Part shown: positions 1-64,000 of the stretch, in pieces | How positions within the stretch are numbered: the first letter of the stretch is position 1 | How the letters are laid out: every line of letters starts with the position of its first letter | Assembly: GCA_027490925.1 (NCBI GenBank) | Contig: JAIXXF010000022.1 | Span: 1 to 64,000 of the forward strand | Source of the DNA: Comamonadaceae bacterium | GTDB taxonomy: Bacteria > Pseudomonadota > Gammaproteobacteria > Burkholderiales > Burkholderiaceae_C | DNA: 64,000 bases | Direction: 5' to 3' | Notes under the pieces: generated by a model | Told to the model about the DNA's origin: nothing | What the model saw: only the letters and a program-made list of their open reading frames with translations | Database searches by the model: none | Translations under genes and position numbers: made by a program

Positions 1-39
1 GCGGTGATGCCGTCTAGGAAGCAGTCTGTGATCCATGGG

Positions 40-70
40 TTGCTGTCCATCTAACTTTGATGGACAGCAA
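40..70. repeat. Perfect 12-bp inverted repeat abutting a start codon
   Basis: Positions 40-51 (TTGCTGTCCATC) pair perfectly with 59-70 across a 7-nt loop. The last paired base is the A of the ATG at 70. There is no T-tract, so it does not look like an intrinsic terminator. It could be an operator or a translational control hairpin for the following gene; the sequence alone does not decide. Confidence 0.6.
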
Positions 71-594
71 TGGTGCACCCTTTGACACAGGCTTCAAGGT
101 GGGATGGCCAGCCGCTTACATTTCAGGAGCCATTTGTGGGCATTAATCAAACAATTTTGGTCGGCGTCGTCGACGACCTCCCCCGCAGCGAGTCTTTGCG
201 ACCCGACGGGACCGAAGCCATATCTTTTACCTTGCGTACCGTCCACCCGCAGCCGGACGTACCACCGGAGCAATTTCGTTCCGACGTCCACACGATTTGC
301 TGTAGCGGCCCGCTCGCGGACCTGGTGCGGGAAAAAGCGCCGCCCGGAACGCTTGTGTATCTGTCGGGCCGCATCCGGTACAAGCGACACCCAGCCGGGC
401 AGCTCGCGCACATTTTGGCGCTCCAAATTTTTGTGCTTACCCTGGAGTCTCAGTGGGCCGCGGCCTGCCGCCCGCAGCCGTATTTGTGCCCCGACCAGGC
501 GGCGAACGACCCGGTGGCCACCCAACAGCCCCAGCAGCCCAACCGTTTGGCCAAGATTTTTTCCTTTCCTTCCCTCCCTTCTACAAAAAAGTGA
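70..594 (+). CDS. SSB-like OB-fold protein of an integrative element
   Basis: Predicted 174 aa. Residues about 25-125 resemble the OB fold of single-stranded DNA-binding proteins: an opening strand NQTILVGVVDDLP, a central region with ISFTLRT and VHTICCSGPLADLV, and a closing GTLVYLSGRIRYKR stretch like the SSB ...VYVEGRLR... strand. The C-terminal 50 residues are Pro/Gln rich and end in SLPSTKK, not in the acidic DDDIPF-type tip that cellular SSB uses to recruit partners. It sits 13 nt before a DNA methyltransferase gene and near an integrase, which suggests mobile-element cargo acting in element replication or protection of single strands. No good ribosome site precedes the ATG because a perfect hairpin occupies that space. 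The fold is recognised by pattern only; a PriB-like or other OB protein is possible. Confidence 0.55.
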   Translation: MVHPLTQASRWDGQPLTFQEPFVGINQTILVGVVDDLPRSESLRPDGTEAISFTLRTVHPQPDVPPEQFRSDVHTICCSGPLADLVREKAPPGTLVYLSGRIRYKRHPAGQLAHILALQIFVLTLESQWAAACRPQPYLCPDQAANDPVATQQPQQPNRLAKIFSFPSLPSTKK

Positions 595-607
595 GAGTTA
601 GAAAGCC

Positions 608-1141
608 ATGCATCGAAATCCAATTCCTCAAAAGCGCGTCCTTGACCCATGCTGCGGCTCGCGGATGATGCACTTCGACCGCAAAAATCCCGATGTTCTT
701 TTTTGTGACCGCCGCAAAGAGACCATCATCGTGACAGACCGTAGCCACGGCCGTGCCGATGGAACCCGCACGCTGTTCGTCGACCCCGACCTGCAGGCGG
801 ATTTCCGCGAAATGCCATTCGAAAACGACACGTTCTATGCAGTCGTATTCGACCCACCGCACCTTGTGCGCGCCGGAAAGAAGTCCTGGCTGGCCGCCAA
901 GTATGGCGTACTCAGCGAAGACTGGCGAAATGACCTCCGCGCCGGTTTCGCCGAGTGCTTTCGCGTCCTCAAGCCCAACGGTACGCTCGCCTTCAAGTGG
1001 AGTGAGGAGCAAATCAAGGTCTCAGAAGTGCTAAAGCTGTGCCCCGTTCGCCCCATCTGTGGCCACCCGACCGGTAGAAAGGGGCTGACGCACTGGATGC
1101 TATTTCTGAAACCAGGGGAGCAAGTCGGGGTTGAACAATGA
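608..1141 (+). CDS. Orphan class I DNA methyltransferase (phage type)
   Basis: Predicted 177 aa, S-adenosylmethionine-dependent. Motif I is near the N terminus (VLDPCCGSRMMHFD, residues 11-24) and the catalytic motif is DPPH at residues 82-85, the order seen in small adenine-N6 or cytosine-N4 methyltransferases of phages. The ending GRKGLTHWMLFLKP (residues about 153-166) also fits this family. No restriction endonuclease is visible nearby, so it is an orphan methyltransferase, probably modifying element or host DNA to escape restriction. It follows the SSB-like gene by 13 nt and is likely co-transcribed with it. The family call is fairly secure; target base and recognition site are unknown. 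Confidence 0.75.
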   Translation: MHRNPIPQKRVLDPCCGSRMMHFDRKNPDVLFCDRRKETIIVTDRSHGRADGTRTLFVDPDLQADFREMPFENDTFYAVVFDPPHLVRAGKKSWLAAKYGVLSEDWRNDLRAGFAECFRVLKPNGTLAFKWSEEQIKVSEVLKLCPVRPICGHPTGRKGLTHWMLFLKPGEQVGVEQ

Positions 1142-1228
1142 CTGCAATGTCAGTCTCAGACGGCGGCAGTGACCGGTATTGCGGCAATCAAACCTGGCCC
1201 TTCCCGCCGCCTGGCGGGCCGGTGCCAC

Positions 1229-2248
1229 TTAGATCCGAGCGGCGACGCTCTGAGCGCTTTCGCGATAGTACGCCGACATCAACTGCTTCAAGTCGCGGTG
1301 GCCAGATATGCGGGCCAAAGTCAGCACGTCATGCTTACGCGCCAGCCGAGTCAGTGCGGCAGCGCGCGAGTCGTGATACCGCATCCCAGATATTAGTAGC
1401 CTGTCCCGGTTTTTCCTGAAAAGCGCATCTAAGCTTGCCGGCGAAACTGTGAAAAGTTCATCCCGCCCAGCTGCCTTTGCTGCCCTCACCAGCACGGCGA
1501 TCACACGCGCCGCCGACTTGGTAAATGGCACATGGCGGACGCCTTCGTAGTTGTCCGTTTTGTGTTTTTCAAGGGTCAAAACGCGATTGGCCATGTCCAG
1601 GTCCTGAACGCGCAAACCACGTGCTTCGCTGGCCCTCAGCGCGGTGTGCAGACACACCAGCCAGCACCAACCAACCTGCTCTTGGATCGTCTTTGGCGCG
1701 TTGCCCGGCCGATACCCAAACGCACGCAGCAGCCGCTTGATCTCGGACCAGGCGGGTAGCCTGGTGCGAGCCAAAGACTCGTCGGGCAGCTTCACCCTCG
1801 ACCAGGGTGACGGCTCTGGCGCGAGCTCCCATTCACGCGTGGCCACCGACCACAGGTTGCGAAGCGTGCCGGCTTCGCGTACCACAGTGCTGTCCGACAC
1901 CTCGTTCCTTCGCTTGTCCCGCCAAGCTGCAACGTCCGCAGCGCCCACCTCGTTGAACACCTTCGCGCACAGCTCGGCGTTGTCACGCAAAAAAGCATTC
2001 AGGCGAAGCGTTTCCGCTTTGCGCGATTTTTTACGCACGGTCACGTCGCGCATGTAACGCTCCACCACCTCGGCCACAGTGACGTTGGGCCAGCGGCCAG
2101 ACCGGCCGCCGGCGGCCAAGATCTCGGCCTCGCGCTTTGTGGCCCATGCAACGGCCTCGGATTTAGACGGAAACGTGCGCGAATCACGCACGCCTTGCCT
2201 GGCCACCTCGGCCCGCCAGCCTGTCTTTTGCTTCCTAAACGACGCCAC
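1229..2248 (-). CDS. Tyrosine recombinase (integrase) of an element in tRNA-Leu
   Basis: Predicted 339 aa, the usual length for phage and island integrases. It should catalyse site-specific insertion and excision by strand exchange through a phosphotyrosine. An arm-binding N-terminal domain (residues 1-45, starting MASFRKQKTGWRAEV) is followed by a core-binding helical domain (about 55-155) and the catalytic domain. Catalytic residues visible are R205 (HTALRASEARGL), H292 and R295 (YHDSRA), H317 (SGHRDL) and the nucleophile Y327 or Y328 (SAYYRES). The start lies about 200 bp from the 3' end of tRNA-Leu, the classic position for an integrase at its attachment site. Phased GCGTA repeats lie just upstream of the start codon and may be arm-type sites. 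No truncation is seen. Confidence 0.93.
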   Translation of the reverse strand: MASFRKQKTGWRAEVARQGVRDSRTFPSKSEAVAWATKREAEILAAGGRSGRWPNVTVAEVVERYMRDVTVRKKSRKAETLRLNAFLRDNAELCAKVFNEVGAADVAAWRDKRRNEVSDSTVVREAGTLRNLWSVATREWELAPEPSPWSRVKLPDESLARTRLPAWSEIKRLLRAFGYRPGNAPKTIQEQVGWCWLVCLHTALRASEARGLRVQDLDMANRVLTLEKHKTDNYEGVRHVPFTKSAARVIAVLVRAAKAAGRDELFTVSPASLDALFRKNRDRLLISGMRYHDSRAAALTRLARKHDVLTLARISGHRDLKQLMSAYYRESAQSVAARI

Positions 2249-2260
2249 TTACAGCCCCAC

Positions 2261-2290
2261 GCGTAAATCGATGCGTAGATTATGCGTACG
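2261..2290. repeat. Helically phased GCGTA direct repeats upstream of integrase
   Basis: GCGTAAA (2261), GCGTAGA (2273) and GCGTACG (2284) follow each other at 12- and 11-bp intervals, about one helical turn. Two further copies, GCGTAAAAAA, start at 2325 and 2385, 60 bp apart. The cluster overlaps a possible minus-strand -10 (CATAAT, complement of 2279-2284) for the integrase. Arrangement and place suit integrase arm sites or an autoregulatory operator. Confidence 0.5.
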
Positions 2291-2339
2291 TGCAAATTAA
2301 AAGAAAAGCAACCGCGCCACTGTTGCGTAAAAAACTGAT

Positions 2340-2369
2340 TTGACTAAAACAGTTCGTCTTAGCTATGAT
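2340..2369 (+). promoter_or_regulatory. Candidate sigma-70 promoter reading towards the tRNA genes
   Basis: TTGACT (2340-2345), an 18-bp spacer and TATGAT (2364-2369) form a good sigma-70 match on the plus strand. It points out of the element, antisense to tRNA-Leu, and no plus-strand gene follows. It may be chance, or an outward element promoter. Confidence 0.35.
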
Positions 2370-2430
2370 CTACGAAACGATTAAGCGTAAAAAAGGTCGC
2401 TGAAACGTTCGCAAGTCTTTGAAGTGTTTC

Positions 2431-2500
2431 CCCACAAAAAGTGGGTTTGGTGCCCGAGACCGGGGTCGAACCGGTACACCCCATTTCTGGAAGCGGCGGA
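2431..2500. other. Probable attachment site of the integrative element
   Basis: The 3' part of tRNA-Leu next to the integrase is the expected att core. The matching direct repeat would lie at the other end of the element, beyond the left edge, so the core cannot be delimited here. Confidence 0.4.
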
Positions 2501-2539
2501 TTTTAAGTCCGATGTGTCTACCAATTTCACCACTCGGGC
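2448..2539 (-). tRNA. tRNA-Leu (anticodon TAA)
   Basis: The acceptor stem GCCCGAG (complement of 2533-2539) pairs with CTCGGGC (complement of 2452-2458), followed by A and an encoded CCA. The anticodon loop reads ACTTAAAAT with anticodon TAA, and a long variable arm marks a class II tRNA. The T arm GGTTCGACCC is intact. A small hairpin (CCCAC/GTGGG, 2431-2445) lies just past the 3' end. Its 3' end faces the integrase gene, so this tRNA is the likely chromosomal integration target and was restored on insertion. Confidence 0.95.
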
Positions 2540-2709
2540 GGAGTTGTCATAGCTTGGATGATACGCGACCAATCCCATCCCAGGATGTAATACCACACCT
2601 GAAAGATCGCGCGTACACACTCTGGTTATTCACGCACGCATGTCACATGTTGCGACCTGCTGCGCATTGATCCGTCCCCAAAACACATAGTAAGAGCGTC
2701 TGGATCAAC

Positions 2710-2727
2710 GCGTCACTTTGGTGACGC
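2710..2727. repeat. Hairpin between tRNA-Cys and tRNA-Leu
   Basis: GCGTCAC and GTGACGC pair perfectly over a 4-nt loop. No T-tract follows on either strand, so it is more likely an RNA-processing or folding element of the tRNA transcript than a terminator. Confidence 0.45.
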
Positions 2728-2751
2728 AAGCGAGCGGGAAACCAGAGATTT

Positions 2752-2825
2752 TGGAGGCGCGGGGCGGAATCGAACCGCCCTAGCCGGATTTGCAATCCGG
2801 TGCATAACCGCTTTGCTACCGCGCC
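2752..2825 (-). tRNA. tRNA-Cys (anticodon GCA)
   Basis: A 71-nt body plus encoded CCA. Acceptor stem GGCGCGG pairs with CCGCGCC, the anticodon loop ATTGCAAAT carries GCA, and the T loop TTCGATT is intact. It lies between tRNA-Gly and tRNA-Leu on the same strand, as part of one probable tRNA transcript. Confidence 0.95.
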
Positions 2826-2871
2826 ATGTGAGGAGACCCCAGGCTACCGCCTCGGGTTCAACGAAAAAGGA

Positions 2872-2889
2872 CAGCATGTCACCATGCTG
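2872..2889. repeat. Hairpin between tRNA-Gly and tRNA-Cys
   Basis: CAGCATG and CATGCTG pair perfectly over a TCAC loop in the 74-nt spacer between the two tRNAs. There is no T-tract; a role in tRNA precursor processing is possible. Confidence 0.45.
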
Positions 2890-2899
2890 CCCTCCAATT

Positions 2900-2975
2900 T
2901 GGAGCGGGAGAAGAGTCTCGAACTCTCGACCTCAACCTTGGCAAGGTTGCGCTCTACCAACTGAGCTACTCCCGC
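2900..2975 (-). tRNA. tRNA-Gly (anticodon GCC)
   Basis: A 76-nt gene with encoded CCA. Acceptor stem GCGGGAG pairs with CTCCCGC, the D arm has AGCTCAGTTGGTAGAGC, the anticodon stem-loop is CAACCTTGCCAAGGTTG with GCC, and the T loop is TTCGAGA. It is the first gene of the Gly-Cys-Leu tRNA run. Confidence 0.97.
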
Positions 2976-2989
2976 AATTCACTTATCAA

Positions 2990-2995
2990 ATTATA
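2990..2995 (-). promoter_or_regulatory. -10 element for the tRNA-Gly-Cys-Leu transcript
   Basis: A perfect TATAAT on the minus strand 14 bp before tRNA-Gly. No clear -35 hexamer is seen at the standard spacing. Confidence 0.45.
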
Positions 2996-3038
2996 GCGAT
3001 TTTTCCGCCACGCCTGGATCGAAAGATCGCGAAGTGAA

Positions 3039-5468
3039 TCAATGCTTGATGGAAGTGGTACTGTCGACCGGACTTGCAGACACCTCAGGGGTCACGGTTG
3101 CCGCAACATCATCTTCTGGCAATGGAGTCGGCGAACGCTCCAAGGCAATTTCCAAGACTTGATCGATCCACTTAACAGGCACGATTTCCAGACCATTCTT
3201 GACGTTCTCAGGGATCTCTTGCAGATCCTTGGCGTTTTCTTCCGGAATGAGTACCGTCTTGATGCCGCCGCGCAACGCAGCCAACAGTTTTTCTTTCAGG
3301 CCGCCGATGGCGGTGACCTCGCCGCGAAGGGTGATCTCACCGGTCATGGCTACATCACTTCGCACCGGGATGCCGGTCAAGGCCGACACGAACGCTGTGG
3401 TCATGGCGGCGCCAGCGCTGGGACCATCCTTGGGGGTGGCACCATCGGGCACGTGGATATGGATGTCTCGCTTTTCGAACAACTCATCCTTGATGCCAAG
3501 CCGGCGCGACCGACTCCGCACCACCGTACGCGCCGCTTCGACCGACTCTTTCATGACGTCGCCCAAAGAACCCGTTCGCGTGATCGCGCCCTTGCCCGGC
3601 ATGGTCACCGCCTCGATGGTTAACAGGTCACCACCCACTTGGGTCCACGCCAACCCGACGACTTGTCCCACCTGGTTGTCTTTCTCGGCACGCCCGTAGT
3701 TGAACTTACGGACACCGAGAAATTCATTGAGGTTATCGACGTCGACCTTGACCGGGCCAATCATTTTCTTGAGCTGCAAACCCTTGATGACCTTGCGGCA
3801 CACCTTGGACAATTCACGTTCCAGCGAGCGCACACCCGCTTCTTGGGTGTAGTAACGCACCATGTCGCGTATCGCCGCCTCGGTGATCTCCAACTCGCCA
3901 TCTTGCACGCCATTGTTCTTGACCTGTTTGGGCAGCAAGTACTTAATGGCGATGTTGGCCTTCTCGTCCTCGGTGTAGCCCGCCAGCCGAATGACCTCCA
4001 TGCGGTCAAGCAGCGCTGGAGGGATGTTCATCGAATTGGACGTCGCCACGAACATCACATCGCTGAGGTCGAAGTCGACCTCCACATAGTGGTCGCCAAA
4101 CGTGTGGTTTTGTTCCGGGTCCAAGACTTCCAGCAACGCGCTGGAAGGGTCGCCACGGAAGTCCGTCCCCAGTTTGTCGATCTCATCCAGAAGAAACAGT
4201 GGATTGCGCGTGCCCACCTTGGACAAGCTCTGGAGCACCTTACCAGGCATTGCCCCGATGTAAGTACGGCGGTGGCCCCGGATTTCCGCCTCGTCGCGCA
4301 TGCCACCGAGTGCCATGCGCACATACTTGCGGCCCGTGGCTTTGGCGATTGACTGGCCCAGTGAGGTTTTGCCGACGCCGGGAGGGCCCACCAGACACAA
4401 GATGGGGGCCTTGACCTTGTCCACCCGCTGTTGCACCGCCAGATATTCAACGATGCGGTCTTTGACCTTCTCCAGACCATAGTGGTCTTCGTTTAACACA
4501 TCCTCGGCATTGGCGAGGTCGTGCTTGATCTTGGTGCGTTTGCCCCAGGGAAGGTTGGTCAGCACATCGATGTAGTTCCTCACCACGGTGGCTTCTGCCG
4601 ACATGGGGGACATCAGCTTCAGTTTCTTGAGTTCAGCTTCGGCCTTTTTCAAAGCCTCTTTCGGCATTTTTGCCAGCCGAATCTTCTTTTCGATCTCTTC
4701 GATGTCGGCGCCTTCTTCGCCTTCACCCAGTTCTTTTTGGATCGCCTTGACCTGCTCATTCAAATAGAAGTCGCGCTGGTTCTTCTCCATTTGGCGCTTG
4801 ACCCGACCGCGGATTTTCTTGTCCACGTTCAGGATGTCCACCTCGCGCTCAAGCTGTCCAAACAGGTTCTCCAGCCGAGAACGCACATCGGACAGTTCCA
4901 ACACGGCCTGCTTGTTATCAAGTTTGAGCGGCAAATGGGCGGCGATGGTGTCGGCCAGTCGCCCCGGATCGTCGATGCTGGAGATGGACGTCAGGATCTC
5001 GGGCGGGATCTTCTTGTTCAGTTTGACGTACTGGTCAAACTGCTGCATGACTGCGCGGCGCAGGGCCTCCACCTCGCTGCCCCCCACTTTGGCCTCCACC
5101 GCAGGGTCGACCGGCAACACCGTGGCCGTGAAGTGGTTCTCTCCGTCCATGATCCGGGATACCGCCGCACGCTGCTGGCCCTCGACCAGCACCTTGACTG
5201 TACCGTCGGGCAGCTTGAGCAGCTGGAGGATGATGGAGACGCAACCGACCTCGAACATGTCGGACACTTCGGGCTCGTCTTTGGCGGCCGCCTTTTGAGC
5301 CACCAACATGATCTTTCGGTCGGCTTCCATGGCCGACTCCAGGGCTTTGATGCTTTTGGGTCGCCCCACGAACAACGGGATCACCATGTGCGGAAACACC
5401 ACCACGTCGCGCAAAGGCAGCAAGGGGAGTTCGATCGGCGAGGGGGGCAACGGTGTTTGGCCAGACAT
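3039..5468 (-). CDS. lon: ATP-dependent protease Lon
   Basis: Predicted 809 aa, normal for bacterial LonA. It degrades misfolded and short-lived regulatory proteins in the cytoplasm. The N-terminal substrate-binding domain starts with ELPLLPLRDVVVFP. The AAA+ module has Walker A GPPGVGKTS (about residues 361-369) and Walker B FLLDEIDK. The C-terminal protease domain has the Ser-Lys dyad: S684 in PKDGPSAGAAM and K727 in GGLKEKLLAA. A variable tail rich in Pro, Ser and Thr follows. It lies 109 bp downstream of clpX on the same strand and has its own sigma-32-like promoter at 5494-5521, as expected for a heat-shock gene. Confidence 0.98.
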   Translation of the reverse strand: MSGQTPLPPSPIELPLLPLRDVVVFPHMVIPLFVGRPKSIKALESAMEADRKIMLVAQKAAAKDEPEVSDMFEVGCVSIILQLLKLPDGTVKVLVEGQQRAAVSRIMDGENHFTATVLPVDPAVEAKVGGSEVEALRRAVMQQFDQYVKLNKKIPPEILTSISSIDDPGRLADTIAAHLPLKLDNKQAVLELSDVRSRLENLFGQLEREVDILNVDKKIRGRVKRQMEKNQRDFYLNEQVKAIQKELGEGEEGADIEEIEKKIRLAKMPKEALKKAEAELKKLKLMSPMSAEATVVRNYIDVLTNLPWGKRTKIKHDLANAEDVLNEDHYGLEKVKDRIVEYLAVQQRVDKVKAPILCLVGPPGVGKTSLGQSIAKATGRKYVRMALGGMRDEAEIRGHRRTYIGAMPGKVLQSLSKVGTRNPLFLLDEIDKLGTDFRGDPSSALLEVLDPEQNHTFGDHYVEVDFDLSDVMFVATSNSMNIPPALLDRMEVIRLAGYTEDEKANIAIKYLLPKQVKNNGVQDGELEITEAAIRDMVRYYTQEAGVRSLERELSKVCRKVIKGLQLKKMIGPVKVDVDNLNEFLGVRKFNYGRAEKDNQVGQVVGLAWTQVGGDLLTIEAVTMPGKGAITRTGSLGDVMKESVEAARTVVRSRSRRLGIKDELFEKRDIHIHVPDGATPKDGPSAGAAMTTAFVSALTGIPVRSDVAMTGEITLRGEVTAIGGLKEKLLAALRGGIKTVLIPEENAKDLQEIPENVKNGLEIVPVKWIDQVLEIALERSPTPLPEDDVAATVTPEVSASPVDSTTSIKH

Positions 5469-5493
5469 GAATTACCTTTGACGTTGCTTAAAT

Positions 5494-5521
5494 GTGTGGG
5501 GGTCAGACGCAGGAATTCAAG
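5494..5521 (-). promoter_or_regulatory. Sigma-32 (heat-shock) promoter of lon
   Basis: On the minus strand CTTGAA (complement of 5516-5521), then 13-14 nt, then CCCCCACAC (complement of 5494-5502). This is close to the sigma-32 consensus CTTGAA-N13/14-CCCCATNT and lies 26 bp before the lon start codon. Confidence 0.65.
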
Positions 5522-5552
5522 CGTCGCTCACAAAACGAGCATCTGACCACAT

Positions 5553-5570
5553 CGCTTGCGCTGGCAAGCG
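5553..5570. repeat. Hairpin after clpX
   Basis: CGCTTGC and GCAAGCG pair perfectly over a 4-nt loop, 7 bp past the clpX stop codon. There is no T-run, so it is at best a weak terminator or an mRNA 3'-end stabiliser separating clpX from lon. Confidence 0.45.
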
Positions 5571-5577
5571 GCGAATA

Positions 5578-6843
5578 CTAGGCCTTTTTGGCCGTTTCAC
5601 GGTACACCAGCAAAGGCGGCTTGTTTTCGTCGATGGTGGAGTCGTCCACCACCACCTTGTCAACGTTAGACGCGTTGGGCAGCTCGTACATGGTGTCCAT
5701 CAAGGCATGCTCCAAGATGGAGCGCAGGCCGCGGGCCCCTGTCTTGCGCACTAGGGCTTTTCGGGCCACAGCACGCAAGGCCGCTGGACGGATCTCCAGG
5801 TCCACTCCTTCCATGGCCAGCAGCTTGGCGTATTGCTTGACAAGAGCGTTTTTGGGCTCGGTCAGGATCTGCACCAAGGCGTCTTCCGTCAATTCGGCCA
5901 AAGACGCCACCACAGGCATGCGGCCCACCAGTTCGGGGATCAGGCCGAACTTGATCAGATCTTCGGGTTCGATGTCCTTGAACATCTCTGTCAGGCTACG
6001 TTCTTTCTTGCTACGCACCGCGGCTCCGAAGCCGATACCAGACGCCTCGGTGCGGCTTTCGATCACCTTCTCTATCCCCGCGAACGCGCCACCGCAAATA
6101 AACAGAATGTTTGTGGTGTCGATCTGAAGGAAATCCTGATTCGGGTGCTTGCGGCCGCCTTGTGGCGGAACGCTGGCCATGGTTCCCTCAATCAATTTCA
6201 AAAGGGCCTGTTGGACACCTTCTCCGGAAACATCGCGAGTGATTGACGGGTTATCTGACTTTCGAGAAATTTTGTCGATTTCGTCTATGTAGACGATGCC
6301 GCGCTGCGCCCTCTCAACTTCGTAATTGCAGCTCTGCAGCAACTTCTGGATGATGTTTTCCACGTCTTCGCCCACGTAGCCTGCTTCGGTCAGCGTGGTG
6401 GCATCGGCCATCACAAAGGGAACGTTGAGCATTCGTGCCAGGGTTTGGGCCAGAAGCGTTTTGCCCGATCCGGTCGGCCCGATGAGCAAGATGTTGCTTT
6501 TGCTCAGCTCCACATCGTCTTTTTTTGCCTTGTCTTTGTGGTTTAGGCGCTTGTAATGGTTGTAAACCGCGACCGACAGCAGTCTCTTGGCGTGCTCTTG
6601 GCCAATGACGTAGTTGTCGAGGTTGGCTTTGATGGCCGCAGGCGTGGGCAGATCTGCGCGGGAATCGCCGACCTGCTCCAGTGCGGGCAGCTCATCGCGA
6701 ATGATGTCATTGCACAGGTCAATGCACTCATCACAAATGAACACCGACGGCCCTGCAATGAGCTTCTTCACCTCATGCTGGCTCTTACCGCAAAAGGAGC
6801 AATACAGCGTTTTCTCAGGCGTTGCGCCTTTTTTCTCGGCCAT
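5578..6843 (-). CDS. clpX: ATP-dependent Clp protease ATP-binding subunit ClpX
   Basis: Predicted 421 aa from the ATG at 6843, which gives the standard N terminus MAEKKG; an open frame continues further upstream but is not conserved in type. ClpX unfolds substrates and feeds them to ClpP. The N-terminal zinc-binding domain has cysteines 15, 18, 37 and 40 (CSFCGK...CDEC). Walker A is GPTGSGKT at residues 122-129 and Walker B is IVYIDEIDK; a GYVGEDV pore-type motif is present. It follows clpP by 94 bp on the same strand and is probably expressed from the clpP promoter. Confidence 0.98.
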
Positions 6844-6937
6844 GTGGGAATGCCTTATTACAGTATTGAACAATGATAGCCAAATCCCAAAGCCGCCAGC
6901 CCCCAACGGCCACCCAGCCGCCAGGCGCTCAAAACAC

Positions 6938-7573
6938 TCATGGGCGCTTGTCCAAGACCTTGTCGATGATTCCGTACTGCTGCGCTTCGTCGGCGAACAT
7001 GAAGTAATCGCGCTCGGTGTCACGTTCGATTTTTTCCACCGTTTGGCCGGTGTTGGCGGCCAAGATGCGGTTGAGTTGGTCGCGTGTTTTCAAAATGTCC
7101 CGGGCATGGATCTCGATGTCGGTCGCCTGACCCTGCGCCCCACCCGACGGTTGGTGGATCATCACGCGTGAATTCGGTAGCGAAAAACGCTTGCCTTTCG
7201 TCCCAGCCGACAGCAGAAACGCGCCCATGCTGGCGGCCATGCCGACGCACAAGGTGGACACATCGGGCTTAATGAACTGCATCGTGTCGTAGATCGACAT
7301 GCCTGCGGTGACCGATCCACCGGGAGAGTTGATGTACAAGGAAATGTCTTTGTCAGCGTTTTCGCTTTCCAAAAACAACAGCTGGGCCACCACCAAGTTG
7401 GCGGTTTGGTCATTCACGGGGCCCACCAGAAAAATCACCCGCTCTTTGAGCAAGCGCGAGTAGATGTCGTAAGAGCGCTCGCCTCGGCCAGACTGCTCAA
7501 TCACCATGGGAACCATTCCCAGACCTTGGGTGTCTTGTGCCTGAGAGGTGTGAGATTTAGAACCAAAAAACAT
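6938..7573 (-). CDS. clpP: ATP-dependent Clp protease proteolytic subunit ClpP
   Basis: Predicted 211 aa serine peptidase that forms the double-ring chamber used with ClpX. The catalytic triad is visible: S115 in [10 protein letters not shown]140 in VMIHQPSGG and D189 in [23 protein letters not shown] segment and an N-terminal propeptide region ending near [15 protein letters not shown] match the family. A GGGAGA ribosome site lies just before the ATG. It follows tig, separated by a terminator that overlaps a sigma-32-like promoter. Confidence 0.98.
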
Positions 7574-7600
7574 GTTTTCTCCCGTGTTCTTGACACTGTA

Positions 7601-7642
7601 GCGAAAAAGTAAATGGGGCTTGTGCGGTCAGACACAAGCCCC
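7601..7642 (-). terminator. Intrinsic terminator of tig
   Basis: GGGGCTTGTG and CACAAGCCCC form a perfect 10-bp stem over an 8-nt loop (7615-7642), followed on the minus strand by ATTTACTTTTT. It lies between the tig stop codon and clpP. Confidence 0.8.
7611..7638 (-). promoter_or_regulatory. Sigma-32-like promoter of clpP-clpX inside the tig terminator
   Basis: On the minus strand CTTGTG (complement of 7633-7638), a 14-nt spacer, and CCCCATTT (complement of 7611-7618). The -10 is a perfect match to CCCCATNT; the -35 differs from CTTGAA at two positions. Both elements share bases with the terminator stem of tig. The predicted start point is about 30 nt before the clpP ATG. Confidence 0.55.
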
Positions 7643-7678
7643 TTGCGTGTAGTGCGCCACCGGCGCCCGTGCAGTCGA

Positions 7679-8992
7679 TCAGCCTTGCTGGCCCATCAGC
7701 TCGTCAAATGACACGGCTTTGTCTGTCACCTTGGCCTTGGACAGGATGAACTCTGTCACATTGTTTTCCAACACCACCGCTTGCACCTCAGCCATGCGGT
7801 TGGTGTCGCCAAAGTACCAACGCACCACCTCAGCAGGGCGCTCGTAACTGCTGGCCAGCTCTTCGACGTGGGCCTTGATCTGGTCGGGTGTGGCGTTGAG
7901 GTTTTCTTTGCGAACCAGCTCCGCCACCACCAGACCCAGCCGCACACGTTGCTCGGCCTGCGGGCGGAAGATGTCTTCCGGAATGGGGGCCTTATCAGCG
8001 TCCTTGATGCCGCGCTGTTTCAGGTCCGCTCGCGCACTTTCCACCATGCGCCCCAGCTCTGCCTGCACGCTGGCGTTGGGCAAGTCCAGTTCAGCTTTGG
8101 ACACCAGCGCATCCATGACCGCTCGCTTGTTGCGCGCTTGAACACGGAACTTCACTTCTCGCTCCAAATTCTTGCGGATGTCGTTGCGCAGCGCCTCGAC
8201 GCTGGCGTCAGCAATACCAAGGGATTTGGCGAACGCGTCGTTGACTTCGGGCAGATGCGCGGCCTCAATCTTGCCCACCGTCACCAAAAAGTCGGCCGTC
8301 TTGCCTGCCACCTCTTTGCCTTGGTAGTCCTCGGGGAAGCCCAGAGGGAAGGTCTTGCTTTCGCCCGCCTTCATGCCACGCACGGCGTCTTCAAATTCTT
8401 TCAACATCTGGCCTTCACCAACCAGGAACTGGAACGCTTCAGCCCGACCGCCTTCGAACACCTCACCATCGATCTTGCCTTCGAAGTCAACGGTGACGCG
8501 GTCACCATCCTGAGCGGGCGCATCCGCAGCACGCTGGGCGAAAGTGCGTCGCTGCTTGCGCAAGATGTCCAGCGTTTTATCGATCGCTGCATCACCCACC
8601 TCGGCGGTCACCCGCTCCACCTCAACAGTGGCCAAATCAGCGATCTTGACTTCCGGATACACCTCAAAAACGGCGTCAAAAGCCACCTGGCCTTCGACTG
8701 CTGCCTCTTTCTCTGTGATACGGGGTTGACCCGCGACACGAAGGTTGGCCTCGTTCGCAGCCGCCGCGAACGCTTCGCCCACCTTGTCGTTCATCACCTC
8801 GTAGTGGACCGAGTACCCGTAGCGTTGGGTCAATACATTCATCGGCACTTTGCCCGGGCGAAAGCCGTCCATCTTGACGGTTTTGGCAAGGCGCTTGAGA
8901 CGGTTACCCACCTCGGATTGAATGACCTCCAGGGGAAGCGTCAAAGTGATCTTTCGCTCCAACTTTTCCAAGGTTTCAACGGTCACGGTCAT
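7679..8992 (-). CDS. tig: Trigger factor (ribosome-associated chaperone and prolyl isomerase)
   Basis: Predicted 437 aa, the family norm. It binds the ribosome near the exit tunnel and shields nascent chains. The N-terminal ribosome-binding domain contains the signature region GFRPGKVP (about residues 44-51). The FKBP-type isomerase domain is in the middle (DGDRVTVDFEGKIDGEVFEGG, truncated here to its key residues VDFEGKIDG), followed by the helical C-terminal arms. A ribosome site GGAG lies just before the ATG. The 214-bp spacer towards cheB contains a possible -10, TACAAT (complement of 9142-9147), with no convincing -35. The gene order tig-clpP-clpX-lon is conserved in proteobacteria. Confidence 0.98.
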   Translation of the reverse strand: MTVTVETLEKLERKITLTLPLEVIQSEVGNRLKRLAKTVKMDGFRPGKVPMNVLTQRYGYSVHYEVMNDKVGEAFAAAANEANLRVAGQPRITEKEAAVEGQVAFDAVFEVYPEVKIADLATVEVERVTAEVGDAAIDKTLDILRKQRRTFAQRAADAPAQDGDRVTVDFEGKIDGEVFEGGRAEAFQFLVGEGQMLKEFEDAVRGMKAGESKTFPLGFPEDYQGKEVAGKTADFLVTVGKIEAAHLPEVNDAFAKSLGIADASVEALRNDIRKNLEREVKFRVQARNKRAVMDALVSKAELDLPNASVQAELGRMVESARADLKQRGIKDADKAPIPEDIFRPQAEQRVRLGLVVAELVRKENLNATPDQIKAHVEELASSYERPAEVVRWYFGDTNRMAEVQAVVLENNVTEFILSKAKVTDKAVSFDELMGQQG

Positions 8993-9206
8993 GAAAAACT
9001 CCAGTTAACGGGTGGGGCAAGGTCCCCGACATCGGCATTGCGGTTGGATTCAGATGAACGGGTGACTCACGGCCCAACAGCAGCGTGTGGCGACGCGGCG
9101 AGCCAGCAAACACAATTCCCGAACGGAATCCAAAGCCCTCGATTGTATGGGAACCGGTTTGCTGAAACGCATGTAGCCGGCGCCCCCGCCGCGCAGAGAC
9201 CTGGGG

Positions 9207-10262
9207 TCAGCCGCGGGCGTCGAATTGCAGGATCGCCGATGCCATTCGATCCAGGGGCAAGATGTCGTTGATTGCGCCCAGCTTGATGGCCTCTTTGGGC
9301 ATGCCGAACACCACGCAAGTGGCTTCGTCTTGCGCCAAAGTGCGCGCACCACCGTCGTGCAATTGCTTCATTCCACGGGCGCCGTCGTCCCCCATTCCGG
9401 TCAAGATGATGGCCAGCAAATCCTTGCCCGCACATTCGGCGGCCGATTTGAACAGCACATCGACCGAGGGCGTGTGCCGGTTGACCGGCGGTCCTTCGAC
9501 CACCTTCGCAAAGTACTGGCCCGCTGCCTTGCGCAGCTGCAAGTGGCGGCCGCCCGGGGCGATCAAGACCACCCCACGTTCAAGGCGGTCGCCGTCTTTG
9601 GCCTCCCGTACATTCATCGCGCAAATGCCATTCAGGCGTTGGGCATACATCGCAGTGAACTTTTCGGGCATGTGCTGGACAATGGCGATTCCGGGGCTGT
9701 CTGCAGGCAGCGCTGTGATGATCGCCTCCAAGGCTTGGGTTCCGCCCGTCGAACTGCCGATGACCACCGGCTTGTTCACGGCCAAAGCGTGCAGGCCTGC
9801 TGCTGGAGCGGTTGGGGCTGCACGCCCAGCCGGTACCGGCTTGCGAACCGCCGCATTGCGCGGGTTGGCACGCGCCGCGCTTTTCAGCGTTTGCACCAGC
9901 TCACGGCGTGACTCTTCCAAAAACTGCTTCAAGCCCAGACGCGGCTTGGCCACCACCGCCACGGCCCCCGCCGACAACGCCTCCAGGGCAACCGAGCTGC
10001 CCCGCTCGGTGAGCGTGGAACAAATCACGGTCGGAATCGGGTCGTCGGCCATGATTTGCCGCAAGAAGGTGAGCCCATCCATACCTGGCATCTCAATGTC
10101 AAGCAGTAACACATCGGGCCGCTGCTTGCGGATTGCAGGGCCAGCAATCAGCGGGTTGGGCGCGCTGCCCATCAGCGCGATGTCGGGGTCGCCCTGCAGC
10201 AAGTGCATGACGGTCTGGCGCACCACCGCTGAGTCGTCCACCACATAAACCTGTACCGTCAT
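9207..10262 (-). CDS. cheB: CheB methylesterase/deamidase, cluster A
   Basis: Predicted 351 aa. It removes methyl groups from chemoreceptor glutamates when phosphorylated by CheA. An N-terminal receiver domain has the phospho-acceptor D55 in [12 protein letters not shown]. After a linker, the catalytic domain has the active serine S171 in GSSTGGT, H in VQHMPE and D in TGMGDDG. It is the last gene of cluster A and overlaps cheD by four bases (ATGA), so the two are translationally coupled. A second CheB is at 55654-56718. Confidence 0.97.
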
Positions 10263-10738
10263 GCGGCCACCTCGACGTTGACCGAGGTCACTTCAGGCAA
10301 GCAGGTGCCCACGGTCCAGGCGAGTCGCCGGTAACTGCTTCCACCCACATCGTGCTGCACGACCGTTATGCCGTCCTGGGCGAGGGCGCTGAGCGCCCAA
10401 TCGGCGTTGGCTTGCCCAACATGCCGGCCAGACATGACCACCGACGGAAACATGTTCCCACCGCCATACACGTAGGCCTCGCACATGCGAGGGTTGATGC
10501 CGTGTGCCGCCAAGCCCTTGTACATCGCGTTCAGCGCGTTGGCCGCATAAGCGGTGTTGTCTGACGCATCGCCAGCGCCACCAGACGGGTGAACAATGTG
10601 ACACATGGCGCCCAGAGTCCGCCTCGGGTCGGTGAGGATGATGGCTACGCAAGATCCCAACAGGGTCTCAAGCCGGTCGCCTCGGGTTCCCAGTGCCACG
10701 TCGCCTGGATGCAGTGTGTGCATCGTCGAATCGGTCAT
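10259..10738 (-). CDS. cheD: CheD receptor glutamine deamidase, cluster A
   Basis: Predicted 159 aa from the ATG at 10738, chosen because it overlaps the cheR stop (ATGA) and gives a normal CheD length; the frame stays open further upstream only as a shadow of cheR. CheD converts receptor glutamines to glutamates. The catalytic Cys C30 in LLGSCVAI and H47 in AMCHIV are spaced 17 residues apart as in the family. It is shorter than the second CheD (56725-57366). Confidence 0.95.
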
Positions 10739-11547
10739 GAAGCCACCTTGCGGAATGCGCCTGGAGCCACCAGTTGCAACGGTGTTTCGCACGGCACGCG
10801 CCCTTCCGCAGTTCCAAGAAACAACAGACCTCCTGGACGCAACTGTGTCAGCACACGGTCCACCACCTCGCGCTTGGTGGGCGGGTCGAAATAGATAAGA
10901 ACGTTGCGCAAGAAGATCACATCGAACGGGCCCAGCGACTCGATCGGCTGGCAGAGGTTGAGCTGTCCAAAACGCACACGAGAGGTCAGCTTGGGGCTGA
11001 TTTGCACCAGACCCGCCGACTCCGCTTCCCCACGCAAGCAATAGCGGCGCAAACGTTCGGCCGAGACCTCGCGCAGGCGATCTTCGGGAAAAATGGCTTC
11101 GCTGGCGCTGCACAACACCCGGTCGCTGATGTCGGTGCCCAAGACAGACCACTCGGCACCGATGCGTCCCTGCGTGTGCAGGTCCGCCATGACCATGGCC
11201 ACACTGTAGGCCTCGTCACCAAAGGAACTGGCTGCACTCCACACCGACAGCGGATGGCCTTTGAGTCGGCACAGCTCGTCGCTCAGGATGTCGAAATGGG
11301 CGGGCTCTCTGAAAAAATAGGTTTCATTGGTGGTGAGCAGGTCCACCGCCATCTGAAATTCGCCGCCGTTGTCATCGCTGGCGATCAACGCCAAGTAGTC
11401 CTCGTAACCACTCATGCCCAATCGCTGCACTCGGGTGGACAGTCGGGAAGACACCAAAGGCTTCTTGCTGTCCGCGAACGACAACCCGATGGTTTGGTAC
11501 ATCAGGCCGGTGATTTTCTTGAAGGTGTCGTCGCGCATCGCGTCCAT
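10735..11547 (-). CDS. cheR: CheR receptor methyltransferase, cluster A (divergent SAM motif)
   Basis: Predicted 270 aa; methylates receptor glutamates using S-adenosylmethionine. An N-terminal helical domain is followed by TTNETYFFRE, which matches the family arginine-containing motif, and by the catalytic domain ending in DVIFLRNVLIYFD. The SAM-binding loop reads SAASSFGDEAYS where most CheR proteins, including the second copy here, have CAASTGEEPYS-like sequence: F replaces T, D replaces E and A replaces P. It is otherwise intact. It overlaps cheD by four bases; cheW is 70 bp upstream. An alternative start is the ATG three codons later. Confidence 0.95.
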   Translation of the reverse strand: MDAMRDDTFKKITGLMYQTIGLSFADSKKPLVSSRLSTRVQRLGMSGYEDYLALIASDDNGGEFQMAVDLLTTNETYFFREPAHFDILSDELCRLKGHPLSVWSAASSFGDEAYSVAMVMADLHTQGRIGAEWSVLGTDISDRVLCSASEAIFPEDRLREVSAERLRRYCLRGEAESAGLVQISPKLTSRVRFGQLNLCQPIESLGPFDVIFLRNVLIYFDPPTKREVVDRVLTQLRPGGLLFLGTAEGRVPCETPLQLVAPGAFRKVAS

Positions 11548-11617
11548 GGGATTCCTCGGTCTTCAGGGGGCGGGCGACAGTGCTCTGCGCCCCAGTGGAT
11601 ACAAAACGCTGGCGCGG

Positions 11618-12136
11618 TCAGACGGGCTCGGACGCTGGGGCGCCTTCACACAGCTGGGCCATGTCCTCGACGTCGAACGCCTTGTCGGGCTCGATCAAGA
11701 TCACAAACCGGTCAGCCACCTTGCCCATGCCCCGGATGAAATCTCGGCGGACGGCAGTACCAAAGTTGGGCGGTGGTTCAATCTGCGACGCAGCGATCTC
11801 GATCACTTCGCTCACTGCATCCACCAACAGCCCCAGCTCAACCCGCTCGCCGTCGCGTACCGTGTCAAAAATGACGATGCAGGTTTTCTTGCTGACCAAC
11901 GCCGATGGCCGCCCGAAGCGGGCCTGCAAATCGATGACTGGTACCACCGCCCCGCGCAGGTTGATGACGCCGCGCACAAAACCTGGCATCAAAGGCACCG
12001 TGGTCATCGGCCCGTACTGAATGATTTCGCGAACGGTTCGGATGTCCATGGCAAAGACCTCACCACCCAGGGTGAACGTCAGGTACTGGGTCGGTGTTTC
12101 GCCCTGCAGCATGGCAGGCGCTGAATCGCGTTTCAT
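11618..12136 (-). CDS. cheW: CheW coupling protein, cluster A
   Basis: Predicted 172 aa. Links receptor tips to CheA in the array. The two-barrel CheW fold shows in QYLTFTLGGEVFAMDI, the strongly conserved GVINLRGAVVPVIDL, and ERVELGLLVDAVSEV. An acidic C terminus follows. It is 12 bp downstream of the triple-PAS receptor gene and probably in the same transcript. Confidence 0.97.
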   Translation of the reverse strand: MKRDSAPAMLQGETPTQYLTFTLGGEVFAMDIRTVREIIQYGPMTTVPLMPGFVRGVINLRGAVVPVIDLQARFGRPSALVSKKTCIVIFDTVRDGERVELGLLVDAVSEVIEIAASQIEPPPNFGTAVRRDFIRGMGKVADRFVILIEPDKAFDVEDMAQLCEGAPASEPV

Positions 12137-12148
12137 GCGGCCTCCGTT

Positions 12149-14680
12149 TCAGTAAGGGCGGAAATTGCCACCTGCCACGCGCGGTGCGCCACCGCCGGTT
12201 GCCACGCGCAAGCTCGGCGCGGTGATGGGACGGCGCTTGGTGGACATGTCGGGCTCGGGGCGTCCGCGCTTGGCTGCCGCAGGCGCCTCATCACCGCCCA
12301 GGTTAAAGAAGGCGACCGATTGTTGGAGTTGCTCGGCCTGACCCGAGAGCTCCTCCGACGTGGCGGCGAGTTCCTCGGACGCCGAGGCGTTCTGCTGTGT
12401 GGCTTGACTGAGCTGTGACATCGCGCCACCGATCTGAGTCACTGACTGGCTCTGCTCCGACGAGGCCGCCGCGATTTCCTGAACCAGTTCCGAAGTCTTC
12501 TGAATAGACGGCACGATTTCATCCAGCAACTTCCCAGCCCGCTCGGCGGTGGAAACCGAGTTACCCGCCAAATCGCCAATTTCCTTTGCCGCCTCTTGGC
12601 TACGTTCAGCCAGCTTACGGACTTCCGCCGCCACGACGGCAAAGCCTTTGCCATGCTCGCCCGCCCGCGCCGCTTCAATCGCCGCGTTCAGCGCCAGCAG
12701 GTTGGTCTGGTACGCAATGTCGTCCACGATGCTGATCTTGGCGGCGATCTGCTTCATCGCCGTGACCGTCTGAGTCACAGCAGACCCGCCCTCGCCCGCC
12801 TCCTGGCTGGCCTTGGTGGCCATGCTGTCGGTGACTTTGGCGTTGTCACTGTTCTGCGAGATAGAAGCCGACATGAGGTCAATGGATGCGGTGGTCTCCT
12901 CTACAGAGGAGGCTTGCTCACTGGCCGATTGAGAGAGGCTTTGCGCGGTGGCGCTGACCTGGTTGGCTGCGCCGGTCAGCGCGTCGGCGGCGGCGCGTAC
13001 TTCTGAAATGATGCCGGCGAGCTTTTCGCAGGTGCTGTTGGCGTCGTTCTTCACTTGATCAAACGTGCCCTCTGCATCGCGGGTGATGCGCTGGCCCAAG
13101 TCGCCCGCTGCCATGGCGCTGAACACACGGCCCACATCGTCAATGATGTTGGCGAGCTTTTCGCTGGTGGCGTTGGCGTCGTCTTTGACCTGACCAAAAA
13201 TGCCTTGGTAGTCGCGGGTGATGCGCTGCGACAGGTCGCCCACCGACAACGCGCCAAACACCCTCCCGACGTCCATGAAAATCACGCCGGTGGTTTCCAT
13301 CAGGCTGTTGACGCCCGAGCACAGGATCTCGATCGGTCCGCTCTTGCCTTCCAGTGGGATCCGCTGGGTCAGGTCGCCGTCGCGGGCCGCCGAGGTCACC
13401 TGCTGCGCCTGCCTCACCGCTTCGGACAACATGTTGGATGCGATGACCTGCTCGGTCACGTCAGACGCGTACTTGACCACCTTGAACGGTTTGCCGCTCA
13501 TGTCCATGATGGGGTTGTAAGACGCTTGGATCCAAACCTCACGGCCACCCTTGCCGACCCGCTTGTATTGACCTGCATCGAACTCTCCGCGCCCTAACTT
13601 TTCCCAGAACAGGCGGTATTCCACGCTGTTGCGGTGCTCGGGATCCACAAACATACTGTGGTGCTGACCTTTGATCTCTTGCAGGGTGTAGCCCACGGTC
13701 TGCAAGAAGTTTTCGTTGGCGTTGAGAATTTTTCCGTCGAGGGTGAATTCAATCACCGCTTGAGCCTTGCGGATGGCGTCCAGTTGGCCAGAGAAATCGG
13801 CCTGTTGCAGACGGGCTTCGGTCACGTCCGTGGCGATCTTCACCACCTTGACCACCCGGCCCATCTCGTCTTTCACCGGGGCATAGACCGCTTGAATCCA
13901 CACCTCACGGCCGGCCTTTGTGATCCTCTTGAACACCTCGTTCTGTGGCTTGCCGTCCACCAGGTCTTGCCAAAACTGCCGATAGGCGGTGCTGGCGGCG
14001 TCAGTGGTGTCAACAAACAGCCGGTGGTGCTTGCCTTTGATTTCTTCAAGCTGGTAGCCCAGAAGCGCCAGGAAGTTGTGGTTGGCGTGCAGCACATGCC
14101 CACCCAAATCGAACTCAATGAACGCAAAACTTTGGTCGATGGCGTTCAAGATGCCACGGGTGTTTTGTCGCTCGAGCTCCTGCTCGGTGATGTCGTAGCG
14201 AACACCCAAGTACTTCTTGGGCTTGCCGTTTTCGCCCATGATCGGTGCGATCACTGCATCGACGTAGTACGGCGTGCCGTCTTTGGCGCGGTTTTTAACC
14301 ACCCCTCGGAAGATCTCTCCCCGGCCGATCGTCGCCCACATGTCCTTGAAAACCGACTTAGGCATATCGGGGTGCCGCGTGGTGTTGTGACCAAAGCCAA
14401 TCAACTCATTTGCGGGGTACTTGGAGACTTCTAAGAACTTCTGGTTCACCGACAGGATGTCGCCCTTTTTGTCAGCCTCTGACACGATGCTGGTCACGTT
14501 CATGATCTCGGTCCGAACCTTCAGTTCGGCCTCCAGGTCAGCGATCCTTGCCTTCATATCCGCCAAACTGGCCTCGGCGGTGATGCGCGACTGCTCACAC
14601 CGGCTGGCGGCGTCCAGCGCTTGTTGGATTTCTTGGCCTGCGACAAGGCGGGCCAGCCACGAGGTGTTGGTTTGGGTCAT
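12149..14680 (-). CDS. Cytoplasmic chemoreceptor with three PAS and tandem HAMP domains
   Basis: Predicted 843 aa methyl-accepting chemotaxis protein without any membrane segment. A short coiled coil (15-58) is followed by PAS1 (about 60-168), PAS2 (178-290) and PAS3 (300-412), then three HAMP-like units around GDLTQRI (435), GDLSQRI (481) and GDLGQRI (526), and the signalling domain (about 565-815) with the hairpin tip [20 protein letters not shown] units 2 and 3 are near repeats of each other. PAS domains of this kind often hold haem or flavin for redox or oxygen sensing, but no ligand residues can be assigned. The C terminus NFRPY fits the aromatic-x-x-aromatic tether bound by CheR. It lies between cheA and cheW of cluster A. 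The overall plan resembles BdlA- or Aer2-type soluble receptors. Confidence 0.95.
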
Positions 14681-14698
14681 GTTTTGTCCTTCTTTCAG

Positions 14699-16936
14699 TC
14701 AATTGGCAGCGCGGTCCACCGAACAGGCATCGCGCGCAGGTTGAAGATCGGTCCATGTCGCCTCGGCTGCCAGGCGGCTCAGCGAGTGCACATCGAAAAT
14801 GAGGGCCACTTCTCCGTTGCCCAAAATGGAGGAACCGGACATGCCCCGGAGGCTGCGGAACATGCGGCCCAAGGGCTTGATCACGGTCTGGTGCTGACCC
14901 AGCAATTGGTCCACCACCACCCCGTATCGGCCCGCTTCGTGCTGAATCACCACCACGCTGGAGCGCTCTGGCGCCGTCGAGTCAAGGGCATACAACGTGC
15001 GTAAACTGACCACCGGGAGTGTTTGGCCTCGAAGCTCCATCACACAGCGGCCGCGGGCGTCGGTGGTCGAGGTCGTGGGGCGGGTCTCGATCACCTCGAC
15101 CACAGCGTCCAGCGGAAAAATGAACTTGCTCTGGCCGACGCCGACCAAGAAGCCATCGATGATCGCCAGCGTCAAGGGCAAACGGATCTCGATCGTGCTG
15201 CCCTGCCCCTCCACGCTGGTCAGGTTGACTGTGCCGCGCAGGGCCTCGATGTTCCTGCGAACAACGTCCATGCCCACGCCGCGGCCAGAGAGGTTGGTCA
15301 CTTGCTCGGCGGTGGAGAACCCTGGTTCAAAGATCAGTTTGAGCGTCTCGCTGTCGGGTGGTGTGAATCCCCGCTCGACCAGGCCCCGCTCCCAGGCACG
15401 GGCCAGCACCTTGTCGCGGGAGATGCCCCGACCGTCGTCCTGGATCCGGATGACGATGCTGCCTCCCTCGTGGCATGCGGCGAGGGTCAACTTGCCCTGG
15501 CTCGGCTTGCCATTGGCCAGCCGGATGTCGGGGGTTTCCAGCCCGTGGTCTAACCCGTTTCGGACGAGGTGCATCAGCGGGTCGGCGATGCGTTCCACCA
15601 CCGATTTGTCCAGCTCGGTATCGCCGCCGACGATGTCTAGCAGCACATCTTTGCCAAGTTCAGACGCCGTGTCGCGTACCACCCGTCTGAAGCGGGAAAA
15701 GGTCTCCCCGATGGGCACCATGCGCAACTGCAGGGTGCCGTTGCGGATCTCTTCGATCAACCGGGTGATTTGTTGGTTGGCCTCAATCAATGCACCCTGC
15801 CGGGTTTGCCGCGCCAGCAAAGACGCCCCCGCCCCCGCAATCACCAACTCGCCAAGCAAATTGATGACCGCATCGAGCCGGTCTGCCTGTACGCGGATGA
15901 AGCGCTGGTCGTCTGGTACGGCGCCCTCGGCGCTGCGCGCGGTCCGAGGCGCGGCCATTGCAGCGCCGCTTGACTTGCTCGCGCCAGTGGCGCTTGGCTC
16001 ACCAAACGCCGTGCCCCGTTCTTCTGCGTGCGCCAACGCTTCTTCAGAATCCAACGTGGCCGGTGCAGCCACCAATGCGGCACCATCGATCAACGGTGCG
16101 CCTGTGAGCCCTGCAAGCAGCGCTGAGAAAGGCGCGCAGTGAGCCAGCCGTCGGGAGAGGTCCAGCACCTCGGCGTGCTGAGAATCGACGGAAAACACCT
16201 CCAACGCGCAGTCTTCGCTGACAAAACTGAACGCGCCTTCGATCCGCTCACGGGGTGCGTTGGTCAGCAGCGCCAGCAACAAGTCCCAATGGCAGGATTC
16301 GGCATCCACCGAGTCCAATGCTGGAATGGCATCGAGGTCGGCAGCGACAGCAGACACCTCGCCCAACCCTTGCAGATAAGCCAAGATGGCCGCTGGGTCC
16401 ATGCCGTTTCGGAACGTGTCCAAACCGAAACGTGCGGAGATGGCCCAGCGACATGCGATGGGTGGTGCGGCCTCCAGATCTGGAACCATCGTGCCAGGCG
16501 ACGCTGCACCACCGCTCCCCGCTCCGGTCACGGCTGTCAGCCGCGCCACCAGTTGATCGCGCACCGGCTGGCCCGCTGGAAGCGCGGGGTCAATGCCCGC
16601 TGCCACCAGCACGCGGATCTGGTCGTTGCACTGCAGCAGCAGTGTGCTGAGATCTGGTGTGAGCGTCACTTCGCCTTCGCGCATCCGGTCGAGCAGGGTC
16701 TCAACGTGGTGCGTGAAAGCCACCACCCGGTCCAGGCCAAAAATACCCGCAGATCCTTTGACGGTGTGGGCGCATCGGAACAAAGCGTCCAGAACGCCTC
16801 GGTCGGTGGGGTTGTCTTCCAATTGCAGCATCAGCTGCTCGATCGTTTCGATCTGCTCCTGCGCCTCGCTGATGAAGGCCGGTAAGGCCTCTGCGATGAA
16901 GCTGCTGTCACTGTCTTCTTGGGGGGTGGTGCTCAT
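14699..16936 (-). CDS. cheA: CheA sensor histidine kinase, cluster A
   Basis: Predicted 745 aa from the ATG at 16936, which overlaps the STAS gene stop and starts MSTTPQEDSD; the frame runs further upstream but reads as low-complexity shadow sequence. The Hpt domain has the phospho-accepting H57 in CAHTVKGSAG. A CheY/CheB-binding region (about 165-275) and a linker follow, then the dimerisation and ATPase domains with LVRNGLDHG (N box), DDGRGIS (G1) and GRGVGMDVV (G2), and a CheW-like regulatory domain at the end. It phosphorylates the CheY at 17236-17607 and the local CheB by inference from gene order. Confidence 0.97.
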   Translation of the reverse strand: MSTTPQEDSDSSFIAEALPAFISEAQEQIETIEQLMLQLEDNPTDRGVLDALFRCAHTVKGSAGIFGLDRVVAFTHHVETLLDRMREGEVTLTPDLSTLLLQCNDQIRVLVAAGIDPALPAGQPVRDQLVARLTAVTGAGSGGAASPGTMVPDLEAAPPIACRWAISARFGLDTFRNGMDPAAILAYLQGLGEVSAVAADLDAIPALDSVDAESCHWDLLLALLTNAPRERIEGAFSFVSEDCALEVFSVDSQHAEVLDLSRRLAHCAPFSALLAGLTGAPLIDGAALVAAPATLDSEEALAHAEERGTAFGEPSATGASKSSGAAMAAPRTARSAEGAVPDDQRFIRVQADRLDAVINLLGELVIAGAGASLLARQTRQGALIEANQQITRLIEEIRNGTLQLRMVPIGETFSRFRRVVRDTASELGKDVLLDIVGGDTELDKSVVERIADPLMHLVRNGLDHGLETPDIRLANGKPSQGKLTLAACHEGGSIVIRIQDDGRGISRDKVLARAWERGLVERGFTPPDSETLKLIFEPGFSTAEQVTNLSGRGVGMDVVRRNIEALRGTVNLTSVEGQGSTIEIRLPLTLAIIDGFLVGVGQSKFIFPLDAVVEVIETRPTTSTTDARGRCVMELRGQTLPVVSLRTLYALDSTAPERSSVVVIQHEAGRYGVVVDQLLGQHQTVIKPLGRMFRSLRGMSGSSILGNGEVALIFDVHSLSRLAAEATWTDLQPARDACSVDRAAN

Positions 16937-17229
16937 GGCGCCTCCGGGGTTTGACTGTTGTCCACCAGCACCTCCCTCGCCCCGATGGCTGAACACGCGC
17001 TCATCAAACTGGCACTTGCAGGGAACAGCCGCCAGCCGAGGCCGCGCTGCCGAACTGCACGGTGCAGCGACACCAGCAGCTGCACGCCAGCGCCATCGAC
17101 TTGATCCACCTCGCCCCCTGCGATCTCCACGTCGTCGCTGACGTTGGCCAGCCAAGTCAGCCAATCTGTCCTCAAGTCGCCAACGGTGTAAATAGACAAT
17201 TCAGGTGGCAGTCGAAGGGTGTGGGCCAT
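16933..17229 (-). CDS. STAS-domain protein in che cluster A
   Basis: Predicted 98 aa, a single STAS domain (residues about 5-90): LSIYTVGDL at the start, then EIAGGEVDQVDGAGVQLLVSL, the segment equivalent to the anti-anti-sigma phosphorylation site. The usual DSSG- or DTAG-like site reads DGAG, so the phospho-acceptor Ser/Thr is absent. It is encoded between cheY and cheA and overlaps cheA by four bases (ATGA), so its product is likely made in proportion to CheA. STAS genes occur in other che clusters, but their role there is not well defined. An MlaB-like lipid-transport role is unlikely given the neighbours. Confidence 0.8.
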   Translation of the reverse strand: MAHTLRLPPELSIYTVGDLRTDWLTWLANVSDDVEIAGGEVDQVDGAGVQLLVSLHRAVRQRGLGWRLFPASASLMSACSAIGAREVLVDNSQTPEAP

Positions 17230-17235
17230 GGCGCC

Positions 17236-17607
17236 TCAGGGAAGGATGAGCTTGGACACGGCGTCCAACAGCTGAGGTGGGTTAAAGGGCTTGACGATCC
17301 AGGCTTTGGCGCCGGCGGCACGACCCTGCTCTTTCTTGGCGTCTTGTCCTTCGGTGGTCAACATGATCACCGGCGTGAACTTGTGACGCGGGTGTTGCTT
17401 GACCTGAGAGACAAAGGTGATGCCATCCATGTTGGGCATGTTCACGTCGCTCACAATCAGGTTCACTTTGGCCACACTGTCGAGCTTGGCCAGTGCCTCC
17501 ACGCCGTCACCTGCCTCGTGAACGTCGTAGCCTGCGCGGGTGAGGGCCAACTTGACCACTGTGCGGAGCGAGGACGAGTCATCGACGATGAGAATGGTTT
17601 TGGCCAT
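17236..17607 (-). CDS. cheY: CheY-like response regulator, cluster A
   Basis: Predicted 123 aa, a stand-alone receiver. Acidic pocket D9-D10 (LIVDDSS), phospho-acceptor D54 in IVSDVNMPNMDG, and K106 in VKPF are all present. It is more like the CheY of cluster B (62770-63132) than the motor-type CheY beside cheZ (38296-38694). It may control the motor, act as a phosphate sink, or pass signals elsewhere. It lies 6 bp before the STAS gene. Confidence 0.93.
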   Translation of the reverse strand: MAKTILIVDDSSSLRTVVKLALTRAGYDVHEAGDGVEALAKLDSVAKVNLIVSDVNMPNMDGITFVSQVKQHPRHKFTPVIMLTTEGQDAKKEQGRAAGAKAWIVKPFNPPQLLDAVSKLILP

Positions 17608-17618
17608 GCGCGTTGGGG

Positions 17619-18713
17619 TCAGAAAAATGTCGTTTCGCTACCGCCCGCAGAGGTGGTTTGAACCGCCTCCCCTCTGGCGACAGCGCGTTGTTCATCGGTC
17701 GTGTAGCCCGCACTGAGCAACTCCGACCACTCGGTATCGGCAGGGACGTTGCCTGTGGCAGCGGCCTGTTGCAGCCGGGCGGCCGCGCTCGCCATCGAGT
17801 CGCAGACCTGGGTCATGATTTGGTGCACCCGGTCCTGGAACTGGAACGACACCATGAGTTGCTCCACCTGCGCCTTGATCACCTCGCCCCGTGCGCACAA
17901 CTCCGCCGCTCTCTGGTTCAGTGCGGAAACGGTGTCTTCCACTTGGCCCATCACTTCACCAATGGTGGCTTCCGACGCCTTGATGGCGTCGGCATCTCGG
18001 GCGGAGTACTCGGACGCATGCACCAGCGCGGATTGCATGCTGCCGGTGAAATCCTGTACCTGCCCGCTGATGCGCCGACCAGTCTCGCCCGACTCGCTGG
18101 ACAAGCGCCTCACCTCGGCGGCCACCACCGCGAAGCCCCGTCCGCTGGGACCCGCCCGCGCCGCCTCGATGGCGGCGTTGATCGACAGAAGGTTGGTGTG
18201 GCGGGCCAGCTTGGCCACGTCCTCAGCCATTTCAGTGAGCCGACCTGAGGCTGCTGACAGGGTCTTGACAGACCCCAACACCTGGTCACGCGACTCCACA
18301 AAGGCCTGGAAATTCGCCAGAAGCCCATGCAATTTGGCCTCACAACTCGACAGCATCCGCGCACGCTGGTCCAACTCGGCTTCTGTACCGGTGCCGTTCG
18401 TCTGTGGCTGCGCCGAACCGGTGATGTGCTCGAGCTCGTTCAAGATGTTGGTGAAGCCAGCCAACAGGTTCTCGGTGGCTTCCCGCATCTGGATTTGCGC
18501 GGTACCCAAATGGGTGGTCCAGGTGTGAACCGCTTGGCCCAAGCGCTCGGCGAGTTGGGAATTCAGCGGGACATTTGTAGCGGCGCCTACTGCGCTGGGG
18601 CCCGATCGGAACCAGCCTTGCGCCGCCCGCGCCCAGCCGCTCCAACGCCTGCCAGCGCGGCGGCGCGCCTCGCCGGGCCAGCTGCTCACCTGAGCGAGAA
18701 AAGTGGCGCTCAT
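17619..18713 (-). CDS. Soluble receptor-like protein with CheZ-like DxxxQ helix
   Basis: Predicted 364 aa from the ATG at 18713. There is no membrane segment and no recognisable sensor domain. A degenerate receptor signalling hairpin is clear ([20 protein letters not shown] and [18 protein letters not shown]). The helix that follows carries [11 protein letters not shown], in which D294 and Q298 repeat the spacing of the CheZ active-site pair (D-x-x-x-Q), and the protein ends in ETTFF after a flexible linker. A motif helix plus a short aromatic C-terminal tail is the layout of CheZ. It is the first gene of cluster A, 11 bp before cheY, behind a sigma-28-like promoter. It could be an adaptor or sensor instead; phosphatase activity is inference. 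Confidence 0.75.
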
Positions 18714-19047
18714 GAGCAATATCCCGGATTGAAGGCGGGTTGCCTGTGCGACGGTTGCCGCGCTGCACGGCCGCCCAAGCACGGGTGGCGCCAGGCGGGT
18801 GGCATCACCTCTTCCGTCCGTCCACACATGGCCTATCCCTGCTTCCTTGGCGTCTCGGCACACCGTGTGCCGATGCTTTCAGTTACGGCAGGGGAACGTG
18901 TCAACTTGAGGAAAAGAAGGGCTGTGTCAACCTTCTTTTTCACGCCTCACAGGCGCGGGATCGGCCCCGCTGCCTACCCGGCAGATGGCACAGCACGCCT
19001 TGGCACCCGCCCCACGGCAGCGCGGACCAAAAGGGCCTGACAACGAG
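18714..19047. other. 334-bp spacer between flgL and che cluster A
   Basis: Holds the sigma-28-like promoter of the cluster A operon (18882-18909) and a leader of about 160 nt. No terminator of flgL, no RNA gene and no convincing small ORF is seen. Confidence 0.6.
18882..18909 (-). promoter_or_regulatory. Sigma-28 promoter of che cluster A
   Basis: On the minus strand TCAAGTTG (complement of 18902-18909), 12 nt, GCCGTAAC (complement of 18882-18889). This fits T(A/C)AAGTTT-N11/12-GCCGATAA. Confidence 0.55.
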
Positions 19048-20241
19048 TCAATTCAGGCTGTCGAACAGCGACAGCCGCGCGAAGCTGGCGTACGACTTCA
19101 GCGCGGCCTGTAACGCCGTCTGGTTGACCTGCATGTCGGAGACGGCGCGTGCGTAGTCCAGGTCGCGCAGGTCACTGCGGCGCGACTCGGTGGCCAGTTC
19201 CAACTGCCCGTTGGCGGCGAACGCGGCGTCGGTGGTGTTGAGTTCCTCGCCCACCTGGGTGCGCAGAAACACCATACGGTCCACGGCACCGTCCAGACTG
19301 GTTTGCACGGCTTGAAGCCGTTCGGAATAGGCCGACGGTGACAGGGTGCCATCTCGCAACAAGGCGATGGCATCGTCCACGGTTTGGAACACCGACTGCT
19401 GGCCCGCGGGCTTGAGATCGAACCGATCGCCTGGTTGGGGCACGCCGGTGACAACGACCCTCTGCCCAGCGATGTCGATCACCCCCCCACTCGCAAAGGT
19501 GTTGCCGGTGCTCACATTGGCGCCGGTGGTGAGGTCGTCCACGGTGTACTGCAGCCCGCCTGCTGCCCCAGTGACAGTGATCCGGTAGTCGTGACCTGTG
19601 AGCAAAGTGGCATCCGTCACGCGGCCAGCGTCAATGGAGGCGGCACCCGTGTTGCCCGGAACAGAGGCTGGCACAAAAACACCGTTGCCTTGGGGCAAGG
19701 CAACGAATGCGGCGCGGCCGTCCACGTTGGACGCGAAGCGGCCGTCCGCGCCGATACGCTGTTGACCCGCCAGCGGGTCATAGCTCGGCAGGCTGTTACC
19801 ACTGACTGGCGCGTCTGGGGTGCCCTGTCCGGAGAATACGTAGCCCCCAGTGCTGTCGCGGGTGTTGGCCACTGCAAGCAAGCGGTCGCGTGCGGCCGAC
19901 AACTGCTCCGCCAATATCTTGCGTTCGGCCAGGCTGTAGCTGCCATTGCCAGCCGCCACCAAGCTGTCGCGCATGCCCTGAAGCACATCGACCCCCTGTG
20001 CTAGCGAGTTGTCAGCCGACGTCAACAAAGTGCTGCTCAGTTGTGCCGCGCGTTGGTCTTGCGCGATGCGCGCCAGCCTGGACCGCGCCAGCTCCGCTTG
20101 CGCAGCAGCCACCGGGTCGTCGCCCGGTGCGTTGACGCGCAGGCCAGTGGACATTTGATTTTGAAGGCGGTCTTGTTCGGCCTGGCGGGCGGTGATGCCC
20201 GACATGGCGACTTGGGCCGACTGCAGTGTGGCGATGCGCAT
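19048..20241 (-). CDS. flgL: Flagellar hook-filament junction protein FlgL (HAP3)
   Basis: Predicted 397 aa. The N-terminal D0/D1 region resembles flagellin (MRIATLQSAQVAMSG; QNQMSTGLRVNAPGDDP) and the C terminus is a matching helix (VSDMQVNQTALQAALKSYA). It joins the FlgK ring to the flagellin filament after export by the flagellar type III apparatus. It is last in flgBCDEFGHIJKL and starts 11 bp after the flgK stop. Confidence 0.96.
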   Translation of the reverse strand: MRIATLQSAQVAMSGITARQAEQDRLQNQMSTGLRVNAPGDDPVAAAQAELARSRLARIAQDQRAAQLSSTLLTSADNSLAQGVDVLQGMRDSLVAAGNGSYSLAERKILAEQLSAARDRLLAVANTRDSTGGYVFSGQGTPDAPVSGNSLPSYDPLAGQQRIGADGRFASNVDGRAAFVALPQGNGVFVPASVPGNTGAASIDAGRVTDATLLTGHDYRITVTGAAGGLQYTVDDLTTGANVSTGNTFASGGVIDIAGQRVVVTGVPQPGDRFDLKPAGQQSVFQTVDDAIALLRDGTLSPSAYSERLQAVQTSLDGAVDRMVFLRTQVGEELNTTDAAFAANGQLELATESRRSDLRDLDYARAVSDMQVNQTALQAALKSYASFARLSLFDSLN

Positions 20242-20252
20242 GGCGGCTCCGG

Positions 20253-22148
20253 TTAGCGGGCAACAGCCGACAACAAGGTGTCAAACAGTTGCTGGCTGGC
20301 TTGGATGATCTTGGCAGAGGCCTGATAAGCCTGTTGGTAGCGCAGCAGATTAGCGGCTTCTTCGTCGAGATTGACCCCCGACACGTTTTGCTGCCGGGTC
20401 GTGGCCTCGGTCAACAGGCGCGACGACACGTTGGCGCTGTCTCGCGCACTTTGCACGCGGATCCCGGTGTCACCCACCAGCGCGGCGTAGGCCTCGTTCA
20501 ACGTGGCGCCATCCACCAAAGCGCTGTCGGCCAACCGGCCCAGCGCCAGCGCGTTGCCGTTGCTGTTTGTTGGGCTGGTGGTTCTCTTGACCACAAAGGT
20601 ATCGCCGGCGGCGGCGGGGCCATCGAGCGTGAGCGACCAGCCGTTGTAGTCGGCCGGCGCTGCAGGCACCCTCTGACCCGGGTTGTAAAGGACATTGGTC
20701 AGATCGCCGGTGGCCAGGCCTGTGACGTTGAAGCTGGTGGGTGGGCTGTTAAAGGTAATGGTGACGGGCAGTGTGGTGTCGCCGGTCTGGCGTGTCACCT
20801 GGAACAGGCGCACCGAGGCGCTGCCGGTGTTGGCCGCGGCCGATTCCACGCTGGCCGCATAGCCAGTGGCCAAGTCTTTGGGGTACAGCGGCTGTGCCAG
20901 CAAACCTTGGGCGGCCGCTGCGTAAGGCTGAACGGTGTACGAATCGCCGGGAACAATCGGCCCCGGTGAACTGAAGATCAGCCCATCCACCGTGGCAGGC
21001 ACGGTCGACGCGGTGGTGACCTGGCCATCCGACAAGCGCGTGATGGTGAAGGCGGTGCCGTTCCAATCCACCTGGTAGTCGCTCGGCTTGAGGTCGGCGC
21101 TGTTGCCCACGGTGGCGGTGATCGTGTTGCTGCCCGTGTTGGCCGAGTTGGCCCGAGTCACCGGCGACGGCACACTGAACAGTGGCCGCCCTGGGTTCCC
21201 GCCCGCGTCCACGCCCAGCGCCTGTTGGGCGTTGAAGCGGTCCGCCAGCACCACCGCCATGCGGCCGACCTGGTTCATCGCGTTGGCCAGATCGTCTGAG
21301 CGGAACCGCATCAGGCCCGAAATGCCGCCACCAAGGGTCTGTCCGTCGAGCGGCTGCACCACCTGGCCCACCCTGAGTTCCAGGCCCAAGCGCGCCGCGT
21401 CTGCCGGGTCGGGCACGGCCTTGAGCTCCGACTGCACGTTGCCCACCAACAAAGGTGCACCATTGGCTGCGAACAGGCTGATGGTGCCATCGGGCGAGGC
21501 GACGGTGCTGACCCCCACAAGTTCGTTCAAGGCCTTCAGAGCGACGTCGCGCTGGTCCAACCAGTCGTTGGGCGAATGGCCCGAGGTCTGGGCCTGCGCG
21601 ATCTGGCCATTGAGTGTCTTGATCTCAGTCAGTCGTTGGTTGACTTGCGACACCGACTGCCCCATCCGCTTGTCGGCGAGTTCCCCCATCTCAGCCAACT
21701 GCGCACCCACGGCTGTGACCCGCCGGGCGAGCTGGTCGGACCGTGAGATCACCGCTTGGCGGACCGACGTGTCGGCCGGACGGTTGGCGAGATCTCCCGC
21801 GGCGGCGAACAGGCCGTCCACTGCGGCGCCAATGCCAAGTTCAGGATCGGCGAACAGGCTGTCGAGCTGGGCCATGCCCTCCGACCGCGCCGCATCTGCC
21901 GCGGCCTGCGCGGTGTTGGCCTGCACCGCCCCCATCAAAAACTGATCGTACTGTCGGCGCACGGTCGTGAGGTCCACCCCGCGGCCGAAGAAGCCAGAGC
22001 CGGTGAACTGCCCGTTCGCGGTCGACAACACCGCTTCTTGCCGGGAATAGCCCGGCGTGTTCACGTTGGCAATGTTGTGGGAAATCGTGCTCAGCGCGCC
22101 CTGGGCGGCGCTCAGGCTGCGGGTACCGAGGTTCAACAATGAGGTCAT
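20253..22148 (-). CDS. flgK: Flagellar hook-associated protein FlgK (HAP1)
   Basis: Predicted 631 aa. The N terminus MTSLLNLGTRSLSAAQ with HNIANVNTPGYSRQ is diagnostic, and the C-terminal EEAANLLRYQQAYQASAKII helix closes the D0/D1 core. The variable middle (about 330-530) forms the outer domains. It caps the hook so that FlgL can bind. It lies 10 bp after flgJ. Confidence 0.97.
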   Translation of the reverse strand: MTSLLNLGTRSLSAAQGALSTISHNIANVNTPGYSRQEAVLSTANGQFTGSGFFGRGVDLTTVRRQYDQFLMGAVQANTAQAAADAARSEGMAQLDSLFADPELGIGAAVDGLFAAAGDLANRPADTSVRQAVISRSDQLARRVTAVGAQLAEMGELADKRMGQSVSQVNQRLTEIKTLNGQIAQAQTSGHSPNDWLDQRDVALKALNELVGVSTVASPDGTISLFAANGAPLLVGNVQSELKAVPDPADAARLGLELRVGQVVQPLDGQTLGGGISGLMRFRSDDLANAMNQVGRMAVVLADRFNAQQALGVDAGGNPGRPLFSVPSPVTRANSANTGSNTITATVGNSADLKPSDYQVDWNGTAFTITRLSDGQVTTASTVPATVDGLIFSSPGPIVPGDSYTVQPYAAAAQGLLAQPLYPKDLATGYAASVESAAANTGSASVRLFQVTRQTGDTTLPVTITFNSPPTSFNVTGLATGDLTNVLYNPGQRVPAAPADYNGWSLTLDGPAAAGDTFVVKRTTSPTNSNGNALALGRLADSALVDGATLNEAYAALVGDTGIRVQSARDSANVSSRLLTEATTRQQNVSGVNLDEEAANLLRYQQAYQASAKIIQASQQLFDTLLSAVAR

Positions 22149-22158
22149 GGCGTTCTCC

Positions 22159-23082
22159 TCAGCCGGTGGACCGCTGGACAGCCAGCGCGAGGTTGATGGT
22201 CCGTGTCAGTTTCGACGCATAGGCGGGGTCGGTCGCGTAACCCGCCTGCTGCATGCCGTTGGCGAACCCAGCAACACTGGTCGCGCCCCGCACCACGCCG
22301 CTGTAGCGTGGGCTGTTGGCCAACATGCGGGCGTAATCTGCAAAGGCCTCGCTGTATGAGCCGTAGCTTCTGAACCGGGCCACTTGCTTGACCGGTTCAC
22401 CGCCCACGTACTCGGTGGTTTTGACCTCCGCCGTGGCGCCCTTCCAGCCGGGTGTTGCCTTGATCCCAAACAAATTGAACGACGGTGCGCCGTTGGCGTG
22501 CCGAATTTCCCCTTGACCCCAACCCGACTCCAGGGCCGCCTGGCCCAAGATGAAGGAGGCGGGCACACCGGTTTCACGCTCGGCCGCTTGGGCATGTGCG
22601 GTCATCTTGGCCATGAACTTTGCCTGCAAGCTGCCCGGCTTGACCGCTGGCGCAGCAGGTGCTTCACCGCTGGACACAGCGAACGCGCCAGTGCGCGGGG
22701 AAGACGGGGCTCCTGCAATCGGGGTGGCTGCCGAGCCAGGCAGGACGGCGTTGTCTGGCAAGGCGACTGCGGGCGCCGGCATGTGGCGTGACAGCTGCCG
22801 CTCAATCATGTCCGCCAAGCCACCGGGCCGGCCTGCAAACTGCTTGGCCATTTGCGAATCCAGCATGCTGGTGAAAGTGTCACCGCCGGAATTGGGGTTG
22901 TCCTCAGCCTTCAGTGTCGCGTCGCGCATGCTTTTCAGCACCATTTGCATGAACAGCGACTCGAACTGCACCGCCGCTTGGCGCGCGGCCCCATTGGGGT
23001 TGCGCGTCGCCTCGTTCCGAAGCGCGTCCAGCGACCGGCTGTCGATGCCCAGAGACGAACGCGACGCGTCGGGAATGGTCAT
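22159..23082 (-). CDS. flgJ: Flagellar rod scaffold and peptidoglycan hydrolase FlgJ
   Basis: Predicted 307 aa with two domains. The N-terminal rod-binding part contains FESLFMQMVLKSMRDAT (about residues 39-55). The C-terminal glucosaminidase-type domain has ILGQAALESGWGQGE with the likely catalytic Glu, and FRSYGSYSEAFADYARML. FlgJ opens the cell wall so the rod can pass. The start overlaps the flgI stop by four bases. Confidence 0.97.
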   Translation of the reverse strand: MTIPDASRSSLGIDSRSLDALRNEATRNPNGAARQAAVQFESLFMQMVLKSMRDATLKAEDNPNSGGDTFTSMLDSQMAKQFAGRPGGLADMIERQLSRHMPAPAVALPDNAVLPGSAATPIAGAPSSPRTGAFAVSSGEAPAAPAVKPGSLQAKFMAKMTAHAQAAERETGVPASFILGQAALESGWGQGEIRHANGAPSFNLFGIKATPGWKGATAEVKTTEYVGGEPVKQVARFRSYGSYSEAFADYARMLANSPRYSGVVRGATSVAGFANGMQQAGYATDPAYASKLTRTINLALAVQRSTG

Positions 23083-24215
23083 ATGATTTCCAGCTCGGCC
23101 TTCAAGGCGCCGGCCGCCTTGATCGCTTGCAAGATGCCGATCAAATCCTGGGCCGTTGCGCCCAGCGCATTGAGCGACTTGACGATGTCGGCCAAGTCAG
23201 CGCTGGCGGGGATGTTGAACAGCACGCCAGGGTCTTGCTGGATGCGGATGTCTGACTTTTCGGACACCACGGTCTGGCCTCCCGACAGCGCATTGGGCTG
23301 GCTGATCACCGGCGTGGTGGACACAGTGACCGACAAGCTGCCGTGCGCCACGGCACAAGCCCCCAAACGCACCGACTGGTTCATCACCACCGAGCCACTG
23401 CGCGCGTTCACCACCACCCGAGCGGGCGGGGCCTCAAGCGCGACCTCGATGTTCTCCAACGACGAAATGAACGCCACCCGGCTGCCCGTGCCAGGGAATC
23501 GCACCTGGACCACCCGTCCGTCCAGGGCCGCGGCCACATCATCGGTGCCCAGTTTGCGGTTGATCGCGTCGGCCACCAGGCGGGCGGTGGAGAAGTCGGT
23601 CTGGTTCAGTTCCAGGTGGATCACATCGGCCGACAGCGCTGCGTTGCTCACCACCCGCTCCACCGTGGCGCCGCCAGGCACCCGCCCAGCCAGCATGTGG
23701 TTGATTGCCACCTTGCTGCCGCCGGCGGAGGCGCCTGCACCGCCGATCACCAGATTGCCCTGCGCCATGGCGTAGATCTGACCGTCGGCGCCCCGCAGCG
23801 GGGTGAGCAACAACGTGCCGCCCCGCAGGCTGCGGGCGTTGCCCAGCGACGAAACGGTGATGTCAATTTGCTGCCCGGTTTGCGCGAAAGACGGCAGTGC
23901 AGCGGTGACCATCACGGCCGCGACGTTTTTCATCTGTGGCGTCACGCCGGGTGGCAGGGTCACGCCGAACTGGCTCAACAGCGACTGCACGCTCTGGCCG
24001 GTGAACTGCACCTGGTTGGTGGCGTCGCCGCTGCCGTCCAGCCCCACGACCACCCCGTAGCCGATCAATTGGTTGACGCGCACGCCTGAGACGCTCGCCA
24101 GATCCCGGATGCGTTCGCTGCCGCCGTTGGCCGCCTGGCCGAGCACTGGCGCCCCCCCCAAGCCGAACAGGCAGGCGACCCACAGAAACAAAAGGGGAAG
24201 CGGTTTCATGTTCAT
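23079..24215 (-). CDS. flgI: Flagellar P-ring protein FlgI
   Basis: Predicted 378 aa from the ATG at 24215, chosen for its ATGA overlap with the flgH stop; another ATG is two codons later. A Sec signal peptide (MKPLPLLFLWVACLFGLGG, cleavage near VLGQA) directs it to the periplasm, where it forms the bushing in the peptidoglycan. The family signature RIRDLASVSGVRVNQLIGYG follows the signal, shown here only by its key residues RIRDLASVSGVR. Confidence 0.97.
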   Translation of the reverse strand: MNMKPLPLLFLWVACLFGLGGAPVLGQAANGGSERIRDLASVSGVRVNQLIGYGVVVGLDGSGDATNQVQFTGQSVQSLLSQFGVTLPPGVTPQMKNVAAVMVTAALPSFAQTGQQIDITVSSLGNARSLRGGTLLLTPLRGADGQIYAMAQGNLVIGGAGASAGGSKVAINHMLAGRVPGGATVERVVSNAALSADVIHLELNQTDFSTARLVADAINRKLGTDDVAAALDGRVVQVRFPGTGSRVAFISSLENIEVALEAPPARVVVNARSGSVVMNQSVRLGACAVAHGSLSVTVSTTPVISQPNALSGGQTVVSEKSDIRIQQDPGVLFNIPASADLADIVKSLNALGATAQDLIGILQAIKAAGALKAELEII

Positions 24216-24904
24216 ACCGGGGCCACGCTGAGGAAAAAGCGCGACAGCCAACCCAGCCCTTGGACCCGGCCGATGTCGCCACGGCCGCGCTGCTCCAGGC
24301 GCGCTTCAGCCACCTGGGTGGAGCTCACCACATTGCCCGCGCGGATGGAAACCGGATTGACGATGCCAGAAAAACGCATCACATCGACGTTTTGGTTCAC
24401 GCCGAGTTGCTTTTCCCCGGCGACGACCAGGTGGCCATTCGGCAACACCTGTTGCACCAACACAGTGATGGTGCCTGCAAATGTGTTGGTGCTATTGGTT
24501 TTGCCATCGGCCGAGGTGTCCACACCGGAGGTGGCGTCGGCAGACAAACGGCCAAGGAGTTTGCTGTTGGCGAACGGCAGCGCCGAGATGCCCGCCGACA
24601 AGCTGCTGTCTCGGTTGAGCTTGCTGGTGGACTGCTGGCTGGCAGTGAGTTGCTCCTCGATCTGTATGGTGAGCGTGTCGCCCGCCAACCGGGCCCTGCG
24701 GTCTTCAAACAAAGGCCGATGGGTCGCTGCCTGGAAGATCGCGCCCTGCGTGGGTGGCGGCACCGGCACGGCCACCGCGGTGGGCGGCACAGCGGTCAGC
24801 ATGTCCACCTGTGGGGTGGAGACGGCCGCACACCCCCCCAGCAGCGCCGACCACACCCACCCGGTCAACACCAAACGTTCGCGCCACATGGTCAGACCCC
24901 TCAC
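24212..24904 (-). CDS. flgH: Flagellar L-ring lipoprotein FlgH
   Basis: Predicted 230 aa outer-membrane lipoprotein. The lipobox is LLGGC with the acylated Cys at residue 25, after a short N-terminal signal. Family motifs include [19 protein letters not shown] and the closing GVVRPxDI-like segment [12 protein letters not shown] second ATG at residue 6 (MWRERL) is a possible start. It lies between flgG and flgI with four-base overlaps on both sides. Confidence 0.96.
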
Positions 24905-25683
24905 AGTTGGGTCAGGCGGGCCAGCATCTGGTCCGACGTTTGAATCGCCTTTGAGTTGATCTCGTAGGCACGCTGGGTCTGGATCATGGCCACCAGCTCC
25001 TCCACCACGTTGACGTTGGAACTCTCCACCACGCCCTGATTGACCACGCCCAGGCCATTGGCCCCAGGGTTGCCCGTTTGCGGGCTGCCCGATGCCGAGG
25101 TTTCTGCAAACAGGTTGCCGCCGCGCGGGTCCAGCCCAGCTGGGTTCATGAAATTGGCCAGCTGGATTTGTCCCACCTGCTGCGGCGCTGTGGTGCCCGC
25201 CACCGTGACCGAAACAATGCCGTCGCGCGCGATCGTCACGCTCTGGGTGTTCGCGGGCAGGGTGATGCCTGGGCTGATGAGGTAGCCGTTCGAGTTGACC
25301 AACTGGCCTTGAGCGTCCACCTGAAAAGCTCCATCGCGGGTGTAAGCGGTGGTGCCGTCGGGCATTTGCACCTGGAAGAAGCCCTGACCGTTGACCGCCA
25401 AATCCAGGTTGTTGCCGGTTTGGGTCAATCCGCCCTGACTGAAGTTGCGCGCGGTGGCCACCGACCGCACGCCGGTGCCCAACTGCAACCCGGTGGGCAG
25501 CTCGGTTTGCGCGCTGGACGGTGCGCCGGCTTGGCGTAAGTTCTGGTAGAGAAGGTCTTCGAACACCACGCGGCTACGCTTGTAGCCGTTGGTGGCGGTA
25601 TTGGCCAGGTTGTGGGTGATCGCGTCCAGCTGGGTTTGCTGGGCTTCCAAGCCGGTCTTGGCGATGGACAGTGAGCGCATCAT
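24901..25683 (-). CDS. flgG: Flagellar distal rod protein FlgG
   Basis: Predicted 260 aa, the standard length. The N terminus has the axial signature [20 protein letters not shown] and the C terminus [20 protein letters not shown]. It forms the distal rod inside the P and L rings. It overlaps flgH by four bases. Confidence 0.98.
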
Positions 25684-25699
25684 GGCGTGTCTCCTTGAC

Positions 25700-26434
25700 T
25701 CAGTGCGACTGGGCCAGCAGCTGTGCAGCGCGCTGGTCGTTCTGCTCGGCGTTCTGCAGCAGCTTCATTTGGGTTTCGTATTGGCGGGAGGCGGCGATCA
25801 TGCCAACCATTGCATCGATCACGTTGACGTTGCTGCCCTCCAAGGCGCCGGAGGCGACGCGGACCGTTTCGTCCGCGTTGACCGGGTCACCGTTGCGGGT
25901 ACGGAGCAGCCCGTCCACGCCTTTTTGCAGGTCTGCCGCAGGTGGGTTCACCAGTTTGATGCGACCAACCGTCTGGGCTGGCCCGATGGGCGGTTTGGCG
26001 CTCACTGTGCCGTCGTCGCCGATCTGCACCTGGCTCCCCGCTGGGATGTTGAGCGGGCCACCCTCACCCGCCACCGGCTGGCCGGTGTAGGCGCTGAGCA
26101 CCCCTTCGGCATTGACCTCGAAGCCACCGTTGCGGGTGTAGGCCTCTCCGCCATCGGCGGTCTGCACCGCGAAGTAGCCGTTGCCTTTGATGGCCACGTC
26201 CAAGCTGCGACCCGTGCTGTTGATCGGACCACTCTGATCGTTGAAACCGGTGGTGACCTCCAGCGCCTGCACACGTGTGGTGGCACCCTCACCGCGCACC
26301 GGCACGGCACGGAAAGCCACCAGATCGGCCCGAAAGCCGGTGGTGTTGGCGTTGGCCAGGTTCTGTGTGATGCCATCCTGCCGGGTGGCCAGGGCCCGGG
26401 CAGCGGAGGCAGCGGTGTAGATAAGGCGGTCCAT
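25700..26434 (-). CDS. flgF: Flagellar proximal rod protein FlgF
   Basis: Predicted 244 aa. It begins [19 protein letters not shown] and has the axial motif [14 protein letters not shown]; the C terminus has [19 protein letters not shown]. It builds part of the proximal rod. It sits between flgE and flgG with 16-bp gaps on both sides. Confidence 0.97.
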
Positions 26435-26450
26435 GGTTCAGACGGACGCA

Positions 26451-27767
26451 TCAGCGCAGGTTGACCAGGGTCGCCAGCATCTGGTCCATGGTTTTGATGG
26501 TTTGTGCGTTGGCCTGATAGCTGCGTTGGGCGGAGATCATGTCCACCAATTGCTGTGTGAGGTCCACGTTCGACTCCTCCAACGCACCGCCTTGCAGCAC
26601 ACCCAGGTTGGCGGTGCCGGGGGCGCTGACCGCCGCCTGGCCCGACGCAGGCGTTTCCCGCCAGAGGTTCCCACCGGCAGGGGCCAGACCTTGTTCGTTG
26701 CGGAAATCGGCCAACGCGATCTGTGCGGCGCTCAGGGTCTTGCCGTTGGAATACCGCGCTTCGACCATGCCGTTGCCGGAGATGCCGAACCCCACCAGCT
26801 GGCCCGGGGCATAGCCGTCCTGGGTGGCTTGCGTCACGCCGAACGCACTGCCGAACTGGGTCGAGCCGCTGAATGACAAGGTCACTGGCGCCGAGGTGGT
26901 GGACGCCGACGGCGCCACCGGCAGGGTGGCCGCCGCAAACGGAATGGGCAGCGTGAGGTCGCCCGCCGTCAGAGTGCCGCCCGACAGGCTGCCCGAGTTG
27001 GCCGCGTCCAGCGTGCCATCGGGCTTGAACGTCAACCGGCCCACCGGGTCTTGCGGCGCGCCTGCGCCCGACAAGGCGGGCACCGGTGTGCCGTCGTGGG
27101 ACGCAAACACCTCCCACTCATTCGGGTTGGCGGTTTTGCGGAAGTAGACCGACAGCACCTGCTGGTTGCCCTGCTGGTCGTAAGTAGACACCGAGGTGGA
27201 CGAGGTGTAGGACTTCGGGTCAGACAGGCTGAACACCGACGCTGGTGCGCTCAGGGGTGTGCTGCGGGCGTCCAGGTTGATCTGCATCGAGGCCGACGAC
27301 GTCACCCGGGGGCCAATCCCCTGGGCGGGCAACAAAATGTCGCCAGTGACGCCGCTGGCTTTTCCGGTGGTGGCGTCCACGGCATAGCCCTGCAAGCGCA
27401 GGCCCTGGTTGGTGACCACGTAGCCAGCGCTATCGAGTTGGAACTGGCCGTTGCGGGTGTAAGACACGTCGGTGGCAACGCCAGGTTGAGACACGCGGAA
27501 GAACCCGCGTCCGTTGATCGCCACGTCGAGCGGGTTTTCCGTCGTGCGGATGCCGCCCTGGCTGAACTGCTGGGTCACGGCATCGACCTTCACACCCATG
27601 CCAGCCACCGTATTACCCACGCTCGATGCCGCGTTGGCATAGACGTCAGAAAACTCGGCGCGGGCGGATTTGGCACCGACCGTGTTGGCGTTGGCGATGT
27701 TGTTGCCGATCACCTCCAGGTTGCGGGAGGCGGCGCTCAAGCCGCTGATGCCTTGTTGAAAACCCAT
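26451..27767 (-). CDS. flgE: Flagellar hook protein FlgE
   Basis: Predicted 438 aa. N-terminal MGFQQGISGLSAASRNLEVI with GNNIANANTVGAKSARAEF and C-terminal QQLVDMISAQRSYQANAQTI frame a variable hook-surface domain. Hook subunits are exported and polymerise under the FlgD cap to a length set by FliK. Confidence 0.97.
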   Translation of the reverse strand: MGFQQGISGLSAASRNLEVIGNNIANANTVGAKSARAEFSDVYANAASSVGNTVAGMGVKVDAVTQQFSQGGIRTTENPLDVAINGRGFFRVSQPGVATDVSYTRNGQFQLDSAGYVVTNQGLRLQGYAVDATTGKASGVTGDILLPAQGIGPRVTSSASMQINLDARSTPLSAPASVFSLSDPKSYTSSTSVSTYDQQGNQQVLSVYFRKTANPNEWEVFASHDGTPVPALSGAGAPQDPVGRLTFKPDGTLDAANSGSLSGGTLTAGDLTLPIPFAAATLPVAPSASTTSAPVTLSFSGSTQFGSAFGVTQATQDGYAPGQLVGFGISGNGMVEARYSNGKTLSAAQIALADFRNEQGLAPAGGNLWRETPASGQAAVSAPGTANLGVLQGGALEESNVDLTQQLVDMISAQRSYQANAQTIKTMDQMLATLVNLR

Positions 27768-27791
27768 CGTGTGCTCCAGTCAAAAAGCGGT

Positions 27792-28493
27792 TCAAAGAAA
27801 TGACTTGATGTCGCTGTAGGCGCGGGTGCCTGCGCTACCCAGATCGATCTGGACACCGCCGCTGCCATTGCTCACCGCCTGCACCCGGCTGGCCGTCAAC
27901 GGGCTGGCAGGCACTGGCGTGTTGCCCACCGTGGCGCTGACGCGCAAGCGGTAGGTGCCGGGCGCGGCGGCTTGGCCGTCGGTCTTGAGCCCGTCCCAGC
28001 TGAAGCTGCGCACGCCGGCAGGCACGGGGCCCAGCGTCAGCGACCGCACCGTGGCGCCCGTGGCGTCGACGATGTCCACCGACACCGCATCGGCGGCGCT
28101 GGGGAGTTCCACCCCGCCCGTGGCAGGGCCGCTGCCCAGCGAGAGGCTGCTGCCCGAAACCAGCACCGAGCGGCCAGGCAGTTGGGTCGCCGACTGGGCC
28201 TGCAGACTGTTGAAGCTGGCCAGCAATGACGTCACTGTGGTGTTGAGCTTCTCGATGCCGCTGACGGTGTTGATTTGCGCGATCTGGCTGGTCATTTGCG
28301 CGTTGTCCATCGGGTTCAGCGGGTCCTGGCTCTTCATTTGTGCAACCAAGAGCTTCATGAAACGGTCTTGCTGCTCTGCGGCGCTGGTGCTGCCACTAGC
28401 GCTGTCCGCTGCCGCCGAAGCGGCGGCGGTGGAGGCCGCAGTGGCGCTGGCGGTGGACAAACCGAACGGGTTAGAGACGCTGCTGACGGCCAT
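27792..28493 (-). CDS. flgD: Flagellar hook cap protein FlgD
   Basis: Predicted 233 aa. The conserved N-terminal capping motif is FMKLLVAQMKSQDPLNPMDN, followed by MTSQIAQINTVSGIEKL. The C-terminal half has FlgD Ig-like and Tudor-like features (SFSWDGLKTDGQAAAPGTY). An unusually Ala/Ser-rich stretch fills residues about 14-38. It lies 24 bp before flgE. Confidence 0.97.
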   Translation of the reverse strand: MAVSSVSNPFGLSTASATAASTAAASAAADSASGSTSAAEQQDRFMKLLVAQMKSQDPLNPMDNAQMTSQIAQINTVSGIEKLNTTVTSLLASFNSLQAQSATQLPGRSVLVSGSSLSLGSGPATGGVELPSAADAVSVDIVDATGATVRSLTLGPVPAGVRSFSWDGLKTDGQAAAPGTYRLRVSATVGNTPVPASPLTASRVQAVSNGSGGVQIDLGSAGTRAYSDIKSFL

Positions 28494-28560
28494 GGGGTTC
28501 CTTGGGAGGGGCTGGGGTGCTGAGTCAGTGGGTGGTGGGAGGGCTCTGGTCAGGAACTGG

Positions 28561-28965
28561 TCACTGGCCCATCTGAAGCGTTTTGGACAACAGGGTGCGG
28601 GCGGTGTTCATCACCTCGACGTTGTTCTGGTACGAGCGGGAGGCCGAGATCATGTTGACCATCTCATCGACCACACTCACGTTGGAATGCGTGACGTAGC
28701 CCTCGGCGTCCGCCATTGGGTGGGCGGGCTCATGCACCCGGCGACCAGGGGTGGGGTCTTCGGAGATTCCGGTCACGGCCACGCCCGGTGTGGGGCTGCC
28801 GGGCACCGGCTGGGCCTGAAACGTCAGTTGCCGGGCCTTGTAGGCCTGGCCATCGGGGCCGGCCACCGAGTCGGCGTTGGCGAGGTTGCTGGCCACCACG
28901 TTGAGCCGTTTGCTCTGGGCCGACACCGCGCTGCCGGAAATGGCAAACACATCAAAGAGGGACAT
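28561..28965 (-). CDS. flgC: Flagellar proximal rod protein FlgC
   Basis: Predicted 134 aa. It starts MSLFDVFAISGSAVSAQSKR, has NVVASNLANADSV and ends with VDEMVNMISASRSYQNNVEV and NTARTLL, all typical of FlgC. It is 25 bp after flgB; a 67-bp gap to flgD holds no clear signal. Confidence 0.97.
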   Translation of the reverse strand: MSLFDVFAISGSAVSAQSKRLNVVASNLANADSVAGPDGQAYKARQLTFQAQPVPGSPTPGVAVTGISEDPTPGRRVHEPAHPMADAEGYVTHSNVSVVDEMVNMISASRSYQNNVEVMNTARTLLSKTLQMGQ

Positions 28966-28990
28966 GGGAGCTGCCTTTCTGTGTCAGGGC

Positions 28991-29401
28991 TCATTGGCCT
29001 GTGATGGCAGACAACATGGTGCGCACGTGGCCGTTGATGAAGCGCAGAGTGGCTTCGTAGCGCATCGCGTTGTCGGCAAAGTTGGCACGCTCCCGGTCGA
29101 GGTCGACCGTGTTGCCGTCGATGTTGGGCTGCTCTGCCGTGCGGAACACCACGGCGGCCGCGTCCCCGCCCGCCTCAGCCGTGGGCAGGTGCCCTGCCCG
29201 GGAAGCGATCAGTGTGGTGCCCAGGGAGCCGCCAGATCCGCCCTGCGCTTGGCGCAGCGCGCTGGCGAAGTCGATGTCTCGCGCCTTGAATCCTGGGGTG
29301 TCGGCGTTGGCGATGTTGCCCGCCAGCACCTGCTGACGTTGCGCCAAAAGCTCAAGTGTGCGGCCTTGGCGGTCGAGAACAGAGGTCAAGGGTGGCGTCA
29401 T
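28991..29401 (-). CDS. flgB: Flagellar proximal rod protein FlgB
   Basis: Predicted 136 aa. The axial motif LAGNIANADTPGFKARDIDF and the ending NFADNAMRYEATLRFING identify it. It is the first gene of the rod-hook operon, facing flgA across a 153-bp divergent region. No sigma-28 site of good quality is seen there, consistent with class II control (FlhDC in related bacteria, not present in this window). Confidence 0.97.
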   Translation of the reverse strand: MTPPLTSVLDRQGRTLELLAQRQQVLAGNIANADTPGFKARDIDFASALRQAQGGSGGSLGTTLIASRAGHLPTAEAGGDAAAVVFRTAEQPNIDGNTVDLDRERANFADNAMRYEATLRFINGHVRTMLSAITGQ

Positions 29402-29554
29402 GGTGGGGGACCGTTTGGGGTCGGAGGTTTGAAACGAGTATCGGCATCTGCCGTCGCCGCAAAGGCCAGAAAAGACGCCTGTTTGGGCGGCTTATCGACC
29501 ACCGGGTCAGCGTTCGGCCACCTACAGTGGGCGCTGTCCAATCCTCCGCAGACC

Positions 29555-30292
29555 ATGGCCGCCACACCCCTGCTCATCGCCCCTACACGCCCGTCCCAGC
29601 GTTGGCTGGCTGCCGCCTTGTTGGGTGGCGGCACGGCCCTGGCAACAGCCGTGCAAGCGGCGCCTGGCCTTATGACGGCCGAGGCACTCAAGGCGTACGC
29701 ACTTGAGCAGGCCCAGGCGGCGGTCAATGACCCCGCCATCCGGTTGGAGGTGCAACTGGGCATGCCAGACAACGCCCAGGCTGTGGCGCCCTGCTCGAGA
29801 ACCGAGCCTTTCGTGCCGCCGGGCGGGCGGCTGTGGGGCCGGTCGTCGGTGGGCGTGCGCTGTGTGGAGGGCGCGGCCTGGCGAGTGCTGTTCCCGGTGA
29901 CGGTGACGGCGTGGGGCCCCGCCTGGGTGGCCGCCACCCCGCTGCCCGCGGGCGCCACCGTGTCCGCCGCCGACCTGCGCGAAGCCGAGGTGGAACTCAC
30001 CCGCGAGCGCAACGGGCTGCCCAAAGGCCCCGAGCCGCTCCTGGGCAAGGTGCTGGTGCGACCGATGGCGGTCGGCCAGGCGGTGTCGCTTGACGCGGTG
30101 CGGGCGACCGCTGTGGTCAACGCGGGTGATGTCGTGAAGCTGCGGGTGCTGGGTGGCGGGTTTGCGGTGACCGCCGCTGGTCAATCGCTGGGCAGCGCGG
30201 CCGAAGGCCAGCCGGTCCGCGTCCGCACCGACTTTGGACGCACCGTGACAGGGGTGGCCCGGGCGGGCCGGATCGTCGACCTCCAGCCCTGA
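29555..30292 (+). CDS. flgA: Flagellar P-ring assembly chaperone FlgA
   Basis: Predicted 245 aa from the ATG at 29555; the frame is open far upstream only as antisense of flgB-C. A signal peptide (RWLAAALLGGGTALATAVQA) sends it to the periplasm. The C-terminal SAF-type domain is recognisable from GDVVKLRVLGGGFAVTAAGQ and EGQPVRVR. FlgA helps FlgI assemble into the P ring. Confidence 0.93.
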   Translation: MAATPLLIAPTRPSQRWLAAALLGGGTALATAVQAAPGLMTAEALKAYALEQAQAAVNDPAIRLEVQLGMPDNAQAVAPCSRTEPFVPPGGRLWGRSSVGVRCVEGAAWRVLFPVTVTAWGPAWVAATPLPAGATVSAADLREAEVELTRERNGLPKGPEPLLGKVLVRPMAVGQAVSLDAVRATAVVNAGDVVKLRVLGGGFAVTAAGQSLGSAAEGQPVRVRTDFGRTVTGVARAGRIVDLQP

Positions 30293-30344
30293 CCCCGCAT
30301 CATGGCCCACGCCTGGCCCGCTGACCGTTCCGCGCCCACAGGCC

Positions 30345-30371
30345 TACAGTTTCCAAAACCAATGCCGAAAA
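30345..30371 (+). promoter_or_regulatory. Sigma-28 promoter of flgM
   Basis: TACAGTTT (30345-30352), exactly 11 nt, GCCGAAAA (30364-30371). It matches TAAAGTTT-N11-GCCGATAA at all but two positions and lies 39 bp before the flgM start. Confidence 0.7.
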
Positions 30372-30410
30372 AAGTTCCTAAGATGAGTCAACGTCTGAAT
30401 GGAGCACTTC

Positions 30411-30704
30411 ATGAAAATCGGACCCCCCCCTGACATCGGCACGACCGCGCCCGACGCCGCCGTGCGCAGCAAGACCGCTGGCAAAGCCAACGCCACCAAC
30501 ACCACCGACTCTGTGGACCGTGTGGACCTGTCTGCCGCAGGCGCGCGCATTGGCGCTTCCAACCAAACCGTGGACTTTGACAGCGCCAAGGTCGACGCGA
30601 TCAAGGCGGCCATCAAGGAAGGCCGCTTCAAGGTCAACCCTGAGGTGATCTCAGACCGCCTGATCGCCGAGGCCAGCGCGCTGTTGCGCCCCCGCTCCTC
30701 CTGA
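30411..30704 (+). CDS. flgM: Anti-sigma-28 factor FlgM
   Basis: Predicted 97 aa from the ATG at 30411, which has GGAG six bases upstream; an ATG four codons earlier lacks such a site. The C-terminal half (VDFDSAKVDAIKAAIKEGRF, then VNPEVISDRLI) is the FliA-binding region. FlgM holds FliA inactive until it is exported through the finished hook. Its own sigma-28-type promoter suggests a feedback loop with FliA. Confidence 0.95.
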   Translation: MKIGPPPDIGTTAPDAAVRSKTAGKANATNTTDSVDRVDLSAAGARIGASNQTVDFDSAKVDAIKAAIKEGRFKVNPEVISDRLIAEASALLRPRSS

Positions 30705-30718
30705 ACCCATTCAACTGA

Positions 30719-31096
30719 ATGACCGCACCGAAGACCCTGGACCAATTGCTTGGCGCCGTTGAGCAGCTGCTGGACAGTCAGCACGGGTTGGCGCTGGACG
30801 GCGACGCCGACGCGATGCCGACGCTGAATGCGGACTTGTCAGCGCTCCTGGGCCAGCTGCTCGCCCACGCGGGCACGGCCGCCATGACGCGGCACCGCGC
30901 GCGCCTGGTCGCGATCCAGAAACAGGCGCTGTCGGTCGGTACCCTGCTCAACCGCCGCCAGTCGGATGTGCGCCGTGCCCTCGACGCGATGGGCCACCAC
31001 CACCGCGCAATCTCTGAGCTGCAGTCCCCCCGGGTGTACGCGCCCGCCGGGCTGCTGGTGTCCACACTGCACACCCGGGCTATGGGATCGGCCTGA
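30719..31096 (+). CDS. flgN: Flagellar export chaperone FlgN
   Basis: Predicted 125 aa, all-helical (LDQLLGAVEQLLDSQHGLAL at the N terminus; LNRRQSDVRRALDAMG later). FlgN escorts FlgK and FlgL to the export gate. It follows flgM by 14 bp, the usual flgMN arrangement. The family is divergent, so context carries much of the weight. Confidence 0.88.
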   Translation: MTAPKTLDQLLGAVEQLLDSQHGLALDGDADAMPTLNADLSALLGQLLAHAGTAAMTRHRARLVAIQKQALSVGTLLNRRQSDVRRALDAMGHHHRAISELQSPRVYAPAGLLVSTLHTRAMGSA

Positions 31097-31124
31097 GCGC
31101 ACCGCACCCGGCCGCCATCCTGAC

Positions 31125-31193
31125 TTAATTCAATGCATTTTTGATAGCGTTATAGCCAATAATCACGTGGGCTAGAGGTCTAAAAGACTCAAA
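31125..31193. repeat. Comamonadaceae-type dispersed intergenic repeat
   Basis: An AT-richer island with TTTTTGATAGCGTTATAGCC, then GGGCTAGAGGTCTAAAAGAC. From memory it resembles a repeat (…TTTTGATAGC… …GGGCTAGAGGNC…) found between genes in many Comamonadaceae genomes. Only one copy is noticed in this window. Confidence 0.5.
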
Positions 31194-31220
31194 ATCTCCG
31201 AAGAGACGGCCCCACAAGCA

Positions 31221-31245
31221 AAAAAGCCCCTTTTTGGGGCTTTTT
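31221..31245. terminator. Bidirectional terminator between flgN and fliA
   Basis: AAAAAGCCCC, TTTTT loop, GGGGCTTTTT. It has a T-run on both strands and lies between the convergent flgN (plus) and fliA (minus) transcripts. Confidence 0.85.
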
Positions 31246-31311
31246 GCATGGTGCGGTGTCACCTGTGCCAGCGCTGGCTGCGGCCCACCACGCGGGCCAC
31301 CAGGCACAGGG

Positions 31312-32025
31312 TCACCACTCTTTCAGGCGCGAGCGCAAGCGGGCGACCGCCTGGCTGTGCAACTGGCACACGCGCGATTCGGTCACGCCCAGCACGGCGG
31401 CGATTTCTTTCAGGTTCATGTCGTGCTCGTAATACATGCTCATGATGTACTGCTCCCGCTCCGGCAGGTGGGTGATGGCGTCGACCAGCGCCTGTCGAAA
31501 GCGGTGGTCGGTGAGTTGGTCCACCGGGTCGGCGCTTTCATCGGTCAGGTGGCGGTCAAGGTAGCTGGACTCGCCGTCCTCGGCGTCGTAATCCCCGATG
31601 TAGACCAACTGCGCGCCGCGCACGTCGGTCAGCATGTCGTGGTAGTGCTCGAGGGAGACCTTCAGCTCGGCAGCGATCTCGGTGTCCTTGGGCGCTCGGC
31701 GCAGTTTCTGCTCCAGCTTGTGCACCGCGTCGGCGATGCTCCGCTGGCTTTTACGCACCGAGCGGGGCACCCAGTCGGCGCCGCGCAGTTCGTCCAGCAT
31801 GGCACCGCGCACCCTCAGCATGGCAAAGGTCTCGAACTCGGCGCCGTGGCCTTGTTCGTAGCGCTGCATCGCGTCCATCAGGCCGATGGTGCCCGCTTGA
31901 ATCAAGTCGTCGAGTTCCACGTTGGCGGGCAAACGGCCAATCATTTTGGAGGCCTGACGGCGCACCATGGGCAGGTATTGCTCGATGCCAGTGGTGCGTT
32001 GCAGGGTGCCTTTGGCGGTGTACAT
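31312..32025 (-). CDS. fliA: Flagellar sigma factor FliA (sigma-28)
   Basis: Predicted 237 aa from the ATG at 32025, which has GGAG nine bases upstream; the ATG at 32043 has none. Region 2 is seen in VELDDLIQAGTIGLMDAMQR, region 3 in RSVRKSQRSIADAVHKLEQK, and the region 4 helix-turn-helix in MNLKEIAAVLGVTESRVCQL. It directs class III flagellar and chemotaxis transcription. It is the last gene of the motA-to-fliA block, about 20 bp after flhG. Confidence 0.98.
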   Translation of the reverse strand: MYTAKGTLQRTTGIEQYLPMVRRQASKMIGRLPANVELDDLIQAGTIGLMDAMQRYEQGHGAEFETFAMLRVRGAMLDELRGADWVPRSVRKSQRSIADAVHKLEQKLRRAPKDTEIAAELKVSLEHYHDMLTDVRGAQLVYIGDYDAEDGESSYLDRHLTDESADPVDQLTDHRFRQALVDAITHLPEREQYIMSMYYEHDMNLKEIAAVLGVTESRVCQLHSQAVARLRSRLKEW

Positions 32026-32046
32026 CGTATGGTTCTCCAACATGAA

Positions 32047-32802
32047 TCAGTGCCTGAACACAGGGGTGGATGCGGTGTCCAGCAGCGACTGGGCCAGCCG
32101 CTCCAGGGCTGCGTGGGCGGTGGCGCCACCCACAGCGGGTATCCAACCGGCGAGCGACACGCCCGCGTTCAGAAAGGTCCGGGCGGCGTCGGCCAACCGT
32201 GCGTGCACGGCCATGGCCTGCGCCGGATCGGCTGCGCCACGCAGTGCCAGCGCAAACTGGCTGTAGCCAAAGTCGGCCGACAACTGTTTGATGACGGCGT
32301 AGGCTTGCTGCACGCCCTGCGGCCCAGCGTCGGCCACCATCACCGGCACGGTGCTATGGGGCGATGTCAGCGACGCCAGTTCGCCTGCAGGCATGGCCAG
32401 CAGCAGCACCTCGAATCCATGGGACAGGTCGGCGAAACCGCGCAACAGGTCTTGTGGCGCACCGCCGTTGGCCACGAAGGCGTCCAGCCCGGCGTCGGCC
32501 CGGACCAGGCTCACGCCCTCGCGGGTCACGCACGCCACTTCGTCAAAGCGGTGAGCGCCCGACAGCAGGTCCATCAACTCGCGGGCGGGTCGGGTAACAC
32601 CCAATGCCCGCGCCACCTCGCCGCCACTGGCGTCGATCACCAGCGCGCGCGACCCAAGGCTGTGCAGGGTGCGGGCCACCTGACCCACCCAAGCACTGGC
32701 CTGGGCATCGCGTGGGCTGAGGGGGAAAGCCATCAAATGGAGTGCGGAGCGGCCCATCAGCCGACGCAGCCCGGCGGCCTGGTCGTGACCCGCGTCAAGC
32801 AT
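32047..32802 (-). CDS. flhG: FlhG-like (MinD family) protein lacking a Walker A motif
   Basis: Predicted 251 aa, placed between flhF and fliA exactly where flhG (fleN, ylxH) belongs, and overlapping flhF by 8 bases. Normal FlhG is a P-loop ATPase that limits flagellar number. Here the expected KGGVGKT-type loop is replaced by FPLSPRDAQASAWVGQVART (residues about 26-45); only the following strand LVIDASGGEVARALG keeps family character (DADLGLAN in typical members). The downstream fold, for example GLDAFVANGG and FEVLLLAMPAGEL, is preserved. It may have lost ATP-dependent dimerisation. Length is a little short compared with about 270-300 aa. Alternative starts are Met16 and Met24. Confidence 0.75.
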   Translation of the reverse strand: MLDAGHDQAAGLRRLMGRSALHLMAFPLSPRDAQASAWVGQVARTLHSLGSRALVIDASGGEVARALGVTRPARELMDLLSGAHRFDEVACVTREGVSLVRADAGLDAFVANGGAPQDLLRGFADLSHGFEVLLLAMPAGELASLTSPHSTVPVMVADAGPQGVQQAYAVIKQLSADFGYSQFALALRGAADPAQAMAVHARLADAARTFLNAGVSLAGWIPAVGGATAHAALERLAQSLLDTASTPVFRH

Positions 32803-34372
32803 GGCGGCCTTCGGAGGCGGCAGTGCCCATCCAAGCGATTTCGGGGGCAGTCATCACCAGGCCCAGCTCGCTGTCGTCGGTGGTGAAGACCGATGCCGGG
32901 CGGCTTTGCAGCGCCTTTTGCACCAGCAACTGCGGGCGGGCGCTGTGCCAGTCTTCCGGCACCCGCTGGCCGTTGGCAAAGCCTTCCACCTTCAGGTGGC
33001 GGCGCACCACCACGTCGATCGCGCCGCCAGTTTTCACGGCTTCGTCGAGCTTGGTGAGCACACACCGTGTTCCAGTGCCCTGCCCGTACGCCTGCACCAC
33101 TTCGTCCAAGGTCTCGGCTTGCGCCGCGGCGTTGAGGACCAGCAAGCGGGTCACCTTGTGGCTGGGCAAGGCGGCGAACAGTTCTGCCAGGCGCTGGTCC
33201 CGCTGGCTGGCGCCCAGGGTGTCGATCAAAACCAACTGTTTTTTCTCGAACAAATCCAACAGGTCGGCCAAAGACGCGGCGTCGCGGGCGGTGTGGACCG
33301 GGATGTTGAGCAAACGGCCAAATGCACGCAACTGGTCAGACGCCGCCATTCGGTAGGTGTCCATGGTGATCAAACCGACCGCGGCCGCACCGTGCTTGAG
33401 CGCAAACCCGGCGGCGATCTTGGCGGTGGTGGTGGTCTTGCCCACACCCGTCGGGCCGACCAGCGCGAACACGCCGCCCGCATTCAGGATGGACTCTTTC
33501 TCCGGTACGCAGTGCAGGTTGTGCGAGACCACGTCTTTGAGCCACTGGCTGGCGTCGGTGTCGGAGCCGCTGCGCTCGCTGGGCAGGCGGTTGACCATGT
33601 GGCGCGCCAGTGCGGGAGAAAAACCGTTGTTGAGCATCAAGCGCAGCAACTGGGTTTGCACCGGGCTGCGGCGCACGTTGTCAAACCATGACAAAGACGA
33701 CAACTGCGATGAAATCATGCTGCGCATGGACTTGAGCTCGTCCATCAAGACTTGGCCGGCATCGAACGCGGGCGCCGCAGGGGTGGACGCCACCGGCTCA
33801 GACGACTGGTCGGCCGACAGCCGCGAAGCGGCAGGCACAGGGCCTGGGCCCGTGGCGTTGAAAGACGCCGAGGGCGGCACGGCTTGCGCGGCCACCGGCA
33901 TGGTGGCGGCCAGCGTTTCGGCAGCAAACTGGCCCAAAGCCGGTACCGCCCGCAACACAGGGGCAGGCGCCGACACGAAGGCGGGTGCAGCGGCGGGCGT
34001 CACCACCGCGGCGCTGTGGGTCGTATGAGCTCCGTAGGAGGCGTTTGGGCGCGACGCAGCGGGACGGGTTGCAGACGGCGGGCCCACGCCGTCAGGCGAC
34101 TCGACCTGCTGCTTTTGGCGTTCTCTGACAAAGGTCTCAAACGACACGGTGCTCATCGGCTCGACCTTGGGGCGACTGACCGCCGCCCGGGCCACCGACG
34201 GTGTGCTGGGCATGGCATGGGCGTCAGGCAGGTCGGAACCCGGAATGGCCAAGATTTCCACGCCGCTGGGGATGGGGCGATTGGACAGCACCACCGCGTG
34301 CTCGCCCAAGGTGGCTCTGACCTTGGCAATGGCTTCGCGGGCGTTTTTGCCGGTGAACCGTTGGACATTCAT
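32795..34372 (-). CDS. flhF: Flagellar SRP-like GTPase FlhF
   Basis: Predicted 525 aa. The N-terminal B domain (MNVQRFTGKNAREAIAKVRA) is followed by a long Pro/Ala-rich linker and the NG GTPase domain with G1 GPTGVGKTTTTAKIA and a G3 site reading DTLGASQRD (DTAGMSQRD in many homologues). FlhF marks the pole for flagellar assembly, so polar flagella are expected. It overlaps flhA and flhG. Confidence 0.96.
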   Translation of the reverse strand: MNVQRFTGKNAREAIAKVRATLGEHAVVLSNRPIPSGVEILAIPGSDLPDAHAMPSTPSVARAAVSRPKVEPMSTVSFETFVRERQKQQVESPDGVGPPSATRPAASRPNASYGAHTTHSAAVVTPAAAPAFVSAPAPVLRAVPALGQFAAETLAATMPVAAQAVPPSASFNATGPGPVPAASRLSADQSSEPVASTPAAPAFDAGQVLMDELKSMRSMISSQLSSLSWFDNVRRSPVQTQLLRLMLNNGFSPALARHMVNRLPSERSGSDTDASQWLKDVVSHNLHCVPEKESILNAGGVFALVGPTGVGKTTTTAKIAAGFALKHGAAAVGLITMDTYRMAASDQLRAFGRLLNIPVHTARDAASLADLLDLFEKKQLVLIDTLGASQRDQRLAELFAALPSHKVTRLLVLNAAAQAETLDEVVQAYGQGTGTRCVLTKLDEAVKTGGAIDVVVRRHLKVEGFANGQRVPEDWHSARPQLLVQKALQSRPASVFTTDDSELGLVMTAPEIAWMGTAASEGRHA

Positions 34373-36453
34373 GCAGGGGCTCCAATCACTCGGTGGATGC
34401 GGATGGTGTGGGTGCGCGGCACTTCAGAATGGGCCAGCACATGCAAGCGCGACGCGGCACGGCGCAACAGGCGCGACAGCGGTACCCGGATGCGGTCAGG
34501 CACCAGCAGGCAGGCAGGCACACCGGCTTCCTCTTGCAGCTTGGCGGCCTCGGCAGCTTGTTCGGTCAGCAGGTCAGCGATCGATGGGTCGAGCGGCACT
34601 TGGGCGCCAGGCGACAGCGCTTGCACCAGCAATTGCTCCAGACCGGGTTCGACAGCGATCACCCCCAGCTCTCGCACGGAGCCATAGAGGTTCTGCACAA
34701 AGGCGGGGGACAGGCCCACGCGCAACTCGCGCGTCAGCTCGATGACGTCTTGGGTCACAGTGCCAAACTCCGCGAACAGCTCCAAGATGCCACGCAAATC
34801 ACGGATGTGGATGGATTCGTCCAGCAGATTGCGCAGCACCTTCTGAACCGTCCCCAGGGGCAGCAGCTTGGGCACCACGTCGTCCACCAAACCCGGGGTG
34901 AACTTGCGGGCATGGTCCATCAGCATCTGCACCTCGGCCCGACCCAACAACGCGGCGGCGTTGGTCTGCATGATGTGGTTCAGGTGGGTGGCGATCACCG
35001 TGGCGGCGTCCACCACGGTGTAGCCCGCGGCTTGGGCCTGTTCGCGCACCCGCTGCTCCACCCATACGGCTTGTAGGCCAAAGGCCGGGTCGGTGGTGGG
35101 GGTGCCGATCAGCGGCACGTTGATGTGGCCTGGGTTGATGGCCATGTACATGCCGGTTTGGGCCTGGCCTTCGCCGACCACTACGCCCTTTAGCAACAGG
35201 CGGTAGGCCGATGGGTGCAGTTCCAGGTTGTCGCGGATGTGAACGGCCGGGGGCAGGAAACCCACTTCGGCCGCGAACTTCTTGCGCACGCCCTTGATGC
35301 GCTGCAGCAGGTCGCCGCCCTGGTTTTTATCGACCAGCGCGATCAGGCGGTAGCCCACTTCCAGGCACATCACGTCCACCGGCAGCACGTCGTCCCAAGT
35401 GGCCTCTGCGCCAGGTGCAGGCGGCGGGGGCGCTTGCTTCGCCACCAACGCACGCTTGTCGGCCTGTTGGGTCAGCCAATAAGCTGCGCCACCGAACATG
35501 GCCGCCAGCAACAAGAATGCGAAGTGCGGCATGCCCGGTACCAGCCCCAACATACCGATCATCACAGCGGTCAGCCCAAGCGCCCGGGGCATGTGAAAAA
35601 GCTGACCAGCGATCTGACGGCCGATATCGTCCTCGCCCACGCGGGAAACGATCAGGCCTGCCGCCACCGAGATCACCAGCGCGGGGACCTGGGCGACCAG
35701 CCCATCACCAATGGCCAGCAGCGCGTAGTTGTTGATGGCAGCAGAAAAACCCATGCCGTGCTGCAACATGCCAATGGCCAGACCGCCCAGCAGGTTGATG
35801 AACAGGATCAAGATGCCCGCAATGGCATCACCGCGAACGAACTTGGAAGCACCGTCCATCGAGCCGTAGAACTCGGCCTCCTGGGTCACCTCCAGGCGAC
35901 GGCGGCGGGCTTCCTTCTCATCGAGGCTGCCCGCCGCCAGATCGGCGTCGATGGCCATTTGTTTGCCTGGCATCGCGTCCAGCGCGAACCGGGCCGATAC
36001 CTCGGCGATGCGGCCCGCACCCTTGGTGATCACCACGAAGTTGATCACCGTCAGGATGGCGAACACCACGATGCCAACCGCCAGGCTGCCGCCGATCATG
36101 AATTCGGCAAAGGACTCGATCACATGCCCGGCGGCGGCTGTGCCCGTGTGGCCATTCATCAGCACCGCGCGGGTGGACGCCACGTTCAGCGCCAGCCGCA
36201 GCAAGGTGGTGACCAGCAAGACGCTGGGAAAGCTGGCGAAATCCAGTGTGCGCTTGGTATAGCTGGACACGATCAGCACCACCAGGGCCACCGCGATGTT
36301 CAGGCTGAACATCAGGTCCAGCAGCAGCGGCGGCACCGGCACCAGCATCATCGCCAGGATGAGCAGGATCAGCGCGGGCGCGCCCAGCGCGCGGCCGTCG
36401 GGCAGGCGGCGCCACAGCGCCATGACGGGGGTGGGGTTAGCGGATTCGCTCAC
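34369..36453 (-). CDS. flhA: Flagellar type III export gate protein FlhA
   Basis: Predicted 694 aa. The N-terminal half holds about eight membrane helices with conserved loops (LRLALNVASTRAVLMNGHTG-type segment and VITKGAGRIAEVSARFALDA); the C-terminal cytoplasmic ring domain binds chaperone-subunit complexes (FTPGLVDDVVPKLLPLGTVQ). It couples the proton motive force to export. Four-base overlaps with flhB and flhF suggest translational coupling. Confidence 0.98.
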   Translation of the reverse strand: MSESANPTPVMALWRRLPDGRALGAPALILLILAMMLVPVPPLLLDLMFSLNIAVALVVLIVSSYTKRTLDFASFPSVLLVTTLLRLALNVASTRAVLMNGHTGTAAAGHVIESFAEFMIGGSLAVGIVVFAILTVINFVVITKGAGRIAEVSARFALDAMPGKQMAIDADLAAGSLDEKEARRRRLEVTQEAEFYGSMDGASKFVRGDAIAGILILFINLLGGLAIGMLQHGMGFSAAINNYALLAIGDGLVAQVPALVISVAAGLIVSRVGEDDIGRQIAGQLFHMPRALGLTAVMIGMLGLVPGMPHFAFLLLAAMFGGAAYWLTQQADKRALVAKQAPPPPAPGAEATWDDVLPVDVMCLEVGYRLIALVDKNQGGDLLQRIKGVRKKFAAEVGFLPPAVHIRDNLELHPSAYRLLLKGVVVGEGQAQTGMYMAINPGHINVPLIGTPTTDPAFGLQAVWVEQRVREQAQAAGYTVVDAATVIATHLNHIMQTNAAALLGRAEVQMLMDHARKFTPGLVDDVVPKLLPLGTVQKVLRNLLDESIHIRDLRGILELFAEFGTVTQDVIELTRELRVGLSPAFVQNLYGSVRELGVIAVEPGLEQLLVQALSPGAQVPLDPSIADLLTEQAAEAAKLQEEAGVPACLLVPDRIRVPLSRLLRRAASRLHVLAHSEVPRTHTIRIHRVIGAPA

Positions 36454-37583
36454 GGCTTGGCTTCAAGTGGGTCCAGGCCCGGGGGCACGGCAATCTGGGG
36501 CAGCGGCGGCGTGCGCAGCGCAGTGCGCAAACGGGCGATGTAGGCGAGCACCTGCGCCACAGCGGTGTACAGCGCCACTGGCACCTCGGCGTCCACCTCG
36601 CCGTGGCGGTACAACGCACGCGCCAGCGGTGGCGCATCCAGAATGGGAACACGAGACGCTTGCGCGATCTCTCGGATCTTGAGCGCCAGCAGGTCCACGC
36701 CCATCGCCACGATGCGGGGCGCCTGCATGCTGGCCTCGTCGTACCGCAGCGCCACGGCATAGTGGGTCGGGTTGACCACGATCACGTCCGCCTTGGGAAC
36801 GGCCGACATCATGCGCGAGCGCGACACTTGGCGGGCGCGACGGCGGCGCTCGCCCTTCAGGTGGGGATCGCCTTCGGATTCTTTGTGCTCGCGCTTGACC
36901 TCTTCCAGCGTCATGCGCAATTCCGCGTGGTGCTTGAACAGTTGCAGCGGCACATCCACCAGCGCCGAGACCGCCGCCACCACCAGCAAGCCCAGCAAGC
37001 CCGCAGCGAACCAGTCAAACCCCACCTGGAGCCCGCGCTCCAGCGGCATGCGGCTGAGGTGTTGCAACTCACCGACGTGCCGAAAGACATACCAGCCAGC
37101 AACGGACAGAAAGGCAGCGGTGACCACGACCACACGGCCATGGTCCACCAGATGGCGCCACTCGAACAAACGCGCGACACCGGCGAACGGGTCCACCTTG
37201 GAAAACTTGGGCGTCAGCACTTGGGTCGTGAGGTTCCAGCCGCCCACCACCACAGATGCGCCTGCGGCGAGCAGAGCCACCGCCCCCAAGACCGGCAGCA
37301 CCAACTGAGCGCCAAGCCAACCACTCTCCAGGGCTCGGGGCAGCATGCGGCCCGCATCGAACACCGCTGCGCGGTCGAACTTCAGGCTGCTGGACACCAG
37401 CTCCAAGCCTTGCTGAGCGCACCATGGCCCCAAGACCATCACCAGGGCGACCAGGGCGCACAGCATAACCAAATGCACCAGTTCGCGGGAGCGGACCACC
37501 TGCCCTTCTTCGCGCGCCTGTTCCAGCCGACGCTCAGAGGCGGGTAACTGGCGGTCTTCTCGGCTGGTTTCGGAATCGGACAT
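36450..37583 (-). CDS. flhB: Flagellar export switch protein FlhB
   Basis: Predicted 377 aa. Four membrane helices precede a cytoplasmic domain with the autocleavage site NPTH at residues 271-274. Self-cleavage switches export from rod/hook to filament substrates, in response to FliK. The 82-bp gap after cheZ contains a small CGGGC/GCCCG hairpin, so flhB could be partly uncoupled from cheZ. Confidence 0.98.
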   Translation of the reverse strand: MSDSETSREDRQLPASERRLEQAREEGQVVRSRELVHLVMLCALVALVMVLGPWCAQQGLELVSSSLKFDRAAVFDAGRMLPRALESGWLGAQLVLPVLGAVALLAAGASVVVGGWNLTTQVLTPKFSKVDPFAGVARLFEWRHLVDHGRVVVVTAAFLSVAGWYVFRHVGELQHLSRMPLERGLQVGFDWFAAGLLGLLVVAAVSALVDVPLQLFKHHAELRMTLEEVKREHKESEGDPHLKGERRRRARQVSRSRMMSAVPKADVIVVNPTHYAVALRYDEASMQAPRIVAMGVDLLALKIREIAQASRVPILDAPPLARALYRHGEVDAEVPVALYTAVAQVLAYIARLRTALRTPPLPQIAVPPGLDPLEAKP

Positions 37584-37665
37584 GCGCGAACGGTGTGATG
37601 GGCACCATTATTCGCAGCAGGTCACCTTTCCTAAGTTCGAATCAAGCGGGCAAAGGCCCGGTTAT

Positions 37666-38280
37666 TCAGAAGCCGAGGCTCTCCAGCATTTCGTCAACCT
37701 GAGCCTGGTTGGACACCACATCTTGGCGGCTGGGATCGGCCACCGGCCCTTGCAAACCTTCCGCCTGGATCTGGGCCCGCTCATCCGGCGGGGTGGCGTC
37801 CAGCAGCAGCTGCACCAGTGAGTCTTCCAACGTGGTGGCGATCTCCACCACCTTGCGGATGGTTTGGCCAGTGAGATCGTGAAAGTCCTGCGCCAGCATG
37901 ATGTCGGTCAATTGCGCGCCCACGTCTTGCGCCGTGCCGCGCACGGACCCTACAAAAGTTTTCATCTCCTGCCGCAGCGTGGCATCGTCGCTGCCCGCGT
38001 TCAACAGGCCCTCCAAGCGGTTGGCCTCCTGAATGAGCGCGTTTTGCTGCAACTGGGCGTTGTCCACCGTGTTGAGTACCTTCTCAGCCGCCTCGCCGGT
38101 CAGGCGGGCAATGAAGCTCAGGCGGGAACGCGCATCTGGCAGGGTGCCGATGGAGTGTTCGATCTGCTTGTCGTAACCCAATTCTTTTAGCGCATCGTGC
38201 AGGCTGCGGGTCAGGTTACCGATGCGCTGGAACACATCAAACGGCTCGGCGGTGGTCGGGGTCAAATCGTGGTCTGGCAT
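37666..38280 (-). CDS. cheZ: CheZ, CheY-P phosphatase
   Basis: Predicted 204 aa. The catalytic helix reads QDFHDLTGQTI, with the active residues D135 and Q139 (D143 and Q147 in E. coli CheZ). The C-terminal CheY-binding peptide ends QVDEMLESLGF. It forms an elongated helical dimer that dephosphorylates CheY-P. It is placed after the motor-type cheY and not in either che cluster. Confidence 0.98.
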   Translation of the reverse strand: MPDHDLTPTTAEPFDVFQRIGNLTRSLHDALKELGYDKQIEHSIGTLPDARSRLSFIARLTGEAAEKVLNTVDNAQLQQNALIQEANRLEGLLNAGSDDATLRQEMKTFVGSVRGTAQDVGAQLTDIMLAQDFHDLTGQTIRKVVEIATTLEDSLVQLLLDATPPDERAQIQAEGLQGPVADPSRQDVVSNQAQVDEMLESLGF

Positions 38281-38295
38281 GGTGATCCCCCAGCG

Positions 38296-38694
38296 TCAAG
38301 CGGCGAACGCGTGTTTTTGCATGATCTTGTTCACCTTCTCGTCCAGTGTGGCTTTGGTGAACGGCTTGACGATGTACCCCGATGCGCCGTTCTTGGCCGC
38401 CAGCACGATGTCTTCCTTGCGTGCCTCGGCGGTGACCATCAAGACCGGCAGGTTCTTCAAGGCGTCTTCAGACCGTATTTGCGCCAGCAACTCAAAGCCG
38501 TTCATGTTGGGCATGTTGATGTCGGTCACCACAAAGTCGAAGTGGCCGTTGCGCAGTTTCTGCAAGGCGTTCACGCCGTCTTCCGCTTCGTCGGCATTGG
38601 CATAGCCCATCTCCTTCAACAGGTTGCGGACGATGCGGCGCATGGTGGAGAAGTCGTCAACGATCAGAAACTTCAGGTCGGCGGGTGCGGTCAT
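38296..38694 (-). CDS. cheY: CheY, motor-type response regulator
   Basis: Predicted 132 aa from the ATG at 38694 (the frame extends upstream without family resemblance). Phospho-acceptor D58 in [12 protein letters not shown], acidic pair D13-D14, and K in VKPFTK. The sequence is close to enterobacterial CheY, including [13 protein letters not shown], so it is the best candidate for binding FliM. It is 15 bp before cheZ. Confidence 0.97.
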
Positions 38695-38725
38695 GGTCGG
38701 CTCCAAGAAAATGAGGGTCAGAACT

Positions 38726-39715
38726 TCAACGCTCGGGGGCAGCCGGTGCTGCACCCGGTGCGTGAACGGGGGTGGGGGTAGGGATGGCGCCCTGCTTTTG
38801 CAGCAGCTGCTCAAGCGCCTGGGTTTCCGATATGGGGGTTTCGCCACTGCGCGTCCAGCGCTCTTCTCCGATGCGGCTGAGCACCAAGATCGAGATGCGG
38901 CGGTTCATGGGGTTGTTCGGGTCGTTGGCGTCGTACAGCGACGACGAACTCATGCCCAGTACGCGCAACACCCGGTCCTCGCGCAGACCACCAGCGAGCA
39001 GCTCCCGGCGCGACGCGTTGGCCCGGTCGGCCGACAGCTCCCAGTTCGAGTAGCCCCGCTCCCCGCCGCTGTACGGCATGGCGTCGGTGTGGCCAGACAA
39101 CACGATCTTCGAGCCAGTCTGGTCCAGCAAGGCGCCCATGCTGCGCAAGAACTCGCGCATATGGTCTTTGACCTGCGCGCTGCCCGCATCGAACATCGGG
39201 CGACCCTGGTCGTCCACAACCTGTATCCGCAGCCCGTCGTTGATCAGGTCCATGCGCAGTTGGTTCTTCAAGGCGCGCAGTTTGGGGTTGGACTGCACCG
39301 CCGACTCGACCATTTGCGAGGCCTGCCGCATCCGCGCCGCCTCTTTGTCCAGCACCTCGTTGCGCAAGGCCTGCATGCTGACGCCTTTGCGCGGGCCGTC
39401 TTCCTCGCCCTTTTTGACGTTACCGTTGGCTCGGGTCAGGTCGGTGCCGCCGCCTTTGATCAAACTGGCGCTGTCGCCAGAACCGGACCCGCCACCCAGC
39501 ACCACCTTCAATGGGCTCTGAAAGTAGGCGGCAATGCCTTGCAAGTCGCCCTGGGCGGTGGACCCGAGCAACCACATCAACAAAAAGAACGCCATCATGG
39601 CCGTGACAAAGTCGGCATAAGCGATCTTCCAGGCGCCGCCATGGTGCCCACCATGCCCGCCTTTCTTGACGCGCTTGATGATGATCGGCTGCTGTTTTTT
39701 GGTGGACAGGGTCAT
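38726..39715 (-). CDS. motB: Flagellar stator protein MotB
   Basis: Predicted 329 aa. One membrane helix ([20 protein letters not shown]) holds the proton-carrying D35. A plug/linker region and an OmpA-like peptidoglycan-binding domain follow ([29 protein letters not shown]). A Pro/Ala-rich tail ends it. It follows motA by 15 bp. Confidence 0.97.
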
Positions 39716-39730
39716 TTGGGGCGCCGTCCG

Positions 39731-40606
39731 TCAGGCTGCGGGCGAAGCCTTGCGGCCTTTGACGTGGTCTTCCATCTCAGAGAAGCTGGGCCGCTCGGTG
39801 GAATACAGCACCTTGCGGCCAAACTCCAGGGCCACCGCAGGCGCATACCCCTGCACGCTGGCCAGCAATGTGGCCTTGACGCATTGCAGCTCTTTGGTCG
39901 CCTCGTCGGCCTTCTGCCCCGCCAGATTGGCCAGCGGCGACACGAACCCGTAGGCCATCAAAATGCCCAGGAAGGTGCCTACCAAAGCGCCCGCGATCAT
40001 GCCCCCCAACACTGCGGGCGACGCGCCCACAGACGCCATGGTTTTCACCACGCCCAGCACCGCCGCGACGATGCCAAAAGCGGGTAAGCCGTCGCCCACC
40101 GCCTGGATGGCACCCGCAGGCACCATGGCTTCGTGGTGGTGGGTCTCGATCTCCTGGTCGATCAGGGCCTCGATTTCGTGGGCGTTCAAGTTGCCTGAGA
40201 CCATCATCCGCAGATAGTCGGTGATGAACTCCATCAGGTGGTGGTCGGCTTGGACATTCGGGTACTTGGAGAACAAAGCGCTTTTGGCAGGGTCGTCGAT
40301 GTCGGCCTCTATCGCCATCAGACCGTCTTTGCGCGCCTTGGTCAGCACGTCGTAAAGCATGGACATCAGTTCCATCGACCGCACCTTGGTGTATTTGGAG
40401 CCCTTCAAAAGGCCCGGCACCGCTTTGAGCGTGGCCTTGATGGTTTTGGTGCTGTTGCTCACCAAAAACGCACCCAGGGCCGCGCCGAGAATCACAAACA
40501 ACTCGTGCGGCGCCGCGTGAATCAGCACACCGAAGGAGCCGCCTGCCATGGCGTAACCGCCCAGCACGCAGGCCAGCACAACGATGTATCCAATGATGAC
40601 GACCAT
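39731..40606 (-). CDS. motA: Flagellar stator protein MotA
   Basis: Predicted 291 aa from the ATG at 40606, with AAGGAAAG about 10 bases upstream. It starts MVVIIGYIVVLACVLGGYAM. Four membrane helices and a cytoplasmic loop (residues about 60-160) that touches FliG. The MotA signature GLPAFGIVAAVLGVVKTM is present. Together with MotB it conducts protons and drives rotation. It is the first gene of the block that ends with fliA. Confidence 0.97.
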   Translation of the reverse strand: MVVIIGYIVVLACVLGGYAMAGGSFGVLIHAAPHELFVILGAALGAFLVSNSTKTIKATLKAVPGLLKGSKYTKVRSMELMSMLYDVLTKARKDGLMAIEADIDDPAKSALFSKYPNVQADHHLMEFITDYLRMMVSGNLNAHEIEALIDQEIETHHHEAMVPAGAIQAVGDGLPAFGIVAAVLGVVKTMASVGASPAVLGGMIAGALVGTFLGILMAYGFVSPLANLAGQKADEATKELQCVKATLLASVQGYAPAVALEFGRKVLYSTERPSFSEMEDHVKGRKASPAA

Positions 40607-40655
40607 AGGCGCTATCTTTCCTTGGGGAGCATGCGGCCAGGCCGCTGTGCATTTC

Positions 40656-40682
40656 TTAACGGCAAAGCGCACCGACACTTGA
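40656..40682 (-). promoter_or_regulatory. Sigma-28 promoter of motA
   Basis: On the minus strand TCAAGTGT (complement of 40675-40682), exactly 11 nt, GCCGTTAA (complement of 40656-40663). It lies 50 bp before the motA start codon. Confidence 0.7.
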
Positions 40683-40846
40683 TAGGCACACAAACGCCTG
40701 GCGGGATGTTGGACAAACCGGAACCGAAAAAAGGCGTACCAATCAACCGCAATGCACCGCGTCAAGGGCGTCCACCCCCCCCTGGCCGACATCGAGGCGC
40801 ACGCGGTGGTGTGGGAGTTGGACCGACCTGTTGTGGATTTGGACCC

Positions 40847-40874
40847 TAAAGCTGCGGCAACACCCGCCCGATAA
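40847..40874 (+). promoter_or_regulatory. Sigma-28 promoter of fliC
   Basis: TAAAGCTG (40847-40854), 12 nt, CCCGATAA (40867-40874). The start of transcription should be near 40881, leaving a leader of about 85 nt. Confidence 0.75.
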
Positions 40875-40900
40875 GGATGGGACGGGCATACCCCGCCGAG

Positions 40901-40946
40901 CCGCAAGAGCAATTGCGGTGTTACCACCAGGGCCTCTGATGAGGTC
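40901..40946 (+). promoter_or_regulatory. Two hairpins in the fliC leader
   Basis: CCGCAA/TTGCGG (40901-40918, 6-nt loop) and GGCCTC/GAGGTC (40931-40946, TGAT loop, one G-T pair). They sit between the promoter and the ribosome site AGGGA (about 40954). AGGA-type motifs at 40873 and 40954 could bind CsrA. Confidence 0.4.
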
Positions 40947-40967
40947 TATTTATAGGGAACCAATGTC

Positions 40968-42101
40968 ATGCCATCCGTGATCAATACCAACCTCGCTTCG
41001 TTGAACACGCAGCGCAACCTCAACGCTTCACAGTCGTCGCTGGCCACCTCCATCCAGCGCTTGTCGACCGGCATGCGTGTCAACAGTGCCCGCGACGACG
41101 CCGCAGGCTTGGCGATCGCCGAACGCATGAACTCGCAGGTCCGCGGCCTGACGGTGGCAGCCCGCAATGCCAACGACGGTGTGTCCTTGGCCCAAACCGC
41201 AGAAGGCTCGCTGGGCAAGATCGGCGACATGGTGCAGCGCATCCGCGAGCTGGCGGTGCAGTCGTCCAACGCCACCAACAGCTCCGACGATCGCGCTTCT
41301 TTGCAGGCCGAGGTGTCCCAGCTGAAAGAAGAAATTGACCGCGTGGCCACCACCACCAACTTCAACGGCACCAAGCTGCTGGACGGTAGCTTTACCTCGG
41401 CCAAGTTCCAGGTGGGTTCCAATGCCGGCGAGTCCATCACGGTGTCTTCCATCACCAACGCCCAATTGGCGGGCATGGGTGTGGTGAACCGTGCATCGAC
41501 ACAGAGTTCCACCGCGATCACCGACCTGACCGCCACCGCTGCAGGCGACCTGACCGTCAACGGTGTGGACATTGGCGTTCTGAGCGCCGCCGGTACCACG
41601 CAGGAGCGCCAAGCCCAGGTGGTGGACGCGATCAACCGCATCTCCAGCACCACTGGCGTCGGCGCGTTCTTCGACAGCGCCAACAACGTGATCGCCCTGA
41701 CCTCGGCCAGCGACATCACGCTGACCGGCGCCGCTGGTGACAAAGTGGGGTTCTTGGCGGCCGACTCGGCCACCGCCAGCGCCAGTGCGAACATGGCTTC
41801 CCTGGACATCAGCTCCTACGGTGGAGCGCAGTTGGCCATCCAACAAGCCGATGCGGCCCAAAAGCAGATCAACACCGCCCGCGCCAGCTTGGGTGCGGTG
41901 CAGAGCCGCTTTGACAATGCCATCGCCAACATCCAGATCAACTCGGAAAACACGTCGGCTGCCCGCTCGCGCCTCATGGACACCGACTTCGCCTCCGAGA
42001 CCGCCAACCTCACCCGCGGCCAGATCCTCCAGCAAGCGGGCACAGCGATGCTCTCCCAGGCCAACCAGTTGCCCCAGCAGGTGCTGTCTCTGCTGCGTTG
42101 A
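40968..42101 (+). CDS. fliC: Flagellin FliC
   Basis: Predicted 377 aa, short for a flagellin. The N-terminal D0/D1 (MPSVINTNLASLNTQRNLN; RLSTGMRVNSARDDAAGLAI) and the C-terminal D1/D0 (NTSAARSRLMDTDFASETAN, ending VLSLLR) are well conserved. The middle (about 180-280) is a small variable surface domain. Subunits polymerise into the filament under the FliD cap. It is the only flagellin gene in this window, and no terminator separates it from fliD. Confidence 0.98.
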   Translation: MPSVINTNLASLNTQRNLNASQSSLATSIQRLSTGMRVNSARDDAAGLAIAERMNSQVRGLTVAARNANDGVSLAQTAEGSLGKIGDMVQRIRELAVQSSNATNSSDDRASLQAEVSQLKEEIDRVATTTNFNGTKLLDGSFTSAKFQVGSNAGESITVSSITNAQLAGMGVVNRASTQSSTAITDLTATAAGDLTVNGVDIGVLSAAGTTQERQAQVVDAINRISSTTGVGAFFDSANNVIALTSASDITLTGAAGDKVGFLAADSATASASANMASLDISSYGGAQLAIQQADAAQKQINTARASLGAVQSRFDNAIANIQINSENTSAARSRLMDTDFASETANLTRGQILQQAGTAMLSQANQLPQQVLSLLR

Positions 42102-42126
42102 AGCTTGAACCCCAGGAGTCGTTGCC

Positions 42127-43554
42127 ATGCCCTCCATCACCAGCACCGGCGTCGGCAGCGGATTGGATGTCAACAGCATCATCACTTCGTTGATGACGCT
42201 GGAGCAACGACCCCTGACCTTGCTTCAACAGCAATCGGCCACCGTTCAAACACAGTTGTCGGCGTTTGGCACCCTCAAGGGCCAAATCGCGGCACTGGGG
42301 GATGTGGCCAGCCGGCTGGCCGACAAAGCCAACTGGAACCCGATCAGGGTCGACAGCAGCGACTCGACCAGCGTCACAGCGACCGGAACGGCCAAGGCCG
42401 CTGCCGGTCGTCATACATTGGAAGTCCAGCAACTGGCGCAGGGGCAAAACCTGGTCAGTGGCAATTTCACGTCCCCCTCGGCCCTGGTCGGCACCGGGAC
42501 GCTCCACATTCAACAAGGCAGCGTAGTGAATGGCGTGTTCACCCCCAAAGCGGGTAGCAGCCCAGTGGCGGTGGTCATCGGCACCGGGTCGCAAACCCTC
42601 ACAGGGGTGCGGGACGCCATCAACGCGGCCAAAACCGGTCTGTCAGCCAGCATCATCACCAGCGGTGGCGTCTCCAAACTGGTCCTACGCGGGCAAGACG
42701 GTGCTGAAAACGCCGTGAACATCACCGTCACCGACGCTGACAACAACGCGGTCGATTCGGCGGGCCTGTCGGCCCTGGCTTGGACGCCGGGCGGAAGCGC
42801 CGGCAATGGCCGCAACATGACCGAAACCCAAAGCGCCCAGAACGCGCTTTACACAATGGATGGCATCGACCTTGTCAGTGCCACCAACACCCCCACCGAC
42901 GTACTGGATGGGGTGAGCCTCTCTTTTAAAAAGGTCACCACGTCGCCCGTGAGCGTGGTGCTGACCACCGATTCGGTGGCGGTCCGCAAGAACCTGAATG
43001 ACTTCGTCAAGGCCTACAACGACCTGAACAAGCTCGCACGGAGCCAGACCCAAGCCGACCCCAGTGGCAAAAACCGTGGGGCGCTGCAGGCCGACTCAAC
43101 CGCAGTGGGCGTGGCGAATGCGATGCGCGAAATTCTTCGCGGCAGCGTGACGGGCCTGACCGGAGTGGCATCGCTGTCGGCCGCCGGGCTTGAGATCCAG
43201 CGAGATGGGTCCCTGCAGATCAAAGAAGACAAGTTCGCCGCACTGCTGGAAAAACCCGAGCAGTTGGCCGCGCTGTTTGCGCAGCCCAAAAGCGGCAATG
43301 ACACGCAAGTCATGGGGTTTGGGGTTCGCATCAAAGCCTGGGCCGATGCGCTGACCGGTGACAAGGGCCCGCTGGCGAGCCGCACAGAAGGCTTGCAACG
43401 GCGGCAGACCGCCAACGACAAACAGCAAACGGCGGAGCAGGACCGCATCGCGCGGACCGAGGCCCGTTTACGTGCCCAGTACCAACGCCTTGACACCGAA
43501 ATGTCCCGGCTGAAGGGCAGTCTCAGCTCGCTGACGCAGATCACTGGCGGCTAG
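42127..43554 (+). CDS. fliD: Flagellar filament cap protein FliD (HAP2)
   Basis: Predicted 475 aa. The N terminus SSTGVGSGLDVNSIITSLMT-type segment (GVGSGLDVNSII) and the C-terminal helical region ending MSRLKGSLSSLTQITGG are typical. It forms the cap under which flagellin folds. A GGAG ribosome site precedes the ATG, 25 bp after fliC. Confidence 0.97.
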   Translation: MPSITSTGVGSGLDVNSIITSLMTLEQRPLTLLQQQSATVQTQLSAFGTLKGQIAALGDVASRLADKANWNPIRVDSSDSTSVTATGTAKAAAGRHTLEVQQLAQGQNLVSGNFTSPSALVGTGTLHIQQGSVVNGVFTPKAGSSPVAVVIGTGSQTLTGVRDAINAAKTGLSASIITSGGVSKLVLRGQDGAENAVNITVTDADNNAVDSAGLSALAWTPGGSAGNGRNMTETQSAQNALYTMDGIDLVSATNTPTDVLDGVSLSFKKVTTSPVSVVLTTDSVAVRKNLNDFVKAYNDLNKLARSQTQADPSGKNRGALQADSTAVGVANAMREILRGSVTGLTGVASLSAAGLEIQRDGSLQIKEDKFAALLEKPEQLAALFAQPKSGNDTQVMGFGVRIKAWADALTGDKGPLASRTEGLQRRQTANDKQQTAEQDRIARTEARLRAQYQRLDTEMSRLKGSLSSLTQITGG

Positions 43555-43563
43555 GAACTGGGC

Positions 43564-43590
43564 TCAATCGCAGGCCTGGGCCGTCGATAA
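43564..43590 (+). promoter_or_regulatory. Sigma-28-like promoter of fliS
   Basis: TCAATCGC (43564-43571), exactly 11 nt, GTCGATAA (43583-43590), 26 bp before the fliS start. The -10 is one base from consensus; the -35 is weaker. Confidence 0.5.
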
Positions 43591-43616
43591 CAAGTGGTAA
43601 GACAAGAGACTCAACC

Positions 43617-44036
43617 ATGTTCGCGACCGCCCTCCCCCCCATCGACCAGTACCGCCGGGTCGACACACTCACTGCGGTGTCTCAGGCCGACCCGCATGGC
43701 CTGGTGACACTGCTGTTCGACGGGGCGATCGCGGCCATCATGCAAGCGCGACACGCCATCAGCGTGACAGACACCCCGACCAAAATCAGCGCCATCAGCA
43801 AAGCCATGCGCATCGTGGACGAGGGACTGAAGGCCTCCCTGCAACCAGACGGTGGGAGTGGCTTGGCCGATAACCTGCATGCTTTGTACGACCACATCGT
43901 GGCGCGCTTGCTGGAGGCAAACGTTCGCAACGCCGAGGCCCCGCTTGACGAGGCCAGCAAGTTGCTGGCGGAACTGCGCGACGCGTGGGTGGCCATTGCC
44001 CCTGCGGGGGCTGCACCCACCCGACTGCAAGCATGA
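43617..44036 (+). CDS. fliS: Flagellin export chaperone FliS
   Basis: Predicted 139 aa helical protein. The segment DPHGLVTLLFDGAIAAIMQA corresponds to the FliS signature (PhxLvxmLydgai). FliS keeps flagellin from polymerising in the cytoplasm and takes it to FlhA. It is followed directly by fliT. Confidence 0.95.
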   Translation: MFATALPPIDQYRRVDTLTAVSQADPHGLVTLLFDGAIAAIMQARHAISVTDTPTKISAISKAMRIVDEGLKASLQPDGGSGLADNLHALYDHIVARLLEANVRNAEAPLDEASKLLAELRDAWVAIAPAGAAPTRLQA

Positions 44037-44044
44037 GGCCCCAC

Positions 44045-44377
44045 ATGACCATGACAGACAAAGTCCCTTCCGCCGCGGTGCTGCTGAACCACTACGCTGC
44101 GTTGGAGTTCGCCAGCGAAGAGATGCTGCAGGCGGCACACGCGGGTCAGTGGGACAGCGTGGCCCGGCTGGAAGCCGCGTGCGCGGTGGTCATCGTGCGT
44201 TTGCGCGGCATGGGAGAAGGTGTGGCACTGACGGAGTCGCAACAACGGCAACGCACCCGTATCTTGCAAACCATCATGGAGAACGATCTGGAGATTTGCC
44301 GGATCTGTCAGAACGAATCGCATCCTCTGGACGCGATCTGCTTGTCCAGCGTGCCAGCGAGCAACTTGCTGCACTGA
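44045..44377 (+). CDS. fliT: FliT-like flagellar chaperone
   Basis: Predicted 110 aa from the ATG at 44045 (GAGG six bases before it); an ATG at 44033 that overlaps the fliS stop would add four residues. All-helical: LLNHYAALEFASEEMLQAAH at the N terminus and ILQTIMENDLEICRI near the end. FliT in other bacteria escorts FliD and can restrain FlhDC. Similarity is weak and the call rests largely on position after fliD-fliS. Confidence 0.75.
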   Translation: MTMTDKVPSAAVLLNHYAALEFASEEMLQAAHAGQWDSVARLEAACAVVIVRLRGMGEGVALTESQQRQRTRILQTIMENDLEICRICQNESHPLDAICLSSVPASNLLH

Positions 44378-44390
44378 CACCGCGGCGGCG

Positions 44391-44711
44391 TCAGACCTGC
44401 ATGTTCATGATGTCGCTGTAAGCGGCCACCAAGCGGTTGCGAACATGCAGGGCGGACTGAAATCCGATTTGGGCTTTTTGCATCGCCACCATGGTCTGCT
44501 CCAGGCTCTGGCTGGCCGGATTGGTCTGAAACTCGCTGGCCATGCGGCTGGCTTCGTTTTGCTGGGTACTGACCGAGCGCAAGGCCTGGTCCATGGCGCC
44601 AGCGAAGGAGGTCTCGGCCGACTTGCCCGGCGCGCGCGGGGCAGACAGGCGGTTGCCCGCGCTGTCGATCAGCCGGGTAGCAGTCATCGGGGAAGAGGTG
44701 TTGATGTCCAT
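44391..44711 (-). CDS. fliE: Flagellar MS-ring/rod junction protein FliE
   Basis: Predicted 106 aa from the ATG at 44711. The C-terminal half SLEQTMVAMQKAQIGFQSAL and NRLVAAYSDIMNMQV is the FliE signature. It is the first exported rod component and links FliF to FlgB. It faces fliF across a 145-bp divergent region containing a minus-strand TATACT without a clear -35, consistent with an activator-dependent class II promoter. Confidence 0.97.
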   Translation of the reverse strand: MDINTSSPMTATRLIDSAGNRLSAPRAPGKSAETSFAGAMDQALRSVSTQQNEASRMASEFQTNPASQSLEQTMVAMQKAQIGFQSALHVRNRLVAAYSDIMNMQV

Positions 44712-44856
44712 GGGCGTTGGATGGGTGTCGGGCCAGTATAGGAGCGCGCGCCAGCCGTTCTCTTTTGAATAGCGCGGCCAATCCCCCGCATATCTGGCTT
44801 CGAGCCCTGTGGGGCGAGACGGACAATGGCCTGTCGCCATCAACACGTCGCCGCGC

Positions 44857-46551
44857 ATGGACACCACCCTCACCACAGCCGTCAAACCCGCGGGTGGGCC
44901 CGATACCGCTCAAGGCCTGCTGGCCGCCGTGGTCAATTTGCCGACCCGCGCGAAATGGATGGCCGGTCTGGCGGTGGTTTTGTTGGCGGCCATCGCCGTC
45001 AGCGCCACCCTGCGCACACAGCAGCCCGACTGGCGGGTGTTGTTCGCCAACCTGAGTGACAAAGACGGCGGCGCAGTGATCGCCGCTTTGAGCCAAATGA
45101 ATGTGCCCCACCGCTTCAGTGAAGGCGGCGGCGCGGTGATGGTGCCCGCCAACCAGGTCCACGAAGCGCGGCTGAAACTCGCGTCCCAAGGTTTGCCCAA
45201 GGGCGGCGCGGTGGGCTTCGAGCTGATGGAGAACCAACGTTTCGGCACCACCCAGTTCCAAGAACGCTTGAACTTCCAACGCGGACTGGAAGGCGAACTG
45301 GCCCGCTCCATCATGGCGTTGTCGGCCGTTCAGTCGGCCAGAGTCCACTTGGCACTGCCGCAGCAAACCGCGTTTTTGAGAGAGCAGCAAAAGCCATCGG
45401 CATCGGTGCTGTTGACCCTGCACGGGGGCCGCAGCCTGGAGCGGGGACAAGTCGCTGGCATCGTTCACTTGGTCGCTTCTAGCGTGCCGGAACTCAACCC
45501 CGACACCGTCAGCGTGGTGGATCAGCAGGGCAACCTGCTGTCGAAAACCGCCGGGGCAGTGCCCAACGGTCTGGACAACGCACAGTTACAACACGTCCGC
45601 CAAATCGAGCAAAGCTTGGCAGCGCGGGTGTTGGCGATTGTGGAGCCGCTGGTGGGCGTGGGCAATGTCAAAACCCAGATCACCGCCGACGTGGACTTCA
45701 CCCAGTCTGAATCCACCGCAGAGATTTACACCCCCAACCAAGGCAGCGCTCCAGCGGCCATCCGCAGCCAGCAACTGTCTGAAGCGCCGGGCAATGGCGC
45801 GGGCACCGCCCCTGCCACAGGCGTGCCAGGCGTGTTGTCGAACCAGCCACCAGCGACCACCCCGTCGCCCGTCAACGGCGCTGCCCAGGCGCTGTCTGCG
45901 GGCGCAGGCGGGGCCGCTGCTGGGGCGGCAGCCGGGGTCAAGCGCGACGCGGTGACGAACTACGAGGTCGACAAAACAGTGCGGGTGGTCCGTAACGCAA
46001 GCGGTGTGGTCAAACGTCTGAGCACGGCGGTGGTGCTCAACCACGCCACCGCCACCGCCCCAGATGGCAAAGTGACCACCACACCCCTCACCCCGGGACA
46101 AATCGATCAGATCACCGGGCTCGTGCGAGAGGCCATTGGCTACAACAAAGAACGTGGCGACAGCCTGAGCGTGGCCAACGCGCCATTTTCCGCCGCCGCC
46201 GCGCCGCCCACGGAGGCTGAACTCCCCGTGTGGCAGCGCCCTGAGGTGCTGGAATTGGTGCGAAGCCTGGGCAGCTGGGTGGCATTGCCGCTGCTGGCGC
46301 TGGTGGTGATCTTCGGGCTGGTGCGGCCGGCGCTCAAACTCGGTCGCACGGCCCCACCAGCGCACACACTGACCACCACGGTGCAAGACCCGCTCAGCCT
46401 GCCATCGCCAGAAGCGCCTGAGGCCGTTCCCTTGTTGGCGGCACAACCCAACACACAGCAAAACCAGTTGGACGACATCCGCCAGCTGGCGAAACAAAAC
46501 CCGGCCACCGTGGCGAACGTGGTGCGCAACTGGGTCAACCAGCCGACTTGA
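44857..46551 (+). CDS. fliF: Flagellar MS-ring protein FliF
   Basis: Predicted 564 aa from the ATG at 44857; a GTG at 44809 would add 16 residues, and no strong ribosome site decides. The first membrane helix (WMAGLAVVLLAAIAVSATL) is followed by ring-building motifs (DWRVLFANLSDKDGGAVIAAL; ARVHLALPQQTAFLREQ), a second helix near the C terminus (VALPLLALVVIFGLVRPAL) and a FliG-binding tail (NPATVANVVRNWVN). It founds the basal body. Confidence 0.97.
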   Translation: MDTTLTTAVKPAGGPDTAQGLLAAVVNLPTRAKWMAGLAVVLLAAIAVSATLRTQQPDWRVLFANLSDKDGGAVIAALSQMNVPHRFSEGGGAVMVPANQVHEARLKLASQGLPKGGAVGFELMENQRFGTTQFQERLNFQRGLEGELARSIMALSAVQSARVHLALPQQTAFLREQQKPSASVLLTLHGGRSLERGQVAGIVHLVASSVPELNPDTVSVVDQQGNLLSKTAGAVPNGLDNAQLQHVRQIEQSLAARVLAIVEPLVGVGNVKTQITADVDFTQSESTAEIYTPNQGSAPAAIRSQQLSEAPGNGAGTAPATGVPGVLSNQPPATTPSPVNGAAQALSAGAGGAAAGAAAGVKRDAVTNYEVDKTVRVVRNASGVVKRLSTAVVLNHATATAPDGKVTTTPLTPGQIDQITGLVREAIGYNKERGDSLSVANAPFSAAAAPPTEAELPVWQRPEVLELVRSLGSWVALPLLALVVIFGLVRPALKLGRTAPPAHTLTTTVQDPLSLPSPEAPEAVPLLAAQPNTQQNQLDDIRQLAKQNPATVANVVRNWVNQPT

Positions 46552-46563
46552 TCGAGGAACCTC

Positions 46564-47577
46564 ATGGCCAGCGCCGCTGCATCGGAAGACGAAGGTTTGC
46601 ATGCGAGCGCCATCTTGTTGATGGCGCTCGGCGAAGAATGCGCCGCCGAGGTGTTCAAACACCTCACCCCCAAGGAAGTGCAGCGCCTCGGTGAGCGCAT
46701 GGCGCGGCTAACCACTGTGGCCGACCAAGAATTCGACGATGTGCTGGCCCGATTCATGGGCACAGTGCAGTCGCAGCGGTCTTTGGTGGACGACACCAGC
46801 GCCTACGTCAGCAATGTGCTCAAACTCGCGCTGGGTGACGACAAAGCCAGTCTGTTGATCGACCGCATCGTCCAGGGCCGCGATGTGAGCGGCATCGAAA
46901 GCCTTAAGTGGATGGACGCACCAGCCGTGGCCGAACTGATCCGCAACGAGCACCCGCAAATCATCGCCTCCATCTTGGTTCACCTGGACCGCGACCACGC
47001 ATCTGGCGTATTGGCCTGCCTGACCGAGAGGGTCCGCAACGACGTGGTGCTGCGGATCGCCACGCTGGATGGCATGCAACCCAACGCCATGAAGGAGCTC
47101 AACGACGTGTTGTCGAAGGTGCTCGCGGGCGGTGAACGTGTCCGCAAAGCGGCCCTGGGCGGCCCGAAGACCGCCGCCGAAATGCTCAACTTTCTCGGCG
47201 CCAGCGCCGAGGGTGCGGTGCTGGAGTCGATCCGCGAGGTCGATGGCGATCTGGCGCAAAAAATCGAAGACCAGATGTTCACCTTTGATGACTTGCTCAA
47301 ACTGGACAACAAAGCGATCCAGTTGATGCTGCGCGAAGTGCCGAGCGAATCGCTGGTGGTGGCGCTCAAAGGCGCAGAGCCCGAGATGCGGCAGAAGATT
47401 TTCAGCAACATGAGTGCCCGCGCCGCCGAAACCGTCAAAGAAGATCTGGAAAGCCGCGGCCCAGTGCGGCTGTCGGAGGTGGAGGCACAGCAGAAAGAAA
47501 TCCTCAAGCTGGTGCGGCGCTTGAGCGAAGAAGGCCAGATTGTTTTGGGAGGCAGCGGCGATGAAAGCTTTGTCTGA
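46564..47577 (+). CDS. fliG: Flagellar motor switch protein FliG
   Basis: Predicted 337 aa. Three armadillo-like domains: the N-terminal FliF-binding part (ILLMALGEECAAEVFKHLTP), the middle domain with NEHPQIIASILVHLD (EHPQ motif), and the C-terminal torque domain (FTFDDLLKLDNKAIQLMLRE). It contacts MotA. It overlaps fliH by 17 bases. Confidence 0.98.
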   Translation: MASAAASEDEGLHASAILLMALGEECAAEVFKHLTPKEVQRLGERMARLTTVADQEFDDVLARFMGTVQSQRSLVDDTSAYVSNVLKLALGDDKASLLIDRIVQGRDVSGIESLKWMDAPAVAELIRNEHPQIIASILVHLDRDHASGVLACLTERVRNDVVLRIATLDGMQPNAMKELNDVLSKVLAGGERVRKAALGGPKTAAEMLNFLGASAEGAVLESIREVDGDLAQKIEDQMFTFDDLLKLDNKAIQLMLREVPSESLVVALKGAEPEMRQKIFSNMSARAAETVKEDLESRGPVRLSEVEAQQKEILKLVRRLSEEGQIVLGGSGDESFV

Positions 47578-48223
47578 CGGGACGAAGCCCACGCCTGACC
47601 TGTCGTGGCTGCAGGAACTCACCCCCACTGCGCCAGGGCGCATCCAACTGCTGGGCATCCGCGACCAGGATAACCCCACGGCTCGGGCCGCCTTCGCGCT
47701 GGGCCGCCAGCGCGGCTACGAGGCAGGCCTCAAGGCTGGACAGTTGCAAGGCTTTGAAGAGGGCTCCAAGGTCAAGAAGAGGCGCGAGTCGGACGACGCG
47801 TCGGAAGTGGCGGTTCGGTTGAACGACGTCTTGGTGCGTTTCCAGGAGCAAATGAAGGGGCTCGAATCCCAGGTGGCGAGCGACTTGGTGTCGCTGTCCA
47901 TCGACATCGCCCGCCAAGTGCTGCGCCGGGAGCTGGTACTGGATAAAAACAGCCTGTTGCCGGTGGCCCAAGAGGCCCTTCGGGCATTGGGCGAGGGCTT
48001 GGGTCAAATGGAATTGCGCGTGAACCCCGACGACGCTGAGCGTCTGGGCGAGCACCTTCAACACCAGCCGAACGGGCCCCGCTGTCACTTGGTGTCGGAT
48101 CCCGCCATCGCGCCAGGTGGTCTGCGGCTGGAAGCGGACTCGGGCGTGGTGGACGCCACCTTTGAAGCCCGATGGCAAGCGGTCATGGCCAACCTGGGCC
48201 GGGACGAGGAACCACTGCCTTGA
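47561..48223 (+). CDS. fliH: Flagellar export ATPase regulator FliH
   Basis: Predicted 220 aa from the ATG at 47561 inside the end of fliG. The family features [20 protein letters not shown] (GxxxG-type helix) and the C-terminal FliI-binding segment [20 protein letters not shown] are present. FliH dimers hold FliI at the export gate. Confidence 0.93.
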
Positions 48224-49650
48224 CCGACCACGACGCCCCGACTTTGACCGCGCCCGCCTCGGTTGCCATGGCCGCACACCTACAGGCCCACAGGCGGCTG
48301 ATTGCCAACACCCCGGCGCTGGAAACCAGTGGTCGCTTGGTTCGGGTGTCGGGCCTGCTGATGGAGGCGAGCGGACTGCGTTTGCCGCTGGGCAGCGTCT
48401 GCGTCGTGCGGGACGGTGAGTACGCCTCAGAAGCCGAAGTTGTCGGTTTTTCGCGCGAGCACCTCTACCTCATGCCCACTGGCGACCTGGCCGGCTTGTC
48501 TCCAGGGGCTGTTGTGGAGCCGGTCCGCTACCCCAGTGAGCGCCTGCACTACCGCGACCCTTTGCCAGAGCGGCCGCGCAAAGAATCGCTCACTCGGCGG
48601 CTGCCCATGGGCGAAAGCATGCTGGGCCGGGTGGTCGACCCAGCGGGGCAGCCGCTGGACGGCGGCCCACCGCTGTACCAGGCGCGCGCCTACGCCATCG
48701 CCCGAGAACCATTGAACGCGATGGAGCGCGACCCGGTGCGCTTGCCTTTGGACGTCGGTGTGCGTGCGATCAACGCCATGCTGACCGTGGGGCGGGGCCA
48801 ACGCTTGGGTCTGTTTGCTGGCTCGGGGGTGGGCAAAAGTGTGCTCCTGGGCATGATGGCTCGGCACACCCAGGCCGATGTCATCATCGTTGGCCTGATC
48901 GGCGAACGGGGCCGCGAGGTCAAAGAATTTGTCGAAGACATCCTGGGACCCGAAGGTCGCCGCCGCGCCATCGTGGTCGCAGCCCCGGCCGATCTGCCGC
49001 CTTTGATGCGCATGCAGGGGGCGGCTTACGCCACCGCGTTGGCCAGCCATTTCCGCGACAAAGGCCAACACGTACTGCTGTTGATGGACTCGCTCACCCG
49101 TTACGCCATGGCCCACCGGGAGATCGCGCTCGCGTTGGGTGAACCGCCCGCCACCCGGGGTTACCCGCCATCGGTGTTTGCCAAACTGCCCCAGTTGGTG
49201 GAGCAAACCGGCAACGGCCTCAACGGCTGTGGGTCCATCACCGCGTTCTACACCGTGCTCGCCGAAGGCGACGACCAGCAAGACCCGGTGGCCGACAACG
49301 CACGGGCCATCCTGGACGGCCACTTTGTGCTGTCTCGCGACTTGGCCGATGAGGGCCACTTTCCGGCGATCGACATCGAAAAGTCCATCTCGCGCGTGAT
49401 GCACAACGTCACCTCCGAGCGCCACCAAAAACTCGCTCTGGCGCTCAAGTCGGTGTACGCGCGGTACCAACGGCAGCGCGACTTGATCGCCGTTGGCGCG
49501 TACAGCCCCGGGAGCGATCCAGCCACCGACCAGGCCATTCGCCTGTACCCCCAAGTCTCCAAGTTTTTGCAGCAGGGCATGCACGACGGCGTGGCTCTGG
49601 ACCAGAGCCTGGACCAGCTTGCCCAGCTTCTTGAGGGACCCGCGCCGTGA
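48220..49650 (+). CDS. fliI: Flagellar export ATPase FliI
   Basis: Predicted 476 aa using the TTG at 48220, which overlaps the fliH stop (TTGA) and has GAGGA nine bases upstream; the first in-frame ATG (48268, 460 aa) has no ribosome site. Walker A is [14 protein letters not shown] and Walker B lies at [20 protein letters not shown]. The sequence is of the F1-ATPase beta type and hydrolyses ATP to unload export substrates from chaperones. It overlaps fliJ by four bases. Confidence 0.97.
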
Positions 49651-50099
49651 AACCCAACACCTTGATCAAGCTGATCGAGCGCGTCGAGAGCGAGCGCGAC
49701 AGCGAGCGGGCACACGCCCACCAAGCCCGACGCCAAGCGGAAGAAGCCCACAACACTCTGGTGCGGCTACAGGCCTTTCGCCAAGATTTTCTGGGCCGTG
49801 CACCGGGTGCGCAGTCGGCCCCAGTCCATGCGGAGTCGCTGCAGGGCCGCCAGCAGTTCACCCTGGCAATTGGCCAAGCCATTGGGGCACAACAACAGGC
49901 CTGCGCCGAACGGGACCAGCAACGCGACCGCGCCCAGGCCGCGCTGATGGAGCGTCAAAAGCGCCTGCTGGCCTTGCAATCGCTGCACCAGCGCCAAGCA
50001 GACGCGCAGCACGCCCTGCAGCTGCGCCGCGACCAAAAAGAGTCTGACGCGTGGGCGGCACGCGCCACTTCGCCCAAGCCGCAAAGCCGAAACACATGA
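49647..50099 (+). CDS. fliJ: Flagellar export stalk protein FliJ
   Basis: Predicted 150 aa, almost entirely coiled coil, rich in Gln, Ala and Arg. FliJ sits in the centre of the FliI ring and contacts FlhA. It overlaps fliI upstream and fliK downstream by four bases each. Sequence similarity is weak, as is usual for FliJ; context is decisive. Confidence 0.88.
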
Positions 50100-51427
50100 G
50101 TGCCCACGCCGTGACCCACACACCCGCCACCGCATCCGCCAGTACCACCCAGCCCACCGGCCTGCGAAAGGCGGGAGCTGGACAGCCAGAACCCTCCAGT
50201 GGCGGTGCGTCCGACAGCTTCGAGGCGCTGTTGATGCAACTGGGAAGCGAATCGGCAGCAGACGCCACCTCACCAACGGACAACGCGCACAGCGCTGTTT
50301 CCACCGCTGCAGACGATCCGCTGCCCGCCGATGGCAGCCAAGGCGCCATGACCCCTGCCCTCTTCTTGGACGCCAGCGCGGCAAACACCGCGGCCAATCC
50401 CGACCTGACAGGGGTTGGGCTGCTGTGGGCGCAAGCCGCCGCGTTCAAATCGGTGGCGGCATCGCCCAATGGCGGAGAGGATTCACACGCCCTAATGCCT
50501 ACACCGACTTCCGTACCGGCGTTGGGCGCCGATGGCGCCCCCACAGCCGCCAGCGCGCCACCCGGTCAAGCGACTTCCGTGGGCGGGGTGACCACCAGCA
50601 CCCCCAGTGCAAACCCTGCTTTGCCTGAAACTTCTGCCCCATTGGAAACCGTGTTCGCACAGACCATCCGCGCGGGGGTGTCCCCACAAGACACGCCAAC
50701 GCTGCCGACCACAAATCGGCTTCACCCGCCATCGACAGCAACCGACTCAGGCCGATCGGGAACACCCCCGACTGTTCACAGCCCGTCATTGTTCAACCCG
50801 TCCAACTCTGTCGGCGCCATCAATACAGCGAACCCCACGGGCCCCGTGGGCCTTGCCACAGACCGTTCGCTGGACAAACCCTTCCAGCCCGACCCGCCTG
50901 GACCAAGCGTGGGCTGGGGCGTGGGCCAATTGGCGGGATCGAATGGCCTGCGCCACACAGAAGGTGGTGTCTCAAGCGGAACTGGGGTCTACCAAGGCAG
51001 TCTGTCTTGTGCGCCCGACTCGCCCGCCTTTCCGGCGGCTTTGGTGTCCGAGGTCCGGTGGTTGCTCAAAGGGGCGCTGCAGCAGGCCGAACTGCGCATG
51101 GACCCTGAAGAGTTGGGCCCGATACAGATTGATCTCAGCGTTCATGCCCAGGTGGCCGACATCGGCTTCACCGCGGCCAACGCCGCCACGCGGGAGGGCA
51201 TCGCGCAGTCGCTGCCACAGCTGCGGGACATGCTGGGCCAGCAGGGCCTGAGCTTGGGGCACACCAGCGTGGGCTCAGAGAACGCGGGACAGCAGCCAGG
51301 AGCGCAAGAGCCGCACCGGGCGTTGCCAGTCACCTCGGTCGACCTGGGCCCCGACCACACCTCTGCGCCGCTGCGCGTGACCACCGCCGCACCCCGCCGA
51401 CCTGGGGGGTTGGACCTCTACGCATGA
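50096..51427 (+). CDS. fliK: Hook-length control protein FliK
   Basis: Predicted 443 aa from the ATG at 50096, which overlaps the fliJ stop. The first 320 residues are low in complexity (Pro, Thr, Ser, Ala). The C-terminal domain is conserved: LRMDPEELGPIQIDLSVHAQ and LPQLRDMLGQQGLSLGHTSV. It measures hook length and switches FlhB specificity. Confidence 0.93.
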   Translation: MSAHAVTHTPATASASTTQPTGLRKAGAGQPEPSSGGASDSFEALLMQLGSESAADATSPTDNAHSAVSTAADDPLPADGSQGAMTPALFLDASAANTAANPDLTGVGLLWAQAAAFKSVAASPNGGEDSHALMPTPTSVPALGADGAPTAASAPPGQATSVGGVTTSTPSANPALPETSAPLETVFAQTIRAGVSPQDTPTLPTTNRLHPPSTATDSGRSGTPPTVHSPSLFNPSNSVGAINTANPTGPVGLATDRSLDKPFQPDPPGPSVGWGVGQLAGSNGLRHTEGGVSSGTGVYQGSLSCAPDSPAFPAALVSEVRWLLKGALQQAELRMDPEELGPIQIDLSVHAQVADIGFTAANAATREGIAQSLPQLRDMLGQQGLSLGHTSVGSENAGQQPGAQEPHRALPVTSVDLGPDHTSAPLRVTTAAPRRPGGLDLYA

Positions 51428-51528
51428 GTGGGGGCCGGGCTCCCTGAAACTGCGGGGCTTTCGGAAACCTTATCGCTGCATTGCCTCCGAGGCGGCTGAG
51501 CACAATGAAGCTCAGAACGAAAGCAGCC

Positions 51529-52077
51529 ATGTCATCGGAAACCACCCCCCCAAAAAAGTCGTCCAAAAAACTGGTGATCATCGCGGTCGCTGCAGTGGTG
51601 TTGATTGCCGGCGGCGGCGCTGGCGGCTACCTTTATCTGCAAAAGCAGCAGCACGCCGAGGAACCCGCCCACGAGACCAGCGCCAAGAAGAAGACGCCCT
51701 CTAAGAGCATCTTCACACCCTTGGAGAACTTCACGGTCAACCTGCGCGACGAAGGCGGCGACCGCTACGCCCAGATCGGGATCACCCTGGAGGTCGAAGA
51801 CGCGGCAATCGAAAACGACATCAAGGCCAGACTGCCAGCCCTGCGCAACAACATCTTGTTGTTGATCGGCTCCAAAAAGGCCGAGGATTTGTTGACGATG
51901 GAGGGAAAGCAACAACTCGCCAAGCAGATCGGCGTGCGCGCGGCCCAATCCATCGGGGTGGACATCACCGACGAGGACCTTGAAGAAGAAAAAGACGCCA
52001 AAGGCGGGCGCCGTGCCAGATCCAAGGTGGTCAACCCGATCAAAGACGTTTTGTTCTCGCAGTTTCTGGTGCAGTGA
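51529..52077 (+). CDS. fliL: Flagellar basal-body associated protein FliL
   Basis: Predicted 182 aa from the ATG at 51529 (starts MSSETTPPKK); an ATG at 51505 would add eight residues and neither has a strong ribosome site. One membrane helix (KLVIIAVAAVVLIAGGGAGG), then a periplasmic domain with FTPLENFTVNLRDEGGDRYA and a C terminus VNPIKDVLFSQFLVQ. FliL rings surround stator units. Confidence 0.96.
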   Translation: MSSETTPPKKSSKKLVIIAVAAVVLIAGGGAGGYLYLQKQQHAEEPAHETSAKKKTPSKSIFTPLENFTVNLRDEGGDRYAQIGITLEVEDAAIENDIKARLPALRNNILLLIGSKKAEDLLTMEGKQQLAKQIGVRAAQSIGVDITDEDLEEEKDAKGGRRARSKVVNPIKDVLFSQFLVQ

Positions 52078-52086
52078 GGTGAGCGC

Positions 52087-53088
52087 GTGACCCAACATGC
52101 TCTGACGCAGGACGAAGTCGACGCCCTTCTCGCCGGGGTGACCGGAGAGCCCGACGCAGCCGCCGCTTCGCCGGTGGACGCCTCGGGGGTTCGCAATTAC
52201 GACCTGTCCAGCCAGGAGCGCATCGTCCGTGGGCGCATGCCCACCCTGGAAATCGTGCATGAGCGGTTCGCGAGAAACTTCCGAATTGGCCTGTTCAACT
52301 TCATGCGACGCAGCCCAGACATTTCGGTCGGGCCAGTGAAGGTGCAAAAGTACAGCGCCTTCTTGCGCAACATCGTTGTGCCCACCAGCATCAACATCAT
52401 GCACATCCGGCCCTTGCGCGGGTCCGGTTTGCTGATCTGCGATCCGGTGTTGGTGTTCAGCATCATCGACAACCTGTTTGGCGGCAACGGCAGCAACCAC
52501 GTGCGGGTGGAGGGTCGAGAGTTCTCACCCACCGAACAGCGCATCATTTTGCGCTTGGTGGAGGTCATTGCCCAGGAGTACACCAAGGCCTGGGCAACGA
52601 TCTACCCCATCACGCTCGAATACGCACGCTCGGAGATGCACACCCAGTTCGCTAACGTGGCGACGCCATCAGAGATCGTGGTCACCGCGACCTTCCGAAT
52701 CGAAATCGGCGCGGGTGGCGGCGATCTGCACATCTGCATCCCCTACTCCACTTTCGAGCCGATTCGAGAGACGCTGTACTCGCCGCTGCAGGGCGACCAG
52801 GCCGAGCCCGACCGCCGCTGGGTCACTTTGCTGACACAACAAATCAAATCGGCCACGGTGGAACTGACCGCCGAACTCGCCCAGCAAGAGTCCAGCGTGC
52901 GCGCACTGCTGGGCCTGAAGGCCGGCGATTTCATTGAGTTGAACCGAACCCCCACCCTGACTGCCAAGGTCGATGGGGTGCCCCTGTTTGAATGTGCCTA
53001 CGGCACGCTGGGGGCACGCTACGGGCTGCGGGTTCAAGACATCTTGACCCAACCAACCGGCGATAACGGGTCCCTTGTGATCCGCTGA
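52087..53088 (+). CDS. fliM: Flagellar motor switch protein FliM
   Basis: Predicted 333 aa with a GTG start at 52087. The N-terminal CheY-P binding peptide is TQDEVDALLAG (residues about 7-17, like LSQAEIDALL). The middle CheC-like domain and the C-terminal FliN-type domain (FIELNRTPTLTAKVDGVPLF) follow. It receives CheY-P and changes motor direction. Confidence 0.98.
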   Translation: MTQHALTQDEVDALLAGVTGEPDAAAASPVDASGVRNYDLSSQERIVRGRMPTLEIVHERFARNFRIGLFNFMRRSPDISVGPVKVQKYSAFLRNIVVPTSINIMHIRPLRGSGLLICDPVLVFSIIDNLFGGNGSNHVRVEGREFSPTEQRIILRLVEVIAQEYTKAWATIYPITLEYARSEMHTQFANVATPSEIVVTATFRIEIGAGGGDLHICIPYSTFEPIRETLYSPLQGDQAEPDRRWVTLLTQQIKSATVELTAELAQQESSVRALLGLKAGDFIELNRTPTLTAKVDGVPLFECAYGTLGARYGLRVQDILTQPTGDNGSLVIR

Positions 53089-53102
53089 CGGAGAGATAAC
53101 CC

Positions 53103-53525
53103 ATGTCCAATCTTGAAACCAGTGTGGAACCCGACGCTACGGCCGACGACTGGGCCAACGCGCTGGCGGAGGCCGAAGCGTCACAACAAACCACCGCCGC
53201 GCCTGGGCGGCCGGAAATCTTTCCGCCACTGTCCCCCAACGGACCCATGACGCAGCGCGACGACATCGACATGGTGCTGGACATCCCGGTTCAGCTCACG
53301 GTGGAACTGGGGCGAACACGCATCCCGATCAAACACATCTTGCAGCTGGCCCAGGGCTCGGTGATCGAGCTGGAGGCGCTCGCTGGTGAGCCCATGGACG
53401 TCTTGGTGAACGGCTTCCTGATTGCGCAGGGCGAGGTGGTGGTCGTGAACGACAAGTTCGGCATCCGACTGACGGACATCGTCACCCCCTCCGAGCGCAT
53501 GCGCCGGCTTAACCGCTTTGCCTGA
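53103..53525 (+). CDS. fliN: Flagellar motor switch protein FliN
   Basis: Predicted 140 aa. The C-terminal SpoA domain is clear: LDIPVQLTVELGRTRIPIKH, LAQGSVIELEALAGEPMDVL and GEVVVVNDKFGIRLTDIV. An acidic N-terminal extension of about 55 residues precedes it. Forms the lower C ring with FliM. Confidence 0.98.
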   Translation: MSNLETSVEPDATADDWANALAEAEASQQTTAAPGRPEIFPPLSPNGPMTQRDDIDMVLDIPVQLTVELGRTRIPIKHILQLAQGSVIELEALAGEPMDVLVNGFLIAQGEVVVVNDKFGIRLTDIVTPSERMRRLNRFA

Positions 53526-53535
53526 AGGAAATACG

Positions 53536-53874
53536 GTGCCGATGTCGACTTGGACCTTGGGTGTGCTGGTGCTGGTGTTGATCGCCATGCCGCTGGTGTT
53601 GCACGCCCTGCGCCGCGCACCCAGCCGGGCGGCCCATGGGGTGTCGCTGGAACTGCTGGGGCAGCTGCCCTTGGGACAGCGCGAACGCGTCGTATTGGTA
53701 CGGACCAACGACCAGGTCCTGGTGTTGGGCGTGACGCAACACCACATCGCACTGCTCAACCAACTCGATCACACCGCGGCGCCCTGCACCGCCAGCTCAA
53801 GGACCGCGCTGCCAGTTGGGTTTGCACAGCTGCTTCGCACCACCCTGTCGGGCTACACGGGCCGCCAGCCATGA
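53536..53874 (+). CDS. fliO: Flagellar export protein FliO
   Basis: Predicted 112 aa from the GTG at 53536 (AAGGAA 5 bases upstream); an ATG two codons later is possible. One membrane helix ([20 protein letters not shown]) and a small cytoplasmic part with [20 protein letters not shown], as in FliO. It helps FliP-FliR assemble. Overlaps fliP by four bases. Confidence 0.9.
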
Positions 53875-54614
53875 ATCTGCTGCTGATCCCCGTCGGCCTG
53901 ATGCTGGCCGCCCTCAGCCCCGAGGTGTGGGCACAAGCTGCCCCGTTGTCAGTGATCGCCCAGAGCAGCGGCAACAGCACCACCTACTCGGTGCCCATTC
54001 AAACGTTGCTGACATTTGGCGCGCTGTCGTTCCTGCCAGCAGTGCTGCTGCTGATGACCAGCTTCACCCGCCTCATCATCGTTTTTGGGCTGTTGCGCCA
54101 AGCCTTGGGGTTGCAAAGCACACCGCCCAACCAGGTGTTGGTCGGTATGTCGTTGTTCCTCACCTTTTTCATCATGAGCCCGACCCTGGACAAGATCTAC
54201 CAGGACGCCTACAAACCCTACAACGAGCAAAAAATCGGTTTCGAAGAAGCGGTGGCCAAGGGCGCTGACCCACTGCGGGTTTTCATGCTCAAGCAAACCC
54301 GGCAGGCAGATCTGGAACTGTTCACACGCATCGCGAAAGACACGCCCGTAGAAGTCAGTAAAACGCCGATGAAGGTGCTGGTTCCGGCGTTCGTGACCAG
54401 TGAACTGAAAACCGCGTTCCAAACTGGTTTCATGATTTTCATCCCGTTTCTGGTGGTGGACTTGATCGTCGCCAGCGTCCTCACGGCCATGGGCATGATG
54501 ATGTTGTCCCCCGTGCTGGTGGCATTGCCCATCAAGCTCATGCTTTTCGTACTGGCCGATGGCTGGAACCTGATGATGGGCTCACTGGTGGCCGGCTTTG
54601 GAGGAGGCACATGA
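53871..54614 (+). CDS. fliP: Flagellar export gate protein FliP
   Basis: Predicted 247 aa from the ATG at 53871. A cleavable signal peptide ([20 protein letters not shown]) comes first. Family motifs: [19 protein letters not shown] and [19 protein letters not shown], then [20 protein letters not shown] and [10 protein letters not shown]. FliP forms the core pore with FliQ and FliR. Confidence 0.98.
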
Positions 54615-54880
54615 CCCCGGAGATGGTGGTGACCTATGGCCACCAGGCGATGCTGGTGATGCTGTCGGTCTGTGCGCCGATCCTGCTGGTGGCACTGGGC
54701 ACGGGTCTGGTGATCAGCCTGCTGCAAGCGGTCACTCAGATCAACGAAGCGACATTGTCTTTCTTACCTAAGTTGCTCGCGGTGCTGGGCGCACTGGCGC
54801 TCGCCGGGCCTTGGATGATCGCCACCTTGGTGGAGTGGATCCGGCAAGTGATCGGTACCCTGCCCACGGCCATAGGCTGA
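54611..54880 (+). CDS. fliQ: Flagellar export gate protein FliQ
   Basis: Predicted 89 aa, two membrane helices joined by a loop containing [20 protein letters not shown]. The normal size for FliQ. It overlaps fliP by four bases; fliR starts five bases after it. Confidence 0.98.
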
Positions 54881-54885
54881 CCCGC

Positions 54886-55644
54886 ATGGTCACGTTCACT
54901 GCAGGCCAGCTGGAGTCCTGGGTGGCCATCGGCTTGCTGCCCTTCTTGCGGCTGTTGGCCCTGTTCACTGCCGCCCCCATCCTCTCGGGGCGTTCATTCC
55001 CCGCCCGCAGCCGCGTGGCCCTGGCCGCAGCGGTCGCCTTCTTGGTAGCGCCCCACGCCCAAGTTCCAGCGGGTTTGACACTGACCTCGGCGTCGGCCGT
55101 GGGCTTGGTGGCGCAGCAGGTCCTCATTGGCTTGACCCTGGGTTTTGCGGCACGTTTGGTGTTCGCTGTATTCGAGATCGCCGGTGAGGCCATGGGCTTG
55201 CAGATGGGGCTATCGTTCGCTGGCTTCTTCAACCCAGCAGGTGGACAGCAGTCGATCATCAGCAGTTGGCTCAACACGCTCGCAATGCTGGTCTTCTTGG
55301 GTCTCAACGGCCACCTCATGCTGCTGGACGCCTTGGTCACCAGCTTCAAGGTGTTCCCGATTTCCGACGCCCCGATGACCGGCCTGCAGTTGCTGCCGCT
55401 GAACCTGCTGGGATCGGAGGTGTTCCGTTTGGCGCTGGCCCTGGCGTTGCCACCCAGCATCATGCTGCTGTTCATCAACCTCGTGCTGGGCTATGTGTCC
55501 CGCGTTGCACCCCAGCTCAACATCATGGCGGTGGGATTCCCCGCAACGCTTTTGGCTGGCCTAGCCTGGCTCACACTGGGCATGGACAACATCGTCAACC
55601 CGATGGACGACGCCATGCGAGTCATCTTGGCGCCGCTGCGATGA
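54886..55644 (+). CDS. fliR: Flagellar export gate protein FliR
   Basis: Predicted 252 aa from the ATG at 54886. Membrane helices span the length; LRLLALFTAAPILSGRSFPA and GEAMGLQMGLSFAGFFNPAG are characteristic. It is the last gene of the fliF-fliR run, convergent with cheB of cluster B at a distance of 9 bp, with no terminator seen between them. Confidence 0.97.
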   Translation: MVTFTAGQLESWVAIGLLPFLRLLALFTAAPILSGRSFPARSRVALAAAVAFLVAPHAQVPAGLTLTSASAVGLVAQQVLIGLTLGFAARLVFAVFEIAGEAMGLQMGLSFAGFFNPAGGQQSIISSWLNTLAMLVFLGLNGHLMLLDALVTSFKVFPISDAPMTGLQLLPLNLLGSEVFRLALALALPPSIMLLFINLVLGYVSRVAPQLNIMAVGFPATLLAGLAWLTLGMDNIVNPMDDAMRVILAPLR

Positions 55645-55653
55645 TTTCCTGGC

Positions 55654-56718
55654 TCACACCCGGTGCGACTGTGTGAGTGTGCCCAGGCGCGTGAGCAATT
55701 GGGGCGCGATCTTGGGCAACGCCAAAACCTCGTTCGCGGCACCGGCCGCAATGGCCTCGCGAGGCATGCCAAACACCACACAACTCTCCTCGTTCTGCAC
55801 GTAGTTGTACGCGCCAGCGTCTCGCATTTCACGCATGGCCGTCGCCCCATCGGCCCCCATACCGGTCAGCATGACGCCAATCGCATTGGGCCCCACCTGC
55901 CGCGCCACCGAGCGAAACAACACCTCCACCGACGGCTTGTGGCGGTTCACCGTGTCACCATCCCGTACCTCCGCCACGTAGTTGGCACCACTGCGCGCCA
56001 CGCTCAGGTGCTTGCCACCGGGGGCAATGTACGCATGGCCTTGCAAGATGCGTTCGCCGTCTTCCGCCTCTTTCACGCGAACCTGACACAAGGTGTTCAA
56101 GCGGGTGGCGAAGCTGGCAGTGAAACCCGGCGGCATGTGCTGTGTGATGACAATGCCAGGGCAGTCGGGCGGTAGCACCGTCAACAACTCGCGTATGGCC
56201 TCGGTACCGCCGGTGGATGCGCCGATGGCAATCAGTTTTTCAGTGCCATGGCGCGGCCCTGCACCGGGCGGATTGGCCTTTGTCACCGGTACAGCGGGGG
56301 CATGCTTTCGGCTCACGTTGGCCGCCGCTGCAGTACGTATTTTGAATGCGATCTCTTTCGCAGCGTCGTCCAGCCCTGCCTTCACGCCAAGGCGCGGCTT
56401 GGCGACAAAATCCACCGCACCCAGCTCCAAGGCGCGCAGGGTGGCCTCGGCGCCGCGCTCGGTCAGGGTCGAGATCATGACCACAGGCATAGGCCGAAGC
56501 CGCATCAACTTGTCAAGAAAGTCGAGGCCGTCCATCCTTGGCATCTCGATGTCCAGCGTCAAGACATCGGGGTTCATTTCACGGATGAGCTCGCGCGCCA
56601 CGAAGGGATCGGAGGCCACCCCAACGACCTGCATGTCGGGCTGTTGGTTGATGATTTCGGTCAACACGCTGCGGACCAGCGCAGAGTCGTCCACAACGAT
56701 CACTCGAATGGGCATCAC
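55654..56718 (-). CDS. cheB: CheB methylesterase/deamidase, cluster B
   Basis: Predicted 354 aa. Receiver domain with D56 in [12 protein letters not shown], then a methylesterase domain with S168 in [10 protein letters not shown] in TQHMPPGF and D in TGMGADGA. Highly typical. It ends cluster B, 6 bp after cheD. Confidence 0.98.
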
Positions 56719-56724
56719 AGTGTC

Positions 56725-57366
56725 CTAGAACAGTTCAATGTCGCCGGCTGGCGGTGTCGTCAGCAATTGCTTGCGGTAACTCGATTCTTGCAACTGCAGC
56801 TCCACCACACTGGCCGGTGCCAAACGCTTGCACATCACCTTGCCGCTGTCGGGGAACAAGCACACCTTGCGCGGGTACACGTCCAACACGTCGCACCCCA
56901 TGATGGGGATGCGCTCACGCGCGAGGAAAGACTCGACGAAGGCCACGTTCTTTTCGCCAATCTGAGTGGACGCCAAGCTCTTCATCACCTGCCCACCACC
57001 AAAGATCTTGGCTTCCAGCGACTCCCTGCGGGCACCACGCTTGAACAGCTCATTCATCAGCAGTTCCATGGCGAACACACCGAACCGCCCGCTGGCGCTT
57101 TCTTGGTTGTCACCATCGGGCAGCATGAAGTGGTTCAAGCCACCCACCCGGGCTTGGCGATCGAACAAACAGGCGGCCACGCACGAACCCAGTGTGGTCA
57201 GTACCACGATCGGCTCCGACGACACGAAGTACTCCCCGGGCAAGACCTTCACAGCCGCTCTCTGGAATGAATGCTCCAGGTAGAAAAACGATGCTTGATG
57301 GTCTTTGTCCGGCGTGCGGCGCAAGGCGGCAAGCTCGGGCGGTTCAGCGCGCAGGGTGTGGCCCAT
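56725..57366 (-). CDS. cheD: CheD receptor glutamine deamidase, cluster B
   Basis: Predicted 213 aa, the length common in betaproteobacteria. C62 in TTLGSCVAAC and H79 in GGLNHFMLP are 17 residues apart as in the family, and KIFGGGQVM is conserved. It shares one base with the cheR stop codon (TGATG). Confidence 0.97.
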   Translation of the reverse strand: MGHTLRAEPPELAALRRTPDKDHQASFFYLEHSFQRAAVKVLPGEYFVSSEPIVVLTTLGSCVAACLFDRQARVGGLNHFMLPDGDNQESASGRFGVFAMELLMNELFKRGARRESLEAKIFGGGQVMKSLASTQIGEKNVAFVESFLARERIPIMGCDVLDVYPRKVCLFPDSGKVMCKRLAPASVVELQLQESSYRKQLLTTPPAGDIELF

Positions 57367-58250
57367 CAGGCATCGTTTCGGATGTAGACCGTCTTGCCAG
57401 ACAGCTGAAACAAATCGCGCTGATCACCAAAATTTTCCGAATGACCGACCATCAACAGACCGCCCGGCTTCAAACTGCGATGCAAACCCTCCAACACACG
57501 GCGCTGGGTGGGCCGGTCGAAGTAGATCATCACATTGCGGCAAAAAACGATGTCATAGGGCTCCATCCGCCAATCGCCGCTCAACAGGTTGAACGGTCTG
57601 AATGCGACCATGGACCTCAGTTCTGGCTTGACCCGCACTTTGCCCGCGTTGGCCCCACTGCCTTTCAGGAAAAAGCGCCGCAAGCGCGATTCTGACAACG
57701 CGCCCACCGCGTCCAAGGTGTAGACACCGCGCTCGGCGGTGGCAAGCACCTCGGTGTCCACATCGCTCGCGTGGATCACCGCCTGCACGCAGCCAATCCG
57801 CGCTTCTGTTGCGGTCATCGCAATGGAATAGGGCTCTTCACCGGTGGACGCTGCGCAGCACCAAATGCGTGGTGCGTCGCCAGGCCTCATCTGCCGCAAA
57901 CGCTCCGCCAGGGTGTCGAAATGGTGTGCTTCGCGGTAGAAGGACGTGAGGTTGGTGGTCAGGCTGTTAATGAACTCTTGCCAGTCCTTGTCACTGCCTG
58001 CCTGTACCCCGTCAAGGTAGCTGCGAAAGGTCTGGTGGCCCCGCTCGCGCAAGCGCCGCGATAAGCGGCTGTAAACCATGTTCTGCTTGCTCGGGTGGAG
58101 GTCAATTCCCGCGCGCTCGTGAATCAAACGGCGTACCCGTTCAAAGTCCGCTTGGCTGAATTCCAAGTCACGGTCGAACGGCTGGGGCTCGCCCAAGGCG
58201 GACAGACTGGCACGAGGACCAGCGCGCGCAGGGAATTGGGTGGAGGCCAT
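57366..58250 (-). CDS. cheR: CheR receptor methyltransferase, cluster B
   Basis: Predicted 294 aa. All typical motifs are present: LTTNLTSFYREAHHFDTLAE, the SAM-binding loop WCCAASTGEEPYSIAM, and DIVFCRNVMIYFD. This contrasts with the altered loop of the cluster A CheR. The first 25 residues are variable. cheW is 93 bp upstream. Confidence 0.98.
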   Translation of the reverse strand: MASTQFPARAGPRASLSALGEPQPFDRDLEFSQADFERVRRLIHERAGIDLHPSKQNMVYSRLSRRLRERGHQTFRSYLDGVQAGSDKDWQEFINSLTTNLTSFYREAHHFDTLAERLRQMRPGDAPRIWCCAASTGEEPYSIAMTATEARIGCVQAVIHASDVDTEVLATAERGVYTLDAVGALSESRLRRFFLKGSGANAGKVRVKPELRSMVAFRPFNLLSGDWRMEPYDIVFCRNVMIYFDRPTQRRVLEGLHRSLKPGGLLMVGHSENFGDQRDLFQLSGKTVYIRNDA

Positions 58251-58343
58251 CAGGTCGGTGTCAAGATGAAAGTGGTGGATCGGCAGGCCGTTGCGGCCAC
58301 CCGAATCAGGCGGCCGCCAAGTTCTTAATGACAGATCACCCGG

Positions 58344-58853
58344 TCACAGTTCCTGAGACAAGCCAATTTCGGCGCCGCCCAGCATGGACTCGATGTCCAC
58401 CAATATGAGCATCCGGTCTTCCAGACTGGCAATGCCGGTGATGAAACCCGAGTCGCTGGCCGACAGTTCCGGCGGTGGCTGGATGTGCCCACTGTCAAGG
58501 TCGATCACGTCAGACACCGAATCCACCACAGCGCCCACGACGCGGCCGCACACATTGAGCACCACCACCACGGTGACCTCGGTGTACTCGGCGTTGTCGC
58601 ATCCCAACTTGACGCGCAAGTCGATGATCGGGACGATCACCCCACGCAGGTTAACGACCCCCTTCACGAAGGCGGGCGCGTTGGCGATGCGGGTGGGTGG
58701 CTCGTAAGACCGAATCTCCTGCACTTTTTGGATGTCGATGCCGTACTCCTCCGCGCCCACGCGGTAGGTCAGGTACTCACCGGGCCGGGGGAGCCTGTCT
58801 TGACGCTCGGCCATTTGGCGCGCCAATTGAGCGCCTTCGTTGATCATTTCCAT
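58344..58853 (-). CDS. cheW: CheW coupling protein, cluster B
   Basis: Predicted 169 aa. YLTYRVGAEEYGIDIQKVQE and GVVNLRGVIVPIIDLRVKLG are the standard CheW segments; VVGAVVDSVSDVIDLDSGHI follows. Lies 33 bp after the transmembrane receptor gene. Confidence 0.98.
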   Translation of the reverse strand: MEMINEGAQLARQMAERQDRLPRPGEYLTYRVGAEEYGIDIQKVQEIRSYEPPTRIANAPAFVKGVVNLRGVIVPIIDLRVKLGCDNAEYTEVTVVVVLNVCGRVVGAVVDSVSDVIDLDSGHIQPPPELSASDSGFITGIASLEDRMLILVDIESMLGGAEIGLSQEL

Positions 58854-58886
58854 GGTGTTGTCCTTTTCGGCGTCTCGCGCAATGAA

Positions 58887-60677
58887 TCAGAACTGGGTCC
58901 AGTCGTCGTCGGCCGCAGCCGACGGAGTCACCGCAGCGCCGCTGTGCCCACCCGAATTCGCGCTGAGCGACGCCTTGGGGGTGGCAGGGGCAGGGGCGGG
59001 CAGACCCGAGCGAACGGCGGTCGATGGTGCAGGCTTGTGCGACAACGCTGGTGTTGACCGCACAGTGCGCGGAACAACAGCGGGCTCTAAGGCGGGCTGG
59101 GCGCGCAGCATACCCACCACCGGGTCACCGCCCAGTTTGAATTGCTGCACCGAGCCCACCAGTTCACCGGCCCTGGACTTCAAACTGCCCGCCGCGGCGG
59201 CCAGTTGCTCGACCAAGGCCGCGTTTTGTTGTGTGACTTGGTCAAGCTGTGTGACCGCCTGACCGACCTGGGCAATGCCTTGCGTTTGCTCTTGGGCGGC
59301 GGAGCTGATTTCGCCGATCATGTCGCTCACACGCTTCACCTGCGCGACGATGTCGTTCATCGTGCGGCCGGCATCAGCAACCAGCTTACTGCCCCCCTCG
59401 ACCTTGCTCACGCTCTCGCCGATCAGCCCTTTGATCTCTCGCGCGGCCTCTGCACTGCGTTGCGCCAAACTGCGCACTTCGCCCGCCACCACTGCAAAGC
59501 CACGGCCCTGCTCGCCGGCCCGAGCCGCTTCCACAGCGGCGTTCAAAGCCAAAATGTTTGTCTGGAAAGCGATCCCGTCGATCACGCCGATGATGTCGCT
59601 GATGCGGCGACTGGACACCGAGATGCCTTCCATCGTGCTCACCACCTCGCTGACCACGCGGCCACCGTCCATTGCTGCCTGGCTTGCTGCGGTGGCCAGC
59701 TGTGACGCCTGGCGGGCAGTGTCAGCGGTGTTGCGCACCGTACCGTTGAGCTGCTCCATCGACGCGGCTGTTTCTTGCAGACTCGACGCTTGCTCTTCGG
59801 TGCGCTGTGATAAATCTTCGTTGCCATTCGCGATCTGCCCAGAACCGCTGGCGATGGCGTCGCTGTTGCTGCGCACTTTGAATACCAAGCCGCTGAGCGC
59901 GTGGGTCATGCCGCCCAGCGCCGCCAGCAGCATGCCGGGTTCGTCCCGCGCTTCGGACGTCACCTGCTGCGTCAAATCACCGTTGGCCAAAGTCTCCGCC
60001 AGGGTGACGGCTTCAGCGATCGGCTGGGTGATGCTCAAGGTCAGCAGCCAGGCCATCAACACGCCAAACAAGATGGCCAAAGCGGTACAGCCCATCAGCA
60101 CCCACCACATGGCGTCGTAGTTCTTGCGTACCCCGGCGGATATCTCGGCCGCCTGCTGCTCCTCGTGGTCTGACAGCAGTCGGACGGCTTCAATCCAGCT
60201 TTTTTGAGAGGGCAACGACTCTTGTGACAACACCCGCGTCGCCTCTGCCAGCAGCCCTTCGCGCACCAGCTTGCCCACTTGGTCGGCCAGCGGTCGGGCC
60301 AGCTCTTTCTTCTGATGGATTTGGGCCAGCAAATCGCGCTCTCGCGGACTGGGGTTGACCAGTAACTGCGTCAGCTTCTTTTCTTCAGCATCGTAGGTTT
60401 GCCGGGCGTCGGCCAGTTCGCGCACCACCGCATCGCGCTGCGCTGGCAGCAAGATCAGGTCGCGCACAGACGCGCTGCTGCGGTTGATGGCGCCGTACAT
60501 TTCGTGGGCCGCGCGCGCCTCCTCATGGCGCACATTGACGATATCGTCCATGTTGGTTTTGAGCTCTGAAAGACGGCTCAAAGACAACACAGAGACCGTG
60601 ACCACCATGGCAAGCATCAGGCCAAAGCCCAATGCCAGCCGCTGGCCGATCTTGAGATTTCTAAGAATTCGCGTCAT
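58887..60677 (-). CDS. Transmembrane chemoreceptor with C-terminal CheR tether
   Basis: Predicted 596 aa. Membrane helices at about 11-31 and 190-213 enclose a periplasmic four-helix-bundle sensor domain of about 155 residues. A HAMP domain (ITQPIAEAVTLAETLANGDL) and the signalling domain with FQTNILALNAAVEAARAGEQ follow. The last residues DDDWTQF carry the x-W-x-x-F pentapeptide that binds CheR and CheB in E. coli Tar/Tsr (NWETF). Ligand unknown. A sigma-28-like promoter lies 30 bp upstream, so it can be expressed apart from cheA. Confidence 0.96.
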   Translation of the reverse strand: MTRILRNLKIGQRLALGFGLMLAMVVTVSVLSLSRLSELKTNMDDIVNVRHEEARAAHEMYGAINRSSASVRDLILLPAQRDAVVRELADARQTYDAEEKKLTQLLVNPSPRERDLLAQIHQKKELARPLADQVGKLVREGLLAEATRVLSQESLPSQKSWIEAVRLLSDHEEQQAAEISAGVRKNYDAMWWVLMGCTALAILFGVLMAWLLTLSITQPIAEAVTLAETLANGDLTQQVTSEARDEPGMLLAALGGMTHALSGLVFKVRSNSDAIASGSGQIANGNEDLSQRTEEQASSLQETAASMEQLNGTVRNTADTARQASQLATAASQAAMDGGRVVSEVVSTMEGISVSSRRISDIIGVIDGIAFQTNILALNAAVEAARAGEQGRGFAVVAGEVRSLAQRSAEAAREIKGLIGESVSKVEGGSKLVADAGRTMNDIVAQVKRVSDMIGEISSAAQEQTQGIAQVGQAVTQLDQVTQQNAALVEQLAAAAGSLKSRAGELVGSVQQFKLGGDPVVGMLRAQPALEPAVVPRTVRSTPALSHKPAPSTAVRSGLPAPAPATPKASLSANSGGHSGAAVTPSAAADDDWTQF

Positions 60678-60706
60678 GCGTGAGAACCTTTCATGCGTTA
60701 CCTAGG

Positions 60707-60733
60707 TTGTCGGCAAACCGCAGACAAAACTGA
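60707..60733 (-). promoter_or_regulatory. Sigma-28-like promoter of the cluster B receptor
   Basis: On the minus strand TCAGTTTT (complement of 60726-60733), exactly 11 nt, GCCGACAA (complement of 60707-60714), in the 87-bp gap between cheA and the receptor gene. Confidence 0.6.
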
Positions 60734-60764
60734 GTCTTGGCTGGGGCGCTGGGCTTGGCCCAGG

Positions 60765-62756
60765 TCAATACCCGTCAGCCTGCACCAGTGCAGACACATC
60801 CAAAATGAGCGCCACCCGACCATCGCCCATGATGGTGGCGCCGGATATGTTGGAGACCTTGCGGTAATTGGCCTCCAGGTTTTTGACCACCACCTGTTGC
60901 TGCCCCACCAGTTCGTCAACCAACAGCGCCACGCGGCGGCCTTCGGCCGCGACCACCACCATGATGGGTGGACTGACAGAGGCGTCGGCCCCGCGTGAGA
61001 CATCACAAACGGCGTCCAACGCCACCACAGGCAGCCAGTCGTCGCGAACCTTCACCACACGGCTGGTGCCTGCCATGGTTTTGACCACGGCTGTGCTGGC
61101 CTGGAACGACTCCACCACCGAAGCCAGCGGCAAGACGTAGATCTCCTTGCCCACCCCAACGGTCATGCCATCCATGATGGCCAAGGTCAACGGCAGACGT
61201 ACCTGCACCCGGGTGCCTGCGCCTTTGGCAGAGTCCAACGTGACGCTGCCACCCAACGACAAGATGTTGCGTTTGACCACGTCCATACCCACCCCGCGGC
61301 CTGACACGTCGGTCACGACCTCGGCGGTGGAGAAACCAGGAGCGAAGATGAGTTGCCAGACGTCCTGGTCGCTCATGTTGTCGGGCAACGCCATGCCGTT
61401 GAGACGGGCCTTGGCCAGGATTCGCTCGCGGTCCAGACCCTTGCCATCGTCGCGCACCTCGATCAAGATGGACCCGCCCGAATGCTGCGCCGACAGCGTG
61501 ATGCGACCCTGTGCCGATTTGCCGGCAGCCAGCCGCTCATCGGGCGACTCGATGCCGTGATCTAGCGAGTTGCGGATCAAGTGCGTCAATGGGTCGGTGA
61601 TTTTTTCGATCAACCCCTTGTCGAGCTCGGTGGCTTCGCCGACCGTTTTCAGCTCCACTTGCTTGCCCAGGCGACTGGCCAGGTCCCGTAACATCCTTGG
61701 AAAGCGGTTGAACACCACCGCCATGGGGATCATGCGAATGGACATCACCGCGTCTTGCAAGTGGCGAGTGGTCCGCTCCAAATCGGTCAAACCTGAGATC
61801 AGTTGTTGGTGCGCACCCAGTTCGAGCTTTTCTGCGCGCTGGGCCAACACCGCCCGTGTGATCACCAATTCCCCCATCAGGTTGATGAGTTGGTCCACCT
61901 TTTCCACCGACACCCGCAGGGTGGTCTCGTGGGCCAGGACCTGGGCCCGGTCCGCCACCAGCGGCACCGCTGGGGGTGGAGACGCTGGAGCCCGTGGTGC
62001 GGGCGCCTCGAACAGCCCGTACCCGCGGTCGGCGTCGGTTTCGGTCCAGGGCAAGAGCTGGATTTGCTCGCGCGGCACATGGAAGCAGCACAGGTCCAGG
62101 AGGTCGCCGTCGTCACTCGCAGTGGTGAGTTTGAAACGCACCGTCAACGGGTCTTGCCCCTCTGCTGGCGCCAGCCGGTCCAGCCGTCCCAAACCACCAA
62201 TTTCCTTGAACAGGGCGATCAGGTCATCGGCCAGACTTGGGCTGGCCAAAGGGCCAGCCAGCAGCGTCAGGGTGCGCTCAGGCGCCTTGGGGGTGGGTGC
62301 TTGGGCAGTGGTTTGGGGCTGGGTCCGGGGGGCTTCGGCGTCAAACGCCTGAATCGTGTCGATCAGGGTCTGCACCTCGACCGCCCCCTCGCCCTCGCCC
62401 GACTGGTGGGCAGTCAGCATCGAACGAAGCGCGTCGCCGGAAGCCAGCAGCACATCCACCATGCGGGTATTGATGTCGATTTCATGGCGACGCAACTTGT
62501 CCAGCAGGGTCTCCATCACGTGGGTCAGGCTGGTCACGTCGTCGAACCCGAAAGTGGCTGCGCCGCCCTTGATCGAATGCGCGCAGCGGAACACCGCGTT
62601 GAGCGCCTCGTCGTCCGGCGCATCGACATGCATCTCCAGCAATTGCTGTTCCATGCCCGCCAGACTCTCACTCGCCTCTTCAAAGAAGACTTGGTAGAAC
62701 TGCGTCAGGTCGAAGTTGGGGCCGCCACCGGCGGAAGAATGGTGGGTGTCTGTCAT
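60765..62756 (-). CDS. cheA: CheA sensor histidine kinase, cluster B
   Basis: Predicted 663 aa. The Hpt domain has H60 in RCAHSIKGGAATFGF. A CheY/CheB-binding domain (about 165-245), dimerisation helix, ATPase motifs (LIRNSLDHGI, DDGKGLD, GRGVGMDVVKRN) and a CheW-like C-terminal domain follow. It receives signals from receptors through the cluster B CheW and phosphorylates CheY and CheB. Starts 13 bp after cheY. Confidence 0.98.
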   Translation of the reverse strand: MTDTHHSSAGGGPNFDLTQFYQVFFEEASESLAGMEQQLLEMHVDAPDDEALNAVFRCAHSIKGGAATFGFDDVTSLTHVMETLLDKLRRHEIDINTRMVDVLLASGDALRSMLTAHQSGEGEGAVEVQTLIDTIQAFDAEAPRTQPQTTAQAPTPKAPERTLTLLAGPLASPSLADDLIALFKEIGGLGRLDRLAPAEGQDPLTVRFKLTTASDDGDLLDLCCFHVPREQIQLLPWTETDADRGYGLFEAPAPRAPASPPPAVPLVADRAQVLAHETTLRVSVEKVDQLINLMGELVITRAVLAQRAEKLELGAHQQLISGLTDLERTTRHLQDAVMSIRMIPMAVVFNRFPRMLRDLASRLGKQVELKTVGEATELDKGLIEKITDPLTHLIRNSLDHGIESPDERLAAGKSAQGRITLSAQHSGGSILIEVRDDGKGLDRERILAKARLNGMALPDNMSDQDVWQLIFAPGFSTAEVVTDVSGRGVGMDVVKRNILSLGGSVTLDSAKGAGTRVQVRLPLTLAIMDGMTVGVGKEIYVLPLASVVESFQASTAVVKTMAGTSRVVKVRDDWLPVVALDAVCDVSRGADASVSPPIMVVVAAEGRRVALLVDELVGQQQVVVKNLEANYRKVSNISGATIMGDGRVALILDVSALVQADGY

Positions 62757-62769
62757 GGCACTTGGCGCG

Positions 62770-63132
62770 TCAAATAACCACTTTGCGCACCACCTCGATG
62801 AGGCGGGCGGGATCGAACGGCTTGACCAACCAGCCGGTCGCGCCAGCAGCCCGACCCGCCTGCTTCATGTCGTCGCCCGACTCGGTGGTGAGGATCAAGA
62901 TCGGCACCTGGCGGTGTTGGCCCTGCGAGCGCAAGGACCGGGTGAGCGACAAGCCGTCCATGCGCGGCATGTTTTGGTCGGTCAACACCAGGTCTACGGT
63001 CTGATGACGCAGCTTGTCCAGGGCGTCAAGCCCGTCCACCGCTTCGATCACCTGATAGCCCGCACTTTCCAGGGTGAAGGTCACCATTTGGCGCATGGAA
63101 GCGGAGTCGTCAACGGCAAGGATCGATGGCAT
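62770..63132 (-). CDS. cheY: CheY-like response regulator, cluster B
   Basis: Predicted 120 aa receiver. Phospho-acceptor D52 in VLTDQNMPRMDG, acidic pair D8-D9 in AVDDSASMRQ, K in VKPFDPARL. It resembles the cluster A CheY (17236-17607) more than the motor-type CheY at 38296. It is 27 bp after the small Cys-rich gene. Confidence 0.94.
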   Translation of the reverse strand: MPSILAVDDSASMRQMVTFTLESAGYQVIEAVDGLDALDKLRHQTVDLVLTDQNMPRMDGLSLTRSLRSQGQHRQVPILILTTESGDDMKQAGRAAGATGWLVKPFDPARLIEVVRKVVI

Positions 63133-63159
63133 GGGGAACTGCTCCAGATTGGCTGGTGG

Positions 63160-63594
63160 TTAGAAGAAATCGATGCTGCCTGCGTGCACATCGGTCTGCT
63201 CAATGGGGCGTGGCAGCTTGTCATTGGCGCCAAGCGGCTCCGTCAGCGCCGACGGCGAGGAAGCGTCGGAGGACACCGCCGCGAGCGTCGACAAGCGCGA
63301 CTGGGCGTGGATGAGCTTTTGCTGCGCGATGTCTTCGAATTGCAGCGCAATACCCGCTTCTGACAGCGCTTGGCGAACCGCCTGGTGCTGTTCAGACAGG
63401 CTGAGCGCCTCGGGTCCTGTCACCAGGCGCGAGGCTTCTGCAAAGCAGGCGAACAGGCGGCGAGAGGCATGGCTCAACAAGCCTTCCAACTCACTGAGCT
63501 GCGCCGACACGGCCAGCAGTTCAGCGGCCACCGCCGGATGGGCCGGGGTTTCGTTGGCTGAGCCACACGGGCAAGTGCACATTCGGTGTTCCAT
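63160..63594 (-). CDS. Small Cys-rich protein with CheZ-like DxxxQ motif
   Basis: Predicted 144 aa; not recognised as a named family. The ATG at 63594 is preferred because a sigma-28-like -10 (63623-63630) would start transcription downstream of the alternative ATG at 63678. The N terminus MEHRMCTCPCGS has three closely spaced cysteines that could bind a metal. Residues 20-105 are predicted helical; residues 84-96 read LQFEDIAQQKLIH, where D88 and Q92 repeat the CheZ D-x-x-x-Q spacing. A flexible linker leads to a C terminus SIDFF, like the short aromatic tail with which CheZ binds CheY. It is the first gene of cluster B, the same place held in cluster A by the protein at 17619-18713. Phosphatase function is inference only. 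Confidence 0.65.
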   Translation of the reverse strand: MEHRMCTCPCGSANETPAHPAVAAELLAVSAQLSELEGLLSHASRRLFACFAEASRLVTGPEALSLSEQHQAVRQALSEAGIALQFEDIAQQKLIHAQSRLSTLAAVSSDASSPSALTEPLGANDKLPRPIEQTDVHAGSIDFF

Positions 63595-63622
63595 GGACAC
63601 GGACTGTTTGCCCGCCCCCCAG

Positions 63623-63649
63623 TTATCGGCAGCAGCAGCGCCACCAATA
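63623..63649 (-). promoter_or_regulatory. Sigma-28-like promoter of che cluster B
   Basis: On the minus strand TATTGGTG (complement of 63642-63649), exactly 11 nt, GCCGATAA (complement of 63623-63630). The -10 is perfect, the -35 poor. Confidence 0.5.
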
Positions 63650-63820
63650 GGGCAATTAACGCAAGCGGAACCACGCATTTCGTCCGCTGACGGTTCAGAT
63701 GGTGAATCCCCGGCCGTTTCAACACTGAGCCACCATTCATTTCGGCCAGCACGGGCCGAAAGCACAGGGGCGATCGCTTGACCGCCCTTCCAACCCCCAC
63801 CCAATCAGGAACACACGCCC

Positions 63821-64000
63821 ATGACACACCTTCTTCGTACCTTGGCCGCTGGCTTGCTGTTGGCCGCCACCGGACTGGCCTTGGCCTACGACCCTCAAGC
63901 CACCATGGCGGATCTCAGCGCAAGGCTGGCCAAAATCGGTCCTGCCAAGATCGAGGGTACCGACAAAGCCGGGGAGAAAACCGTTCCAGCGCTTTACTTT
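63821..64000 (+). CDS. Secreted protein, probable Cache-type sensor (partial)
   Basis: The first 60 residues only; the gene runs off the right edge. A signal peptide (LLRTLAAGLLLAATGLALA, cleavage before YDPQ) is clear. The following region with IGPAKIEGTD and VPALYF resembles, from memory, periplasmic Cache domains found in chemoreceptors and free-standing sensors of this group. A ligand-binding partner of the nearby receptors is possible. CAGGA lies 11 bases before the ATG. Confidence 0.6.
   Translation, partial: MTHLLRTLAAGLLLAATGLALAYDPQATMADLSARLAKIGPAKIEGTDKAGEKTVPALYF

Follow-up and report, generated by a model that had tools for sequence, protein, structure and literature searches.

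What does a receptor signalling hairpin do when it carries a CheZ-like motif and seems to have no sensor? This question was raised by P0001, a protein of 364 aa encoded at 17619-18713 on the minus strand of the window, the window being the whole stretch of 64,000 nucleotides that was analysed. The gene has an ATG start and reads from 18713 to 17619. An earlier note, made from the sequence letters, had placed it at these positions and had proposed an array-anchored signal terminator. The coordinates held, but the strand had to be corrected to minus; the forward reading of 17619-18713 contains stop codons.

A receptor hairpin followed by a DxxxQ helix

MCPsignal was the sole Pfam family above cut-off in P0001, with 75.8 bits at residues 143-286 against a cut-off of 34.6. 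The receptor tip, a signature of 15 residues at positions 174-188 (18150-18194, minus strand), lies inside this domain. No sensor, ligand-binding or HAMP domain was found by Pfam, and no membrane segment was found upstream of residue 54, where the best 19-residue hydropathy mean was 1.05. The earlier note had described both the recognisable tip and the lack of a ligand domain or membrane segment, and both descriptions were borne out. The anchorless form applies to P0001, but it is not a general trait. A hydrophobic N-terminal stretch with a 19-residue hydropathy mean of at least 1.5 was present in 28 of 36 aligned rows (P0001 among the 36), these rows being frames from stop to stop, which may include residues from ahead of the true start. 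In the relatives, this stretch looks like a short membrane anchor, which P0001 does not have.

The C-terminal third comprises three elements, all read on the minus strand. The motif helix of 11 residues is located at positions 290-300 (17814-17846), and its D294 and Q298 align with D143 and Q147 of CheZ. A linker motif of 19 residues (17670-17726) follows the family pattern Y[TAS][TM]xE[QE], the Y being invariant in 28/28 aligned proteins. The tail ETTFF (17622-17636) ends the protein; the commonest forms in the family are x[IV]TFF and x[IV]ELF. Motif and tail were found as the earlier note had reported them. A match to the CheZ profile (PF04344) was not found in P0001 by Pfam at E up to 1.

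The AF2 model of P0001 was of modest quality (pLDDT 71, pTM 0.39) and mostly helical, with helices at residues 50-99, 109-190 and 192-320. Using VIA-align, it matched the receptor cytoplasmic domains 2ch7 (39-322), 8c5v (43-314) and 3zx6 (45-316) with Z values of about 11-12 and rmsd of 12-14. Many unrelated coiled coils were matched at equal Z, and CheZ was not among the listed structure matches. The structure comparison weakly supports a receptor-like hairpin for P0001.

Genomic neighbourhood

On one strand, P0001 is followed by genes in the order cheY-STAS-cheA-mcp-cheW-cheR-cheD-cheB, all of them on the minus strand of the window. The cheY gene (17236-17607) starts 11 b past the stop codon of P0001. 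It is followed by a STAS-domain protein identified by Pfam (16933-17229) and by cheA (14699-16936), for which the start was picked by hand as the ATG overlapping the STAS stop. The receptor of this operon (12149-14680) is of the PAS type, a domain name assigned by eye and from the earlier note. It has an ordinary C-helix and the tail GNFRPY, as read in the same-genome locus L007. The genes cheW, cheR, cheD and cheB (9207-12136) were named by eye from the sequence. By this gene order, P0001 lies beside che genes of apparent F7 type.

The window holds further genes of this kind. An ordinary CheZ is encoded at 37666-38280 (minus strand), with its own cheY from 38296 onward. A stand-alone DxxxQ protein of 144 aa (63160-63594, minus strand; LQFEDIAQQKL, tail SIDFF) lies upstream of the cheY and cheA of a second cluster. 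Thus, cheY is preceded by the gene of an FF-tailed DxxxQ protein in both cheA-containing clusters of the window. The CheD of the second cluster (56725-57366, minus strand) has the C-terminus GDIELF.

Conservation of the motif among orthologues

A set of 29 proteins was selected by similarity. It comprised 22 loci from the genomes of 100 relatives, L013 to L034 with L013 as the window's own (E at or below 1.2e-27), and seven loci from contigs of named genomes. The D and the Q were kept in 28/29 proteins, P0001 included. Invariant columns in the C-terminal region of these 28 were one V, the Q, Q, D, R and Q of QFQDRxxQ and one linker Y. The sole exception was L033 (also L099; G067:C32), which had neither motif nor tail and was for this reason left out of the alignment. 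Neither cheY nor cheA was found near it; the only reference che genes detected there were cheR and cheD. L037 and L042 of the same genome search were tip-only matches and were set aside before the alignment, and the tail of L045 was cut by its contig. Homologues with sensor domains and without the motif, which in the earlier note would have spoken against its proposal, did not emerge from this set, as 28 of its 29 proteins hold the motif.

A second subfamily of seven proteins carried QF(Q/Y)DxxxQ in 7/7 cases and ended in IELF. One of them, L009 (G000:C46:32346-32762), originates from the same genome as P0001. It has QFQDINRQ and the tail RIELF and closes a third che-like cluster in which cheA and cheY precede it. 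Named examples of motif and tail, each annotated just as methyl-accepting chemotaxis protein, were SFA35_RS25230 of Pseudomonas sp. HR96 and NUT31_RS21900 of Aeromonas sp. BC14. Genes for a response regulator, STAS, CheA, MCP and CheW were located downstream of each. In the phylum search (74/398 genomes), full-length matches with E < 1e-20 were confined to the class of the window; outside this class, many weak partial matches were obtained, often in frames of more than 1000 aa. A plasmid search with L038 as the query gave no match.

Register of the motif and linkage to cheY

Receptors in the fetched loci were collected by the tip pattern. They numbered 138 distinct proteins, 76 with the motif and 62 others; one ordinary receptor with a chance fit to the motif pattern at +112 was reassigned by hand to the 62. 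Profile scoring and neighbour counts used the 76 and 61 ordinary receptors, the moved one being excluded. The motif started exactly 105 residues past the tip signature in 71/76 proteins, and at 101-107 in the other five. Its form was FQD(3)Q in 75/76 and QYQD(3)Q in one. Since the 76 proteins were chosen by the motif, their D is present by construction, and the fair measure is the 28 of 29 given earlier. QFxDxxxQ after the tip occurred in none of the 62 other receptors. A bare DxxxQ occurred somewhere between +95 and +125 in 6/62, which is the chance level for a short motif. The four-letter spacing alone is therefore weak evidence, and it is the longer motif that carries weight. In six ordinary receptors, the same stretch was a methylation-type region of the form QNA..EE. 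On a tree of the tip region, built without the motif, the motif label needed 3 changes, compared with 33.7 for shuffled labels. This is compatible with a single origin of the motif-bearing receptors, which the tree does not itself show.

The neighbouring gene was counted for 45 distinct fused proteins of the 76, namely those in a locus of more than 6.5 kb that extends 600 b or more past the gene. A cheY started within 250 b downstream on the same strand in 38/45 loci and within 900 b in 41/45. The four fused proteins without cheY within 900 b were three RIELF proteins and L084.

Relation to CheZ

The CheZ of the window was aligned to 1kmi, which placed D143 and Q147 of the E. coli numbering within AQDFQDLTGQ. 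According to the passages covered of a study on CheZ (PMC7750401), DXXXQ is the phosphatase motif and a conserved AXXFQ directly precedes it. The FQ before DxxxQ is common to CheZ and the motif receptors. In single hhalign comparisons, the motif family aligned weakly with CheZ, at E values of 0.0068 and 0.0027 (probability 6 and 11%), and the D and the Q of the motif fell on those of CheZ. As controls, the motif family against ordinary receptors gave E 0.0058 (6%), and ordinary receptors against CheZ gave 0.23 and aligned elsewhere. Because the score against ordinary receptors was equally good, the score does not single out CheZ, and only the register speaks for it. More than 5 bits with the CheZ profile were obtained for 33/76 motif receptors (best 19.2) versus 2/61 others (best 7.9). 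The CheZ model of NCBIfam matched the own-genome paralogue L009 at 7.3e-4, far below cut-off, as the only one of five members scanned; P0001, L038, L028 and L036 gave no match at E up to 1, and neither did L180 and L181 at 0.01. Profile and hhalign scores thus favour a CheZ-like element, though they are driven by the motif and do not prove homology to CheZ. PDB sequence searches with two C-terminal profiles returned no CheZ among the matches listed, which were apparent chance coiled coils and a weak receptor match, 3g6b (E 0.31).

In overall layout, CheZ (PF04344; E. coli CheZ, 1kmi) resembles P0001 in having FQDxxxQ on a long helix, followed by a linker and a conserved C-terminal peptide. The two differ in that the CheZ hairpin is replaced by a receptor tip in P0001, which gives no Pfam match to CheZ, and in the tail. 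S-L-G-F was invariant in the tails of 25 aligned CheZ sequences, whereas the P0001 tail ETTFF is without an LLxSLGF-type peptide and unlike the CheZ tail VDDLLESLGF. E. coli CheZ is recruited to the array by CheA, as described in the part of PMC7750401 covered. A phosphatase located at the array is also what is proposed for P0001; in E. coli, the recruited phosphatase is a separate protein, whereas in P0001 the phosphatase motif lies within the receptor.

Ordinary CheZ in the same genomes

PF04344 was also present in 22/22 orthologue genomes, the own genome counted and G034 and G051 included by weak partial matches. Among the class genomes with a fused protein, it was present in 28/30 (own counted; compared by eye), G402 and G417 being without it. 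A role of the P0001 family as a replacement of CheZ was rejected on these counts. Close to the genes, CheZ was rarely seen. In the 45 loci, tblastn detected no cheZ but the window's own, 19 kb from P0001. With the Pfam CheZ profile, G034 showed a weak CheZ-like match at a distance of about 9 kb from the gene, within L096, and G349 a strong one at about 6 kb, so that the absence of cheZ nearby is common but not universal. With a normal CheZ in the genome, P0001 is an extra DxxxQ protein, and the need for a second phosphatase is not obvious. A normal CheZ in all 22 orthologue genomes, its own included, argues for a pathway-specific role. P0001 might, for example, clear the CheY made by the CheA of its cluster, or prevent cross-talk.

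McpA-like receptors and other known systems

A receptor group with similar properties was described by Ortega et al. 2020 (PMC7184735). According to the sections of this paper covered here, McpA/CttP/PA0180 and VCA1088 are the second receptor of F7 (Aer2) clusters, with a membrane region and no heptad class. Deletion of McpA-like receptors left F7 arrays in two species, and they were not needed for the array. A CheR pentapeptide motif occurred in 0/40 McpA-like sequences, and the valine at the second place of the McpA tail prevented interaction with any of four CheRs. Their C-terminus shows striking conservation, which was read there as an important yet unclear role; a phosphatase reading is absent from those sections. 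In the stage 1-2 genomes of the same study, cheZ occurred only with F6 systems. As far as the cited part of a V. cholerae review goes, VCA1088 is given as 24H and work is cited that puts McpA in the F6 array. CttP is tabulated in print as a chloroethylene receptor.

L180 to L182, from three genomes, served as stand-ins for this group. They encode a receptor in the McpA slot with LQFQDMSSQ at +105, the C-terminus GEVELF and a valine at the second place, located 139-172 b upstream of cheY. The main receptor of the cluster ends in DWEEF, and that of L180 matches Aer2 structures. McpA-like receptors therefore probably carry the motif, a statement that draws on these stand-ins. P0001 matched L180 at E 1.4e-13, which lies outside the published clustering rule of 1e-30 with PA0180, so that P0001 belongs to a sister subfamily rather than to the McpA-like receptors. 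Judged against the covered text of PMC7184735, it shares with them the MCP hairpin, a gene in an F7 cluster, the conserved C-terminus and the lack of a CheR pentapeptide; it differs in having no membrane helix and in the tail TTFF instead of VELF. The pentapeptide -x-[HFYW]-x(2)-[HFYW] is absent from P0001, as ETTFF has T at the second place.

A further DXXXQ protein is CheT of Sinorhizobium meliloti (Agbekudzi et al. 2024). As summarised in the part of a review covered (PMC12654446), it enhances the dephosphorylation of one CheY. Like P0001, CheT is a non-CheZ DXXXQ protein of a che operon. Unlike P0001, it complexes with CheR and no receptor domain is mentioned in that part of the review, the two proteins being compared by description only.

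Stand-alone forms and tail types

The class-wide search (69/369 genomes) yielded 30 loci with a long frame of the fused type. QFQDxxxQ was present in 30/30, and the tip signature in 26; four frames of similar length miss the tip pattern. Short frames came from other genomes, and the 20 that were fetched (174-308 codons) carried QF[QYH]DxxxQ in 20/20 and the tail in 19/20 cases. The profile that retrieved both kinds of frame itself includes the motif. Short stand-alone proteins matched no family above cut-off, as scanned with five proteins in Pfam and eight in NCBIfam. Recognisable che genes were present in some of the 20 short-frame stretches and absent from others.

The stand-alone protein of the window lies 27 b upstream of the second-cluster cheY and gave no match in Pfam (E up to 0.1) or NCBIfam (E up to 1). 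Its single-sequence model (pLDDT 74.7) was a hairpin of helices, the second of which carried D88 and Q92. Structure matches of this model were generic hairpins including receptor tips, and CheZ was not listed among them. In the PDB, its sequence gave two matches, of E 0.33 and 1.1, which were taken as chance. The tail type of the DxxxQ proteins was also seen in CheD. In the fetched loci, 7/21 CheD-like frames ended in [IV][ED]LF. The tail may thus bind something other than CheY and need not mark a phosphatase. A common docking partner for the tails of CheD and the DxxxQ proteins is possible.

Proposed function and alternatives

CheZ acts on phospho-aspartyl CheY through D143 and Q147, and its C-terminal helix holds CheY. 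Considering the hairpin domain, motif, fixed register, conservation and operon position of P0001, we favour, with somewhat better than even confidence, its reading as a receptor-anchored, CheZ-like CheY phosphatase. In this view, a dimer of the chemoreceptor family would have changed from a sensor to an effector. Its intact tip hairpin would bind CheW/CheA or dock in the receptor array. About 105 residues along the C-helix, near the position of the methylation-type region in ordinary receptors, P0001 carries FQDxxxQ, the catalytic signature of CheZ. Through D294 and Q298 it would act on phospho-aspartyl CheY, presumably the product of the adjacent gene, and CheY would be held by the flexible linker and by ETTFF, a short hydrophobic tail that is conserved. 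The receptor state may control the phosphatase activity. An array-anchored signal terminator, as the earlier note had put it, is the best-supported mechanism; it is not a one-off arrangement, as P0001 belongs to a conserved family, just upstream of cheY in 38/45 loci. As many relatives share the combination, in most cases beside cheY, the protein is probably not a sensor but an off-switch that forms part of the receptor family.

Other functions were weighed against the same evidence. The phosphatase could work outside arrays, the hairpin serving just to form a long dimer and, in relatives, to contribute a membrane anchor. Within the phosphatase reading, this is the minority view and rather doubtful. 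It would agree with the F7 arrays that were kept in two species after deletion of McpA-like receptors and with the missing heptad class (covered text of PMC7184735; 24H for VCA1088 in the cited part of the V. cholerae review), but the tip is retained, and the study cited in that review puts McpA in the F6 array. It is unlikely that helix and tail form a non-catalytic docking site for CheY or another partner, the receptor serving as a scaffold or phosphate sink near CheA. The tight linkage to cheY (38/45) and the tail type on 7/21 CheD, which removes the need for a phosphatase mark, would suit such a site. The invariant polar residues, however, include the CheZ catalytic pair and the flanking FQ, in CheZ register.

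An adaptation function ranks low. The tail, which occupies the position of CheR pentapeptides, would then tether CheR/CheB, and P0001 would aid the methylation of neighbouring receptors, a thought encouraged by the complex of CheT with CheR in the review (PMC12654446, part covered). Many partner receptors of the operons have aromatic tails of their own, and both the count of 0/40 McpA-like sequences with a CheR motif and the valine that blocks CheRs (PMC7184735, sections covered) argue against it, which makes this improbable. Slightly less probable still is an ordinary signalling receptor that senses an internal state or a partner and has a structural C-terminal motif. The intact tip and the tabulated role of CttP would fit such a receptor, but no sensor or HAMP domain was found by Pfam, and a hairpin fold does not explain the fixed D and Q of QFxDxxxQ, absent from 62/62 other receptors.

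The phosphatase reading can be extended to the whole sensorless clade, including McpA/CttP-like receptors, and for this wider claim we see the chances as nearly balanced, with doubt slightly ahead. The clade would then consist of receptor-embedded CheY phosphatases, the missing terminators where clusters mostly lack cheZ. The helix would perhaps be array-gated, combining kinase and phosphatase in one lattice, and the module would also occur as a stand-alone protein, in some cases beside cheY. If true, this would account together for the conserved C-terminus of McpA-like receptors, their dispensability for F7 arrays and the occurrence of cheZ with F6 only, as given in the covered sections of PMC7184735. 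It would also recast CttP, the tabulated chloroethylene sensor. Besides CheZ and CheT, the DxxxQ phosphatases would then include proteins to which neither Pfam nor NCBIfam gives this name.

Part of this is already known, namely a receptor family of unclear role. As far as the literature was searched, it is new that this receptor family carries a CheZ-like motif in a constant position and that a stand-alone form exists. No description of a fusion of receptor and CheZ motif was found in the titles and abstract openings searched, a scope that leaves out most subscription journals, and a literature search for the letters QFQD gave nothing on chemotaxis. Regarding the tails, certain types seem to be paired: TFF-tailed DxxxQ receptors occur beside receptors with FxRF/FRPY tails, and ELF-tailed ones beside DWxxF-tailed (Aer2-like) receptors.
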